Made by a program: the position numbers and the translations under genes. The notes beneath the pieces were generated by a model that was given only the letters and a program-made list of their open reading frames with translations, searched no databases and was not told the origin of the DNA. A stretch of 46,219 nucleotides of DNA from Methanoregula sp. (GTDB lineage: Archaea > Halobacteriota > Methanomicrobia > Methanomicrobiales > Methanospirillaceae), in assembly GCF_028712425.1 (NCBI RefSeq), contig NZ_JAQTQD010000020.1, positions 1-46,219 of the forward strand. Direction: 5' to 3'. Below are positions 1 through 46,219 of this stretch, one piece after another. Position 1 is the stretch's first letter. Each line of letters starts with the position of its first letter.

Positions 1-2
1 CC

Positions 3-749
3 CTCATCCTCTTTCTTGTTATCAGCGGGATGCTCCTTGGCCTCCTCTTCTACTCTCCGCTCTCCACGCTTCTTTCGAGCCTTGCAAGCCCCGAGATCCA
101 GTTTGCGATCCTGCTCAGTCTTGTAACGAGCGTGGCATCGACCATCATCTGCATAGCCATCGCCGTCCCGGTTGCCTATGCGCTTGCCCGGTATACGTTC
201 CCGGGAAAGCGGATCGCAAGCCTTGTCCTGACACTCCCCCTGACGCTCCCCCCGCTGGTTGCCGGCATTGCGCTCCTCCTCTTTTTCGGTACAACCCCGT
301 GGGGAAAGGCGCTCGACAGTGCCGGCTTTGCGGTTATCTTCACACCGCTGGGGATCATCGTTGCGGAAGTCTTCGTCAATCTCCCCTACATGGTCCGCAT
401 CATGCGCTCGACATTTGCATCCATCAATCCGCGGTTCGAGCACGTGGCAAAGACGCTCGGGTGCACGGAGACCGGTGCATTCTTCCGGGTCTCGCTTCCC
501 ATGGCACGGCACGGACTGATAGCCGGTACCGTGATCACGTGGTCCAAGGCAATGGGGGAGTTCGGCGCCGTGCTGATGCTTGCCGGCGCAACAACCATGC
601 GGACCGAGACGCTGCCCATCGCCCTCTACCTCAATATCTCGACAGGAGACGTGGACCTTGCCATCGCGGCCGCTACCATCCTGATCCTGATCTCGCTTAT
701 CGCGCTCTGCACGGTCGAATACCTTGACAAGAACGTGAACGTCTTTTAG
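3..749 (+). CDS. wtpB: Tungstate/molybdate ABC transporter permease (5' partial)
   Basis: Integral membrane permease that carries tungstate or molybdate across the cytoplasmic membrane with the ATPase encoded next door. The reading frame is open to the window edge, so the true start is probably upstream; the first in-window ATG is at 30. Five to six hydrophobic segments are visible. The cytosolic EAA loop that docks on the ATPase is clear (EHVAKTLGCTETGAFFRVSL), followed by the GTVITWSKAMGEFGAVLMLAG segment region typical of ModB/WtpB/CysT permeases. The ATPase gene starts 12 bases after the stop, behind AGGAGGACC-like ribosome-binding bases (taggaggacc). A binding protein (wtpA) should lie just upstream, outside the window. 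Choice of tungstate over molybdate is inference from archaeal relatives. Confidence 0.88.
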   Translation, partial: LILFLVISGMLLGLLFYSPLSTLLSSLASPEIQFAILLSLVTSVASTIICIAIAVPVAYALARYTFPGKRIASLVLTLPLTLPPLVAGIALLLFFGTTPWGKALDSAGFAVIFTPLGIIVAEVFVNLPYMVRIMRSTFASINPRFEHVAKTLGCTETGAFFRVSLPMARHGLIAGTVITWSKAMGEFGAVLMLAGATTMRTETLPIALYLNISTGDVDLAIAAATILILISLIALCTVEYLDKNVNVF

Positions 750-761
750 GAGGACCAGTCC

Positions 762-1835
762 ATGCTTCGCATCGAATCCCTCTCCATCACGCTGGGTGAA
801 TTCTCCGTTCATGACGTTTCGCTTGAGATTCGTTCCGATGAGTACTTCATCGTCCTGGGCCCGACCGGCGCAGGAAAGACCGTTCTCCTGGAGACCATTG
901 CCGGGATCCATACTCCCAAGACCGGAAGGATCATTCTCGATACGGTTGACATTACGGACCGCGAGCCCCGCGAGCGGAACATCGGCATGGTGTACCAGGA
1001 CTACATGCTCTTCCCCCATCTCACGGTCGAAGAGAACATCGCGTTCGGGCTGCGCCAGAAAAAAGTCCCTGTACATGAACAGCGGGATCGCGTGCTGGAA
1101 ATGTACGACCTGATGGAGATCGGGCATCTGAAAAAACGCTACCCCGGCACGCTCTCCGGGGGAGAACAACAGCGGGTAGCCCTTGCCCGGGCCCTCGTGC
1201 TCCGGCCTGAGGTCCTGCTTCTCGATGAGCCGATGAGCGCACTCGACAGCCGGAGCCGGGAGCGGATGCGCCGGGAACTCTCCCGGATCCGGAGCGTCAC
1301 CGGGACAACCATCGTCCAGATCACCCACCATTTCGACGATGTCTTTGCCCTTGCCGACCGGATCGCCATCATGCGGGAGGGGCGGATTGTTCAGGTAGGG
1401 GAAACCTCAGAAGTATTTCTCCACCCCTCCGACACCTTCGTTGCCGAGTTCCTGGGGATCGGCAACATCATCCGGGGGAGATCGGATCGCGAGGGCAATA
1501 TCACCCGCATCACACCCGCCCGCGGCCCGACCTTTACTGCGGCCTCACCAGTCACGGGAGACGTGGTCGCCACCCTGCATGCCGAGGACGTTATCCTCTC
1601 AAAAGCCCCGTTCGAGTCCAGTGCCCGAAACTGCCTGCCGGGGACCGTTACCGGGATCGTTTCTTCGGGAAGCACAGTGCGGGTGAGCCTGGATGCGGGG
1701 TTCCCGCTTACGGCACTCCTCACCCGCGAGAGCTGCCGTGACCTTGATCTGAAAGAGGGGAGCGGAGTATTTGCAACGTTCAAGGCAACAGCGGTGCATG
1801 TGATCCCCATGAATGGGAATGGACGCCCGGAGTGA
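762..1835 (+). CDS. wtpC: Tungstate/molybdate ABC transporter ATP-binding protein
   Basis: ATPase subunit that powers oxyanion uptake through the permease just upstream. Walker A is GPTGAGKT at residues 33-40, the Q-loop is in MVYQDYMLFP, the ABC signature is LSGGEQQRVALARAL, and Walker B is LLLDEPMSALD, followed by the switch histidine in QITHHFDD. The C-terminal 110 residues look like a TOBE-type regulatory domain, as in ModC/WtpC, which in relatives binds the oxyanion and inhibits transport. The length of 357 residues is normal. The start is supported by the ribosome-binding bases aggaggacc shortly before ATG. It forms an operon with the permease. Specificity for tungstate rather than molybdate or sulfate cannot be read from this sequence alone. 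Confidence 0.9.
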   Translation: MLRIESLSITLGEFSVHDVSLEIRSDEYFIVLGPTGAGKTVLLETIAGIHTPKTGRIILDTVDITDREPRERNIGMVYQDYMLFPHLTVEENIAFGLRQKKVPVHEQRDRVLEMYDLMEIGHLKKRYPGTLSGGEQQRVALARALVLRPEVLLLDEPMSALDSRSRERMRRELSRIRSVTGTTIVQITHHFDDVFALADRIAIMREGRIVQVGETSEVFLHPSDTFVAEFLGIGNIIRGRSDREGNITRITPARGPTFTAASPVTGDVVATLHAEDVILSKAPFESSARNCLPGTVTGIVSSGSTVRVSLDAGFPLTALLTRESCRDLDLKEGSGVFATFKATAVHVIPMNGNGRPE

Positions 1836-1910
1836 GAGCCCGCGGGGTAATACTTTCACCATTCCCTGCCACGCTTTTATCGTGCTCCTTAAGAAACAAT
1901 ACCGACAACC

Positions 1911-2387
1911 ATGATACCTGATTGCAGGCTTACGGCATTTGTTCTCTTTGTCAGCAACATTGAACAATCGAAACGGTTTTACCAGGATCTCCTTGGCCTT
2001 GAGATCGAGATGGACATCGGGGTGAATGTGGGATTTAAAAACGGCCTTGCACTCTGGCAGAAGGATTATGCCCTGAATGTGATCCACGGAAAGCAGACAC
2101 CGCCTGTCAGGGGAAACGATATCGAGATCTATTTCGAGACCGGGTCCATCGAAGGTGCCTGGGAAACCGTTTGTTCGCAGGGTGTCGAAATCGTCCACGA
2201 GCCCCGCGAGCAGCCATGGGGCCAGAGAGTGTTCCGGGTCTATGATCCGGACCGGTTTATTGTCGAATTCGGGGAACCGATGCAGGCAGTCATCCTTCGG
2301 ATGCATCGCGAGGGGATGACAGAAGAGGAGATCGCAAAGAAAACAACAATGCCAGAGGAGATCGTGCACCAGATAATGACAGGGTGA
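1911..2387 (+). CDS. VOC (glyoxalase/bleomycin-resistance) superfamily protein
   Basis: A 158-residue protein of the vicinal oxygen chelate fold. The N-terminal pattern (FVLFVSNIEQSKRFYQDLLG) and the later RVFRVYDPDRFIVEFGEP strand are the usual family signature. Residues in the last 30 positions (HREGMTEEEIAKKTTMPEEI) look like a small helix-turn-helix-like tail, which is not part of the basic fold. A TATA-like gcttttatc lies about 35 bases before the ATG, suggesting its own short-leader transcript. VOC proteins include lyases, isomerases, dioxygenases and resistance proteins; the substrate here cannot be predicted. Confidence 0.8.
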   Translation: MIPDCRLTAFVLFVSNIEQSKRFYQDLLGLEIEMDIGVNVGFKNGLALWQKDYALNVIHGKQTPPVRGNDIEIYFETGSIEGAWETVCSQGVEIVHEPREQPWGQRVFRVYDPDRFIVEFGEPMQAVILRMHREGMTEEEIAKKTTMPEEIVHQIMTG

Positions 2388-2415
2388 AGGCCGGGGATTC
2401 ACGGGATACCAAGAC

Positions 2416-2457
2416 GATAATAGCAGGACATCCCTGCGATAATTGCAGGACATCCCT
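2416..2457. repeat. Short tandem direct repeat (2 x 22-bp period)
   Basis: Two near-identical 20-base copies, each beginning gataat and ending gcaggacatccct, start at 2416 and 2438. They differ at one base. They lie downstream of the VOC gene in the 175-base space before the convergent DsrE-like gene; nothing else is visible there. Confidence 0.6.
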
Positions 2458-2562
2458 TCAGGAGCTGGAAATCTCCCTGTTTATAGTGGGAAAAAACGCC
2501 CGGGTGATTCCAATGAGGTGAAGCGGTCAGCTGGCTCTGCCACTAAAAAACACCGGTCGCCT

Positions 2563-3810
2563 CTAAAACACCAGCACGCGCTGGTGCTCGGCCTGCACGT
2601 TCCCGGGCGGGTAAAAAAGGATCTTGCCAAATCCGGGATACCCGATGTCGAGGACAGCATTCAGGTCCTTGATCTTCGCAAGGCCCCGCTTCTGCAGGGA
2701 GGGCACGAGAACGAAGAAGTGGAGGTTCTCGCTGCCGGCGACAGTGTTGATGACCTCCTGGATATTGAACGGCACGGAGTCCGGGGGTACCCGGTGGCCA
2801 CCGGCAACCGTGTGGACTCCGTCCTCAATAAAGACCACCCGGGTCAGGATGCCCTGGTGGGCGCAGGCAACGGCAAACGAGAGGGCGCCAAATGCGTGCT
2901 CCGTGCTGTACGGGTTGCTTGTGACAAGGACAGTGACCGGAGGAGCCGTGCTGCTCTTCTCGGCCCGGTCGAATGAGACTGCAGCTCCTTTCTTCGGGAA
3001 CTGGATCGAACCGGAATTCGCGGAAAGGATAATGTGGGATCGCTCGAACCGGTCAATGATTGCGTTCATGTCCCGTATATGAAAAGGCTTAATGGTACAG
3101 GTTGAGATTACCGACCCGTTCCCGTCGTCCCAGGTGCTGTAGCCCCGGGCTGTTGCGCACCGGTTGCAGGCAAGGAACGTGCTGGGGAGACCCTGCCGCA
3201 CCGCACGGTCGTGTATTTCCATGAGGCCCGTGCCGATATTCTCGGCCTCCGTTGGTTTCTGGCCGTTGTGGGCAATGTGGATCCCGTCAAGATTGGCATA
3301 GAGTTCGGGAGAGAGCCGGGCCGCAAGGCCGGCTGAGAGGCAGTTGACGCCATACCATGCTGACAGGTGCATGTAGGGGGACTCGTTCTGGAGCCAGCCG
3401 ACAGCGTCCGGGAGCGGCGGCCGGTTCTGCCGGACGAGCCCGATCACGTCATTCCAGAACGAGGGGCGGTTGTCAGCAGAAAGGCTGTTGTTGTCGATCA
3501 CCTGGTCGGGGTATTTCATCTTCAGGCGCTGGACCGTGATCCCGCGGAGCTCCAGTTCCTGCCGGTCGCAGACAAGACGGACCGAGGCAAGGGAGAGGAT
3601 CACTTCCCAGGCCTGCCGGGTCTCGGTGTCTTCAAGGCTGTACAGCGCATCGCCGGTGAGGAGGAGCACCACCCCCGGGCTCCCGGCCGGGGCCCGGTGC
3701 ATCAGGGTCTCCGGGTAGAGCTGGACAAAGAAGAACTTGAGGCACTCCTCGAGCCAGGAGAGCCGTTCCAGGGACACGTGCCCGGACAGGAGGAAAAAAT
3801 GCGTTGTCAT
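2563..3810 (-). CDS. Multi-domain DsrE-like sulfur-relay protein
   Basis: A 415-residue protein that appears to be a fusion of DsrE-fold modules. The C-terminal third (VTVLVTSNPYSTEHAFGALS then ACAHQGILTRVVFIEDGVH) matches the DsrE/TusD pattern. The middle third has LDGIHIAHNGQKPTEAENIG and the cysteine-bearing FLACNRCATARGYSTW. The N-terminal third contains VVLLLTGDALYSLED, reminiscent of DsrH/TusB. Known relatives pass persulfide sulfur between carriers. The gene lies 27 bases downstream of a TusA-like gene on the same strand, fitting a sulfur-relay operon, and diverges from moeA, so sulfur supply for a cofactor or tRNA is possible. Triple fusion is inferred by eye; domain limits are approximate. 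Confidence 0.7.
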   Translation of the reverse strand: MTTHFFLLSGHVSLERLSWLEECLKFFFVQLYPETLMHRAPAGSPGVVLLLTGDALYSLEDTETRQAWEVILSLASVRLVCDRQELELRGITVQRLKMKYPDQVIDNNSLSADNRPSFWNDVIGLVRQNRPPLPDAVGWLQNESPYMHLSAWYGVNCLSAGLAARLSPELYANLDGIHIAHNGQKPTEAENIGTGLMEIHDRAVRQGLPSTFLACNRCATARGYSTWDDGNGSVISTCTIKPFHIRDMNAIIDRFERSHIILSANSGSIQFPKKGAAVSFDRAEKSSTAPPVTVLVTSNPYSTEHAFGALSFAVACAHQGILTRVVFIEDGVHTVAGGHRVPPDSVPFNIQEVINTVAGSENLHFFVLVPSLQKRGLAKIKDLNAVLDIGYPGFGKILFYPPGNVQAEHQRVLVF

Positions 3811-3837
3811 GGTCGGATGGCAATGGGGAACAATATC

Positions 3838-4065
3838 TTATTTTCTTGCAAGCCGGATCTCCCAGTGCCCGTCCGGTGATCTCACGGTTTCCATCGAGAG
3901 TCCCTCCTCCCGTGCGATCCGCGGAATAGAGGTCGTAACGGCGGGGAAATTATCGCAGGTAATGAATAATTCCCCGGACGGGGATAAAGCCTTTGCTTCC
4001 TTCTCAACCACCGAAAGGCAGTACGGGCTCGTCTTACCGGAGATATCGAGTTTCTTTGCTGCCAT
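3838..4065 (-). CDS. TusA/SirA-like small protein with altered active site
   Basis: A 75-residue protein with the beta-alpha-beta-alpha-beta pattern of TusA sulfur carriers: KLDISGKTSPYCLSVVEKEA, then LFITCDNFPAVTTSIPRIAREEG, then VRSPDGHWEIRLARK. In TusA the first strand ends in CPxP and the first Cys carries sulfur. Here this is SPYC: the Cys is replaced by Ser and a Cys occupies the second Pro position. I use the ATG at 4065; a longer frame to 4173 has no family similarity. It is the promoter-proximal gene of a two-gene unit with the DsrE-like protein. It could be a degenerate carrier or one using the displaced Cys. Confidence 0.7.
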   Translation of the reverse strand: MAAKKLDISGKTSPYCLSVVEKEAKALSPSGELFITCDNFPAVTTSIPRIAREEGLSMETVRSPDGHWEIRLARK

Positions 4066-4185
4066 AAGAACCCTTGTCCGGGGGACCTCATTGAGTATTC
4101 TCCCTTCCGCGAAGATAATCCCTTGGCCGGGGATGCAATGAAAACAGGTAAACCCAATGAAGAAGTACACCAAAGGTGATCAACC

Positions 4186-4362
4186 ATGAGTGACGCGAAG
4201 ATCAAAAAAGCACTGCAGGAAGCGGGAATAACAGAGAAGATCACCTGTGCCCAGGCATTTGATATAGCACAGAAAGTAAAAGTCTCCCGGATGGCAGTCG
4301 GGGAGTACTGCACGAAGAACCGGATCAAGATCCGGGAGTGCCAGCTGGGCTGCTTCAAATGA
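4186..4362 (+). CDS. Small helix-turn-helix protein upstream of moeA (58 aa)
   Basis: A 58-residue ORF starting MSDAKIKKALQEAG and ending ECQLGCFK. The ribosome-binding bases aggtgat lie about 7 bases before the ATG. The middle (CAQAFDIAQKVKVSRMAVGEYC) reads as a helix-turn-helix: a helix, a turn around KVKVS, and a second helix. Four cysteines (residues 21, 42, 52, 56) could bind metal. Its TGA overlaps the ATG of moeA as ATGA, so the two are translationally coupled. I recall similar small proteins next to molybdopterin genes in other methanogens and some bacteria, but cannot check. A regulatory or cofactor-related role is inference. Confidence 0.75.
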   Translation: MSDAKIKKALQEAGITEKITCAQAFDIAQKVKVSRMAVGEYCTKNRIKIRECQLGCFK

Positions 4363-5567
4363 GCAGGTTCTTCTCTGTCATCTCAGTGACCGATGCAGTG
4401 AAGGTTGCAGAGAAGATCGCCCCGTTACCCGGGAAGGAGACCGTCCCGGTCGAAATCTCCGCAGGGCGCGTACTGGCCTCCGACATTTCTGCTGACACGG
4501 ACGTCCCGGGCTTCGACCGGTCCGTGGTGGACGGGTACGCCGTGCGGTCGGCCGATACGGCGGGCGCGGGGAACTCTGCCCCTGCCCTCATCCGGTGTGC
4601 AGGAAGAGTAGCGATGGGAAAGCACGATGCGACCCTCGCGGTTGGAAACGCCGGGTGTGCCTATATCCCGACCGGGGGCATCCTCCCGCCGGGAGCCGAC
4701 GCTGCGGTCATGATTGAGTACACGGAGGTTGCCGGGGACACGGTCCTTTTGAAGAAGGCTGCATCCTATGGCGAGAACATCATCCGGAAAGACGAGGACT
4801 TCCAGGCCGGCGAGACAGTCTTTTTGGCCGGAAGACGGCTCAGCCCGCAGGACACAGGGGTGCTTGCGGCCTGCGGGTGTATGGACGTCCCCGTTGCAAA
4901 GAAGCCGGTGGTCGCTATCATCTCGACAGGCAACGAGCTCGTGCCGGGAGGGGTCGTGCCCGGGCCAGGGCAGGTACGGGACGCCAATGGCCCGATGCTC
5001 TCTTCGTGGCTCCGCGAGTACGGGTGCGAACCCCGCCTCTATGGGATCGTCAAGGACGAGCGCGAAGCGTTCGAGGCAGTGATCGCCAGGGCAGTATCAG
5101 AATGTGACGTGGTGCTCCTCTCCGGGGGAAGCTCCAAGGATGACCGGGACATGACCGCACGGGTTATTGCAGACAAGGGAACGGTGCTTGTCCACGGGAT
5201 CGCCCTTGCGCCGGGCAAGCCGACCATTATCGGAACGATCGATAGTAAACCGGTCTTCGGGCTCCCCGGCCACCCGGCCTCGGCCTTTGTTGTCCTGATC
5301 GCGATCGTCCGCCCGCTGCTCGACCGGATGCTTGGGCAGACTGATCCTCTCATCAATACCGTGCAGGCAACCCTTTCTGAGAACATCCCCTCGCAGCGGG
5401 GGAGGGAGGAGTATGTCCGCGTGAAGCTCAGGGACGGGGTCGCGACCCCGCTCTTTGGCAAGTCCGGACTCCTCAACACGCTTGTCCGGAGCCACGGATT
5501 GATCCGGATCCCGGCAGGGTTCGAGGGATTGGAGAAGGGGAGCACCGTTGATGTAATCCTGTGGTGA
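4359..5567 (+). CDS. moeA: Molybdopterin molybdenumtransferase MoeA
   Basis: Inserts molybdenum or tungsten into adenylylated molybdopterin, the last common step of Mo/W cofactor assembly, needed by formylmethanofuran and formate dehydrogenases. Visible family motifs: DVPGFDRSVVDGYAVRS near residue 50, IPTGGILPPGADAAVM near 105, ISTGNELV near 190, LLSGGSSKDDRDM near 255, HGIALAPGKPTIIG and GLPGHPASAFV near 305. The usual GGxSxGxxD reads GGSSKDDRD, with the second Gly replaced. The length of 402 residues is normal. I chose the ATG at 4359 because it overlaps the stop of the small HTH gene by 4 bases; an upstream frame start at 4338 adds unrelated residues. Oligo-T follows the stop. Confidence 0.92.
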   Translation: MSRFFSVISVTDAVKVAEKIAPLPGKETVPVEISAGRVLASDISADTDVPGFDRSVVDGYAVRSADTAGAGNSAPALIRCAGRVAMGKHDATLAVGNAGCAYIPTGGILPPGADAAVMIEYTEVAGDTVLLKKAASYGENIIRKDEDFQAGETVFLAGRRLSPQDTGVLAACGCMDVPVAKKPVVAIISTGNELVPGGVVPGPGQVRDANGPMLSSWLREYGCEPRLYGIVKDEREAFEAVIARAVSECDVVLLSGGSSKDDRDMTARVIADKGTVLVHGIALAPGKPTIIGTIDSKPVFGLPGHPASAFVVLIAIVRPLLDRMLGQTDPLINTVQATLSENIPSQRGREEYVRVKLRDGVATPLFGKSGLLNTLVRSHGLIRIPAGFEGLEKGSTVDVILW

Positions 5568-5610
5568 CCCGGACCTTCGATGAGGCCACCCTGCTCCAGA
5601 TGGAGCCGAT

Positions 5611-5620
5611 TCTTTTTTTA
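5611..5620 (+). terminator. Oligo-T terminator after moeA
   Basis: A run of seven T (within ttcttttttt) lies about 45 bases after the moeA stop. Archaeal RNA polymerase stops at such runs. It also marks the boundary with the convergent acyltransferase gene. Confidence 0.4.
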
Positions 5621-5627
5621 CAGCCGC

Positions 5628-6737
5628 TCACGCAGTATCCTTCTTCTGGACGGCAATACCGAACAGTGCCCGCACAACCGGAATTCTCCTGACGATCTCG
5701 TAACAGGCAAACGTCACAAAGAGACTGATGAGAACGATCAGCGTGAATTGAACCACCGGCGGGACAGGAACGGCGATAAGGTAGTACGCAGCAGCCACCA
5801 GGACGGCATGGTGGATGATGTATACCGGGTACGATGCCCCTGCAAGATATTCTGTGATGGTGTTGGAGAAGTTCAGCAGGTGCCTGCCGGTTCCCAGGAG
5901 GGCGAGGACACCGGCCCAGCCGGTGAGGACATAGAGCGGGGAAGAACCCCAGAAGAATCCCCAGTTGCCGAGCATGATGCCGCCAATCCACATGACGCCG
6001 GCAGTGAGCGCAATCCATAGTGCAACGAGAAGAGCCCAATTCTTGTCCAGAGACACCTGTGCCTCATCGGACGCAACCAGGGCATACCCGATGAGGAAGA
6101 ACAACAAGTACGAGGGCAACGAATACCCGCCCACGTTCGGGCCGGCAGCGTTCAGGAGCCAGGCCGGAATAAAAAGGAGGAGGAGAACCGGAAGGGGCAT
6201 GACGATGGAGGTAAACCGGGACCCGATCAGCCGCCGCGAGAGCTGGATAAGGCAGAGTGCTGCAAGGGAGACGAGAAAGAGGAACAGGAGGAACCAGAGG
6301 TGGTCTACGCTGAATTCACCGGTCATCCCGTTGGTGTACGGGAAGGCGGAAAAAGAGCTGAAGAAGTGCACGACCGCGCCGGCATAACTCCCGTCATAGC
6401 CGGTGTGGAATTTCAGGGCAAAATAGGCAATAACAGGGCAGACAATAACCACCCCGGCAAAGAAGGGGACGAGGAGCCGCCCTGCACGTTCCTTCAGGTA
6501 CGCGAGGGGCGTGCGTTTCTGCAACGCGAACGTTGTGCTGATACCGGCAATGCAGAAAAGGAGCGGCATGATCCAGGGCTCGATGGCAACCGTGAGACAA
6601 TGCGCTGCCACGGAGGGGTACGGGGACATGACATAGTAGCTGTACCACCCGGCACAGAAGACGAAAGCGGCGTGGGTCGGGAAGAGCAAAAGAATAGCTA
6701 TCCACCGCAGGTTGTCGATGAAATGCAGCCGGACCAT
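5628..6737 (-). CDS. Acyltransferase 3 family membrane protein
   Basis: A 369-residue integral membrane protein with about ten hydrophobic segments. The N-terminus, RLHFIDNLRWIAILLLFPTH, holds the conserved aspartate and the histidine expected after the first membrane helix in the OafA/OpgC acyltransferase family, which move acyl groups onto sugars or lipids. Later features are LYVLTGWAGVLALLGTGRHL and the YPVYIIHHAVLV helix common to this family. It is convergent with moeA and has no obvious link to the Mo/W genes. The acyl acceptor could be a surface glycan; that is a guess. Confidence 0.85.
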   Translation of the reverse strand: MVRLHFIDNLRWIAILLLFPTHAAFVFCAGWYSYYVMSPYPSVAAHCLTVAIEPWIMPLLFCIAGISTTFALQKRTPLAYLKERAGRLLVPFFAGVVIVCPVIAYFALKFHTGYDGSYAGAVVHFFSSFSAFPYTNGMTGEFSVDHLWFLLFLFLVSLAALCLIQLSRRLIGSRFTSIVMPLPVLLLLFIPAWLLNAAGPNVGGYSLPSYLLFFLIGYALVASDEAQVSLDKNWALLVALWIALTAGVMWIGGIMLGNWGFFWGSSPLYVLTGWAGVLALLGTGRHLLNFSNTITEYLAGASYPVYIIHHAVLVAAAYYLIAVPVPPVVQFTLIVLISLFVTFACYEIVRRIPVVRALFGIAVQKKDTA

Positions 6738-6805
6738 GAGATGATCTGATATTCGATACCGGGAAAGAAGACGGTTACGCTATGAACTGCCCCCGCCCAA
6801 CTGTT

Positions 6806-7948
6806 TCAGCTCGCCAATGCTGCTCTCTTCGCGTGCCATGCCAGCAGGTACGCAAGGGCCATCCCCGCGATGAAGGCAAGCGTGATCGAGCTGACGAGTG
6901 CAAGGAACCCGATGACCACAGTCACGGTAAGCGAATCGGTTTTCAGGCTGTGGCGCCCCATCTCGATCCCGACAAAGACAAGCAACGCGCCGAGCACGCC
7001 CACCGCAATGAGGGAGAGGACCTGCGGGGAGGTGAAGAACAGGGCAAGCACAATGAAGATCAGGCCGGCATAGATGTTTGCCCCGCCGGTACGGGCGCCG
7101 TACCGGTACTGCCCCGCAAGCCCACCGGCGCCATGGCACATCGGGAAGCCGCCGAACGGGACTGATGTCAGGTTCATCAGGCCGATGGTGGTGGAGAATT
7201 TCTTTGGCGGGACATCCCGTCCAAACAGGTCCTTTGTCAGGAGCGAGGTGGCAAGGATGGCATTTGCGATGGTGAGGACAAGTTGCGGGAGAACGAGTTC
7301 TGTGAGCGCAGGGACGATATCCGTGGGCAGGGGGATCACCAGCCGGGGTGCAGGGATCAGGCTGATCGGGGGCAGGCCAAAGAGCACGATACCCCCGAGA
7401 AGGCCCACGGCAATGACGCAGATCGAAGAGATGTCAGGGATCCCCCGGAACCGGACCAGGAGGAGGAAGCCGACAATGACCGCGATCCCGATCCCGAAGA
7501 AGAGGGGATCTTCGATGATGAACCCGGCTGACGAGCGGAAGAGGAGGAGGGCAAGACCGAGCTGGATGCCCCGGACAACGCACTGGGGCACGTACTGTTC
7601 AATGATCTCGAAGAAACGGCCATAGCCAAGGATGAGGAAGATGATACCGAGGACCAGGCCGGCAACAGCGATCTCCCCGGCCGAGATCCCACCGGTTGCA
7701 CCCGCGGCAATGACCACGACTGCGATAGCCTTCATCGGCTCCAGCGGGATGGGCAGACGGTAATACAGGCCGGTGAGGATGAACCAGATCCCAAAAAAGA
7801 GGAGGATGTAGCGGGGGTCCACATCAGAGACGAGCGCAACGGCAAGGATGAGCGGGATGATCGTCCCGAAGTCCCCGAGCGATCCTGCAAGCTCCGTGAG
7901 AGAGAACGAGAACGGGATCGGGGAGGATATTTCTGTCGCCTGGGTCAC
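6806..7948 (-). CDS. Putative sulfate/molybdate transporter (MOT1-like)
   Basis: A membrane protein of about 380 residues with ten or more hydrophobic segments. The opening SLTELAGSLGDFGTIIPLIL and the later GFPMCHGAGGLAGQYRYGAR are the two signature motifs of the MOT1 (molybdate) branch of the sulfate transporter superfamily. I set the start at the GTG at 7948, because a TATA-like tttattgtag lies about 27 bases upstream, as in leaderless archaeal genes; a longer frame reaches a GTG at 8020. Its position close to the tungstate ABC transporter and moeA suggests a second uptake route for molybdate or tungstate. Sulfate remains possible. Confidence 0.8.
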   Translation of the reverse strand: MTQATEISSPIPFSFSLTELAGSLGDFGTIIPLILAVALVSDVDPRYILLFFGIWFILTGLYYRLPIPLEPMKAIAVVVIAAGATGGISAGEIAVAGLVLGIIFLILGYGRFFEIIEQYVPQCVVRGIQLGLALLLFRSSAGFIIEDPLFFGIGIAVIVGFLLLVRFRGIPDISSICVIAVGLLGGIVLFGLPPISLIPAPRLVIPLPTDIVPALTELVLPQLVLTIANAILATSLLTKDLFGRDVPPKKFSTTIGLMNLTSVPFGGFPMCHGAGGLAGQYRYGARTGGANIYAGLIFIVLALFFTSPQVLSLIAVGVLGALLVFVGIEMGRHSLKTDSLTVTVVIGFLALVSSITLAFIAGMALAYLLAWHAKRAALAS

Positions 7949-8086
7949 GGGATAGTATCCTTTTGCGTTTACTACAATAAAGGGGATGAACGGGATTAAC
8001 CTTTCCAGCCGCCCCGCCACCTGCCGTCGGGCACGTATTCAATAAATTTATCTGCTTGTTTACTGTAACAGTCACTAAGGTATGCT

Positions 8087-8275
8087 ATGGCGGATATGTT
8101 CACGGACCTTTTAATCTATATCGGTATAGGGGTCATCACGTTTGCCATCGGGATGGTACTCGGTTACCAGCTGCTGGTCATGCACTACACGAAACGGTTC
8201 CTCGTGGTTGCAAAGGAGTGTTCGGATGCTGATTCGGTAGTCCCGCTCGTGGACGAACTTGCGAGGGAGTCGTAA
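8087..8275 (+). CDS. Small single-span membrane protein
   Basis: 62 residues: one long hydrophobic helix (residues 8-30, IYIGIGVITFAIGMVLGYQL) followed by a basic/acidic cytosolic tail. I do not recognise the family. The following gene starts 10 bases later and encodes a similar protein: both end the helix with a Q (YQLLVMHYTKRF; FQIAHIHYVRKL) followed by HY and a basic pair. The pair therefore looks like a tandem duplication. Confidence 0.65.
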   Translation: MADMFTDLLIYIGIGVITFAIGMVLGYQLLVMHYTKRFLVVAKECSDADSVVPLVDELARES

Positions 8276-8285
8276 CGGAGGAACC

Positions 8286-8471
8286 ATGGTAGACCTACTG
8301 AGTTATTCCCTGGTCATAATCACCTGCTTCTGTTTTGGCCTGATTGTCAGTTTCCAGATTGCACATATCCACTATGTGAGAAAACTTACGGCGCTGGTAC
8401 GCCGCTCCGTATCCACGAAGACCATCGCGCCGGTGCTTGCCGAATACGAGACGCTCAAGCCCCGGAAATAA
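8286..8471 (+). CDS. Small single-span membrane protein, paralogue of the preceding gene
   Basis: 61 residues with a single hydrophobic helix (SYSLVIITCFCFGLIVSFQI) and a basic tail ending PRK. Ribosome-binding bases cggagga lie 5 bases before the ATG. It shares the layout and the HY[VT][KR][RK] junction of its upstream neighbour, with which it forms a two-gene unit. The function is unknown. A T-rich stretch (tcttttcttctttgttt) follows the stop and probably ends transcription. Confidence 0.65.
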   Translation: MVDLLSYSLVIITCFCFGLIVSFQIAHIHYVRKLTALVRRSVSTKTIAPVLAEYETLKPRK

Positions 8472-8588
8472 TCCTCTTTTCTTCTTTGTTTCACCCGTCC
8501 CTGTTCCCTTCGCGGGCGCTTGTTCCGCGAGCGGTCCCGGCCTGCCGCAAATCAAATCTCTAATACAAAGAAGGCCAATATTAGGGTA

Positions 8589-9377
8589 ATGCGTTGTACT
8601 GTGCTTGCCAGCGGGAGCAAGGGCAACTGTGCCATCATCGAAGGCTCATCCGCCACCCTTTTGATCGACGCGGGCCTCAGTGCGAAGGAGTTGTTCCGTC
8701 GCATGGCCGCGGCCGGTCTCGACCCGGAAGCGATCAGCGCGATCCTCGTCACCCACGAGCACGGCGACCATATCCGCGGGCTTGACGTGACCGCCCGGAA
8801 ACTCGATGTTCCGGTCTACGCAACCGAGGGAACGCTCAGCGATTTCCTCGGGTATCGGAAACTCTCGAAGAAGCCGCTCGTCCACCATACCTGCCAGTAT
8901 CATGAACGGTTCACGGTCGGGGACATATCCGTGGAGCCATTCGCTACCTCCCATGACGCGGCAGAGCCCTGCGGCTTCATCATGACCGAAGGCGACTGCC
9001 GGATCGGGTACTGTACCGACACCGGGATCATGACTCCCCGAATGCTCTCCCTCCTCCGGCCCTGCGACGGGATCGTGCTTGAAAGCAACCACTGCCCGGA
9101 GATGCTGGCAAACGGGCCGTATCCCGAATCGCTCAAGCGGCGGATCCGGTCAAAACACGGCCACCTCTCAAACCAGGCCGCAGCCGAATGCCTCCACGGC
9201 TTTGGAAAGGACGTGCCCCACATCATCCTCGCCCACTTGAGCGAGATCAACAACACGCCTGAGAGGGCGCGGAGCACGGCCCGCGACGGCCTCGGCCTCT
9301 TTTTCATGGAGGAGCACGTTGTCGTGGCAACGCAATGCGGGAGCTGCCCCGCATCGCCGCAGGAGATCCGGCTCTGA
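8589..9377 (+). CDS. MBL-fold metallo-hydrolase (YycJ/WalJ-like)
   Basis: A 262-residue metallo-beta-lactamase-fold hydrolase. The metal motif THEHGDH is at residues 55-61, further ligands follow in ATSHDAAEP and YCTDTG, and the C-terminal HLSNQAAAE and [10 protein letters not shown] blocks are typical of the YycJ-type subgroup. I begin at [13 protein letters not shown] (8589), where the fold starts; the longer frame from 8520 adds an unrelated stretch. Members of this group are phosphodiesterase or nuclease-like; the substrate is unknown. The DNA ligase gene follows 71 bases downstream, so a DNA-related role would fit but is not shown. Confidence 0.85.
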
Positions 9378-9448
9378 CCGGGCCCACCCGGGTAAGAAAT
9401 GATTATGTTCATCCCCCAACCCATGTAAGATCAGCAGGGAACACCGCC

Positions 9449-11104
9449 ATGCGCTTCCAGGATTTTGCACAGACCTGCGGGCAGCTGGAGAAGACATCCG
9501 GCCGACTCGATATGATCGCGATCATCAGCCAGATGCTCCCCGGCCTGAGCGAAGAGGAACTGCCGGTCTTTGTCCGGTTCGTGATGGGCCGGATCTTCCC
9601 TGACTGGAGCAGCAGGAAACTCGGCATCGGGCCAAACCTCCTGTACGAGGCGGCCGGGTACGTTGCCGGGGTGAGAAAAGAGCAGGTGATCGACAAGATC
9701 AATGCAACCGGGGACGTCGGAACGGCAGTCGAGGAACTCCTTGAACTCAAGTCCCAGACTACCTTCTTCCACGAGGACCTCGAACTCGTGCAGGTGTACA
9801 ACGAGCTGATCGCCATTGCCGATACGGAAGGGAAGAAGTCCCAGCGGGAGAAAGGGCTTTTAGTGCGGCGCCTGCTCGCAAACGCCCGCCCGATCGAGGG
9901 GCGGTACCTTGCCCGGATCATGCTCGAAGAACTCCGTATCGGCGTCGGGGAAGGGAGCGTGCGGGAAGCGGTGGCAAAAGCCTTCGGGGTTGATTCCTCT
10001 CTTGTGGAGCATGCCCAGCAGGCGCTCAACGACATGGGTGAGGTGGCTCGGCTTGCAAAGACCGGACCCGCTGCGCTCGAAGACGTGAAGATCACGCTCT
10101 TCCACCCGGTGCGGATGATGCTTGCTCAAGCAGGGAGCATTGCCGGCATGACCGAAGAGCATGGCGAGATTGCGGCGGAGTTCAAGTACGATGGCTCCCG
10201 CTTCCAGTTCCATAAAAAAGGCAACTGGGCCCGGCTCTACTCGCGGAGGCTCGAGGACGTGACCGCGGCACTGCCGGATGTCATCGGACAGCTGATGGGC
10301 GCAACCGACCACGACGTGATCCTGGACGGCGAGGTGATCGCTATCAAAGACGGCAAGCCGATGCCGTTCCAGTCCGTGCTCCGCAGGTTCCGGCGCCGGC
10401 ACGATGTTGCAGAGGCACAGGAGAAGATCGAGATGGTGCCAAACATCTTCGATATCCTGTACCTCGACGGAGAGACCCTCATCGATCTCCCGTTCACCGA
10501 GCGCCGGAAGAAACTGGAGAGCGTAGTGAAGCTGTTTATCGCCCCGCAGACTGTCAGCAGCAGCCGGGAAATGATAGAAAAGACATACAACGATGCCCTT
10601 GCCGCAGGCCACGAGGGGATCATGATCAAGGTACCGTCCTCACCGTACACGCCGGGCCAGCGGGGAAAGAACTGGATCAAGATCAAACCCGAAGTGGACA
10701 CCCTCGACCTTGCGGTGATTGGCGCCGAGTGGGGTGAGGGGAAGCGCGCCCATGTCTTCGGCTCGTTCCTTGTCGCCTGCCAGGACCAGGGAAAACTCCT
10801 CCCCTTAAGCAGGGTCGCAACCGGATTCTCGGACGAGCAGCTCGCCGAAGTGTACGACCTCCTCAAGGACACTGTCGAGCGGAAGGCGGGAAAGGAGGTC
10901 ACGTTCGAGCCCACGCTTGTCTTCGAGGTCGGGTACGCTGAACTGCAGGCGAGCGTGAATTACGAGGCAGGGTTTGCCCTCCGCTTCCCCCGGTTCATCC
11001 GGATCCGGGACGACAAGGACATCGCCGACATCGAGACCATCGAGAGCATCCGGGCCCGGTACCAGCAGCAGGCGAACACGGCGCAGGCGTATCAGGATAA
11101 GTGA
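9449..11104 (+). CDS. lig: ATP-dependent DNA ligase
   Basis: Seals nicks during replication and repair. 551 residues, as expected for archaeal replicative ligases: an N-terminal DNA-binding domain, an adenylation domain with the nucleophile Lys246 in EFKYDGSR, the GEVIAI motif, EGIMIK, and the NWIKIKP motif, then an OB-fold that ends in [14 protein letters not shown] chose ATG 9449 ([14 protein letters not shown]), where family similarity begins; the frame is open to 9335. The gene is followed by a long, structure-rich intergenic region and then convergent nreA. Confidence 0.95.
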
Positions 11105-11572
11105 AACCTGCCAGTGTCTTTTCTTTGTCTCATGGTAGATGGAATACATTTGCAGATTGTTCTGCCCTGTTGAAACCATCATTTGTACGATGGGGGCTGA
11201 TGCCCCCATACCCCCGGTTGTGATGACGGGCCGCCGACTCGAAGAACCGAATGGTTCTTCTCGATTTCGTGGTTCTGATGAACCACTCAATCCCCAAAGG
11301 GCGAGTCGAAGTTATCACTTCTCCACAGCCTGCGGCTGTCCCCGTGGCGGCATCAATTACTTGATCGGGTCATATTTTTTGTACGGGTAATTCAGAGGCA
11401 TCATCTGCGCCCCCGCCCCTCGGGGCGGGCTGGCGCAAGGGGGGCGATCTCAACAGGAAAATGATACTCTTCAGAGTAAAAAAAAGTGCGATTTGAATAT
11501 CATTGAGAACTTTATCCACAGATGACTATGGATTTCCTTACGACTTCTTCTCCCCACTTATCTCTGAGGGAA
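11105..11572. other. Structure-rich 468-base intergenic region without a credible gene
   Basis: No coding sequence is supported here; the short open frames lack family features. The region is rich in inverted repeats: gggggc-tgat-gcccc near 11190, a composite hairpin element at 11235-11308, cagcc-tgc-ggctg near 11330, and cccgcccc-t-cggggcggg near 11412. The right half is AT-rich, with several TATA-like stretches. It lies between the convergent 3' ends of the ligase gene (plus) and nreA (minus), so the hairpins may help to end transcription. Confidence 0.5.
11235..11308. repeat. Composite hairpin element, copy 1
   Basis: An outer pair CGACTCG (11235-11241) and CGAGTCG (11302-11308) encloses two perfect hairpins: GAAGAACC, loop GAAT, GGTTCTTC (11241-11260) and GTGGTTC, loop TGAT, GAACCAC (11269-11286). 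The result could fold as a three-way junction. The first hairpin is related to those at 16922, 17605 and 45678. Confidence 0.65.
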
Positions 11573-12727
11573 TCAAAAGAACTGCCCCAGCGTCCGCTGC
11601 GTCCGCAGTTCGGGGATCAGCGTGCTGTGGTGCACCCAGCTGTCAGAGCCGATCACCAAAACCGTGTGGGCAACCGCGGCATCGAGCGTAGGGAACACCA
11701 GAGGGGGGGCAGCCATCGCTTTCCTTGTTGCCTCCCGGATCACCCATGTCCCAAGCGGTGCCCAGTACTCGTTCGAGACACTCCGGACAACGATGACGCG
11801 GGCACACCGCCGGATGCGGTCCAGGTACTCGCAGACCGCGAGCCGTGCGGAGTAGTACGCGCCTGTGATAGGGGAATAGCCCTGCTTTTTCATTCCCTCC
11901 CGGTCCTGAACAATCATCTCCTCTTCCCCGCCCCAGAGCGTGTGCGCCCCCCAGACCTCGACCATTTCGTACCGCCAGTCGCCCGGCACGAGAATGCAGG
12001 CAATGCGGTTGCCGAAGACCTCTCCGGAGAAGACGAGGATCTCCTCGATCGGGGCGTTACGGGCGATCTCCTTTTTCAGGTTCGTCGAGACCGTGTCGTC
12101 AACCGCCGTGATGGCCCAGCGCGTGGGAACGAACTTCCGCCGCTTGCCCAGAAGCCCTGCGGTCATCAGCTTCGAGACCTGGTATACATCAACGGATTCG
12201 TGTGCCAGCGCAACGCAGGCCTCGGTTGCGGGGAGGTCCGTGTCGGAGGTGATCCGATCCACCACCCGCTCCACCCGTGCGCTGCCGATCACGTCCAGGG
12301 TTTTCACGGAGCCAGTCATTCCGACCGGCGCCATGGTCCCGTCAAAGGTGAGCGAGAACGAGACCGGGCGTTCAAAGGAAACGTCCACGTCCAGCGGCAC
12401 GGAGGAGAGCGCGATCTCCTGCAGGTCCCCGGCAACAGAGGTGAGGGCCGAGCTCCCGCGGAGAGTGCGTGCCCGGATACCAACGATCTCGTCCATGCCG
12501 AGGTTTCTCTTCAGCCAGTCGGGAGGATTGTCCGAATCATTGACCATCAGCGGGCCGCCCCGTACATCGGGATACCCGAAGCTCCCGATGAAGACCGATG
12601 GGGAGCTGCCCTGGTAGCTTGCCGAGGGCTTTGCCAGCGCAGCTGCCTGTGCGTGGAAACGGCTCACAATGGGGCAGCGGGGGAGCCCGCAGAGCCCCTT
12701 TCCCTTGCACTCGACACACCGGATCAT
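11573..12727 (-). CDS. nreA: DNA repair protein NreA
   Basis: Archaeal Nre protein, known to act with PCNA in repair of DNA damage. The 384-residue sequence opens with a cysteine cluster (MIRCVECKGKGLCGLPRCPI) that fits a zinc site, contains the conserved FIGSFGYPDVRGGPL and VLVPGDWRYEMVEVWGAHTLW regions, and ends with QRTLGQFF, a textbook PCNA-interacting peptide (QxxLxxFF). I start at the ATG at 12727; a GTG at 12763 would add 12 unrelated residues. It is convergent with the ligase gene, and ligase also works with PCNA. Confidence 0.9.
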   Translation of the reverse strand: MIRCVECKGKGLCGLPRCPIVSRFHAQAAALAKPSASYQGSSPSVFIGSFGYPDVRGGPLMVNDSDNPPDWLKRNLGMDEIVGIRARTLRGSSALTSVAGDLQEIALSSVPLDVDVSFERPVSFSLTFDGTMAPVGMTGSVKTLDVIGSARVERVVDRITSDTDLPATEACVALAHESVDVYQVSKLMTAGLLGKRRKFVPTRWAITAVDDTVSTNLKKEIARNAPIEEILVFSGEVFGNRIACILVPGDWRYEMVEVWGAHTLWGGEEEMIVQDREGMKKQGYSPITGAYYSARLAVCEYLDRIRRCARVIVVRSVSNEYWAPLGTWVIREATRKAMAAPPLVFPTLDAAVAHTVLVIGSDSWVHHSTLIPELRTQRTLGQFF

Positions 12728-12772
12728 CGCTGTACTCTCACCACCTGCTGAAGGGCCGGACACGAAGGAGAA

Positions 12773-13114
12773 TCAGTCCGGGTTTTTCGGGTCATGGGAC
12801 GGGAGAGCGGGGGGACTTGTGATGATCGTGACCTGCGGGGAAGTGGCCGGTGCCTGTACAGCCTTGACCGGCGCTTTGACGAACTTGCTCTCCAGCTCCG
12901 AGAACGAGACACGCCAACCGACATCATAGCGGGCGCCGCACTCCGGGCAGATGAGGATGACGCGAAACACCTCGCGGGTGGACTTGACGGGGTTGTCCTT
13001 GTCGGCGTTCGTGCCAAGGAACGAGGTGTGGAACCCCAGCTCGTACCCGCAGGACGGGCAGACGCGGAACTCGCCCGCTGCTTTGACCGTGGTGATGGGC
13101 CCGGGAACTGTCAT
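12773..13114 (-). CDS. Zinc-ribbon protein of unknown function
   Basis: A 113-residue protein with two CxxC knuckles, CPSCG near residue 20 and CPECG near residue 57, arranged as one zinc ribbon around a central beta region. The C-terminal 40 residues are Pro/Ala/Lys-rich and probably disordered. The ATG at 13114 is chosen because the upstream extension to 13195 has no domain character. It lies 45 bases upstream of nreA on the same strand and may be cotranscribed with it. I do not recognise a named family. Confidence 0.7.
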   Translation of the reverse strand: MTVPGPITTVKAAGEFRVCPSCGYELGFHTSFLGTNADKDNPVKSTREVFRVILICPECGARYDVGWRVSFSELESKFVKAPVKAVQAPATSPQVTIITSPPALPSHDPKNPD

Positions 13115-13148
13115 AGGACTAAAGAATGAATTAGGATCTTTTGCAGAA

Positions 13149-14252
13149 TTAACATTGCCTGCGCCCGGCAACCGCAAGGATGATCTCCATCGCATTCTCC
13201 CGTCCGTTGGCAGAGCCCGTTGTTGCCCGGATGGGGTGCGGTGGGATCTTCATGGTCTCGGCAAGTTTTTCCTCGAGCGTTTTTGACGTGAACGTCCTCC
13301 CGTCGATGGCGACTCCCGCCCCCATCTCCACGATCTTCTGGGCATTGTTCTGTTGTTCGGGGTGTTTTGGGTCAAGGATGATCAGGACCGGTTTTCCAAA
13401 ACTCAGGGTCTCGTGGAGCGTTGTCAGGCCGCCGTGGACGATCGCGACCTTTGCCTGTGCCATATGCTCGTACAGGTTTTTGACATAGCCGTGAGTGAGG
13501 AAATTGCCGGACGATGCCGGAAGCCCCGGGGTTGTGGAGAAGACAGCAAAGGTCTCGTCCGGGTGCCGGCCGGCAACCTCGCGGAGCATCAGGTACATCG
13601 GGAGCTTGTAGGGTTCCCCGCCGAAACTGGCAAAGATGGTCTTCTGTTCATGGACGTACTGGCCCGGGTCCAGCATGTAGAACGGGCCGGTGTACCGGTA
13701 CCGCTTCTCTTCGGCCCGGGGGATCCGGATATTGTACTGGCTGACCGTATTAGGCGGGGCAAAATCGGGAATGATGACCTTCTTTGCAAGACGGAGGTAC
13801 CCGCGGACGAGGCGGGAGAGGAGCCGCCAGAGCGGATTCTTCTTCCCGTTCGGCCCGCAGAACTGGTTCTGGTTGGTGATGAAGACCACCGGCACACCCT
13901 GCAGCCGTGCAGCAAGCACGCCGCCGTACATCGTGTCGCAGACAACGCAGTCGTACTGGTGCTCATGGATGAGGAGGGCGACCCTCCCGGCTGAACGGAT
14001 CAGGTCGAGAAGGAGGAATTTCGAGTGCCAGAGAGTCCTCTTCATGCTGAAGAACCCGCCCTTGCCCTGGAGGCAGACTTCGCGCCGGACGCGGTGGAGT
14101 ACCCGGCACCCGTGCTGTTTCATGAAGTCATAGGACTTACCGTAGCCGGCGAAGTGGACGTTATGCCCCTGTTCTTCCATAAAATGCCCGAGGTGGAGGC
14201 ACCGGGACGAGTGTCCCAGCCCTTCGCCGCAGACTACAAAGAGGATCTTCAT
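13149..14252 (-). CDS. GT-B fold glycosyltransferase (MurG/GT28-like)
   Basis: A 367-residue predicted glycosyltransferase. The N-terminal domain opens MKILFVVCGEGLGHSSRCLHLG, with the glycine-rich loop and GH typical of MurG-like acceptor domains. The C-terminal domain has the nucleotide-sugar site VAIVHGGLTTLHETLSFGKP and a later EQQNNAQKIVEMGAG, as in GT28 enzymes (HGGxxTxxE, then EQxxNA). It would transfer a sugar from a nucleotide donor to a lipid or glycan at the inner face of the membrane. It lies 35 bases upstream of the zinc-ribbon gene on the same strand. The acceptor is unknown. Confidence 0.85.
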   Translation of the reverse strand: MKILFVVCGEGLGHSSRCLHLGHFMEEQGHNVHFAGYGKSYDFMKQHGCRVLHRVRREVCLQGKGGFFSMKRTLWHSKFLLLDLIRSAGRVALLIHEHQYDCVVCDTMYGGVLAARLQGVPVVFITNQNQFCGPNGKKNPLWRLLSRLVRGYLRLAKKVIIPDFAPPNTVSQYNIRIPRAEEKRYRYTGPFYMLDPGQYVHEQKTIFASFGGEPYKLPMYLMLREVAGRHPDETFAVFSTTPGLPASSGNFLTHGYVKNLYEHMAQAKVAIVHGGLTTLHETLSFGKPVLIILDPKHPEQQNNAQKIVEMGAGVAIDGRTFTSKTLEEKLAETMKIPPHPIRATTGSANGRENAMEIILAVAGRRQC

Positions 14253-14292
14253 TCCAGCGCTTCAGCACATTTTTGTCCTGATGGCTGATGAA

Positions 14293-14493
14293 TTATGGGG
14301 TTTCGCCGCCCGGCTCTTCGGGAATGAGGATCCAGGCAGCGAGATAAACGATGATACCGGTGCCAAGGGAAAAGAGCGTGAGCACGACCCAGATCAGGCG
14401 GATGACCGTGGGATCGATGTCAACATGGTTTCCGATCCCGGCGCAGATCCCGGCGATCATGCGGCCTTTCTGCGGGCGGACAAGCTGTTTCAT
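14293..14493 (-). CDS. PspC domain protein
   Basis: 66 residues with the PspC pattern: MKQLVRPQKGRMIAGICAGI, the helix-breaking GNHVDIDPTVIRLIW, then one membrane helix (VVLTLFSLGTGIIVYLAAWILIP). PspC proteins are small membrane proteins linked to envelope stress responses in bacteria; the archaeal role is not known. The start is the ATG at 14493; an upstream start at 14538 adds residues outside the domain. Confidence 0.85.
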   Translation of the reverse strand: MKQLVRPQKGRMIAGICAGIGNHVDIDPTVIRLIWVVLTLFSLGTGIIVYLAAWILIPEEPGGETP

Positions 14494-14598
14494 ACCGGAT
14501 GAATGGAGATCCCCGGGTATTAATCCTCGCTTCTGCATCCCGGGCGATTACAACCGAGGGATTTATCTGCCGGACGCAAAGAAAGAGAATAGACCGGT

Positions 14599-15093
14599 AT
14601 GGCTGGGACAGGAAGTACCCGCAAGCTTGCTACCTTCGGGGCGGGCTGTTTCTGGGGCGTGGAGGAGGCATTCCGCACGATTGACGGCGTGATCAGTACC
14701 GCTGCCGGGTACATGGGCGGATTTGTTGAAAACCCGACCTATGAGCAGGTCTGCACCGGGGAGACCGGCCATGCCGAGGTCGTGCAGGTCACGTATGATC
14801 CCGCCCGCGTCAGCTACGAAAAACTGCTGGACGTCTTCTGGTCTGTCCACGACCCGACCCAGCTCAACCGGCAGGGACCGGACATCGGGCCGAACTACCG
14901 CTCGGTGATCTTCTTCCACGATACAGAGCAGGGAATCCTTGCGAGGAAATTTAAACTCGACATCGAGCTTTCCGGGAGGTTTGGATCCCGGAACATCATG
15001 ACAGCAATCCAGCCGGCCGGCCCGTTCTGGCGGGCCGAGGAGTACCACCAGCAGTTCTTCAAAAAGAGGGGCAGCGGGCGCTGCCATCTCTGA
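14599..15093 (+). CDS. msrA: Peptide-methionine (S)-S-oxide reductase MsrA
   Basis: Reduces methionine S-sulfoxide in proteins and so repairs oxidative damage. The catalytic GCFWG motif puts the nucleophile at Cys17; the following [34 protein letters not shown] and [21 protein letters not shown] are near-invariant in MsrA. 164 residues is a normal single-domain length, with no fused MsrB. A TATA-like gatttatct sits about 35 bases before the ATG. The C-terminus ends in GRCHL, offering one possible resolving cysteine. Confidence 0.95.
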
Positions 15094-15157
15094 TCCTTCG
15101 CGTTTTCCCGGTTTTTTTCGCATGATTTATCAGCAGGGCTGGAAATACCAACGTACC

Positions 15158-15412
15158 ATGGACATCTCCGGAACCATCCAGATTGTCGCAACGCTTGCAG
15201 AAGTGGCTGTTGCCCTGATTGCATTCCTGATCGCCGTACAGAAGAAGAAACTTTACGGCTGGTTTATCGGCATTACATTTGCACTCTTCGTTGTCTTCGA
15301 CCTTGCCCGTATCTTCTCGCTGGAGATGTCGGCCGAGCTGCACGCGCTGGTGCTCCTCATCGCCTGCATCTCGATGGTCGGCGGCGTGTGGCTCCTCTGG
15401 AAATCGCAGTAG
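15158..15412 (+). CDS. Small membrane protein, tandem copy 1 (84 aa)
   Basis: 84 residues with three hydrophobic stretches: MDISGTIQIVATLAEVAVALIA, then after IAVQKKKLYGWFIGITF a second helix, and a third near the end. I do not recognise a named family. The next gene encodes a protein of exactly the same length and layout, with identical blocks (MDISG, QKKK, YGWFI), so this is a tandem duplication. The ATG at 15158 is chosen over 15122 because it aligns with the start of the paralogue. Confidence 0.7.
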   Translation: MDISGTIQIVATLAEVAVALIAFLIAVQKKKLYGWFIGITFALFVVFDLARIFSLEMSAELHALVLLIACISMVGGVWLLWKSQ

Positions 15413-15464
15413 ACGGGACTGCAATTCACAGGATATATCAGGGGTACCGCACCACCTCCATATC

Positions 15465-15719
15465 ATGGACATCTCAGGGGTCATCCAGCTCATTGCATCC
15501 GCTGCCGAGGCATTCGTTGCACTGACAGCGGTGTGGATTGCTGTACAGAAGAAGAAAGCGTACGGCTGGTTCATTGCCATCACGTTCACCCTTTTTGTCC
15601 TCTTCAACTGTACCCGAGTCTTCGGGCTCGCGATACCAGAAGAACTGGACGCGCTGGTATTCCTCGCGGCTGGCGCCTCGATGCTCTGGGCAATGGTGCT
15701 GATCCATAAAGACTCCTGA
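15465..15719 (+). CDS. Small membrane protein, tandem copy 2 (84 aa)
   Basis: 84 residues beginning MDISGVIQLIASAAEAF, with the same three hydrophobic stretches and IAVQKKKAYGWFIAITF in the same place as its neighbour 52 bases upstream. By eye roughly half the positions agree. TATA-like ggatatatcagg lies about 30 bases before the ATG, so this copy may have its own leaderless or short-leader promoter. The function is unknown. Confidence 0.7.
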   Translation: MDISGVIQLIASAAEAFVALTAVWIAVQKKKAYGWFIAITFTLFVLFNCTRVFGLAIPEELDALVFLAAGASMLWAMVLIHKDS

Positions 15720-15826
15720 ACCAGTTTTCCCTCCCCCCGCACACGGAACGCAGACTTATAAGCCAGTGCGGATACCATTAGCTGATCATATTCTCCGGCC
15801 CGACCCGGGCAGGGGGTGGCGATGCG

Positions 15827-16774
15827 ATGATACAGATCTACCGTTCAAGGAAGGATATCGAACCGGCTATTACCGATCTCATCGACGCTCCCTGCGAGGG
15901 CGCATGGGTGCGCATGACTGCCCCCACTGACGCGGAACTGACAGAGATAGCCTCCTCATGCTGCCTCCCGCCGGAGTTCCTCCGCGCAGCGCTCGATGAG
16001 GAGGAGCGGCCGCGCATCGATGCCGAGGACGGCGTGGTCCTCGTGGTGCTCGATGTGCCCATGGTCACGGAGGTAGCAGGGATCCAGACCCTGACTACCC
16101 TCCCGCTCGGCATTGTCATTTCTGAAAAGATGGTCGTCACGGTCTGCAACCGCCAAACCCCGGTCCTCGATGACTTCATCGCAGGCAAGGTCCGTCACTT
16201 CCACACGGTCAAGAAGACCCGGTTCCTCTTCCAGATCTTCTACCGCAATGCTTCCGCTTACCTGCACCACCTGCGCCAGATCGAGCGTTCAATCTCCCGG
16301 ATTGAAATGGAGCTCCACCGCTCGATGAAGAACGAGGAACTCTTCCAGATGATGGAACAGGAAAAGAGCCTCATCTACTTCTCAACCTCGCTCAAATCCA
16401 ACGAGGCAGTGCTGGAACGGATCCTGCGGACAAAGCCCCTGAAGATGTACGAGGACGACGCCGAGTTCCTCGAAGACGTCATCATCGAGAACAAGCAGGC
16501 CATGGAGATGTCGCAAATCTACCTGCACATCTTAAACGGCATGACCCAGGCCTTTGCCACCATCATCTCGAACAACCTCAACATCGTGATGAAGTTCCTC
16601 GCCTCCATCACGATCATCATCGCCGTCCCGACGATGATTGCGAGCTTCTATGGCATGAACGTCGAAGATATCCCCATCTCCAAGACCCCTCTCGCATTTG
16701 AGACCATCTTCCTCATCTCCTTTATGATCTCGGTCCTCCTTGGCCTCTTCATGTGGAGGAAGAGGTTCTTTTGA
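15827..16774 (+). CDS. corA: CorA family magnesium/cobalt transporter
   Basis: Pentameric channel for Mg2+ (or Co2+/Ni2+) uptake. 315 residues: a large N-terminal cytosolic domain, the long stalk helix (about residues 140-255), and two C-terminal membrane helices flanking the signature YGMN at 275-278, followed by the acidic loop NVEDIPISK. It ends with the basic MWRKRFF typical of CorA. A good TATA element (cttataag) lies at about 15752, roughly 75 bases before ATG, so a leader of some 50 bases with a GGGGTGGCGATG Shine-Dalgarno region is likely. The metal preference is not readable. Confidence 0.93.
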   Translation: MIQIYRSRKDIEPAITDLIDAPCEGAWVRMTAPTDAELTEIASSCCLPPEFLRAALDEEERPRIDAEDGVVLVVLDVPMVTEVAGIQTLTTLPLGIVISEKMVVTVCNRQTPVLDDFIAGKVRHFHTVKKTRFLFQIFYRNASAYLHHLRQIERSISRIEMELHRSMKNEELFQMMEQEKSLIYFSTSLKSNEAVLERILRTKPLKMYEDDAEFLEDVIIENKQAMEMSQIYLHILNGMTQAFATIISNNLNIVMKFLASITIIIAVPTMIASFYGMNVEDIPISKTPLAFETIFLISFMISVLLGLFMWRKRFF

Positions 16775-16860
16775 AAGACTGCCGTTCCATCAGGAAGGGC
16801 AGGCTGGAGAAGGGAGGCATCAGCCGACCTTCGACTTGGTGAGTGTTGTGAGACCCGAAC

Positions 16861-16944
16861 CGCGAGAAGAATCCGAAGTGTTCTTCGAGTTCCGACTGGT
16901 TCATCAGAACCAGGAGGACGAGAAGAACGCCTCTGCGTTCTTCG
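16861..16944. repeat. Composite hairpin element, copy 2
   Basis: Three adjacent inverted repeats: GAAGAA and TTCTTC near 16866-16886; CTGGTTC, loop ATCA, GAACCAG (16896-16913); and the perfect 9-bp hairpin GAAGAACGC, loop CTCT, GCGTTCTTC (16922-16943). The last hairpin has the same arms as the one at 45678. The element lies between corA and the 3' end of tRNA-Val. Nothing else is visible in the 270 bases between those genes. Confidence 0.65.
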
Positions 16945-17044
16945 AAGAGACTGTCACATTTTCCCGGACCGGCTGCTCATTTACCGGCTGCTCCCTTTAA
17001 AGCGCTCCCGCTCTCTGTAAAAAAAACCGTAAAAGGAAAGAAGA

Positions 17045-17118
17045 TGGGCCCGCTGAGATTCGAACTCAGGACCTCCGCCATGTCAAGGCGACGTCATAGC
17101 CAACTAGACCACGAGCCC
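17045..17118 (-). tRNA. tRNA-Val (GAC)
   Basis: A 74-base tRNA on the minus strand. The acceptor stem GGGCTCG pairs with CGGGCCC (one G-U pair), the D arm is GTCT...TGAC, the anticodon stem TCGCC/GGCGG encloses the loop TTGACAT with anticodon GAC (valine), and the T arm CTGAG/CTCAG encloses TTCGAAT. The discriminator is A and CCA is not encoded. A TATA-like stretch (ttatagag on the minus strand) lies about 15-25 bases upstream. Confidence 0.95.
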
Positions 17119-17258
17119 TCGATTGGTCTGATGCTCTATAACATCTGCTCTGGTATTATTAAAAATTAGTGTAACCGATCGCAGGACCGCGGTAGTTTGT
17201 CCCGGATCAGTTTCGTGTGCTTTATCTTCTGTACGCCCCCACAAAAAAATGATCTACC

Positions 17259-17561
17259 ATGTCTGGACAAACACAACTCTTTACCTTCGAGCATGACGCA
17301 GGCCGGCTCGAACTGCTCATCCGTATCGTATACTGGATCCTGATAGGCATTGTCCTGTGGATCTACGGAATTATTACAGGCATCTGCCTCATCATCCAGT
17401 GGATCCACATCCTGATTCTCGGGCGCAGGAACGAGAGCCTCTCGAATTTCGTGAAGGGATACCTGGAATACTACGTGCACGTGATCGGCTACGTGTACTT
17501 CATGACCGACAAGCGGCCGGATATTCTGCCGGTGCCGGTGAAAATCTACGAGGAACTCTGA
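17259..17561 (+). CDS. DUF4389 membrane protein
   Basis: 100 residues matching the DUF4389 pattern: a short N-terminal strand region, two adjacent membrane helices (IVYWILIGIVLWIYGIITGI, ICLIIQWIHILILG), then NESLSNFVKGYLEYYVHVIGY and YFMTDKRPDILP. The function of the family is unknown. TATA-like ctttatctt lies about 35 bases before the ATG. A hairpin repeat follows the gene at 17605. Confidence 0.8.
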   Translation: MSGQTQLFTFEHDAGRLELLIRIVYWILIGIVLWIYGIITGICLIIQWIHILILGRRNESLSNFVKGYLEYYVHVIGYVYFMTDKRPDILPVPVKIYEEL

Positions 17562-17604
17562 AGAGTTACTCTCGCGGTTCGGGTCTGATGACTGGTCGGA
17601 ACTC

Positions 17605-17626
17605 GAAGAGTGCTGACGCACTCTTC
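17605..17626. repeat. Hairpin element, copy 3
   Basis: A perfect 9-bp hairpin: GAAGAGTGC, loop TGAC, GCACTCTTC, with the flanks CTC and TCA close to those of the other copies. It follows the DUF4389 gene and may end its transcript. A weaker inverted repeat, CAGACC/GGCCTG, follows at about 17635-17650. Confidence 0.65.
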
Positions 17627-17714
17627 TCATCCTCCAGACCTGATGGCCTGTCGGACTTCAAAGACCCCTGAAGATCATTTCACCCTCATTTTTTAAATCC
17701 AAGTAATTCATGGG

Positions 17715-18689
17715 TCACGATGGCTCCTCCGGCATCTTCTTTGTGATGTACCATGCATGCATGCCCAGGATAATGTACAGCGGGAAGAGGATGCCGTAGG
17801 TATTCGCCTCGCCATAGTACTTGAAGATCCAGACCGTTGCGGTGATGTCGATCTGGAAGATCATGATCCCCCACCATTTGCCGAGATACCCGTAGCCCAG
17901 TCCGGGTAACAGGAAATTGAGGACCCCGGCAACAAGAGGATTTTTCCTGAGCCGCGGGCGCCGGCAGAGTCCCCGCGGGAGGAGCATTGAGGGGACTTCA
18001 CACTTCTGCGAGGCGAGCATTGCCTCCCATCTCACCTGCCGGTCCTCATCCCCCAGCGCATGGAGGAGGGCGGGCCCCGCATCGCTGCTCCCGATTGCGC
18101 CAAGCGCCCGGACTGCTTTGCGCCGCAGGTCTGCATCCGGGTCGGAGAGGAGGCTCGTGAGCACGGGAACCGCAGCGTTTCGGAGTGCGGTAAGCCGTTC
18201 CCAGTCCTGCATGCCGGCAGCGAACCACGCCCGGTCATCATCCGTTTCCGGGACATACCCTGCCTTGTTCAGGGAGACTGCCGACGCGTGCCGGACATAC
18301 TTGTCCCGGTCGCGGAGCGAGGTGAGGAGGACCGGGACTGCCCCGCCTCCTTCAATCTGCCCGAGCGCAATGCAGGCCTGGTACCGGATCTCGCTGCTCT
18401 TGTCCTTTGTCAGGCCTGCCAGCGCATCCAGTGCCTGCACATCCCCGATCTGCCCGAGTGCGGCGATGATCCCGAGGCGACGGGCCCGGTTCCGGGTCGT
18501 GAGGGCTGCGATAAGGGGGCCGGTTGCAGGCGAGCCCATCCGTGCCAGCGCTTCCGCTGCCGACACCTGGTCTGCCGGATTCGCTGATGCGAGGTGGCGG
18601 ATGAGCGCGGAGATGTCGCGTTGCTCCTCCAGCACTGCGATATCCGGCGCCGGTCTCGAAAACAGGTCCTGTGGCACCATCGGTATCAC
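17715..18689 (-). CDS. HEAT-repeat protein with C-terminal membrane domain
   Basis: 324 residues. Residues 30-220 form about six HEAT/PBS-lyase-like repeats (for example DQVSAAEALARMGSPATGPL, ALGQIGDVQALDALAG). The C-terminal 80 residues have NPLVAGVLNFLLPGLGYGYLGKWWG and a second membrane helix. The GYGYLGKWWG region resembles TM2-type domains. The gene is a tandem paralogue of its upstream neighbour, whose stop it overlaps with a GTGA at 18686-18689; an ATG at 18680 is an alternative start. HEAT repeats usually bind proteins; the partner is unknown. Confidence 0.8.
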   Translation of the reverse strand: MIPMVPQDLFSRPAPDIAVLEEQRDISALIRHLASANPADQVSAAEALARMGSPATGPLIAALTTRNRARRLGIIAALGQIGDVQALDALAGLTKDKSSEIRYQACIALGQIEGGGAVPVLLTSLRDRDKYVRHASAVSLNKAGYVPETDDDRAWFAAGMQDWERLTALRNAAVPVLTSLLSDPDADLRRKAVRALGAIGSSDAGPALLHALGDEDRQVRWEAMLASQKCEVPSMLLPRGLCRRPRLRKNPLVAGVLNFLLPGLGYGYLGKWWGIMIFQIDITATVWIFKYYGEANTYGILFPLYIILGMHAWYITKKMPEEPS

Positions 18690-19651
18690 TGCTGATCAGA
18701 GATCCTCCGTGCAAGATAGTACGTGTGCAGGCCGAGTACTGCCGTGACGGGATAGGCAACGAAATAGGGCAGGAACGGGCCGGTTGCGAGCTGGGCAAGG
18801 ACAATCACCGACATGTAGGCCATGAAGACCGGAAATCCCCACCACTTCCCGATGTAGTTGTACCCGAGGCCAAGGAAGAGGAAGTTTAAGATACCGGCGG
18901 CGACAGGGTTGGGGCCGGTGCGTTCGCGGGATGCGAGAAAGAGGGGCATGCGGGCAGGAGTGATCCCGCAGTTCATTGCAGCAAGGACTGATGCCCAGCG
19001 GACACCCGGGTCACGGTCCCGGATACCGTCCTCGCAGGCACGGCACCCTTCGCCCGCACCGATCTCCCCGATCAGCGAGACAACCCGTGACCGGATTGCC
19101 GGGTCGGGATCGTGAGAGATATCGCAGAGCAGCGGGACTGAAGCGGGCCCAGCCATTCGGACTGCATCCCAGTCGCACCGGGCGATACGGTACCGGAGGC
19201 GATCGTTTTCATGCTCCGGTTCCCACCCGAGCCGGTCAAGCGAGACGGCGGCTGCATACCTGAGGTATTTTGTATTGTCAGAGAGCAGCCGGACCAGGCA
19301 GGGGACGGCCTCAGGCAATCCGATCTCCCCGAGGGCGAAGACTACAGCGCAGAGAATCTCGCTGTGCTTCTCTTTCTGGAGGCGGGCGATGAGGGGACGG
19401 GCCGATGCCGGGTCCCTGATGCCGGCGAGTGCTTCGATGGCGCCAAGGCGCATGAGGGCCCGGGGAGATTGCAGGGCAGAAAGGAGATATGGCACTGCCG
19501 GAGTGCCGATGCCAATAAGGCCATCAGCAGCACGCTTCCTCATCGCCGGATCCGGGTCCGCAAGGCACCGGACAAGCGCCGGAACATCCCGTACGGCAAT
19601 CAGGTTCCCGATATCCGCAGGGGGCCGGAAGAGAAGGTCGGCGGGCGGCAT
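18686..19651 (-). CDS. HEAT-repeat protein with C-terminal membrane domain (paralogue)
   Basis: 321 residues, first gene of the pair. HEAT repeats fill residues 30-220 (DPAMRKRAADGLIGIGTPAVPYL, ALAGIRDPASARPLIARL), then NPVAAGILNFLFLGLGYNYIGKWWG and two membrane helices. Order, length and the N-terminal LLFRPPADIGNL (compare LFSRPAPDIAVL in the neighbour) show a duplication. I use the ATG at 19651 because the neighbour's similarity begins there; the frame stays open to 19762, but that part overlaps an inverted-repeat element. The function is unknown. Confidence 0.78.
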   Translation of the reverse strand: MPPADLLFRPPADIGNLIAVRDVPALVRCLADPDPAMRKRAADGLIGIGTPAVPYLLSALQSPRALMRLGAIEALAGIRDPASARPLIARLQKEKHSEILCAVVFALGEIGLPEAVPCLVRLLSDNTKYLRYAAAVSLDRLGWEPEHENDRLRYRIARCDWDAVRMAGPASVPLLCDISHDPDPAIRSRVVSLIGEIGAGEGCRACEDGIRDRDPGVRWASVLAAMNCGITPARMPLFLASRERTGPNPVAAGILNFLFLGLGYNYIGKWWGFPVFMAYMSVIVLAQLATGPFLPYFVAYPVTAVLGLHTYYLARRISDQQ

Positions 19652-19756
19652 ATGACTGGTGCCTTGTTCTGGATGGGTGAGTATGATGCCGGCACGATAA
19701 TCAAGGTTATGCCCGGAAACCGGGACCTTCCCCCATAGTTCCTCCAGCAGCAGGAA

Positions 19757-19977
19757 GTACACCGTCCGACCCCCCTACGCCCACCAGCGGGATTCCTGTG
19801 CCTGCTTCGGGAGAGATCCGGCTTGTTTTGTTGAAGATTTGTGATCCCCTGTGGGGGGTCGGGCGGTGTACTAAATAAAAAAATGTGCGGCGGGAATGAG
19901 AAAAAAACGCATTTCACGGAGAGAACCATTCGACACTGTACCAGGATACTGTAGCTGATGTACACCGCCCGACCCCC
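19757..19977. repeat. Three-copy GTACACCGCCCGACCCC repeat, two copies inverted
   Basis: Copy A (19757-19775, plus; one mismatch T for C), copy B (19853-19871, inverted) and copy C (19960-19977, plus) share gtacaccg[ct]ccgacccc. B and C face each other and bound a 125-base segment of AT-rich sequence with A-tracts. No ORF lies inside. The 443 bases between the HEAT gene and serA hold only this element. Confidence 0.65.
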
Positions 19978-20094
19978 TGTTATGGAAAGTCAGCACAGAT
20001 TCCCGGATGATCTCTGATCAGGCTTCGCGAAGTCGGGATTGCAGATGCCAGGACAATGTCCGGGCTGAGAGAGAATTTTCCAAAAAAAAGAGTA

Positions 20095-21699
20095 TCAGAT
20101 CTTCTCATCCGATATCTTGGCAAACGTCATGGATGAGATTCCGGGCAGGCCGCGGAGTTCTTCGATCACGGGCTGCGGTACAGGGCTGTCCACGTTTAAG
20201 ACCATCAGCGCCGGTTCCTTCGGGTTGAACCGGCCGACCTGCATGCCCGCGATGTTTATGTTGTTCTTGCCGAGCACGGTTGCTGCCCGCCCGATAACAC
20301 CGGGCTGGTCCACATGCTTGGAGACCAGCAGGTAGCCCTCGGGGATCAGGTCCATCGTGTAGCTGCCGACTGCAACGATCCGGCTCCGGCCCTTCTGGAA
20401 CACCGTGCCGCTGACCGACTCCTCGCCCTTGTCGGTCCGGATCTTTATGGTGATGAGGTTTTTTAATCCCCGTGCCTCTTCCGTCACGGTCTCGCTGACC
20501 TGGATGCCGCGCTCCTTTGCTACGAACTCTGCGTTCACGATATTGACCGGCTGCTGGAGGATCGGGTCGAGGAGCCCTTTGAGGGCAAGCCGGGTGACGA
20601 ACTTCATGCTGCCGGCATAGGCCGAAAGCTCCCCACCGTAGATGCACTCGACCGAGGCAAGCCTGCCGCCTGCCACCTGGACCGCGAACCGGCCCATCTT
20701 CTCGGCAAGCTGGGCAAAGGGCTGGAGGGCTTCCGTGTGTTCGGAGGGGATCATGGGGGCGTTCACCACGTACTTAGCCGATCCGCCCTTTAAGACATCG
20801 ATGCACTGCTTTGCCACCGAGACTGCCACGTTCAGCTGGGCCTCGACCGTGCTTGCCCCGAGGTGCGGGGTGACGATGACCTGGTCAAGGGTGAGGAGCG
20901 GGGACTCGGTTGGCGGTTCCTGCTCGAAGACATCGAGGGCAGCTCCCGCAACCTTGCCCGACTTGATTGCATCGTAGAGCGCCTTCTCGTCGATGATGCC
21001 ACCGCGGGCGCAGTTGATGATCCGCACGCCGTCCTTCATCGTGGCAATGCTCTTCTCGTTGATGACATGCGTTGTCTCGGGGATGAGCGGGGTGTGGACG
21101 GTGATGATGTCAGCGATCTTGAAGAGGTCGGCCATCGACATCATCTCCACGCCGAGCTGGGCAGCCCGTTCCTGCGTGATGAACGGGTCGTAGGCCACGC
21201 ACTTCATGTCCATGGCCTTTGCCCGCTTTGCCACCTCGCGGCCGATCCGCCCGAAGCCGACGATACCCAGCGTCTTCTCGTTCAGTTCCACGCCCATGAA
21301 CTTCGAGCGCTTCCACTCCTTCTTCTTTAAGCTCGCGTTCGCCTGCGGGATGTTCCGGGCGAGCGCCTGCATCATCGCCATCGTGTGCTCGGTTGCCGCA
21401 AGGGTATTTCCCTCGGGAGCATTCGCAACAATGATCCCCATTCGGGTTGCCGCGTCAACGTCGATATTGTCGACTCCCACGCCGGCACGCCCGATGAACT
21501 TCATCTTCTTTGCGGCCCCGATAACGTTTGCATTGACATCGGTGCCGCTCCGCACCAGCAGGGCATCATAATCCCCGATAATCCTGCAGAGCTCGTCCTC
21601 TTTTAAGTCTGTCCTGACGTCTACGTCAACGGCAGCCCGGAGGATGGCGAGCCCCTCTTCCGCCAGCGGATCGCTGACGAGCACTCTCGCGTTTGCCAT
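20095..21699 (-). CDS. serA: D-3-phosphoglycerate dehydrogenase
   Basis: First step of serine synthesis: oxidises 3-phosphoglycerate to 3-phosphohydroxypyruvate with NAD. 534 residues of the long (type I) form: substrate-binding domain with RAGVGVDNID at 71-80, the Rossmann motif GFGRIG at 148-153, catalytic ARGGIIDE and TPHLGAST, an intervening allosteric (ASB) domain, and a C-terminal ACT domain (VSKHVDQPGVIGRAATVLGK) that in relatives binds serine. The start ATG at 21699 gives the conserved MANARVLVSDPLAEEG; the frame stays open to 21834. Divergent from ppsA. Confidence 0.95.
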   Translation of the reverse strand: MANARVLVSDPLAEEGLAILRAAVDVDVRTDLKEDELCRIIGDYDALLVRSGTDVNANVIGAAKKMKFIGRAGVGVDNIDVDAATRMGIIVANAPEGNTLAATEHTMAMMQALARNIPQANASLKKKEWKRSKFMGVELNEKTLGIVGFGRIGREVAKRAKAMDMKCVAYDPFITQERAAQLGVEMMSMADLFKIADIITVHTPLIPETTHVINEKSIATMKDGVRIINCARGGIIDEKALYDAIKSGKVAGAALDVFEQEPPTESPLLTLDQVIVTPHLGASTVEAQLNVAVSVAKQCIDVLKGGSAKYVVNAPMIPSEHTEALQPFAQLAEKMGRFAVQVAGGRLASVECIYGGELSAYAGSMKFVTRLALKGLLDPILQQPVNIVNAEFVAKERGIQVSETVTEEARGLKNLITIKIRTDKGEESVSGTVFQKGRSRIVAVGSYTMDLIPEGYLLVSKHVDQPGVIGRAATVLGKNNINIAGMQVGRFNPKEPALMVLNVDSPVPQPVIEELRGLPGISSMTFAKISDEKI

Positions 21700-21888
21700 A
21701 AAAACCCATACAATATCAGCACCGTACTTAAAGAGGATTATTCTTTTTTTGACTGGTGCCGGGAAAGAAGAAGGTTTTCCCAATAGCGGGGTGAGGGGAG
21801 AACTGCCAAAGAAGAGTGCCTGCACAGCATACACCGGATATCATAATCCTTAAACAGGACGCCGGCAAGATCATAAGTGGTGCGAGCA

Positions 21889-24168
21889 ATGAAAGATGTG
21901 CCCAATATACTCTGGCTCGAGGAGATCCGGAAGGAGGATATCATATCCGTCGGGGGCAAGGGTGCCTCCCTGGGGGAGATGGCCTCCATCGGCCTTCCGG
22001 TCCCCAGGGCCTTCGTGGTCACTGCCCAGGCTTTCCGCAGGTTTTTAGTCGAGACCGGTCTTGAGAAGAAGATTTTTTCATCTTTAGAGAACCTCGACGT
22101 GGAAGACAATGTGGCGCTGGAGAAGGCTGCCGACAATGCAAAGAACCTGGTCTTAAAAGCGAAGATGCCGGCAGCGATCCGCGACGATATCAAAAAGTCC
22201 TACAAGAAGATGGGCGACGAGCTGATCGTTGCGGTCCGTTCGAGCGCAACGGCCGAGGACCTGCCGGACGCAAGTTTCGCCGGCCAGCAGGAGACGTTCC
22301 TCAATATCAAAGGCGAGGCGGCACTCGTCTCGTCGGTCCAGAAGTGCTGGGCCTCGCTCTACGGCGCCCGGGCCATCTATTACCGGGCAAAGCAGGGATT
22401 CGACGACCATACCGTGAACATCGCGGTCGTTGTCCAGCAGCTGGTCCACTCGGAGAAGGCCGGTGTCATGTTCACGTCCCACCCCATCACGGGGGAGCCC
22501 GAGACCATCATCGAAGGCTCATGGGGCCTGGGGGAGGCTGTTGTCTCGGGAACAGTCTCACCGGACAAGTATGTCTTCGACCAGCGGAAGGAGACGGTCA
22601 CAGACACCTACATTGCAAACAAGAAAGTGGAGATCATTGCCGACGGTGACCATGGCACGAAGATTGCCGAGGTTTCAAAGGACCGCCAGGACGCACAGGT
22701 CCTCTCAGACGCTGAAGTTGCCAAGCTTGCCATGTACGGGAAGATCGCGGAGAACCACTACGGGGTGCCGCAGGACGTTGAATGGGGCGTTGTGGCAGGG
22801 ACGATCTATATCCTCCAGTCCCGACCGATCACGACGATAGGAAAGAAGGAAGGAAAGGGCATGTCACAGAAATCGGATGCAAAAGTCATCCTGAAAGGAC
22901 AGGGTGCGGCCCCGGGGATCGCCTCCGGAAAGGTCATCATCATCAGGGACGTGAAGGACACCGGGGCAGTCAAGGAGGGCGATATCCTTGTTACCCGGAT
23001 GACGAACCCGGACATGGTCCCGGCCATGCGCAAGGTTGCCGCGATCATCACGGACGAGGGCGGTATGACCTGTCACGCGGCCATCGTGAGCCGCGAGCTT
23101 GGCACCCCGGCCATTGTCGGGACGAGAAACGCGACCAACCAGCTCAAGAACGGGCAGGTCATCACGGTCGACGGCGAGATGGGGTTCGTGTACGAGGGCG
23201 AGATCGCACCCAAACCTTCCGCACAGGCCCCAGCGGCAGGGCAGGTTGTGGCCGTCAGCGCCCCAATCATCACCGCAACGAGCGTGAAAGTCAACGTCTC
23301 CATTCCGGAGGCAGCGGCACGGGCAGCGGCAACCGGCGCAGACGGCGTTGGCCTCCTCCGGATCGAGCACCTGATCCTCGGCCTCAACAAGACCCCCTCC
23401 TGGTACATTGTCAACAACCGCGAGGAGGAGTTCATAAAAGAGCTCCATGACGGGATCAAGATCGTGCTCGACGCATTCCCGGGCAAGCCGGTCTGGGTCC
23501 GTACCCTCGACGCCCCGACCGACGAGTTCCGGAACATGGCCGGTGGCGAGAACGAGCCGCACGAGCACAACCCGATGCTTGGCTGGAGAGGCATCCGCCG
23601 CGACCTCCAGAGCCCTGACCAGTTCCGTCTCCAGATCGAGGCCTTCAAGCGCCTCTGGAAAGACGGTTACGAGAACCTCGGTATCATGTTCCCGATGGTC
23701 TCCCACCCCGAGGAGTTCATCGTGGGAAAAGAGATGATGCGGGCCAGCGGCGTCGACGTGGAGAACGTAGCGCTCGGCATCATGATCGAGATCCCGGCAA
23801 GCGCCCTCATGATCGAGGATTTTATCCGGGCCGGGATAAAATTCGCATCGTTTGGGACCAATGACCTCATCCAGTACACGCTCGCCATCGACCGCAACAA
23901 CGAGAACGTGGCGGACATGTACAACCCGAAGCACCCGGCAGTCCTCACCCTTATCCACAACGCCATCCAGGTCTGCCGGGCCTACAATGTCGAGTGTTCC
24001 ATCTGCGGGCAGGCCGGTTCCGACCCGAAGATGGCCACCTGGCTCGTGGAGCACGGCATCACGAGCATCTCGGCAAACATCGACGCCATCCCGAAGATCC
24101 GCGAAGCCGTGGCAAAGACGGAAAAGCGCATTATCCTTGAAGCCGCGAGAACCAAAGATGCTGAATAA
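21889..24168 (+). CDS. ppsA: Phosphoenolpyruvate synthase
   Basis: Makes phosphoenolpyruvate from pyruvate and ATP, the entry to gluconeogenesis in autotrophic methanogens. 759 residues: N-terminal ATP-grasp domain (GGKGASLGEM, VRSSATAEDLPDASFAGQQ), phosphohistidine domain with the catalytic His396 in GGMTCHAAIVSRELG, and the C-terminal pyruvate-binding barrel (FGTNDLIQYTLAIDRN, CSICGQAGSDP). I chose the ATG at 21889; a GTG four codons upstream is possible. The next gene, mfnA, overlaps its end by 11 bases. Confidence 0.95.
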   Translation: MKDVPNILWLEEIRKEDIISVGGKGASLGEMASIGLPVPRAFVVTAQAFRRFLVETGLEKKIFSSLENLDVEDNVALEKAADNAKNLVLKAKMPAAIRDDIKKSYKKMGDELIVAVRSSATAEDLPDASFAGQQETFLNIKGEAALVSSVQKCWASLYGARAIYYRAKQGFDDHTVNIAVVVQQLVHSEKAGVMFTSHPITGEPETIIEGSWGLGEAVVSGTVSPDKYVFDQRKETVTDTYIANKKVEIIADGDHGTKIAEVSKDRQDAQVLSDAEVAKLAMYGKIAENHYGVPQDVEWGVVAGTIYILQSRPITTIGKKEGKGMSQKSDAKVILKGQGAAPGIASGKVIIIRDVKDTGAVKEGDILVTRMTNPDMVPAMRKVAAIITDEGGMTCHAAIVSRELGTPAIVGTRNATNQLKNGQVITVDGEMGFVYEGEIAPKPSAQAPAAGQVVAVSAPIITATSVKVNVSIPEAAARAAATGADGVGLLRIEHLILGLNKTPSWYIVNNREEEFIKELHDGIKIVLDAFPGKPVWVRTLDAPTDEFRNMAGGENEPHEHNPMLGWRGIRRDLQSPDQFRLQIEAFKRLWKDGYENLGIMFPMVSHPEEFIVGKEMMRASGVDVENVALGIMIEIPASALMIEDFIRAGIKFASFGTNDLIQYTLAIDRNNENVADMYNPKHPAVLTLIHNAIQVCRAYNVECSICGQAGSDPKMATWLVEHGITSISANIDAIPKIREAVAKTEKRIILEAARTKDAE

Positions 24169-25267
24169 GGGTCAGTCCGAAGAAGAACTCTTCACCTTCC
24201 TTGCACAGAAGCGGCAGGAAGACCTTGACCATGATTTTATTTTAAGTTCCATGTGCACGATCCCGCACTCCGTTGCGGTCCGGGCACACTGCCTTTTCAT
24301 GGAGACGAACCTCGGAGACCCGGGGCTCTTCCCCGGCACCTTCTCCTTAGAAAAACTCCTCGTGCAGCGGTTCGGCACGCTATTCCACTGCGAAAACGCC
24401 GGTGGCTATGCAACGAGCGGGGGGACCGAGTCCAATATCCAGGCGCTCCGGCTGGCAAAGGCGCAGTGCAGCGATATTGCGGTGCCCAACGTGGTTGTCC
24501 CGGAGTCCGCCCACTTCTCGTTCAAGAAGGCCTGCGACATGCTGGGACTCGAGGCGCGGCCGGTCCCCCTTGGCAGCGACTTCCGGATGGACGCCGATGC
24601 TGCCGCAGGGCTTGTCGACAAAAACACCATCTGCCTTGTCGGCATTGCCGGGACCACGGAGTACGGGATGATCGATCCTATTGCCGCACTCGGGAAGATC
24701 GCAGTGCAGCACGACCTCTTCTTCCATGTAGACGCTGCCTTTGGCGGCATGGTCATCCCGTTCCTGGACAGGCCCTCGCCGTTTGACTTCGCTGTCGGGG
24801 GGGTCACGACCATTGCGGTTGATCCCCACAAGATGGGTATGAGCACCATCCCCTGCGGTTGCCTCCTGACACGGGATCCCGACCTGCTGAACTCGCTGAA
24901 CATCGATACGCCGTACCTCACCGTGAAGCAGGAATACACCCTTGCCGGCACACGGCCCGGGGCCCCGGTGGCCGGTGCACTCGCGGTCCTCGACTACCTC
25001 GGTGTTGATGGGATGAAAGCGGTCGTTACCGGGTGCATGAAGAACACGGAGCGTCTGATCGCGGGTATGGAGACACTCGGGTGCCCGCGGGCAGCGACCC
25101 CGGACCTCAATGTCGCGACCTTTTCCTGTGCAAAGGAGGCGATACCGTCCCCGTGGCGCGTCTCGTGGACCCGTAAGGGCCACCTCCGGATCGTCTGCAT
25201 GCCGCACGTACACGCCGGCAGGGTCGAGGCGTTCTTCCGTGCCATGCAGGAACACAAAAAACGGTAA
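24158..25267 (+). CDS. mfnA: L-tyrosine/L-aspartate decarboxylase MfnA
   Basis: PLP-dependent decarboxylase that makes tyramine for methanofuran; in many archaea the same family makes beta-alanine for coenzyme A. 369 residues, normal for archaea. The PLP site includes SGGTESN at 87-93, HVDAAFGG at 190-197 and Lys225 in [10 protein letters not shown]. The start at 24158 gives [19 protein letters not shown]; the frame is open far upstream, through the out-of-frame ppsA sequence, which is a shadow. It overlaps ppsA by 11 bases and is followed after 5 bases by hpt, so it sits in a coupled gene string. Confidence 0.93.
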
Positions 25268-25272
25268 AGACT

Positions 25273-25821
25273 ATGCTTGACAGACTCGTTGAATCGCTTG
25301 AAACCTGCCCCATGGTGAAACGCGGGGAGTACAACTACTTCATCCACCCGATCACCGATGGCGTACCGATTGTCGACCCCGCCCTGCTCCGCGACGTGGC
25401 TGCTGCCATGATCAAGGTGATGGACTTAAACAACGTGGACAAGATCGTGGTTGTCGAGGCTATGGGCATCCACATCGGGTCCGTCCTCTCCACCATGACT
25501 GACATCCCGATGACCGTGATGCGGAAGCGGGTGTACAACCTCCCGCACGAGGTCCCGGTCCACCAGGCCACCGGCTATTCAAAGGGCGAACTGTACCTGA
25601 ATGGCGTGTACAAGGGAGACCGCGTTGTCATCATCGACGATGTCGTGAGCACGGGCGGCACCATGAAGGCGCTCTTGAAAGCCCTGGAGATTGCGGGCGC
25701 CGAAGTCGTGGATGTCTGTATCGCGATCCAGCGGGGCGAACCCGACATCGGCCGGCCCTACAAGTCCCTCGTGAAGATTGAGGTGGACGAGCGGGTCCAT
25801 GTTGTCCGGCGATATATCTGA
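25273..25821 (+). CDS. hpt: Hypoxanthine phosphoribosyltransferase, archaeal type
   Basis: Purine salvage: converts hypoxanthine or guanine plus PRPP to the nucleotide. 182 residues with the archaeal layout: [22 protein letters not shown] at the start, [12 protein letters not shown] near 60-70, and the PRPP-binding loop [13 protein letters not shown] at 118-130. It begins 5 bases after mfnA and its end overlaps dph2 by 23 bases. Closely related archaeal APRT-like enzymes exist, but the N-terminal block fits Hpt best. Confidence 0.9.
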
Positions 25822-26746
25822 ACTCACCCGGGAACTGAAGAGACGGGGGGCCCGCCGGGTCGCCCTCCAGTTCCCGGAAGGGCTGAAGCGGAAGGCTTCA
25901 GGGTACGCAGCAGGGCTCAGGGAGGCCGGGTTCGATGTCATGGTCAGTGGCGACCCGTGCTACGGTGCCTGCGACCTTGCACTCGATACCCTTGCGGATG
26001 CTGACGTGCTCGTCCATCTCGGGCACACCCCGGTCGATAACCAGGACCGGGTCATCTTCATCCCGTATTCTGTTGACTTCGATGTCACGATCCTGAAGAA
26101 GGCCCTCCCGCTCCTGAAGGAAAAGACTGTCGGCCTTGTCACTACCGTCCAGCACGTCCACCTTGTCCCGGCCATGGAGGAGTTTCTCCGTTCGCAGGGG
26201 ATCGATGCCCGGGTCGCTGAGGGAAGGGGCAGGACCCCCTGCCGGGGCCAGGTGCTTGGTTGCTCGTTTACCGCTGCAAAAGACACGGGGGCGGATGAGA
26301 TCCTCTACGTGGGCACCGGGCTCTTCCACCCCATCGGGATCGCGCTCTCGACAAAGAAACGGGTTGTAGCCCTTGACCCGCTCTCGGGGATTGCATCGGA
26401 AGTGAGCGGCGAGACCCTGCTCCGCCGGCGGTTTGCCGTCATCGAGAAGGCAAAGGCAGCGACGAGCACCGGAATCATCCTCAGCACCAAGTCCGGGCAG
26501 GCAAGAAAGGAACTTGCAGAGAGGCTTGCTGCCCTCTCCCCTGGTGCCGTCATCGTCACGATGAAGGAGGTCAGCCCGGACGAGCTCACGAACCTCGGCT
26601 TTGGCTGTTACGTGAACACCGCCTGCCCCCGGCTCGCGTACGATGACCAGGTCCGATTCCCGGTCCCCGTCCTCTCCCCGCAGGAGTTCGAGATCGTCTG
26701 CGGGAAACGGAGCTGGGACGACTACACCGTCGACGAGATCCCATGA
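25799..26746 (+). CDS. dph2: Diphthamide biosynthesis enzyme Dph2
   Basis: Archaeal Dph2 transfers the 3-amino-3-carboxypropyl group of S-adenosylmethionine to a histidine of elongation factor 2, using a noncanonical radical-SAM 4Fe-4S cluster held by three separated cysteines. Candidates are visible in [11 protein letters not shown], in [10 protein letters not shown] and in [11 protein letters not shown]. The N-terminal [13 protein letters not shown] is typical. 315 residues. The ATG at 25799 lies inside hpt; its stop overlaps the following methyltransferase as ATGA. The arrangement implies translational coupling. Confidence 0.92.
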
Positions 26747-27357
26747 AGCTCAAACAGCTCGAGATGTCCCTCCAGCGCCTTTCAGGCTTCCATCGCCCGA
26801 AGGCTGCTCTTGAGCAGTACCAGACACCGGCACCCCTTGCTGCCCGGCTCCTCTACCACGCCCTGATGAAAGGGGATATTGAGGGGAAACGGGTCGTGGA
26901 CCTCGGGTGCGGCACCGGGATGCTGGCCATCGGGGCCGCCCTGCTCGGGGCCGGATCTGTTACGGGAGTGGATATTGACGAGCGAGCCCTTGTCGTTGCA
27001 CAAGAGAACGCCCGGCTCCTCGATGCTGAAGTCACGTTCCTCTCATCTGACCTGCGGGAGGGGGGCTGCGGGGAACGGATCGGCGCCTGCGATACGATTG
27101 TCATGAACCCGCCGTTCGGTGCCCAGAAGGCGCACGCGGACCGGCCCTTCATTGACTGCGCTCTCTCGGTTGCAGATGTTACCTACAGCATCTTTAATGC
27201 AGGGTCTATCCCATTTGTTGAAGCATATACTGCACAGAAGGCAGAGGTCACCGAGAAGATCGGCGGAGCGTTTCCCATCAAACGCACCTTTGCCTTCCAC
27301 ACAAAAGACGTGCAGGAGATCGAGGTCGAGATCCTACGGCTGAAACGGACTGTGTAA
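26743..27357 (+). CDS. METTL5-like N6-adenine RNA methyltransferase
   Basis: 204-residue class I SAM-dependent methyltransferase. Motif I is DLGCGTG at 53-59, motif II VTGVDIDERAL, and the catalytic NPPFGAQ at 122-128, the N6-adenine (N/D)PP(F/Y) signature. The opening [20 protein letters not shown] and the LEQYQTPAPLAARLL block match the archaeal relatives of METTL5, which modify an adenosine in small-subunit rRNA. It is coupled to dph2 by ATGA overlap, so both neighbours modify translation components. The exact target is inference. Confidence 0.88.
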   Translation: MKLKQLEMSLQRLSGFHRPKAALEQYQTPAPLAARLLYHALMKGDIEGKRVVDLGCGTGMLAIGAALLGAGSVTGVDIDERALVVAQENARLLDAEVTFLSSDLREGGCGERIGACDTIVMNPPFGAQKAHADRPFIDCALSVADVTYSIFNAGSIPFVEAYTAQKAEVTEKIGGAFPIKRTFAFHTKDVQEIEVEILRLKRTV

Positions 27358-27371
27358 CCCCACCCCGCAGC

Positions 27372-28547
27372 GTGAAGAACACTATCACGGGACTTGCCGC
27401 TGCCCACATGATCACCGACATCTACATGCCGGTGCTCCCCGCGATCCTGCCGCTCCTGATCGCCCAGAACGGCTACTCCTACCTCACTGCCGGGCTGCTC
27501 GTGACGGCCTACAACGTCACGTCATCGTTCACCCAGCCGGTCGTCGGCTGGCTCTCCGACAAGCGCGGCCTGACCATCAGCGTGAGTATCAGCCTCTTCA
27601 TCAGCGCTATTTTTGTTGCCCTCATGGGAGTGGTGCAGAACTATTACCTGGTGATGGCCTTTGCAGTCCTTGCCGCCCTTGGCCATGCCTGTTTCCACCC
27701 GACTGCCTTAAGCCTCGTCAGCCGGCTCTGCTCCGCCGAGAACCGGGGCAGGATCACCTCGTACTTCGTGGTCGGGGGAAACCTCGGCTACGCCATCGGT
27801 CCGGTCCTGGCCGGGGTCCTTGTCTGGTGGCTGGGGCTGCCCGGGCTGGTGTTCCTCATCATCCCCGCCCTTGTCATGCTCGTTGTCCTCCGTCGCCTCC
27901 TGCCGGGGGGGATGGCAGCGGTACGCGAAGCCCATGCCACCCCTCTTCACGAAGTTGCCGACGTGTCGTCAAAATGGCCGTTTGTCGTCCTGATGATCGC
28001 GTCCATCCTCCGGGCATGGGCAGTCTTTGCGGCCATCACCTACCTCCCGATGTACCTTGTCTCGCAGGGATACAGCCTTGTGATGGCAAGCATTGCCCTG
28101 ACGCTGATGCTCCTGACCGGTGTTGCCGGACAGGTTGCCGGTGGGCACATCTCCGACCGTGTCGGGAGAAAGGAGTTCATGGTCTTTGCCCTTGCAGGAG
28201 CGGTGCCGCTCTTCTACCTCTTCTTTGCAACATCGGGCATCCTGCAGCTGGTCACCCTCCTCTGCTTCGGCTTCTGCCTCTGGTCGACCTTTGCCGTGGC
28301 CGTTGCGATGTCCCACGAGCTCCTGCCGGGTAATGTCGGCCTTGCCTCCGGCATGATGCTCGGGCTTGCCATCGGCTTTGGAGGTCTTGGCGTTGCCGTC
28401 AACGGTATGATCGCCGACACGTACTCGCTTGCAGCAGCGATCGGGACCATCCCGCTGCCGATCATTGGGGCGGTGATCCTGATGGCGCTCCTGCCCTACC
28501 CGTGGAAGACGCTGGGTAAAAGTTGGGGACACCAGGCAGGGAACTGA
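27372..28547 (+). CDS. MFS transporter (fosmidomycin-resistance-like)
   Basis: 391 residues with twelve predicted membrane helices. The MFS loop 2-3 motif is GWLSDKRG near residue 60, and its repeat in the second half is GGHISDRVGRKE. The opening AAHMITDIYMPVLPAILPLL resembles fosmidomycin-resistance-type exporters. GTG at 27372 is the likely start, 14 bases after the methyltransferase stop. Its substrate is unknown. Confidence 0.85.
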   Translation: MKNTITGLAAAHMITDIYMPVLPAILPLLIAQNGYSYLTAGLLVTAYNVTSSFTQPVVGWLSDKRGLTISVSISLFISAIFVALMGVVQNYYLVMAFAVLAALGHACFHPTALSLVSRLCSAENRGRITSYFVVGGNLGYAIGPVLAGVLVWWLGLPGLVFLIIPALVMLVVLRRLLPGGMAAVREAHATPLHEVADVSSKWPFVVLMIASILRAWAVFAAITYLPMYLVSQGYSLVMASIALTLMLLTGVAGQVAGGHISDRVGRKEFMVFALAGAVPLFYLFFATSGILQLVTLLCFGFCLWSTFAVAVAMSHELLPGNVGLASGMMLGLAIGFGGLGVAVNGMIADTYSLAAAIGTIPLPIIGAVILMALLPYPWKTLGKSWGHQAGN

Positions 28548-28596
28548 TGCAACAGGCTTATATCATCACGGAAAAAACGTGATGTGAGGAATAATC

Positions 28597-28776
28597 ATGG
28601 ACAAAGTTGGAGTCATTGCACTGATCATCGGGATCATCCTGTGTGCTCTTGGCGTGTATGGAATCTGGGTATTCCTGCCTGAAGTCATCTTCGTGATCAA
28701 GGGGCTGGGAGGCATCGTCGTGCTGCTCTTTGGCCTGATGCTTGCCATCTTCGGCATCCTGATCGTAAAAGACTGA
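28597..28776 (+). CDS. Two-span small membrane protein (59 aa)
   Basis: A 59-residue ORF with two hydrophobic helices (GVIALIIGIILCALGVYGIW and GGIVVLLFGLMLAIFGILIV) and almost no soluble part. A Shine-Dalgarno-like gtgagga precedes the ATG by 6 bases. A T-run follows 18 bases after the stop. The glycine-spaced helices suggest self-association. I do not recognise a named family. Confidence 0.65.
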   Translation: MDKVGVIALIIGIILCALGVYGIWVFLPEVIFVIKGLGGIVVLLFGLMLAIFGILIVKD

Positions 28777-28793
28777 GCACCGGATTAAAACGC

Positions 28794-28801
28794 CTTTTTT
28801 T
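28794..28801 (+). terminator. Oligo-T terminator
   Basis: Eight consecutive T after cgcc follow the small membrane gene and separate it from the convergent methyltransferase gene. Archaeal-type termination site by pattern only. Confidence 0.4.
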
Positions 28802-29544
28802 CAGACCTTTACCACAAGGCACTGCGACCCGGCGGTTTCCAGCACGGGTTCGGTTTTGCTTTCGAAGAAGTCATCGAACGCCTTCTTCACGCCGGGCGCC
28901 GTGATGTAGTCGTGGGAGATGATGATGCCGCCCCGGTTCATGCGGGGATAGAAGAACTCGAGGCTCTGTTTTGTGCTCTCGTAACAGTCCACGTCAAGGT
29001 TCACGAGCGAGAACTTCTTGTCTTTCACCGGCCCCGCGGTTTCCGGGAAGATCCCCTTGTAGAAGTGGACGTTCCTGCTCTCCTTGAGGTAATCCCTTAC
29101 GCTCTCGTAGGAAGCGGCAAACTTGCCCTCGTAGAACGGCCAGACCATATCGATCTCGTCAACCTGCGGCAGGCCTTCGAACGTATCAAAGAGGTGGAGG
29201 GCCTTGTCTCCCTTGGCCGAGCAGATGATCTTTGCCGAACCCCCGCGGTAGACACCGACCTCGGCAATGTCGCCGGGGACCTTCTGGGTGGTCTTCACTG
29301 CCATGTAGATGTGGTAGGCCTCGATGTCTTCGAGGAGGAGCTCGGTCTCCTTGCGGATCTTCCGGAGGTTCTTTGCAAACTCCTTTCTCCGATCGCAGCC
29401 ATAGTGGGAGAGCCGGCCGCGGTTGGCGATATCGTTTCCCATGAATGGCTCGAAAAAGACGGCTTTCCGGAATTTTAAAAGATACCTGCTGGGGATGACA
29501 GAATCAACAACCGAGTAGATCTGTTTCTTCTGGGGCAGGCGCAT
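28801..29544 (-). CDS. TylF/MycF-type SAM-dependent methyltransferase
   Basis: 247 residues. The SAM-binding start is VPGDIAEVGVYRGGSAKIIC, followed by LHLFDTFEGLP, then FSLVNLDVDCYESTKQSLEFFYPRM, whose aspartates match the Mg2+ site of the TylF/macrocin O-methyltransferase family, and GGIIISHDYITAPGVKKAFDDFF. Such enzymes methylate sugars. A TATA box (gatatataaat on the minus strand) lies about 30 bases upstream, giving a short leader. A role in surface glycan modification is plausible but unproved. Confidence 0.85.
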   Translation of the reverse strand: MRLPQKKQIYSVVDSVIPSRYLLKFRKAVFFEPFMGNDIANRGRLSHYGCDRRKEFAKNLRKIRKETELLLEDIEAYHIYMAVKTTQKVPGDIAEVGVYRGGSAKIICSAKGDKALHLFDTFEGLPQVDEIDMVWPFYEGKFAASYESVRDYLKESRNVHFYKGIFPETAGPVKDKKFSLVNLDVDCYESTKQSLEFFYPRMNRGGIIISHDYITAPGVKKAFDDFFESKTEPVLETAGSQCLVVKV

Positions 29545-29620
29545 GTCTTATACAATACGTCGTTCTGCAATTTATATATCTCTGGTTGAAAAAGAGGCGG
29601 AAGAGGGAGCGGTGTGGGAA

Positions 29621-30082
29621 TCAGGGCTTTTTTGGGATCTCCACAAGACCGGGGTTCGGGCTTTCGGCTTCCAGGTCCAGCTCGTCTAAGAATGGCATCA
29701 GGCAGGTGACATATGGTTCAGGACTGCCGCTTCCATCCCCACGGCGTTCCCCGGTTGTTACGACCTCGACCATGAGCGGGCACTCTTCCATGGTCTGCTC
29801 GAACGAGGGGTCGTTCTCGCGGGTGAACCGGAGGAAACTGTCAACCAGGATCACCGGGCGCTCGTACTCGGGGACGCCTGCGAACTCGGTAAGGACGGAT
29901 TCAAGCGGTTGCCCGCGGGCCAGGTCCTCCTCGAAGAAGAGCCAGATGGAGATCCCATAGTTGTCTGTTATGCTTGCGCACTTGCGGATATCAACAGTTG
30001 TTCCGGGGATGAGACCGAGGCGCCCGAGTTTTTCTGTCGGTGTCGTTCCCGGAACCTTGGCCCATGCAGCGGGTTTCAGCAT
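29621..30082 (-). CDS. Hypothetical protein
   Basis: 153 residues from the ATG at 30082, starting MLKPAAWAKVPGTTPTEKLG. It is acidic, without membrane segment or signal peptide. The part VDIRKCASITDNYGISIWLFFEEDL looks like a compact alpha/beta domain. I do not recognise a family. Coding is supported by codon pattern and lack of overlap; a longer frame to 30127 exists. Confidence 0.55.
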   Translation of the reverse strand: MLKPAAWAKVPGTTPTEKLGRLGLIPGTTVDIRKCASITDNYGISIWLFFEEDLARGQPLESVLTEFAGVPEYERPVILVDSFLRFTRENDPSFEQTMEECPLMVEVVTTGERRGDGSGSPEPYVTCLMPFLDELDLEAESPNPGLVEIPKKP

Positions 30083-30216
30083 TGCAGTACATGGAGCGGC
30101 CGGAGGTGTAAAGATAACGATAAGCACACAGGGGAACGGAGATGTAGTATTCGAGTGGAGCCGGATCTGTAGAACGCTGGTGCATTCTCCTCTTCGGCTT
30201 CACTGGCGCAACAGAG

Positions 30217-30423
30217 TTAGTCCCGACCAAACTTATTCAGGAGGGTGAACCCAACGCCAAAGAACAGCACCCCCGCGATCGGCCAGACCGACCAGGTGAT
30301 CCTGCCGTTGTGACAGACATCGATCCCCAGGACGAAAACGCAGATCATGACGGCAACTGCAATGCCGTACCACCATTTCGGCTGGCCTTTGCTGCCACCC
30401 ATTGCATCTCTCATCATGCTCAT
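30217..30423 (-). CDS. Small two-span membrane protein
   Basis: 68 residues from the ATG at 30423: a short N-terminal cytosolic part (MSMMRDAMGGSKGQPKWWYG), then two hydrophobic helices separated by CHNGRITWSVWP. No family recognised. The longer frame to 30594 overlaps the start of the next region and looks non-coding. Confidence 0.5.
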   Translation of the reverse strand: MSMMRDAMGGSKGQPKWWYGIAVAVMICVFVLGIDVCHNGRITWSVWPIAGVLFFGVGFTLLNKFGRD

Positions 30424-30535
30424 GATATCACGAACATGTACACCCTGGTATCGGAAAAATGCAGTGGTACTTTTTCGGGAGAGGATTTGGTCGGAGAAGG
30501 CAAAAGAGGGGGTGTTGGGATTCGCCGGGGGATTA

Positions 30536-31156
30536 TTACCAGCGGCGCAGCCGGAAGATGCCTGCAATGCTGCCCCCGAGGATCGCGAATGCAAAAGCGA
30601 ACCCGGGCGATTGTGCTACAGGAGTTGCCGTGGGAACAACCTGGTGTGTCCGGGTGGGGAGGGAAGAGACTTCCGGGACCACAAGTACCCCGGCAACCGG
30701 TTGGGTGATGACGACCTGGCTTTTGGGAACAACCGCGTTGGTATTGCCGATCTCGACCATGTCAAGGACGGTGACAGCGCTGGTTGCTCCCCGGGGCACG
30801 GTGCCGGTTACCGTGACAGTAAACCGGACATCGCGGTTCGCGGAATAGGAGAGGAGCATGCCGTTGATGAATGCGGCAGAACCCGATGCAGTCTGCCGGG
30901 CGGAATCGTGCCCGTCGACAACAACCTGGATCACCCACGCGGGGTTCTCAAGCCCGGTCTGGAGCTGGAGCTCGTGCTCCCTTGGGAAGGTCGTCCCGCT
31001 CGGGATGGCAAAGCTTGCGACTACCTCCTGCGGGCCGCCGGCGACAAGGGGCGGGTTGGGAGTAAACGACACGGTGGTCAGGACGGGACTGGCTGCAACG
31101 GGAAGCACAAGGAGCAGCAGGCACCCGCAGATCAGAGCAGGAAAAACAGGCTTCAT
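30536..31156 (-). CDS. Secreted protein with PGF-CTERM-like tail
   Basis: 206 residues. An N-terminal signal peptide (MKPVFPALICGCLLLLVLPVAA) is followed by an Ig-like, cohesin-like beta domain (SFTPNPPLVAGGPQEVVASFAI; later VTVTGTVPRGATSAVTVLDM). After a Thr/Pro/Val-rich linker comes SPGF, a hydrophobic helix and RLRRW. This tripartite end matches archaeosortase-processed proteins (PGF-CTERM type), which are cut and lipid-anchored at the cell surface. I chose ATG 31156 since the signal peptide begins there; the frame continues to 31417. The ligand is unknown. Confidence 0.7.
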   Translation of the reverse strand: MKPVFPALICGCLLLLVLPVAASPVLTTVSFTPNPPLVAGGPQEVVASFAIPSGTTFPREHELQLQTGLENPAWVIQVVVDGHDSARQTASGSAAFINGMLLSYSANRDVRFTVTVTGTVPRGATSAVTVLDMVEIGNTNAVVPKSQVVITQPVAGVLVVPEVSSLPTRTHQVVPTATPVAQSPGFAFAFAILGGSIAGIFRLRRW

Positions 31157-31232
31157 GGTATACCGGAAAAGAGGGTGTACCCTGCCCATGATAGCCATGT
31201 CGGTCTGGTTTGCGGGCGCACAACAGGGAGAA

Positions 31233-32138
31233 TCAGCGGCCCTGGATGCTGCAGATGAACAATCCGGCATGATCGACAGCTTCCTGGCCCTCCGGAAGCT
31301 GGCCGGCAAATACCTGCCAGCAGTGGTACATGCCCTCCCATATCTCCACCTGGACGGGTGCACCTGCCCACCGTGCTTTCTCAACAAATGTCCCGATGTC
31401 GGAGAGGAGGAGTTCATACGTGCCTACCTGGATATAGAGGCGGGGGAGGTTTTTGAGCGCCCCGCGGACAGGAGAGGCAAGGGCATCCGATGCATTGCGG
31501 CCGGAGAGATAAGCGGTCCGGATCGCGTGGAGGCGGTCGGCCGTTATCGCGTCCCGCTGCCCGTTTTTCGTCACCGATTCCCCGGCAAACTGCATATCGG
31601 TGATTGGCGACATGCAGACTGCGGCCGGGGGGAGGGTATACCCCCGCTCCTTCATAGAGAGGAGCGAGGCAAGGACAATATTTCCCCCGGAAGATATCCC
31701 CAGCGGGACGATGCGGTGGGGCGGGTAACCCTTTGCCTGGAGGAAGCGGTATGCGGCGATGGCATCCTCGACAGGCGCAGGAAAGGAGTGCTCGGGGGCG
31801 AGCCGGTAATCAACGGAAAAGACACGGGCCCGGGCGGCACGGGAGAGCCGGATGCAGAGGCCCAGGTGGTCGGCCGTTGATCCCATTGTGAACATGCCGC
31901 CATGGAAGAAGAGGACTGCATAGTCCGGTTCGGCTTCGGGAACCGAGATCCAGTACCCGGAGAGGTTGTCCCGGATTGCCACCTGCTCAACAGTATGGAC
32001 TTCCTCGCTGACAATCTCGTCCTGCATCTCGCGGTAAAACTCAGAAAAATCTTTCCGGGCGGCAATAAGGGGCTTGTCCGGGCCGGGCGCATGAGACCGG
32101 ATGATCGAGAGAAGTTCTTCCGGGGACTCGCGGATCAT
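31233..32138 (-). CDS. Alpha/beta hydrolase (HSL-type esterase)
   Basis: 301-residue carboxylesterase-like protein of the hormone-sensitive lipase group. The oxyanion-hole motif is FFHGGMFTMGS near residue 80, the nucleophile serine lies in GISSGGN near 150, followed by a likely acid in VGTYELLLSD and histidine in GMYHCWQ. YRLAPEHSFPAPVED is the family landmark. No signal peptide, so cytosolic. The substrate is not predictable. Confidence 0.88.
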   Translation of the reverse strand: MIRESPEELLSIIRSHAPGPDKPLIAARKDFSEFYREMQDEIVSEEVHTVEQVAIRDNLSGYWISVPEAEPDYAVLFFHGGMFTMGSTADHLGLCIRLSRAARARVFSVDYRLAPEHSFPAPVEDAIAAYRFLQAKGYPPHRIVPLGISSGGNIVLASLLSMKERGYTLPPAAVCMSPITDMQFAGESVTKNGQRDAITADRLHAIRTAYLSGRNASDALASPVRGALKNLPRLYIQVGTYELLLSDIGTFVEKARWAGAPVQVEIWEGMYHCWQVFAGQLPEGQEAVDHAGLFICSIQGR

Positions 32139-32317
32139 TGTGTTCTGTGTTAGAGAGGCCGGGTAATAAAGGATGAGGGTACGACCGGCAGTTCCGGGCG
32201 CAGTACGGCGCGGGGATGCAAAACCGAACGCATATCAGGCACCGTGCAGGCAGGCACACAATCATGGGCGGCCGGATCCCAATCCGGAAACCCGGTCGAA
32301 AAAGGAGGTTGTTCTTA

Positions 32318-32734
32318 TCAGAAGTAATATATCAGGACGGTCTGCTGGTACCCGTCCTTCCACGTTCCTATGATGTTTGCCGTTACCGGATTGGCAAGCC
32401 CCTGGTACGTAAAGATGATTGACTCGCCGGGTACTGGTGTGAGGACGGTGCGTTCGAAATCGTCAATGTCCTGGTTGTCGATCCGCACCTTCAGGGCAAC
32501 AAGGCCTTCTGCATCGGGGCCGCCGGTGTAGGTGATGTTCACGGTCTTTTGCGTTTTGGACACGTCAAACGTCAGGCTTTTTTCGGCTATGCCAGTGGTC
32601 GTGACAGGAACGGGGGTGGCCGGGGGTGGGATCGGTGTTGTGGCAGATGAAGTCTGGGGTGCCGGCTGGGTGCAGCCGCTCGCAAACACGAGGAGCAGGA
32701 CAAGGAAAAAACAGGAACAGAATGCACGTCTCAT
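32318..32734 (-). CDS. Putative lipoprotein
   Basis: 138 residues. The N-terminus MRRAFCSCFFLVLLLVFASG ends in a lipobox (FASGC) with Cys21 as the lipidation site. A Thr/Pro-rich linker follows, then a beta-rich domain (LTFDVSKTQKTVNITYTGG, IRIDN-like region, NIIGTWKDGYQQTVLIYYF). Likely surface-anchored. Start at 32734, where the signal peptide begins; the longer frame to 32809 overlaps the next gene. Confidence 0.7.
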   Translation of the reverse strand: MRRAFCSCFFLVLLLVFASGCTQPAPQTSSATTPIPPPATPVPVTTTGIAEKSLTFDVSKTQKTVNITYTGGPDAEGLVALKVRIDNQDIDDFERTVLTPVPGESIIFTYQGLANPVTANIIGTWKDGYQQTVLIYYF

Positions 32735-32780
32735 GAATGGATGGTGGGGTATGATGGGAAATAAAGGTTGGGAGGTGATG

Positions 32781-33482
32781 TTACCGGGCCGGAGCCGGAT
32801 TGTTGCCACTCACGATATACCGCGACCATACAATCCCGTTTTTCAGGACTTCCGTGGTTTTATGGACAAGGGGGACCTGCAGCCCCGTGATGCCCGCCTG
32901 CTCCGGGTCACAGAGCGTGGGGGTCGGTCTCCCGCCGGCGATGACGGGGTGGATGAGGACGCTCACCTCATGAATGAGTCCCTCGTGAAGAAGGACACTG
33001 TTGAGCGTGCCCCCGCTGTCCACCCGGACGGTCTTTGTGCCATAGTCACGGTTCAGCACTTCCAGTGCTTCCCGCATATTGACACGTTCATCCCCGGCGA
33101 CAATCGTTTTGATGTGGTGTTCTTTGAGGAACTCCAGGTAATCCCCGGGAGTTGCACGGGAGCAGAGCGCGAGGACGTCCCGCATATAGGGCCATTTCCG
33201 GATCGCGTCCCAGCAGCGCACCTGCCCACGGCTGTCGGCGATTACCAGCAGCGGGCGCGGATCCGGCTGCCCTGCCGGTGGCACAAACATCTCCTCGTGT
33301 TCCGGCGGGACCTCGAGCGCGGGATTGTCGCGGACTGCCGCAAGGACCGTCCCGCTGCCGAACAGGATTGCGTCGGGATTCCATTGCGCGGCAAGGGAAT
33401 AATACAGCTCAAGGTCTGCGGGGAAGTTCGTGATGCGGCCGTCAAGGCTCATCGCCGTATGAATAATGACTCGGGGTTTCAT
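32781..33482 (-). CDS. RibD C-terminal/DHFR-fold reductase (archaeal riboflavin pathway type)
   Basis: 233 residues with the dihydrofolate-reductase-like fold of archaeal 2,5-diamino-6-ribosylaminopyrimidinone 5'-phosphate reductase: MKPRVIIHTAMSLDGRITN at the start, DAILFGSGTVLAA, RVDSGGTLNSVLLHEGLIHEV and LIHPVIAGG. It probably acts in riboflavin/F420-related synthesis with NAD(P)H, but paralogues of unknown substrate are common. ATG 33482 matches the family start; the frame extends to 33599 into the regulator promoter. Divergent from the HTH regulator. Confidence 0.8.
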   Translation of the reverse strand: MKPRVIIHTAMSLDGRITNFPADLELYYSLAAQWNPDAILFGSGTVLAAVRDNPALEVPPEHEEMFVPPAGQPDPRPLLVIADSRGQVRCWDAIRKWPYMRDVLALCSRATPGDYLEFLKEHHIKTIVAGDERVNMREALEVLNRDYGTKTVRVDSGGTLNSVLLHEGLIHEVSVLIHPVIAGGRPTPTLCDPEQAGITGLQVPLVHKTTEVLKNGIVWSRYIVSGNNPAPAR

Positions 33483-33582
33483 GGATGATTCCTGATTACG
33501 CGTTGGACTGGCAGGAGATAAGGTGGTGGTGCAGGGAGTGAAACTAAAAATGCCTCTGCCCGTTCCATGGCCATCCCGCAAC

Positions 33583-33611
33583 ATATATATTGTCAACATT
33601 CAAATGTTGAC
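33583..33611 (+). promoter_or_regulatory. TATA box plus palindromic operator of regulator 1
   Basis: TATA box atatatat at 33583-33590 is followed directly by a perfect palindrome, GTCAACATT, spacer CA, AATGTTGAC (33592-33611), and the ATG at 33614. The TATA-to-ATG distance of about 27 bases predicts a leaderless mRNA, so a protein on the palindrome would block the transcription start. Related sites precede 36559 and 37691. Confidence 0.8.
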
Positions 33612-33613
33612 GC

Positions 33614-34063
33614 ATGTTCCTGGCAACGGACGACCGGCAGTTCGGGTTCTGGGCACTACGGCGGGGTGGCGAATCTAATATCGGGATTGCCCACCGGTTT
33701 GGCATCTCCCGCCAGGCCGTATCGCGGGCCCTCCATCTCATGGACGAGAAGATCGAGAGCACGCTCCGCGGGATGGCGGAGGCCAACCAGATCTCTGTCG
33801 AGAAGATCAATGCTGAACGCGGAGTCCTCCTCGGGAAGTCGGTACCGTTCCAGACCGCCGCGATCATTTTTGTGTCGGCAAAGCACGGGGTGCAGGTCTG
33901 GTACGAGCATGACGGCGACTGCGGCGCGTGCCAGCGGTATACCGAGTGCATCGAGCTCCTCTGGGACTATGCCACCGAACTGGGCGTCCGGATCGAAAAG
34001 ACCGCCGACCCCACAAAGATGGCGGATGAACTGTTCACGAGGGTAAAGGCGCTGATGAAATGA
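33614..34063 (+). CDS. HTH transcription regulator with Cys/His cluster (regulator 1)
   Basis: 149 residues. A helix-turn-helix lies at 22-42 (NIGIAHRFGISRQAVSRALHL), followed by a long helix (LMDEKIESTLRGMAEANQI) likely for dimerisation. A second domain has VLLGKSVPFQTAAIIFVSAK, then HGVQVWYEHDGDCGACQRYT: His99, Cys103, Cys106 and Cys112 could bind metal or act as a redox switch. It ends with a helix rich in charged residues (ADPTKMADELF). The layout is vaguely Tfx-like; I cannot name the family. Its paralogue at 37691 has these residues at identical positions. It is the first gene of a five-ORF overlapping operon and is preceded by a palindrome, so autoregulation is likely. Confidence 0.82.
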   Translation: MFLATDDRQFGFWALRRGGESNIGIAHRFGISRQAVSRALHLMDEKIESTLRGMAEANQISVEKINAERGVLLGKSVPFQTAAIIFVSAKHGVQVWYEHDGDCGACQRYTECIELLWDYATELGVRIEKTADPTKMADELFTRVKALMK

Positions 34064-34659
34064 TGCGGGTTTCCGAAGTTATCCGGGGCTGGCTGGGCTG
34101 GTGTCCGAACGCACAACAGCGCACTTTCCGCAGGGATAGTGCGACGGATACAACACATATATTACCCGCTGGCAGCGGTGGGGACGTGCGCACACTTTCC
34201 TTTGGCTGGAAGAACCGGTACCGAACCCGCGCGCTTGCATTCGCGCTCTGCATGACCGTTGTCGGGATCTCCCTCTTTGCCACCGCAACCGGTGACCGGA
34301 TCGCCATGTTCGGTCTCGGGGTTGTGCTTGCCACGATCCTGTATTGTGCCGACGCTATCAGGTATTGGGAGGTATTCCGTGACGTGGAGAGGAATGGTGT
34401 TGCTGACCAGAAGAACTGGAAGGAGGTCTCGGTTGTCCGCGTCCTCCCGATCATCGGGGCTGCTCTCATCCTCGCGTTCGCGGGAGCCGTCCTTCTCGGT
34501 CTTATCCCCGGTCTCTCGATGCTCATGGTGAACGGGTTCCTTGCCGGCTTTTCTGCCTGTGGCTGGTACCATGTGGCTACGATCCTTGCATGGGAAAGCC
34601 GTTCGGGCATAGCGCTGTTCTCTGACGGGACCCGGATCTACCGGAGGGATATATCATGA
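34060..34659 (+). CDS. GWCPN-tagged membrane protein (DUF1673-like)
   Basis: 199 residues. It starts with the tag MRVSEVIRGWLGWCPN (after an optional extra Met; ATG at 34060 or 34063), followed by a polar linker of about 30 residues and four membrane helices in two pairs (ALAFALCMTVVGISLFATA; RIAMFGLGVVLATILYCADA; then VVRVLPIIGAALILAFAGAV and a last pair). From memory, DUF1673 proteins of Methanosarcina also open with a GWCPN-like motif; I cannot verify this. The start overlaps the regulator stop by ATGA, and the end overlaps the SdpI gene by ATGA. The function is unknown. Confidence 0.78.
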   Translation: MMRVSEVIRGWLGWCPNAQQRTFRRDSATDTTHILPAGSGGDVRTLSFGWKNRYRTRALAFALCMTVVGISLFATATGDRIAMFGLGVVLATILYCADAIRYWEVFRDVERNGVADQKNWKEVSVVRVLPIIGAALILAFAGAVLLGLIPGLSMLMVNGFLAGFSACGWYHVATILAWESRSGIALFSDGTRIYRRDIS

Positions 34660-35453
34660 CCCTGGCAGGTACCCTATGGGACGCCATGGGCTGGTGCCCG
34701 ATGGAGGCTTCCGCCCGGTACCCGGTGAAGAGTGCAACCGGGGATACACTGAAGAAGGATACCGCAGATGATGGTGGGCCGGTTGCCCGCAGGTCTGCCC
34801 GGTTCATGCGCCTGACCTGGGGCGTTGTCGTCCTCTCGTGGATCATTGCGGTTTTAGCCCTGCCCCACCTGCCGGATATTGTCCCAATTCACTGGGGACT
34901 TCATGGCGAAGCAAACGGGTTTGCCGACAAGTTCTCCGGCATTCTCGGGCTGCCGGTGGTCATCACGCTCGTCATGATCCTTTTGATCGTCATACCCCGG
35001 TTCCGCTCCGTGGAGTTCTCCCTGGAGGCATTCCGGGACATCTATGCAATGATCATCTTTGCTACGATTGCCATGATCTTCTCCATCGAGGTGATGGTGA
35101 TTGCCTCCGCGATAGGTGTCGACCTGCCAATCGTTACCATCATCTCACTCCTGATAGGCTTCCTCTTCATCGCGATGGGAGGCCTGATGCCCCAAATCAA
35201 GCGGAATACTGTCATGGGGATCCGCCTGCCGTGGACGCTTGCCAGCGAGGAGGTCTGGAACAGGACCCACGAATACGGCGGCAGGGTGTTCATGGCCGCT
35301 GGTGTGCTGGTCGTGCTCGGGAGCCTGATAGCAGGCATCTGGGCAATGGCCCTGATGCTGATCATCATACTCGGGTCAACGCTGTATATCTCCATCTGGT
35401 CGTTCCGGCTGGCAAAGAGCATGCCGGAGTGTGAGGGAAAAATATGTTCATGA
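34656..35453 (+). CDS. GWCPM-tagged SdpI/DUF1648 family membrane protein
   Basis: 265 residues. The N-terminus MTLAGTLWDAMGWCPMEA is a divergent form of the tag shared with its neighbours. After a 40-residue linker comes a standard SdpI protein: the DUF1648 signature PHLPDIVPIHWGLHGEANGF, helices, then NTVMGIRLPWTLASEEVWNR and HEYGGRVFMAAGVLVVLGSL. Ribosome-binding bases ggaggga precede ATG. In Bacillus subtilis, SdpI gives immunity to the SdpC toxin and, when SdpC binds, holds the autorepressor SdpR at the membrane. Position behind an HTH regulator gene fits such a pair, though this regulator is not ArsR-like. Confidence 0.87.
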   Translation: MTLAGTLWDAMGWCPMEASARYPVKSATGDTLKKDTADDGGPVARRSARFMRLTWGVVVLSWIIAVLALPHLPDIVPIHWGLHGEANGFADKFSGILGLPVVITLVMILLIVIPRFRSVEFSLEAFRDIYAMIIFATIAMIFSIEVMVIASAIGVDLPIVTIISLLIGFLFIAMGGLMPQIKRNTVMGIRLPWTLASEEVWNRTHEYGGRVFMAAGVLVVLGSLIAGIWAMALMLIIILGSTLYISIWSFRLAKSMPECEGKICS

Positions 35454-36445
35454 GATTTTCTGAGATTGTCCGGCACCACCTTGGCTGGTGCCCGAATGCA
35501 CGGAGTGTTGGAACCATACCGGCTGCACGGACGAACGCGCCGGTTTCGATCGATCTCCCGTCACCGGACGGGGGGGAAGGGGGGCCGGGACGGATAGACA
35601 AAGGATTCCGTCTCGCCATAGGGAGTATAAAGATCCTGTTGCGGAACCTGCGCCTGCTCTGGTTCTCATTTTTAACTGGTCTTGTGATGATTTTCAGCCT
35701 CGCAACAAACCTGTACATTCAGGTTGTTTCCGGGGCCAATCCGCTCCCGGGGACCGGCCTTATCATGAATTCGCCGGCGGTCCTGGTCGCGAAGGGATCG
35801 CTCCTGTGGCTGGCACTGACGTTTGTTACCACGTTCATCAGCACATTCCTCAATTATTTCCTCATTGGCGGGCTGATCATATGCGTCTCGTTCATCCTGT
35901 CCGGAAAGACGATCTCCCTGAAAGAGGGACTTGCCCGGGCCTGGGATCGCCGGGTATCCCTTGCAGGCTGGGCTGCTGTCGGAGCATTTGTCGGGACCGC
36001 GAGTGCATTCATCATATCCAATGAGACAGGAAATATCCTGGTAACGCTCCTCGCCATGGGGGCAATATTCCTCTTCTTCGTCCTGACGATGTTCGTTCTC
36101 CCGGCCATTGTCATCGATAACCGGGGACTGGTGCCTGCGATTGAGGATTCGGTATCGCTGTTCGGGAAGATGTGGGGGGAAGTTATCGTCTGTTTCGGGT
36201 TTTTTTTCCTGATCCTGTTTGTAGTCTACGTAATCTTCCTGATTCCCATAATCCTGATTGGGTTTTCTTCCGGGGTTACATCGTCGGCAGGGTTCGCAGT
36301 CATCCTGACCATACTGGTCCTGATGGTTCTCATGTTCATCGGTTCAACTATCCTGAGTATTGCCACCCTCGGGCTCTATACGACTGGCAGGAGCGGAGCT
36401 CTGCCGCAGGCATTCGGGGATGCGAAGGAGAATTTCCCGGTATGA
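35450..36445 (+). CDS. GWCPN-tagged DUF6159-like polytopic membrane protein 1
   Basis: 331 residues. The tag is MRFSEIVRHHLGWCPN, aligning without gaps to the tag of the gene at 34063. A linker ending PSPDGGEGGPGR leads to about six membrane helices. Body motifs resembling DUF6159: IGSIKILLRNLRLLWFSFLT, TISLKEGLARAWDRR, and FVLPAIVIDNRGLVPAIEDS. I prefer ATG 35450, which overlaps the SdpI stop by ATGA; 35444 is an alternative two codons up. The stop overlaps an 18-residue ORF. Paralogues lie at 38137, 39225 and 40319. Confidence 0.8.
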   Translation: MRFSEIVRHHLGWCPNARSVGTIPAARTNAPVSIDLPSPDGGEGGPGRIDKGFRLAIGSIKILLRNLRLLWFSFLTGLVMIFSLATNLYIQVVSGANPLPGTGLIMNSPAVLVAKGSLLWLALTFVTTFISTFLNYFLIGGLIICVSFILSGKTISLKEGLARAWDRRVSLAGWAAVGAFVGTASAFIISNETGNILVTLLAMGAIFLFFVLTMFVLPAIVIDNRGLVPAIEDSVSLFGKMWGEVIVCFGFFFLILFVVYVIFLIPIILIGFSSGVTSSAGFAVILTILVLMVLMFIGSTILSIATLGLYTTGRSGALPQAFGDAKENFPV

Positions 36446-36498
36446 TCCTATACGTGTCTGAGGTAATCCACGACGGGCTTGGCTGGTGCCCGAAATAA
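36442..36498 (+). CDS. Free-standing 18-residue tag ORF
   Basis: A tiny ORF, MILYVSEVIHDGLGWCPK, followed by TAA. It overlaps the previous stop by ATGA, exactly as the full-length tagged genes do, and carries the complete tag (SEVI, LGWCPK) with nothing after it. It is either the remnant of a lost tagged membrane gene or a genuine micropeptide, for example a soluble competitor for whatever binds the tag. There is no trace of a downstream body in any frame, and the next promoter starts only 30 bases later. Confidence 0.55.
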   Translation: MILYVSEVIHDGLGWCPK

Positions 36499-36527
36499 AA
36501 GGTTGTTGCCGGAAACCAAAACCATAA

Positions 36528-36557
36528 TTTTATATTGTAAATGTCAATACATTTACA
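36528..36557 (+). promoter_or_regulatory. TATA box plus palindromic operator of the secreted-protein gene
   Basis: TATA element tttatatt at 36528-36535, then the palindrome GTAAATGT, spacer CAAT, ACATTTAC (36537-36556; one more T-A pair outside). ATG 36559 follows about 27 bases after the TATA centre. TATA through palindrome is identical over 28-29 bases to the site at 37660. Confidence 0.82.
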
Positions 36558-36558
36558 C

Positions 36559-37518
36559 ATGTCAAAACCAGCCAGCAACAACCCGCAAGGGTTCTGGAAG
36601 ATGGCCCTGCTGCTCATCTTAGCAGGTGCAGTTGTATTGTCATTGTCTCCCGTATCGGCGGAGAAGCCGCTCGTCACGATCGTTGCAGAAGGCGATCAGT
36701 CCTATTATATGGGGGAAAGAGTGGTTTTTTCCGGGATGAACACCGATTCGGATTCCACCTACCTCTTCATAAACGGGCCCAACCTCCCCGATAACGGGGG
36801 AAACCTTGCTTCCCCGGATCAGGATACCGTCAGCGGGAATCCTGGTTCGTTCACCCGGGTAATGACAAAGCCGGATAAGACCTGGGAATATACCTGGTAT
36901 ACGTCTGATCTCAGACTGGATGCCGGGTCGTATACGGTGTATGCCGTGACAAAACCGGAAACAAAAGACCAGCTCAATAATCTGACACCGTATGGTACGG
37001 TCAGTATCATCTACAAAAAGCCCTTCCTCATGACCTCGATCTCCCCGAAGCCTCTCCTGAAAGGTCAGCCGTTCACGGTCAACGGCATTGCGGAAGGTAA
37101 TCCGCCCGCAGTCCAGCTCTGGATCCTCGGCAATAACTTCTTCTCCCTCATAACCGTCCCGGTCGACAAAGAGGCGCTCTACACGTTCACTGCCGATGCA
37201 GAGTTCTCCAAAAAGCTCGCCGCAGGAGACTACTACCTCATAGCGGAGCATTCGATGGCGGACAACCGGTTTGACTTCACCTTTAACGGAGAATATGTCA
37301 CCGGCATGGAGGACAATACCACGATAAACCTCTTCAAGGTCAGGGGCCCGGGCAGCCTGCAGGGAAAGGATGCAGCAGAGGCGCTTGTCTCTGAACTGAG
37401 TGAGAACGAACACCGGAATGAGACCTATGCACGGGATACCCATGCAATCGTAGCATTCAGCGTGGGTGAAACTGACACTACCCTGCGGGCACAACCGATT
37501 GTAACCACCCCGGCATAA
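36559..37518 (+). CDS. Secreted/surface protein with Ig-like regions (DUF3821-like)
   Basis: 319 residues. A signal peptide is clear (KMALLLILAGAVVLSLSPVSA), after an N-terminal MSKPASNNPQGFW. The mature part opens EKPLVTIVAEGDQSYYMGER, like DUF3821-type surface proteins of Methanomicrobiales (recalled, unchecked), followed by at least two beta domains with N-linked glycosylation sequons (for example NNLT, DNTT, RNET). No C-terminal anchor is visible, so it may be released. The start at 36559 rather than 36541 is set by the operator: the upstream codons lie inside the palindrome. It shares that operator with the regulator gene at 37691. Confidence 0.75.
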   Translation: MSKPASNNPQGFWKMALLLILAGAVVLSLSPVSAEKPLVTIVAEGDQSYYMGERVVFSGMNTDSDSTYLFINGPNLPDNGGNLASPDQDTVSGNPGSFTRVMTKPDKTWEYTWYTSDLRLDAGSYTVYAVTKPETKDQLNNLTPYGTVSIIYKKPFLMTSISPKPLLKGQPFTVNGIAEGNPPAVQLWILGNNFFSLITVPVDKEALYTFTADAEFSKKLAAGDYYLIAEHSMADNRFDFTFNGEYVTGMEDNTTINLFKVRGPGSLQGKDAAEALVSELSENEHRNETYARDTHAIVAFSVGETDTTLRAQPIVTTPA

Positions 37519-37659
37519 CAGCAGGCCCCGCCAGCCCGTCACGGTTCGCCGCATCCGGCATCCGGGCTTGAATCCACAGGTCGCATACCACCGGTGGCGG
37601 GCAGTCCATTCCTTCTTTTTTCCTCCTGCCGGAAAACCCCGGCCACAAATTCCCAATGT

Positions 37660-37688
37660 TTTTATATTGTAAATGTCAATACATTTAC
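37660..37688 (+). promoter_or_regulatory. TATA box plus palindromic operator of regulator 2
   Basis: TATA element tttatatt at 37660-37667, then GTAAATGT, spacer CAAT, ACATTTAC (37669-37688), and ATG at 37691. The spacing again predicts a leaderless mRNA with the operator over the transcription start. The sequence matches the site at 36528 and is related to that at 33583. Confidence 0.82.
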
Positions 37689-37690
37689 GT

Positions 37691-38140
37691 ATGTTCCTGC
37701 CCACGAATGAGAAACAGTTCGGGTTCTGGAAGATGCGCCGTTCCGGGATGCAGAATATCTCGATTGCAAACGCACTCGGCATCACCCGACAGGGGGTCTC
37801 CCAGGCTCTCCGTGCCATGGACGAGAAGATCGAGTCCTCGCTCGTGGAGATGGCAAAGGCAAACCGGATCCAGGTCGAGAAAGTCGATGTAGAGAAAGGG
37901 GTGCTCTTTGGCAAATCCATCCCGCTCCAGACCAATGCCTACATCTTCGTCTCGGAGAAGCACGGCATGCAGGTCTGGTACGAGCATGACGGCGACTGCA
38001 AGGCCTGCGATGAATTCACCCAATGTATTGAATTCATCTGGGATTTCGCGTCCGAACTCGGGATAAAAATCGAGAAGACTGCCGACCCGACGAAGATGGC
38101 CGAGGAGCTGCTCTCAAAGATCCGGGAGATGAGCGGATGA
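37691..38140 (+). CDS. HTH transcription regulator with Cys/His cluster (regulator 2)
   Basis: 149 residues, the same length as regulator 1 and alignable without gaps. Helix-turn-helix NISIANALGITRQGVSQALR at 22-41, dimerisation-like helix AMDEKIESSLVEMAKANRI, then WYEHDGDCKACDEFTQC with His99, Cys103, Cys106 and Cys112 conserved. The end (EKTADPTKMAEELL) also matches. I use the ATG at 37691, not 37673, because it aligns with MFLATDDRQFGFW of regulator 1 and because the upstream codons fall in the palindrome. It heads an operon of three tagged membrane genes plus one untagged one; its stop overlaps the next ATG. Confidence 0.82.
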   Translation: MFLPTNEKQFGFWKMRRSGMQNISIANALGITRQGVSQALRAMDEKIESSLVEMAKANRIQVEKVDVEKGVLFGKSIPLQTNAYIFVSEKHGMQVWYEHDGDCKACDEFTQCIEFIWDFASELGIKIEKTADPTKMAEELLSKIREMSG

Positions 38141-39228
38141 TTCTCATTTCCGCTATCGCAGAATGGTGGCTGGGCCTGTGCCCGAAAACACCGGCCTTTC
38201 ATACAACACCGGCAGTTCTCATGGCCTCGCCAGAAACAATGCAGCCCTCGCAGCCGGATGATGGCGAACCCTCTGGTCGTTCCGGCCGGGTCCGGCTGGG
38301 TATCAGCATTGCTGCAGGAAGCTTAAAGACGATGGTGAGGGAGCGACAAATGCTCTGGTTCTCACTCATCTCCGGGCTCCTGATGTCCTTCCTTTTTGCC
38401 CTGATGTACTGGACCAGAGGCAACGTGTATTACGATCCCTTCCTTATCAGGATCCCCCTTGGGGGTTTTACCCTGTGGTTTGACCCAAGACTCATCCCGA
38501 TCCTGGCGTTCTGCCTCTTCTGTTTCACATTCCTGATGGCAGGTCTCATCAGGTACCGGAACCTGATTCATACTGACCACCCGATCACCATCAGCGAGGG
38601 ATTATCCGGGGCCCGCGCCCATGCAGTCCCGCTTGCAGCCCTGTCCTTTGCAATGGCTCTTGCCGGCACAATCCTGATTGCGTTTGTTACGAGTGATGGT
38701 CTGGCCGATATTTCCATCCAGATGGAGGATTTTTTCATGCCCTATATCTGGTTCCTCCCTGATTCGCTCGGGTTATCGATTACCTTTTGGCTCATGAGTG
38801 TTATCCTGTGCATTACCATCATCCTGTTCCTGGCGATACCCTATGTAGTGCCAGTCATCGTACTGGAGAATAAGGGACTGGTTTCCGCTCTGGCAGGATC
38901 GATAACACTCATACGGAAAACCCGGCGGGAAATACTTGGCTGCATCCTTGTTTATGGGACAATCGTCCTCATGGCCGGGGCCACATCGCTGGTAATGAAC
39001 CAGTTCCTTATACACTACAACTACGATCCTGTATTCTGGTACACCCATAACCTGATTCCCATCGCAGCACTGGTTTATGACACCGTCCTGTTCTGCTTCG
39101 CGGTCCTGATAGCGGTATGCTCAATGGCTGTAGGTGTTGCAATCGGGGATCTCTACCGGATTGGAAAGAGCGGGAAGGTATCCGGGATACCGGAAGGGAA
39201 CAGGAAACAACCGGAGCCTGCCTCATGA
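38137..39228 (+). CDS. GLCPK-tagged DUF6159-like polytopic membrane protein 2
   Basis: 363 residues. The tag MILISAIAEWWLGLCPK is followed by a linker with PDDGEPSGRSG and several membrane helices. Conserved body features shared with its paralogues: GISIAAGSLKTMVRERQMLW at the first helix, ITISEGLSGARAHAVPLAAL in the middle, VVPVIVLENKGLVSALAGSI, and KTRREILGCILVYG. ATGA overlaps at both ends (with regulator 2 and the next gene). The function is unknown. Confidence 0.78.
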   Translation: MILISAIAEWWLGLCPKTPAFHTTPAVLMASPETMQPSQPDDGEPSGRSGRVRLGISIAAGSLKTMVRERQMLWFSLISGLLMSFLFALMYWTRGNVYYDPFLIRIPLGGFTLWFDPRLIPILAFCLFCFTFLMAGLIRYRNLIHTDHPITISEGLSGARAHAVPLAALSFAMALAGTILIAFVTSDGLADISIQMEDFFMPYIWFLPDSLGLSITFWLMSVILCITIILFLAIPYVVPVIVLENKGLVSALAGSITLIRKTRREILGCILVYGTIVLMAGATSLVMNQFLIHYNYDPVFWYTHNLIPIAALVYDTVLFCFAVLIAVCSMAVGVAIGDLYRIGKSGKVSGIPEGNRKQPEPAS

Positions 39229-40322
39229 CCCGGTTATCGGAAATTGCAGAGAGCTGGTTCGGCCTGTGTCGGAAACCACCGGTAGTCCGGACATTGCAGG
39301 CAGATTTTGTTCACCTGCCCACAACCGCCCATGAGGGCCTCCCGGATGGCGGAAGCGGAGGAACGGGCGCAATCCGCCGGGGGATCGGGGCAGCGTTCTC
39401 CGGGATGAGGACGCTGAACCGGAACCGGCAGCTCCTCTGGTTCGGGCTCCTTGCCGGGCTGGTGCTGGCCGGAAATGCTGTTGGCGAAGGGGCACTCCGG
39501 TATATCAACAGAACCCTGCAACCGGATATCATCGGATTATATGCACAGGACTTTTTCCTCGGCTTTGCAACACTGTTCTGCCTGGTGCTTCTGCTGGCGG
39601 GTCTTTTCTTAAGCCTCTCTTCAATGAAAGAAGGGGCTGCACCGTTTTTTGAGGGGTTCGCTGGAGCAAAAAAATACTGGAAACCACTCTTCCTGTGGTC
39701 GATAATTCTGGCACTCGCAGGCATACTGCTCCTTAAAATTTTCTTTAATGTGATCCTCGTCTGGTTCCCGCAGGAACTCGGCTTCCTCTATCATTTCGGG
39801 CCCGGGTTTATTACCAGCACCATCACCCAGTTCCCCTTCAACTGGACCCTCGACTGGGCCATGTTAACCGAGATCCCGGGCTATGGAGGACGATCGCTGC
39901 TGTTGTGGATATACCCATTCGGGCTCCTGCAAACTCTGGATTTCCTGATGATCGCCCTGTTCCTCGTCATCCTGACCCCGTTTGTCGTGCCCCTCATCGT
40001 ACTTGAACAGAAAACTCTCAGGGAAGCAGTCGCGGGATCATTTGCCCTGATAAAAAAGATCGGGGCGGAGGCCGTCACCTGTGCCGCATTCCTGGGGATT
40101 GTCCTCTTCGGTGTCTTCCTGACGCACCTGATCGTCCAGGCTGCGTCCGGGATTGTAAATCCCTATGTGACCGTGATGTTCCATCCCACCACCACATGGA
40201 TTGCTATCGCCATTCTCTACAATCTTGCACTCGTGGCGTTTGTATTTGTCGTGGCAACCGTTGGTGGGATCGCTGCGCTGGACCTTTACCGGCATGCAAA
40301 GAGCGAGGGGAGTGCAGGATGA
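39225..40322 (+). CDS. GLCRK-tagged DUF6159-like polytopic membrane protein 3
   Basis: 365 residues. The tag is MTRLSEIAESWFGLCRK, with Arg in place of Pro after Cys. The linker contains LPDGGSGGTGAIRRGIG. The body aligns with its neighbours: NRNRQLLWFGLLAGLVLAG, LSSMKEGAAPFFEGFAGAKK, FVVPLIVLEQKTLREAVAGS and KKIGAEAVTCAAFLG. Both ends overlap neighbouring genes by ATGA. Confidence 0.78.
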   Translation: MTRLSEIAESWFGLCRKPPVVRTLQADFVHLPTTAHEGLPDGGSGGTGAIRRGIGAAFSGMRTLNRNRQLLWFGLLAGLVLAGNAVGEGALRYINRTLQPDIIGLYAQDFFLGFATLFCLVLLLAGLFLSLSSMKEGAAPFFEGFAGAKKYWKPLFLWSIILALAGILLLKIFFNVILVWFPQELGFLYHFGPGFITSTITQFPFNWTLDWAMLTEIPGYGGRSLLLWIYPFGLLQTLDFLMIALFLVILTPFVVPLIVLEQKTLREAVAGSFALIKKIGAEAVTCAAFLGIVLFGVFLTHLIVQAASGIVNPYVTVMFHPTTTWIAIAILYNLALVAFVFVVATVGGIAALDLYRHAKSEGSAG

Positions 40323-41434
40323 CTTTCACTTCCACCCTTGCCGACTGCTGGCTGGGCCTCTGCCGGAAAGCTCCTGTCCTGCATACTACGGCAGCGGTTG
40401 TGCTTGGGGATTCGGGGGAGACTCCATCCATCCAGCCGGATGCCGGAGGCGCAGCCGGCAGACAAGGCCGGATCCGGAACGGGATCGGCATCGCAACGGC
40501 AAGCATCAGGGCCCTCTTCAGCGAGAAGCGGCTGCTTGGGTTCTCGTTTCTTTCAGGTCTCGTGATCCTATTCCTGGTACTGGCAGAACAGTGGAACCTG
40601 TCTCACATCGGTACATCCTACGCCATATCTAACCTCATCACCATCCAGATCAGCGACACCCACCTGATCGCCTTTGACCTGCGGCTTTTCCTGATCGAAG
40701 CGGTCTGCCTGTCGGGCTTCACCCTCCTGCTGGCAGCCCTTGTCCGTTACCGGAATGCAAGGAATACTGCCATGCCAATTACCGTTCACCGTGCATTCCG
40801 TGAGGCCGGAAGGCACGCCGGTACGCTTGCGGCTCTTTCGATCACGATGGCATTCGTAGCAACAATACTCCTGGAGATCGCATCCCAGAATCCGTTCACC
40901 GGAACTATCGTCTCTGCCATATCGCACGCAATGTTCTGGCTGCCGTATGCCTATTACTTTACCCCGAACGGGATTTTCACGACATTATTCTTCTCGTTCC
41001 AGATGGTTGTCGCAAATGCTGTCCTGTTCCTGCTGGCCCTGTACGTTGTTCCGGCCATCGTGCTGGAAGACAAGGGGCTCATTTCAGCAATCGCAGGATC
41101 GTTCCGGCTCGTGAAGAAGACCTGGCGCGAGCTTCTGGGCTGTGCCCTTGTCTTTGGGGCGATCATCCTCGGAGTTGCACTCATCGGGCTTATCATCGGC
41201 CAGTCACCGGCGCTGCTCAACAACGACTACGACTTCTTCCTCCAGGAGTCCCGCGGGCAGGTGCTGATGATGGCGGCCTGCTACGTGTTCCTCCTTGCCT
41301 GCGGGATGCTGATGGCACTCGGCACAACAGTACCGGGAATAGCAATAACAGACCTGTACACATGCGGGAAGAAAGGGAGTGTTTCCCGAGCAATGGCGAA
41401 GGTTGTCACTCCAGTATCGGAGCCGCACCAATGA
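40319..41434 (+). CDS. GLCRK-tagged DUF6159-like polytopic membrane protein 4
   Basis: 371 residues. The tag is MTFTSTLADCWLGLCRK, without the SE pair but keeping the aromatic-hydrophobic-GLC core. A linker ending QPDAGGAAGRQGRIR precedes the membrane body: SEKRLLGFSFLSGLVILFLV, ITVHRAFREAGRHAGTLAAL, YVVPAIVLEDKGLISAIAGS, and VKKTWRELLGCALVFG. It is closest to the protein at 38137 by eye. ATGA overlaps with both neighbours. Confidence 0.78.
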   Translation: MTFTSTLADCWLGLCRKAPVLHTTAAVVLGDSGETPSIQPDAGGAAGRQGRIRNGIGIATASIRALFSEKRLLGFSFLSGLVILFLVLAEQWNLSHIGTSYAISNLITIQISDTHLIAFDLRLFLIEAVCLSGFTLLLAALVRYRNARNTAMPITVHRAFREAGRHAGTLAALSITMAFVATILLEIASQNPFTGTIVSAISHAMFWLPYAYYFTPNGIFTTLFFSFQMVVANAVLFLLALYVVPAIVLEDKGLISAIAGSFRLVKKTWRELLGCALVFGAIILGVALIGLIIGQSPALLNNDYDFFLQESRGQVLMMAACYVFLLACGMLMALGTTVPGIAITDLYTCGKKGSVSRAMAKVVTPVSEPHQ

Positions 41435-41772
41435 CTTCGGAACCGGTTGCAGTTATCCCTGTTACCGGGGTCCAGACAGCAAAACAACCCGTCTACCAGG
41501 AGAATATCCTCCTTATCCTCCTGCTCCTGGCAGGCCTCTTCTGCCTCGTCGACCTGAAGATGCTCGCCATTGCCGGGGTCTTCTCTGCGCTGCTCGTCTA
41601 TTACGATGCCCAGGCATTGCATGCTGGGGAGAAGTCCGAAAAGGAATCCATCCTTGGCGATATTGTCACGTGGCGCCCGCTGACCTGGGGGGTCGCGGTG
41701 CTTATCATCCCGCTCATCTTCCTTGCCATCTACGTCTTCTCGCGAAAGGAGATCTTCGACGCGAACACCTGA
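41431..41772 (+). CDS. Small membrane protein closing the second tagged operon
   Basis: 113 residues, no tag. A 27-residue N-terminal soluble part (MTSEPVAVIPVTGVQTAKQP) precedes two closely spaced hydrophobic helices (ILLILLLLAGLFCLVDLKML, AIAGVFSALLVYYDAQAL), a charged loop (HAGEKSEKESILGDIVTWRP) and a third helix. The start overlaps the preceding stop as ATGA, so it is coupled to the operon. No family recognised. Confidence 0.7.
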   Translation: MTSEPVAVIPVTGVQTAKQPVYQENILLILLLLAGLFCLVDLKMLAIAGVFSALLVYYDAQALHAGEKSEKESILGDIVTWRPLTWGVAVLIIPLIFLAIYVFSRKEIFDANT

Positions 41773-41821
41773 TCGATAACAGGGGATTTATTAGCGGCCA
41801 CACCCCATTTTTATAACCAGA

Positions 41822-42910
41822 ATGCCCCCTGTCCGCAACACTTCCGGCCGCCGGCTCCATAAGCAGGAGAGCAACCACAACGGCGACACCCGGTTCGAGG
41901 ACCTTGCCGAACTCCTCCCCCAGATCGTCTTCGAGCTTGACGAGGACCTGAAGTTCACCTTCTTCAACTGGAGCGCCATCGATATCATCGGGCATGCCTA
42001 CGATGAGCAGGCAGAGGGCCGGACCGGCATCTTCGATATCGTCCGCGAATCCGAGCGGGAAAAGATCCGATCCTTTTTTGCCCGCATCCAGCAGGACGTG
42101 ACAAGCGACCACATCGCGTGCAGCATCATTGCCCACGACGGCCGGGAGATCCCGGCCATCATCTACGCCTCGCCCATCATCGGGGAGAAGCGGATCGCGG
42201 GTGTCCACGGGGTCATCGTCGACATCTCGGAACAGGTCCGGCTCGAAAAGGCGCTTGCACTGACGAACCAGAAACTGAACATGATGAACAGCGTGACCCG
42301 TCACGATGTGTTGAACAGCATCACGGGAGTTCTCGGGCTCTGCGATATGCTGGCCGCGACGACAACGGACAGCGATGCAAAGGAACTCGCCTCCGGTATC
42401 CGCGACCAGGTGGTCAGGATCAAGGAGCAGATCCTTTTCACGAAAGATTACCAGAGTGTCGGCGTGAAAGCACCACAATGGCAGGGGCTCATCCAGAACA
42501 TCCGGGATGCAGCATCCGCTGTCGGTCACGAGACAATCCAAATCCGCCTGCCGGAAGCGGATTACGAGATCTATGCGGACCCGCTCTTTGGCCGGGCCTT
42601 CTACAACCTGATCGACAACAGCATCCGGCACGGGGGACCGGTCCGGCACATCTCGGTGGATACAGAGACTGTCCCTGACGGGGGCCTCGTGATCCGGTAC
42701 CGCGATGACGGTTGCGGTATCCCGGCGGGGGAGAAACAGAAGATCTTCGATCAGGGATACGGGAAGAATACCGGTTTCGGGCTGTTTTTTATCCGGGAGG
42801 TGCTGGCTATCACCGGCCTGATTATCCGGGAGACGGGTGAGGTCGGAAAGGGGGTTGTGTTCGAGATCACGGTGCCGAAAGCAGCGTGGAGAGCCGAGCC
42901 GGCTCAGTGA
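41822..42910 (+). CDS. PAS-domain sensor histidine kinase, soluble
   Basis: 362 residues, no membrane segment. PAS domain at about 25-140 (LLPQIVFELDEDLKFTFFNW to VHGVIVDISEQV). The phospho-acceptor His161 lies in NSVTRHDVLNSITGV, the methanogen-type H-box. The ATPase domain has the N-box YNLIDNSIRH (261-270), G1 DDGCGIP (295-301) and G2 KNTGFGLFF (315-323). No response regulator is adjacent. It lies 49 bases after the tagged operon with TATA-like gatttatta about 30 bases before the ATG. A fragment of a second kinase gene lies at 43556. Confidence 0.88.
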   Translation: MPPVRNTSGRRLHKQESNHNGDTRFEDLAELLPQIVFELDEDLKFTFFNWSAIDIIGHAYDEQAEGRTGIFDIVRESEREKIRSFFARIQQDVTSDHIACSIIAHDGREIPAIIYASPIIGEKRIAGVHGVIVDISEQVRLEKALALTNQKLNMMNSVTRHDVLNSITGVLGLCDMLAATTTDSDAKELASGIRDQVVRIKEQILFTKDYQSVGVKAPQWQGLIQNIRDAASAVGHETIQIRLPEADYEIYADPLFGRAFYNLIDNSIRHGGPVRHISVDTETVPDGGLVIRYRDDGCGIPAGEKQKIFDQGYGKNTGFGLFFIREVLAITGLIIRETGEVGKGVVFEITVPKAAWRAEPAQ

Positions 42911-42916
42911 TGTATA

Positions 42917-42941
42917 TGTCACGCGAGGCCTGCGGACCTGC
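42917..42941. repeat. 25-base dispersed repeat, copy 1
   Basis: The 25-base sequence beginning tgtcacgcgaggcct and ending gcggacctgc starts 6 bases after the kinase stop. Identical copies start at 43512 and 45104, all in the same orientation and each near the end of a gene. Confidence 0.75.
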
Positions 42942-43028
42942 AGACATACAGAGAAATAGAGAAATGATGCCCTGCCGATAATCACGACCTCATTCTTTAT
43001 TACATCTCAACGGAAATGATACTCTAAC

Positions 43029-43214
43029 ATGACAATGGTTCATGGTAAGCACGAAACGGAATGGATCACAATTTCCGTAGATGAATATGAGTCCATGAAG
43101 AGGACTATTGATGTTCTTACTGACAAGGATCTTATGGCCCAGATTAAGAGAGGGCAGCAGAAGAATGTCAAATCCCGCGATTTCAATGAAGTCGCAAAGG
43201 AACTCGGTATCTAA
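43029..43214 (+). CDS. Putative antitoxin (Phd/YefM-like)
   Basis: 61 residues (an ATG at 43035 is an alternative start). The N-terminal WITISVDEYESMKRTIDVLTD resembles the beta-alpha start of Phd/YefM-type antitoxins, followed by a helical, basic C-terminus (DFNEVAKELGI) suited to wrap a toxin. It is convergent with and overlaps by 4 bases a RelE-like gene, rather than lying upstream of it on the same strand. AT-rich relative to its neighbours, suggesting acquisition. Confidence 0.7.
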   Translation: MTMVHGKHETEWITISVDEYESMKRTIDVLTDKDLMAQIKRGQQKNVKSRDFNEVAKELGI

Positions 43215-43468
43215 AACTCGTCCTTGTGTTTAATCGCTTCTATATACACAACAGAATTTTTAAAATCGATTGTATAGATAATCCTGAAACTTTTCTCAAA
43301 ATAGAGCTCCCAATATCCATGAAGTGGAGTTCTCAATGGTTTCCCGTGGAGTTCCGGGTTTTCGGATAATTTTTGGATCTTCTTTACAAAATCGCGCTGG
43401 ATGTTCTTGTCGTATTTCTTCAGCCATTCCTCCGCGGGTTCTTTGATGAGGATGGTATATGTGGCCAT
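43211..43468 (-). CDS. RelE/ParE family toxin
   Basis: 85 residues: YTILIKEPAEEWLKKYDKNI, FVKKIQKLSENPELHGKPLR, then the beta hairpin core HGYWELYFEKSFRIIYTIDF and VVYIEAIKHKDEF. This is the RelE fold order; catalytic-type basic residues are present (Lys in the first helices, Arg in SFRIIY). RelE toxins cut mRNA at the ribosome; ParE relatives act on gyrase. A TATA box (ttttatatc on the minus strand) about 28 bases upstream implies its own leaderless promoter. It is encoded tail-to-tail with the antitoxin. Confidence 0.82.
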   Translation of the reverse strand: MATYTILIKEPAEEWLKKYDKNIQRDFVKKIQKLSENPELHGKPLRTPLHGYWELYFEKSFRIIYTIDFKNSVVYIEAIKHKDEF

Positions 43469-43511
43469 TACTTATAATTATCAAATTTCAGATATAAAAC
43501 AGATGAGTATC

Positions 43512-43536
43512 TGTCACGCGAGGCCTGCGGACCTGC
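43512..43536. repeat. 25-base dispersed repeat, copy 2
   Basis: Identical to the copy at 42917 over 25 bases and extended by ccggtatcc in common with the copy at 45104. With copy 1 it flanks the toxin-antitoxin pair in direct orientation and lies directly before a kinase remnant. Confidence 0.75.
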
Positions 43537-43555
43537 CGGTATCCGGGTAAAACGA

Positions 43556-43630
43556 GGCCTCTCCATCCAGGAGACCGGGACGTTCGGGAGCGGGGTCCTG
43601 TTCGAGATCATGGTGCCGGAAGGGGCATAG
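43556..43630 (+). pseudogene. 3' remnant of a histidine kinase gene
   Basis: Translated in frame up to the TAG at 43628-43630 this gives LSIQETGTFGSGVLFEIMVP then EGA, clearly the last strand pair of a kinase ATPase domain: the complete kinase at 41822 ends LIIRETGEVGKGVVFEITVP. No start codon or upstream domain remains. It suggests that a second kinase gene, or a duplicated end of the first, was broken here, possibly with insertion of the toxin-antitoxin segment. Confidence 0.7.
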
Positions 43631-43698
43631 CGTTTCACGAGTGATGGGATGAGCTGCGGGTGAAGGACCGCTGGCCGGGATCTCAACGTTTCAGGAAA

Positions 43699-43956
43699 TT
43701 ATGTCTCTTCTTTTGGATGCCGGGGAGCTTCCTGTTTTTTGCCATAGAGATAACTGGCAATACAGACAACGACGAGGATCACGACGGCGATGCTGATCCG
43801 CATAAATTCCTGCGATTTTCTCGCGGCGGCCTGAGCCAGCATCTCGGGCGGGGCATACATGGCAGTGGACAGCAGGAAGGCGTAAAAACCGGAGAGCAGG
43901 ATGCCCAGAAAACTAAGGATACAAACAGATTTCGCTATCCGGGCTTTGTTAACCAT
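43699..43956 (-). CDS. Small two-span membrane protein
   Basis: 85 residues with two helices (SVCILSFLGILLSGFYAFLL; ISIAVVILVVVCIASYLYG) and a polar loop (MYAPPEMLAQAAARKSQEFM) between them; the C-terminal tail is charged. TATA (tttttatac on the minus strand) lies about 25 bases upstream of ATG. Divergent from the radical SAM gene, with overlapping promoters in 35 bases. Unknown family. Confidence 0.65.
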   Translation of the reverse strand: MVNKARIAKSVCILSFLGILLSGFYAFLLSTAMYAPPEMLAQAAARKSQEFMRISIAVVILVVVCIASYLYGKKQEAPRHPKEET

Positions 43957-43990
43957 ACATTAATATGAAAATACTTAGTATAAAAATGTA
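43957..43990. promoter_or_regulatory. Overlapping divergent promoters
   Basis: The 34 AT-rich bases between two divergent ATGs hold ttaatatg (about 27 bases before the plus-strand ATG at 43991) and, on the minus strand, tttttatac (about 25 bases before the ATG at 43956). Both transcripts would be leaderless or nearly so and could not start at the same time. Confidence 0.55.
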
Positions 43991-45091
43991 ATGAGCCGTT
44001 CTTTTTTCCGGAGACTGCAGGTCAAAGCCCTTACTGCGGGGTTCAGCACCATGCGAAGATGGGGGAAAACCCCGCCACCAAAGACGGTGATGTGGGAGTG
44101 CACCCGGGATTGCACGATGGCATGCATCCACTGTGGGGCGTCGTCAGGGGGTGATACTGTTGGGGAAGAACTGTCAACGGCGGCAATATCGGGAATTGTC
44201 CGGGACCTTGCAGGTCTTGGGGTGAGGCGGTTCCTCGTTACCGGGGGAGAACCGCTCTTACGGGCAGATCTCCTCGAAGTCCTGGAGCGGGCAAAAGAAG
44301 GGGGCATGGAGACGGGATTTTCCACAAACGGGCTGGCAGTATCGGAGGCAAACATCGGGAGAATTGTCCGGGTTGCCGATTCGGTACAGGTCAGCGTGGA
44401 TGGGACTGAAAAGACACACGATGCCCTGCGAAAAACTCCCGGTGCTTTTTCCGGGGCGTTAAACGCCCTGCACCTCTTACGGTCGAACGGCTGCCGCCAG
44501 GCCTGCATGACCTCGGTTATTTCGCCCCTGAATATTCACGAGCGGGAAGACCTGTACGAGCTTGCACGGGGGAATGCAGATCTCTGGAGGGTCGGGACGG
44601 TCATGCCGGTGGGCAGGGCATCCGCAGACGATACCCTCTTCTTATCGGACGGGCAGTTGAGACTGCTCCTGGACTTTATTGCGGAGAAGATGCAGGGGGA
44701 TTTCCCGGTCCTTATCGGAGAGAACCTGGGGTATCTCGGGGACCTCTACGAAAAGAGAATTCGCGGTGATGATCTCTTCTTCTGCGGGGCCGGTATTATC
44801 TCATGCTGTATCGGGGTTGACGGCCGGGTCCGGGGGTGTCCCGAACTGCCGCCGGAACCCCGTTTCCTTGCCGGGGACCTCCGGACAGATAGCTTTTCTG
44901 AGATCTGGGAGCGGGGCTTTGACCAGTACCGCGATGAGGGCATCAGCCATGCCTCCACCGAATGCAGGGACTGTTCTGACTTGGATTTATGCAGGGGCGG
45001 ATGCCGGGTGATGAGCCTGAAGGGGATGAACTGCACAAAGAAACGGGTGGGATCCTGCAGCGAATCCTGTCTCCCGCTCAGGGAACAATGA
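43991..45091 (+). CDS. Radical SAM protein with SPASM-like C-terminus
   Basis: 366 residues. The radical SAM 4Fe-4S motif is Cys41-x3-Cys45-x2-Cys48 in ECTRDCTMACIHCGASSGG. The SAM-binding TGGEPLLR and the STNGLAVS segment follow. The C-terminal region is cysteine-rich (FFCGAGIISCCIGVDGRVRG, then CRDCSDLDLCRGGC and later Cys residues), as in SPASM domains with auxiliary clusters. SPASM proteins mature peptides or enzymes or act in heme synthesis (AhbC/AhbD). No precursor peptide with a clear core lies next to it, so the substrate is open. Confidence 0.88.
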   Translation: MSRSFFRRLQVKALTAGFSTMRRWGKTPPPKTVMWECTRDCTMACIHCGASSGGDTVGEELSTAAISGIVRDLAGLGVRRFLVTGGEPLLRADLLEVLERAKEGGMETGFSTNGLAVSEANIGRIVRVADSVQVSVDGTEKTHDALRKTPGAFSGALNALHLLRSNGCRQACMTSVISPLNIHEREDLYELARGNADLWRVGTVMPVGRASADDTLFLSDGQLRLLLDFIAEKMQGDFPVLIGENLGYLGDLYEKRIRGDDLFFCGAGIISCCIGVDGRVRGCPELPPEPRFLAGDLRTDSFSEIWERGFDQYRDEGISHASTECRDCSDLDLCRGGCRVMSLKGMNCTKKRVGSCSESCLPLREQ

Positions 45092-45103
45092 AAATCGGGG
45101 ATT

Positions 45104-45128
45104 TGTCACGCGAGGCCTGCGGACCTGC
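45104..45128. repeat. 25-base dispersed repeat, copy 3
   Basis: Third identical copy of the repeat at 42917 and 43512; it starts 12 bases after the radical SAM stop and shares the extra ccggtatcc with copy 2. Confidence 0.75.
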
Positions 45129-45214
45129 CGGTATCCATAAAAACGATATGATGACATAACGAGAGCATTCGCTCGTGAGTAAAAACGTTCTGGAAGACGA
45201 TGAAAGAAGGAAAG

Positions 45215-45340
45215 TGATAGCAGCTTGGTATGGTTCCCGGGGACTCGCGTACCTCAGTACAGCATACTACGTGTGTCAGCTTAACTGCTGGATTCGGAAT
45301 GAGACCAGGTGTTTCCTAAACAGCTATGGCCGCTATCACC
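45215..45340 (-). rRNA. 5S rRNA, distal copy
   Basis: About 125 bases on the minus strand with the 5S pattern: the conserved GGTCTCATTCCGAA loop region and the TACTGAGGTACGCGAG arm. Terminal helix I is perfect: GTGATAGC (5' end, read on the minus strand from 45339) pairs with GCTATCAC. Compared with the proximal copy one helix pair is exchanged in a compensated way, with further changes in loops. It lies about 150 bases downstream of the other copy. Confidence 0.88.
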
Positions 45341-45490
45341 ACGATGTTTTTTCATTGAGGTTTCTGTTGTAACCTCTTTGACGTGTCATTCGGGTCGTGA
45401 ACCTGATGCTGCCCGTCAGGCAGTATGACAATTGATGGAAAGACTTCGCTCTTTAGTATAACATTACAAGAAGACCGTGTAAGAAGGAAA

Positions 45491-45617
45491 GGTGATTGCA
45501 GCTTGGTATGGTTCCCGGGGACTCGCGTACCTCAGTACAGCATACTACGTGTGTCAGCTTAACTGCTGGGTTCGGAATGAGACCAGGTGTTTCCCGACAG
45601 CTATGGCCGCAATCACC
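45491..45617 (-). rRNA. 5S rRNA, proximal copy
   Basis: 127 bases on the minus strand. The ends form a perfect 9-bp helix I (GGTGATTGC with GCAATCACC), the 5' part reads GGCCATAGCTGTCGGGAAAC, and the conserved core CATTCCGAACCCAGCAGTTA is present. The first 5S gene after tRNA-Cys in the rRNA operon. Confidence 0.92.
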
Positions 45618-45677
45618 ACTGATTGCTTTAGATGCTTTGGTTTACAACGAAGAGCGCGTTACATTGCTTCCGAGTTC

Positions 45678-45725
45678 GAAGAACGCTGATGCGTTCTTCT
45701 CGTCTCAGAAGTGCTTCGCACTTCT
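45678..45725. repeat. Hairpin element, copy 4
   Basis: Two perfect hairpins in a row: GAAGAACGC, loop TGAT, GCGTTCTTC (45678-45699) and AGAAGTGC, loop TTC, GCACTTCT (45707-45725). The element lies between tRNA-Cys and the proximal 5S gene, so it would be part of the rRNA precursor. The first hairpin has the same arms as that at 16922. Confidence 0.7.
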
Positions 45726-45730
45726 TCGAA

Positions 45731-45802
45731 AGCCAAGGTCCGGATTTGAACCGGAGTGTAGTTGATCTGCAGTCAACCGCGTGGCCGCTCCGCCACCTTG
45801 GC
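45731..45802 (-). tRNA. tRNA-Cys (GCA)
   Basis: 72 bases on the minus strand. The acceptor stem GCCAAGG pairs with CCTTGGC, the anticodon loop CTGCAGA gives anticodon GCA (cysteine), the T arm is CCGG TTCAAAT CCGG. The discriminator is U, the normal identity base of tRNA-Cys. CCA is not encoded. It lies between 23S and the 5S genes. Confidence 0.95.
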
Positions 45803-45821
45803 AGCCGTGTAGGATGATACC

Positions 45822-45842
45822 CTATCCTGTATGTCAGGATAG
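45822..45842 (-). other. Stem-loop between 23S rRNA and tRNA-Cys
   Basis: A perfect 8-bp stem CTATCCTG / CAGGATAG with a 5-base loop, 20 bases upstream of tRNA-Cys. In the rRNA precursor it could guide processing; a terminator is unlikely because no T-run follows and the tRNA comes next. Confidence 0.5.
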
Positions 45843-45884
45843 AATATAAGGTTTGCACTCAGAATTTCGTCTGGGTTTAACGTG

Positions 45885-46219
<335 letters not shown>

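Follow-up and report, generated by a model that had tools for sequence, protein, structure and literature searches.

A conserved convergent arrangement of a RelE-fold toxin gene and its putative antitoxin gene in Methanoregula and other archaea

How could an antitoxin stay in excess over its toxin if the two share neither transcription nor translational coupling, and if there is no autoregulation? The question is raised by two small genes in a stretch of 46,219 nucleotides of Methanoregula sp. DNA (contig NZ_JAQTQD010000020.1, hereafter the window), part of a genome of 2.67 Mb in 56 contigs. The genes meet tail to tail, a putative antitoxin on the plus strand and a RelE-fold toxin on the minus strand, and they lie within what appears to be a recombination scar. 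We asked whether the scar accounts for this order, how widely the order is found, and what could favor the antitoxin.

The pair and its surroundings

A first-pass annotation had described the locus as an AT-rich convergent pair with a 4-base overlap, set between identical 25-base repeats and followed by a kinase remnant. Each of these features was confirmed (Table 1). The GC content of the pair is 40.5%, versus 57.8% for the window, and over 67 nt the remnant shares 75% identity with the terminal part of the preceding kinase gene. Judged from 100 shuffles, no identical 25-mer is expected by chance. The annotation had overlooked a third identical copy, which lies beyond two minus-strand 5S rRNA genes.

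Table 1. Features of the convergent pair and its flanks in the window
Feature	Position	Strand	Basis or remark
Antitoxin gene, 61 aa, Phd/YefM/RelB-tail-like	43029..43214	+	ORF and profile; no DNA-binding part seen
RelE-fold toxin gene, 85 aa	43211..43468	-	Pfam Gp49 and ParE_toxin above cut-off; RelE fold matches
4-nt stop-codon overlap, CTAA	43211..43214		Common to both genes; same YTAR overlap in relatives
Weak TATA-like box of antitoxin, TTTATTA	42996..43002	+	Position by eye; family box at -30 to -40
TATA-like box before toxin, TTTATATC	43491..43498	-	7 of 8 letters; not conserved among relatives
25-bp direct repeat, copy 1	42917..42941	+	Identical to copies 2 and 3
25-bp direct repeat, copy 2	43512..43536	+	Identical to copy 1
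25-bp repeat, copy 3	45104..45128	+	Beside 5S rRNA gene 45215-45337 (-)
End of intact histidine kinase gene (41822-42910), one side of the duplication	42815..42910	+	Comparison with remnant
Kinase-end remnant, other side of the duplication	43556..43630	+	Sequence comparison; joined to DNA colinear with genome G035

When up to 3 mismatches are allowed, the 2.67-Mb genome holds no further copy of the repeat. A search permitting 2 mismatches in 18 bases gave matches in 22 of 108 genomes, which we take as mostly chance because a backwards control also matches several. There is one convincing homologous stretch, in genome G037, where it stands beside sequence like the 5S region of the window, and we rejected the idea of a wider repeat family. 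The 5S genes of the window form a tandem (45215-45337 and 45493-45614, both minus strand), and a tRNA gene lies between them and the large-subunit rRNA gene.

The two proteins

The minus-strand protein matches the Pfam families Gp49 and ParE_toxin above their cut-offs in a profile search, and scores 27.1 bits against RelE_StbE (cut-off 27.9). Its AlphaFold2 model has a pLDDT of 82.6, and the best Foldseek matches of the model are Thermus thermophilus RelE and Mycobacterium tuberculosis RelE2 and RelE1. By its profile matches and its predicted BECR/RelE fold, the protein is a member of the RelE/ParE toxin superfamily. Among named genomes, its nearest relatives come from Methanoregulaceae, Methanomicrobiales, and Methanoregula bins. 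R62 and H81 are invariant in the family alignment and resemble catalytic residues of YoeB-type toxins; cleavage of mRNA on the ribosome would be a putative activity here.

The plus-strand protein matches no Pfam or NCBIfam family above cut-off. Among 28 antitoxin members, 11 match PhdYeFM_antitox weakly (best E 0.0069, the curated cut-off not being reached). A profile built from the alignment of these 28 gives weak matches in the PDB (E 0.05 and above), which comprise unrelated proteins and three antitoxin chains aligned from residue 38 or 45 onward. The predicted structure consists of an extended start followed by three helices; Foldseek returned no match for the antitoxin alone, and neither profile nor model revealed a DNA-binding fold or part.

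Convergent order among relatives

Relatives were drawn from four sets: 26 loci from named genomes, matches in 26 of 108 family genomes, antitoxin-profile matches in 63 of 392 phylum genomes, and toxin-profile matches in 21 of 232 class genomes. Convergent loci include those of Methanoregula, Methanolinea, Methanoperedens, ANME-2, Argoarchaeum, and an Aenigmatarchaeon. After removal of near-copies, and requiring at least 60 model positions covered in one frame, there are 29 non-redundant family toxins, 25 of which have a convergent antitoxin with an overlap of exactly 4 nt. Conservation of both frames rules out a chance ORF or an annotation artefact.

The four exceptions are heterogeneous. One toxin has an internal stop, its last codons still overlapping by 4 (L045), and a second has a frameshifted end (L078); for a third no antitoxin was found (L013). 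At the fourth (L043, 2498-3874), a stretch of ~930 nt with an ORF of its own lies exactly between an intact toxin gene and an intact antitoxin gene. Since this locus keeps both genes ~930 nt apart, the overlap appears dispensable. Two sister families, II and III, contribute 15 convergent pairs with overlaps from -18 to +42; the locked 4 nt are therefore special to the family of the window (family I).

The first-pass annotation had read the locus as an insertion or recombination scar. A scar is supported. As the origin of convergence it is ruled out, the same order being common to distant archaea. Judged from this distribution, convergent order is an old family trait that the scar did not cause, and the pair is not the same-strand two-gene operon of type II.

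Gene loss

We tallied 44 distinct loci by the state of their genes. Both are complete in 23, and three loci are cut by contig ends. The toxin is broken beside an intact antitoxin in 12; three loci have both genes impaired, two retain antitoxin remnants alone, and in one a toxin fragment stands without an antitoxin. None of the 44 combines an intact toxin with a broken antitoxin. Given the gene lengths, the 12-to-0 asymmetry has a chance of ~0.0015. In metagenome bins, however, a frame may look broken through a sequence error. The antitoxin is a conserved protein partner in the 28-member alignment with one-sided loss across the 44 loci, and from its homology together with this asymmetry we infer that it binds and blocks the toxin.

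At one locus (L016/L058 in genome G056; L016 1501-1997) the toxin is split: its first half lies on one strand and its second half is inverted along with the intact antitoxin, the arrangement that a flip of a segment within the pair would produce. The ends of this inversion carry no convincing inverted repeat.

Promoters and unit edges

The annotation had also credited each gene with its own promoter. We scored upstream regions against an 8-letter TATA consensus. The antitoxin regions (n = 32) have a mean score of 6.47 out of 8, versus 5.35 (SD = 0.15) in shuffles, and 15 of them reach a score of 7, as do 3 of 32 control segments taken at a greater distance upstream. For the toxin regions (n = 26) the mean is 5.31 versus 5.06 (SD = 0.15), with 5 of 26 reaching 7 against 1 of 26 in the control. 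Across the family, a conserved TATA-like box is present on the antitoxin side only, as far as these scores tell. The window is atypical, with a score of 5 on the antitoxin side and 7 on the toxin side, which counts against the explanation that we prefer below. The statement that each gene has its own promoter therefore holds only loosely: the window has a box before each gene, and among the relatives the antitoxin side alone is conserved.

Where close relatives stand at different sites (for example, L035-L036 and L038-L041), their DNA homology starts near the toxin start and reaches ~40-85 nt past the antitoxin start. Whole neighborhoods are common to L040-L044, L046-L052, L034-L037, and L047-L048. 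The toxin gene lies close behind another same-strand gene in L034, L037, L044, and L048, and at an Aenigmatarchaeota locus (L049) close behind one that we take to encode EF-2. From these edges and positions, the unit would seem to bring along the antitoxin promoter and to borrow transcription for the toxin.

Three of the upstream genes (L034 1701-2504, L037 1739-2494, and L048 1741-2499) are ~250 codons long, lack a Pfam name, end at the toxin start, and have starts that look similar by eye. A Pfam search named none of four genes that lie immediately upstream of the toxin at loci other than that of the window. At L049 (280-4410) the pair stands between the presumed EF-2 gene and a gene that we take to encode EF-1A, and the end of the putative EF-2 gene is duplicated beyond the antitoxin.

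Flanking duplications

Exact repeats of 17-33 nt, of a different sequence at each locus, stand on both sides of the unit in 7 of 23 loci; no shuffle reached them. With mismatches allowed (E < 1e-6), direct duplications of 37 to 193 nt surround 10 of 33 units, while random placements in the same loci give 1 in 200. Two of the loci, L046 and L052, represent one site, and counting it once leaves 9 of 32 against 1 of 200 (P = 6e-8). Flanking duplications are also seen in 4 of 15 loci of families II/III and in 3 of 39 same-strand TA loci. This last figure counts against the preferred explanation; the difference from 9 of 32 has P = 0.03. The test was set up with 34 units and run on 33; L035 was excluded beforehand for its short flank, and the test covers the collection without L012, L013, L016, L018, L042, L043, L059, L097, and L098; start points of broken toxins in it are approximate.

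The duplication at L052 reaches from the final part of a tRNA-Arg gene into the beginning of the gene that follows. At both L052 (2216-2464) and L046 (63-139) a tRNA-Arg gene immediately precedes the pair, and its final bases belong to the duplicated flank.

The unit contains its two genes and no enzyme for movement. No inverted match between flanks (E < 1e-6) was found in the 33 units, and the hallmarks of a classical transposable element (its own transposase or integrase, terminal inverted repeats) are lacking. Carriage by viruses or plasmids was rejected, there being no relatives in viral-contig or plasmid collections.

The duplicated piece in the window is the kinase end. The annotation had looked to an empty site with a single repeat copy for support; this was not found. 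Instead, genome G035 has the kinase and its downstream genes with neither pair nor repeat, and the remnant continues into sequence colinear with that genome, which makes the kinase end the probable point of entry of the pair. The inner 25-bp repeats match the 5S flank; they may date from a previous position of the unit next to a 5S gene. Comparison of these sites suggests that the unit is mobile, and the flanking duplications offer a handle on how small TA units spread without a transposase.

A model for antitoxin dominance, and its alternatives

We think it fairly likely that the pair is a mobile, type II-like archaeal module in which the antitoxin dominates through promoter asymmetry and convergent transcription, and not through operon order. 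The antitoxin protein would bind and block the RelE-fold toxin. There is no shared operon and no DNA-binding part is seen in the antitoxin, so its excess would depend on a promoter of its own, carried along with the unit. The toxin, lacking a conserved promoter, would rely on weak or host transcription, which convergent transcription may dampen further. Units would have inserted at many sites, often with direct duplications of neighboring DNA, and the insertion in the window would have duplicated the kinase end. The separated genes of L043, the lack of an enzyme for movement in the unit, and possible sequence errors behind the broken frames also weigh against this model. A more specific version is quite doubtful: a spreading archaeal TA cassette of ~530-700 bp that inserts with target duplications of ~40-200 bp, carries an antitoxin promoter only, leaves the toxin to be driven by the host, and has an antitoxin transcript doubling as antisense RNA.

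Convergence might instead be a frozen accident, inherited without any regulatory role, with the 4-nt overlap maintained because neither C-terminus can spare its last residue. We regard this as possible, with the balance against it. Both proteins are indeed conserved up to their final residues, no RNA-level constraint is seen (below), and the separated genes of L043 seem to work apart, judging by their intact frames. Against it stand the one-sided promoter box, the varied overlaps of the convergent sister families, and a tree that calls for at least two changes of order, so that the order either arose or was lost more than once.

The link to ordinary operons counts in favor of the preferred model. 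Immediately upstream of more distant toxins in this genus lies an ORF of another family, on the toxin strand. In other archaea, homologous antitoxins and toxins form antitoxin-first operons; a homologous antitoxin on the same strand has HMM support at 13 loci, and in two of the loci that group with convergent family III toxins (L133 and L134) it lies upstream. Family I and III profiles match each other with E 2e-12 over 43 columns for the antitoxins and 8e-17 for the toxins. On a tree of 86 rows, from few columns and by a quick method, the order label needs four changes, and starred branches impose at least two of these. With the exception of the doubtful row L167, whose "same" label reflects only a generic ORF and is not trusted, families I and II form a single group with support 95. 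The tree leaves out L098, L029, and the weaker L026 match; L078 was labeled convergent by hand because its toxin end is frameshifted, and 29 same-strand labels come from a nearby ORF without HMM support.

A hybrid of types I and II, in which the antitoxin transcript continues beyond the stop into the toxin gene and serves as antisense RNA besides coding for the protein antitoxin, strikes us as unlikely. Because the stops overlap, each transcript can end only inside or beyond the partner gene, and a precedent exists in M. tuberculosis, where a tandem relBE locus has an antisense RNA to relE (PMC9325379). However, T-tracts, as possible terminators, lie within the partner gene at no more than a subset of loci (8 of 20 after the antitoxin, 12 of 20 after the toxin). 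Nor is there extra conservation of third bases at the 3′ ends: at codon pairs for the same residue they agree in 36%-57% of cases in nearly all blocks, 3′ ends like elsewhere. This pattern indicates selection on both proteins with no sign of added RNA constraint, and we rejected a sequence-specific RNA constraint at the 3′ ends.

It is improbable that the window pair is an inactive relic of recombination. The pair does sit within a scar beside a kinase remnant, its antitoxin box is weak, and toxins are broken in the 12 relatives counted above; yet both window frames are complete and retain the family's conserved residues. Least probable by far is that the plus-strand protein is no antitoxin and a different one exists elsewhere: the absence of a family assignment or fold match would fit, but the constancy of the partnership, the one-sided loss, and the homology to operon antitoxins all speak against it.

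Relation to known systems

According to TADB 3.0 (PMC10767807), in the sections available, systems of types II-VII typically consist of a tandem gene pair on the same strand, and the pipeline that predicts them includes an operon-structure step. Rules that define and search for type II modules as same-strand operons would overlook a conserved convergent class. In the available passages of Makarova 2009 (PMC2701414) and PMC11980606 the word "convergent" does not occur; related literature, available likewise in part, includes work on DinJ-YafQ (PMC6843646), Thermococcus plasmids (PMC3543421), and PMC3832669. A full-text literature search, with subscription papers mostly outside its reach, found no convergent protein-protein type II pair.

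The closest likeness is to relBE/yefM-yoeB modules of type II (M. tuberculosis RelBE2 and RelBE1, T. thermophilus RelE), with which the toxin shares the RelE fold; the antitoxin profile weakly resembles the later part of RelB and Phd/YefM antitoxins. Those modules, as the passages of PMC10767807 describe them, are same-strand operons, whereas the window genes converge, and no DNA-binding half is seen in the antitoxin. The type IIb locus relBE2-asrelE2 of M. tuberculosis likewise has a RelE-type toxin whose gene is traversed by convergent transcription, but, in the portions available (PMC9325379), relB and relE there form one operon met by a separate converging antisense RNA; here the antitoxin gene itself converges. 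Type I systems such as Fst and BsrG-SR4 have the same convergent promoters and 3′-overlapping layout in the passages of PMC3874152, with an RNA as antitoxin where the present pair has a conserved protein; the layout of our pair, as known from gene order, would allow type I-like antisense. Finally, the excludon, or overlap of convergent genes (PMC7154746), also involves convergent genes whose transcripts can overlap, although it is a general concept, and its available passages describe no toxin-antitoxin pair.
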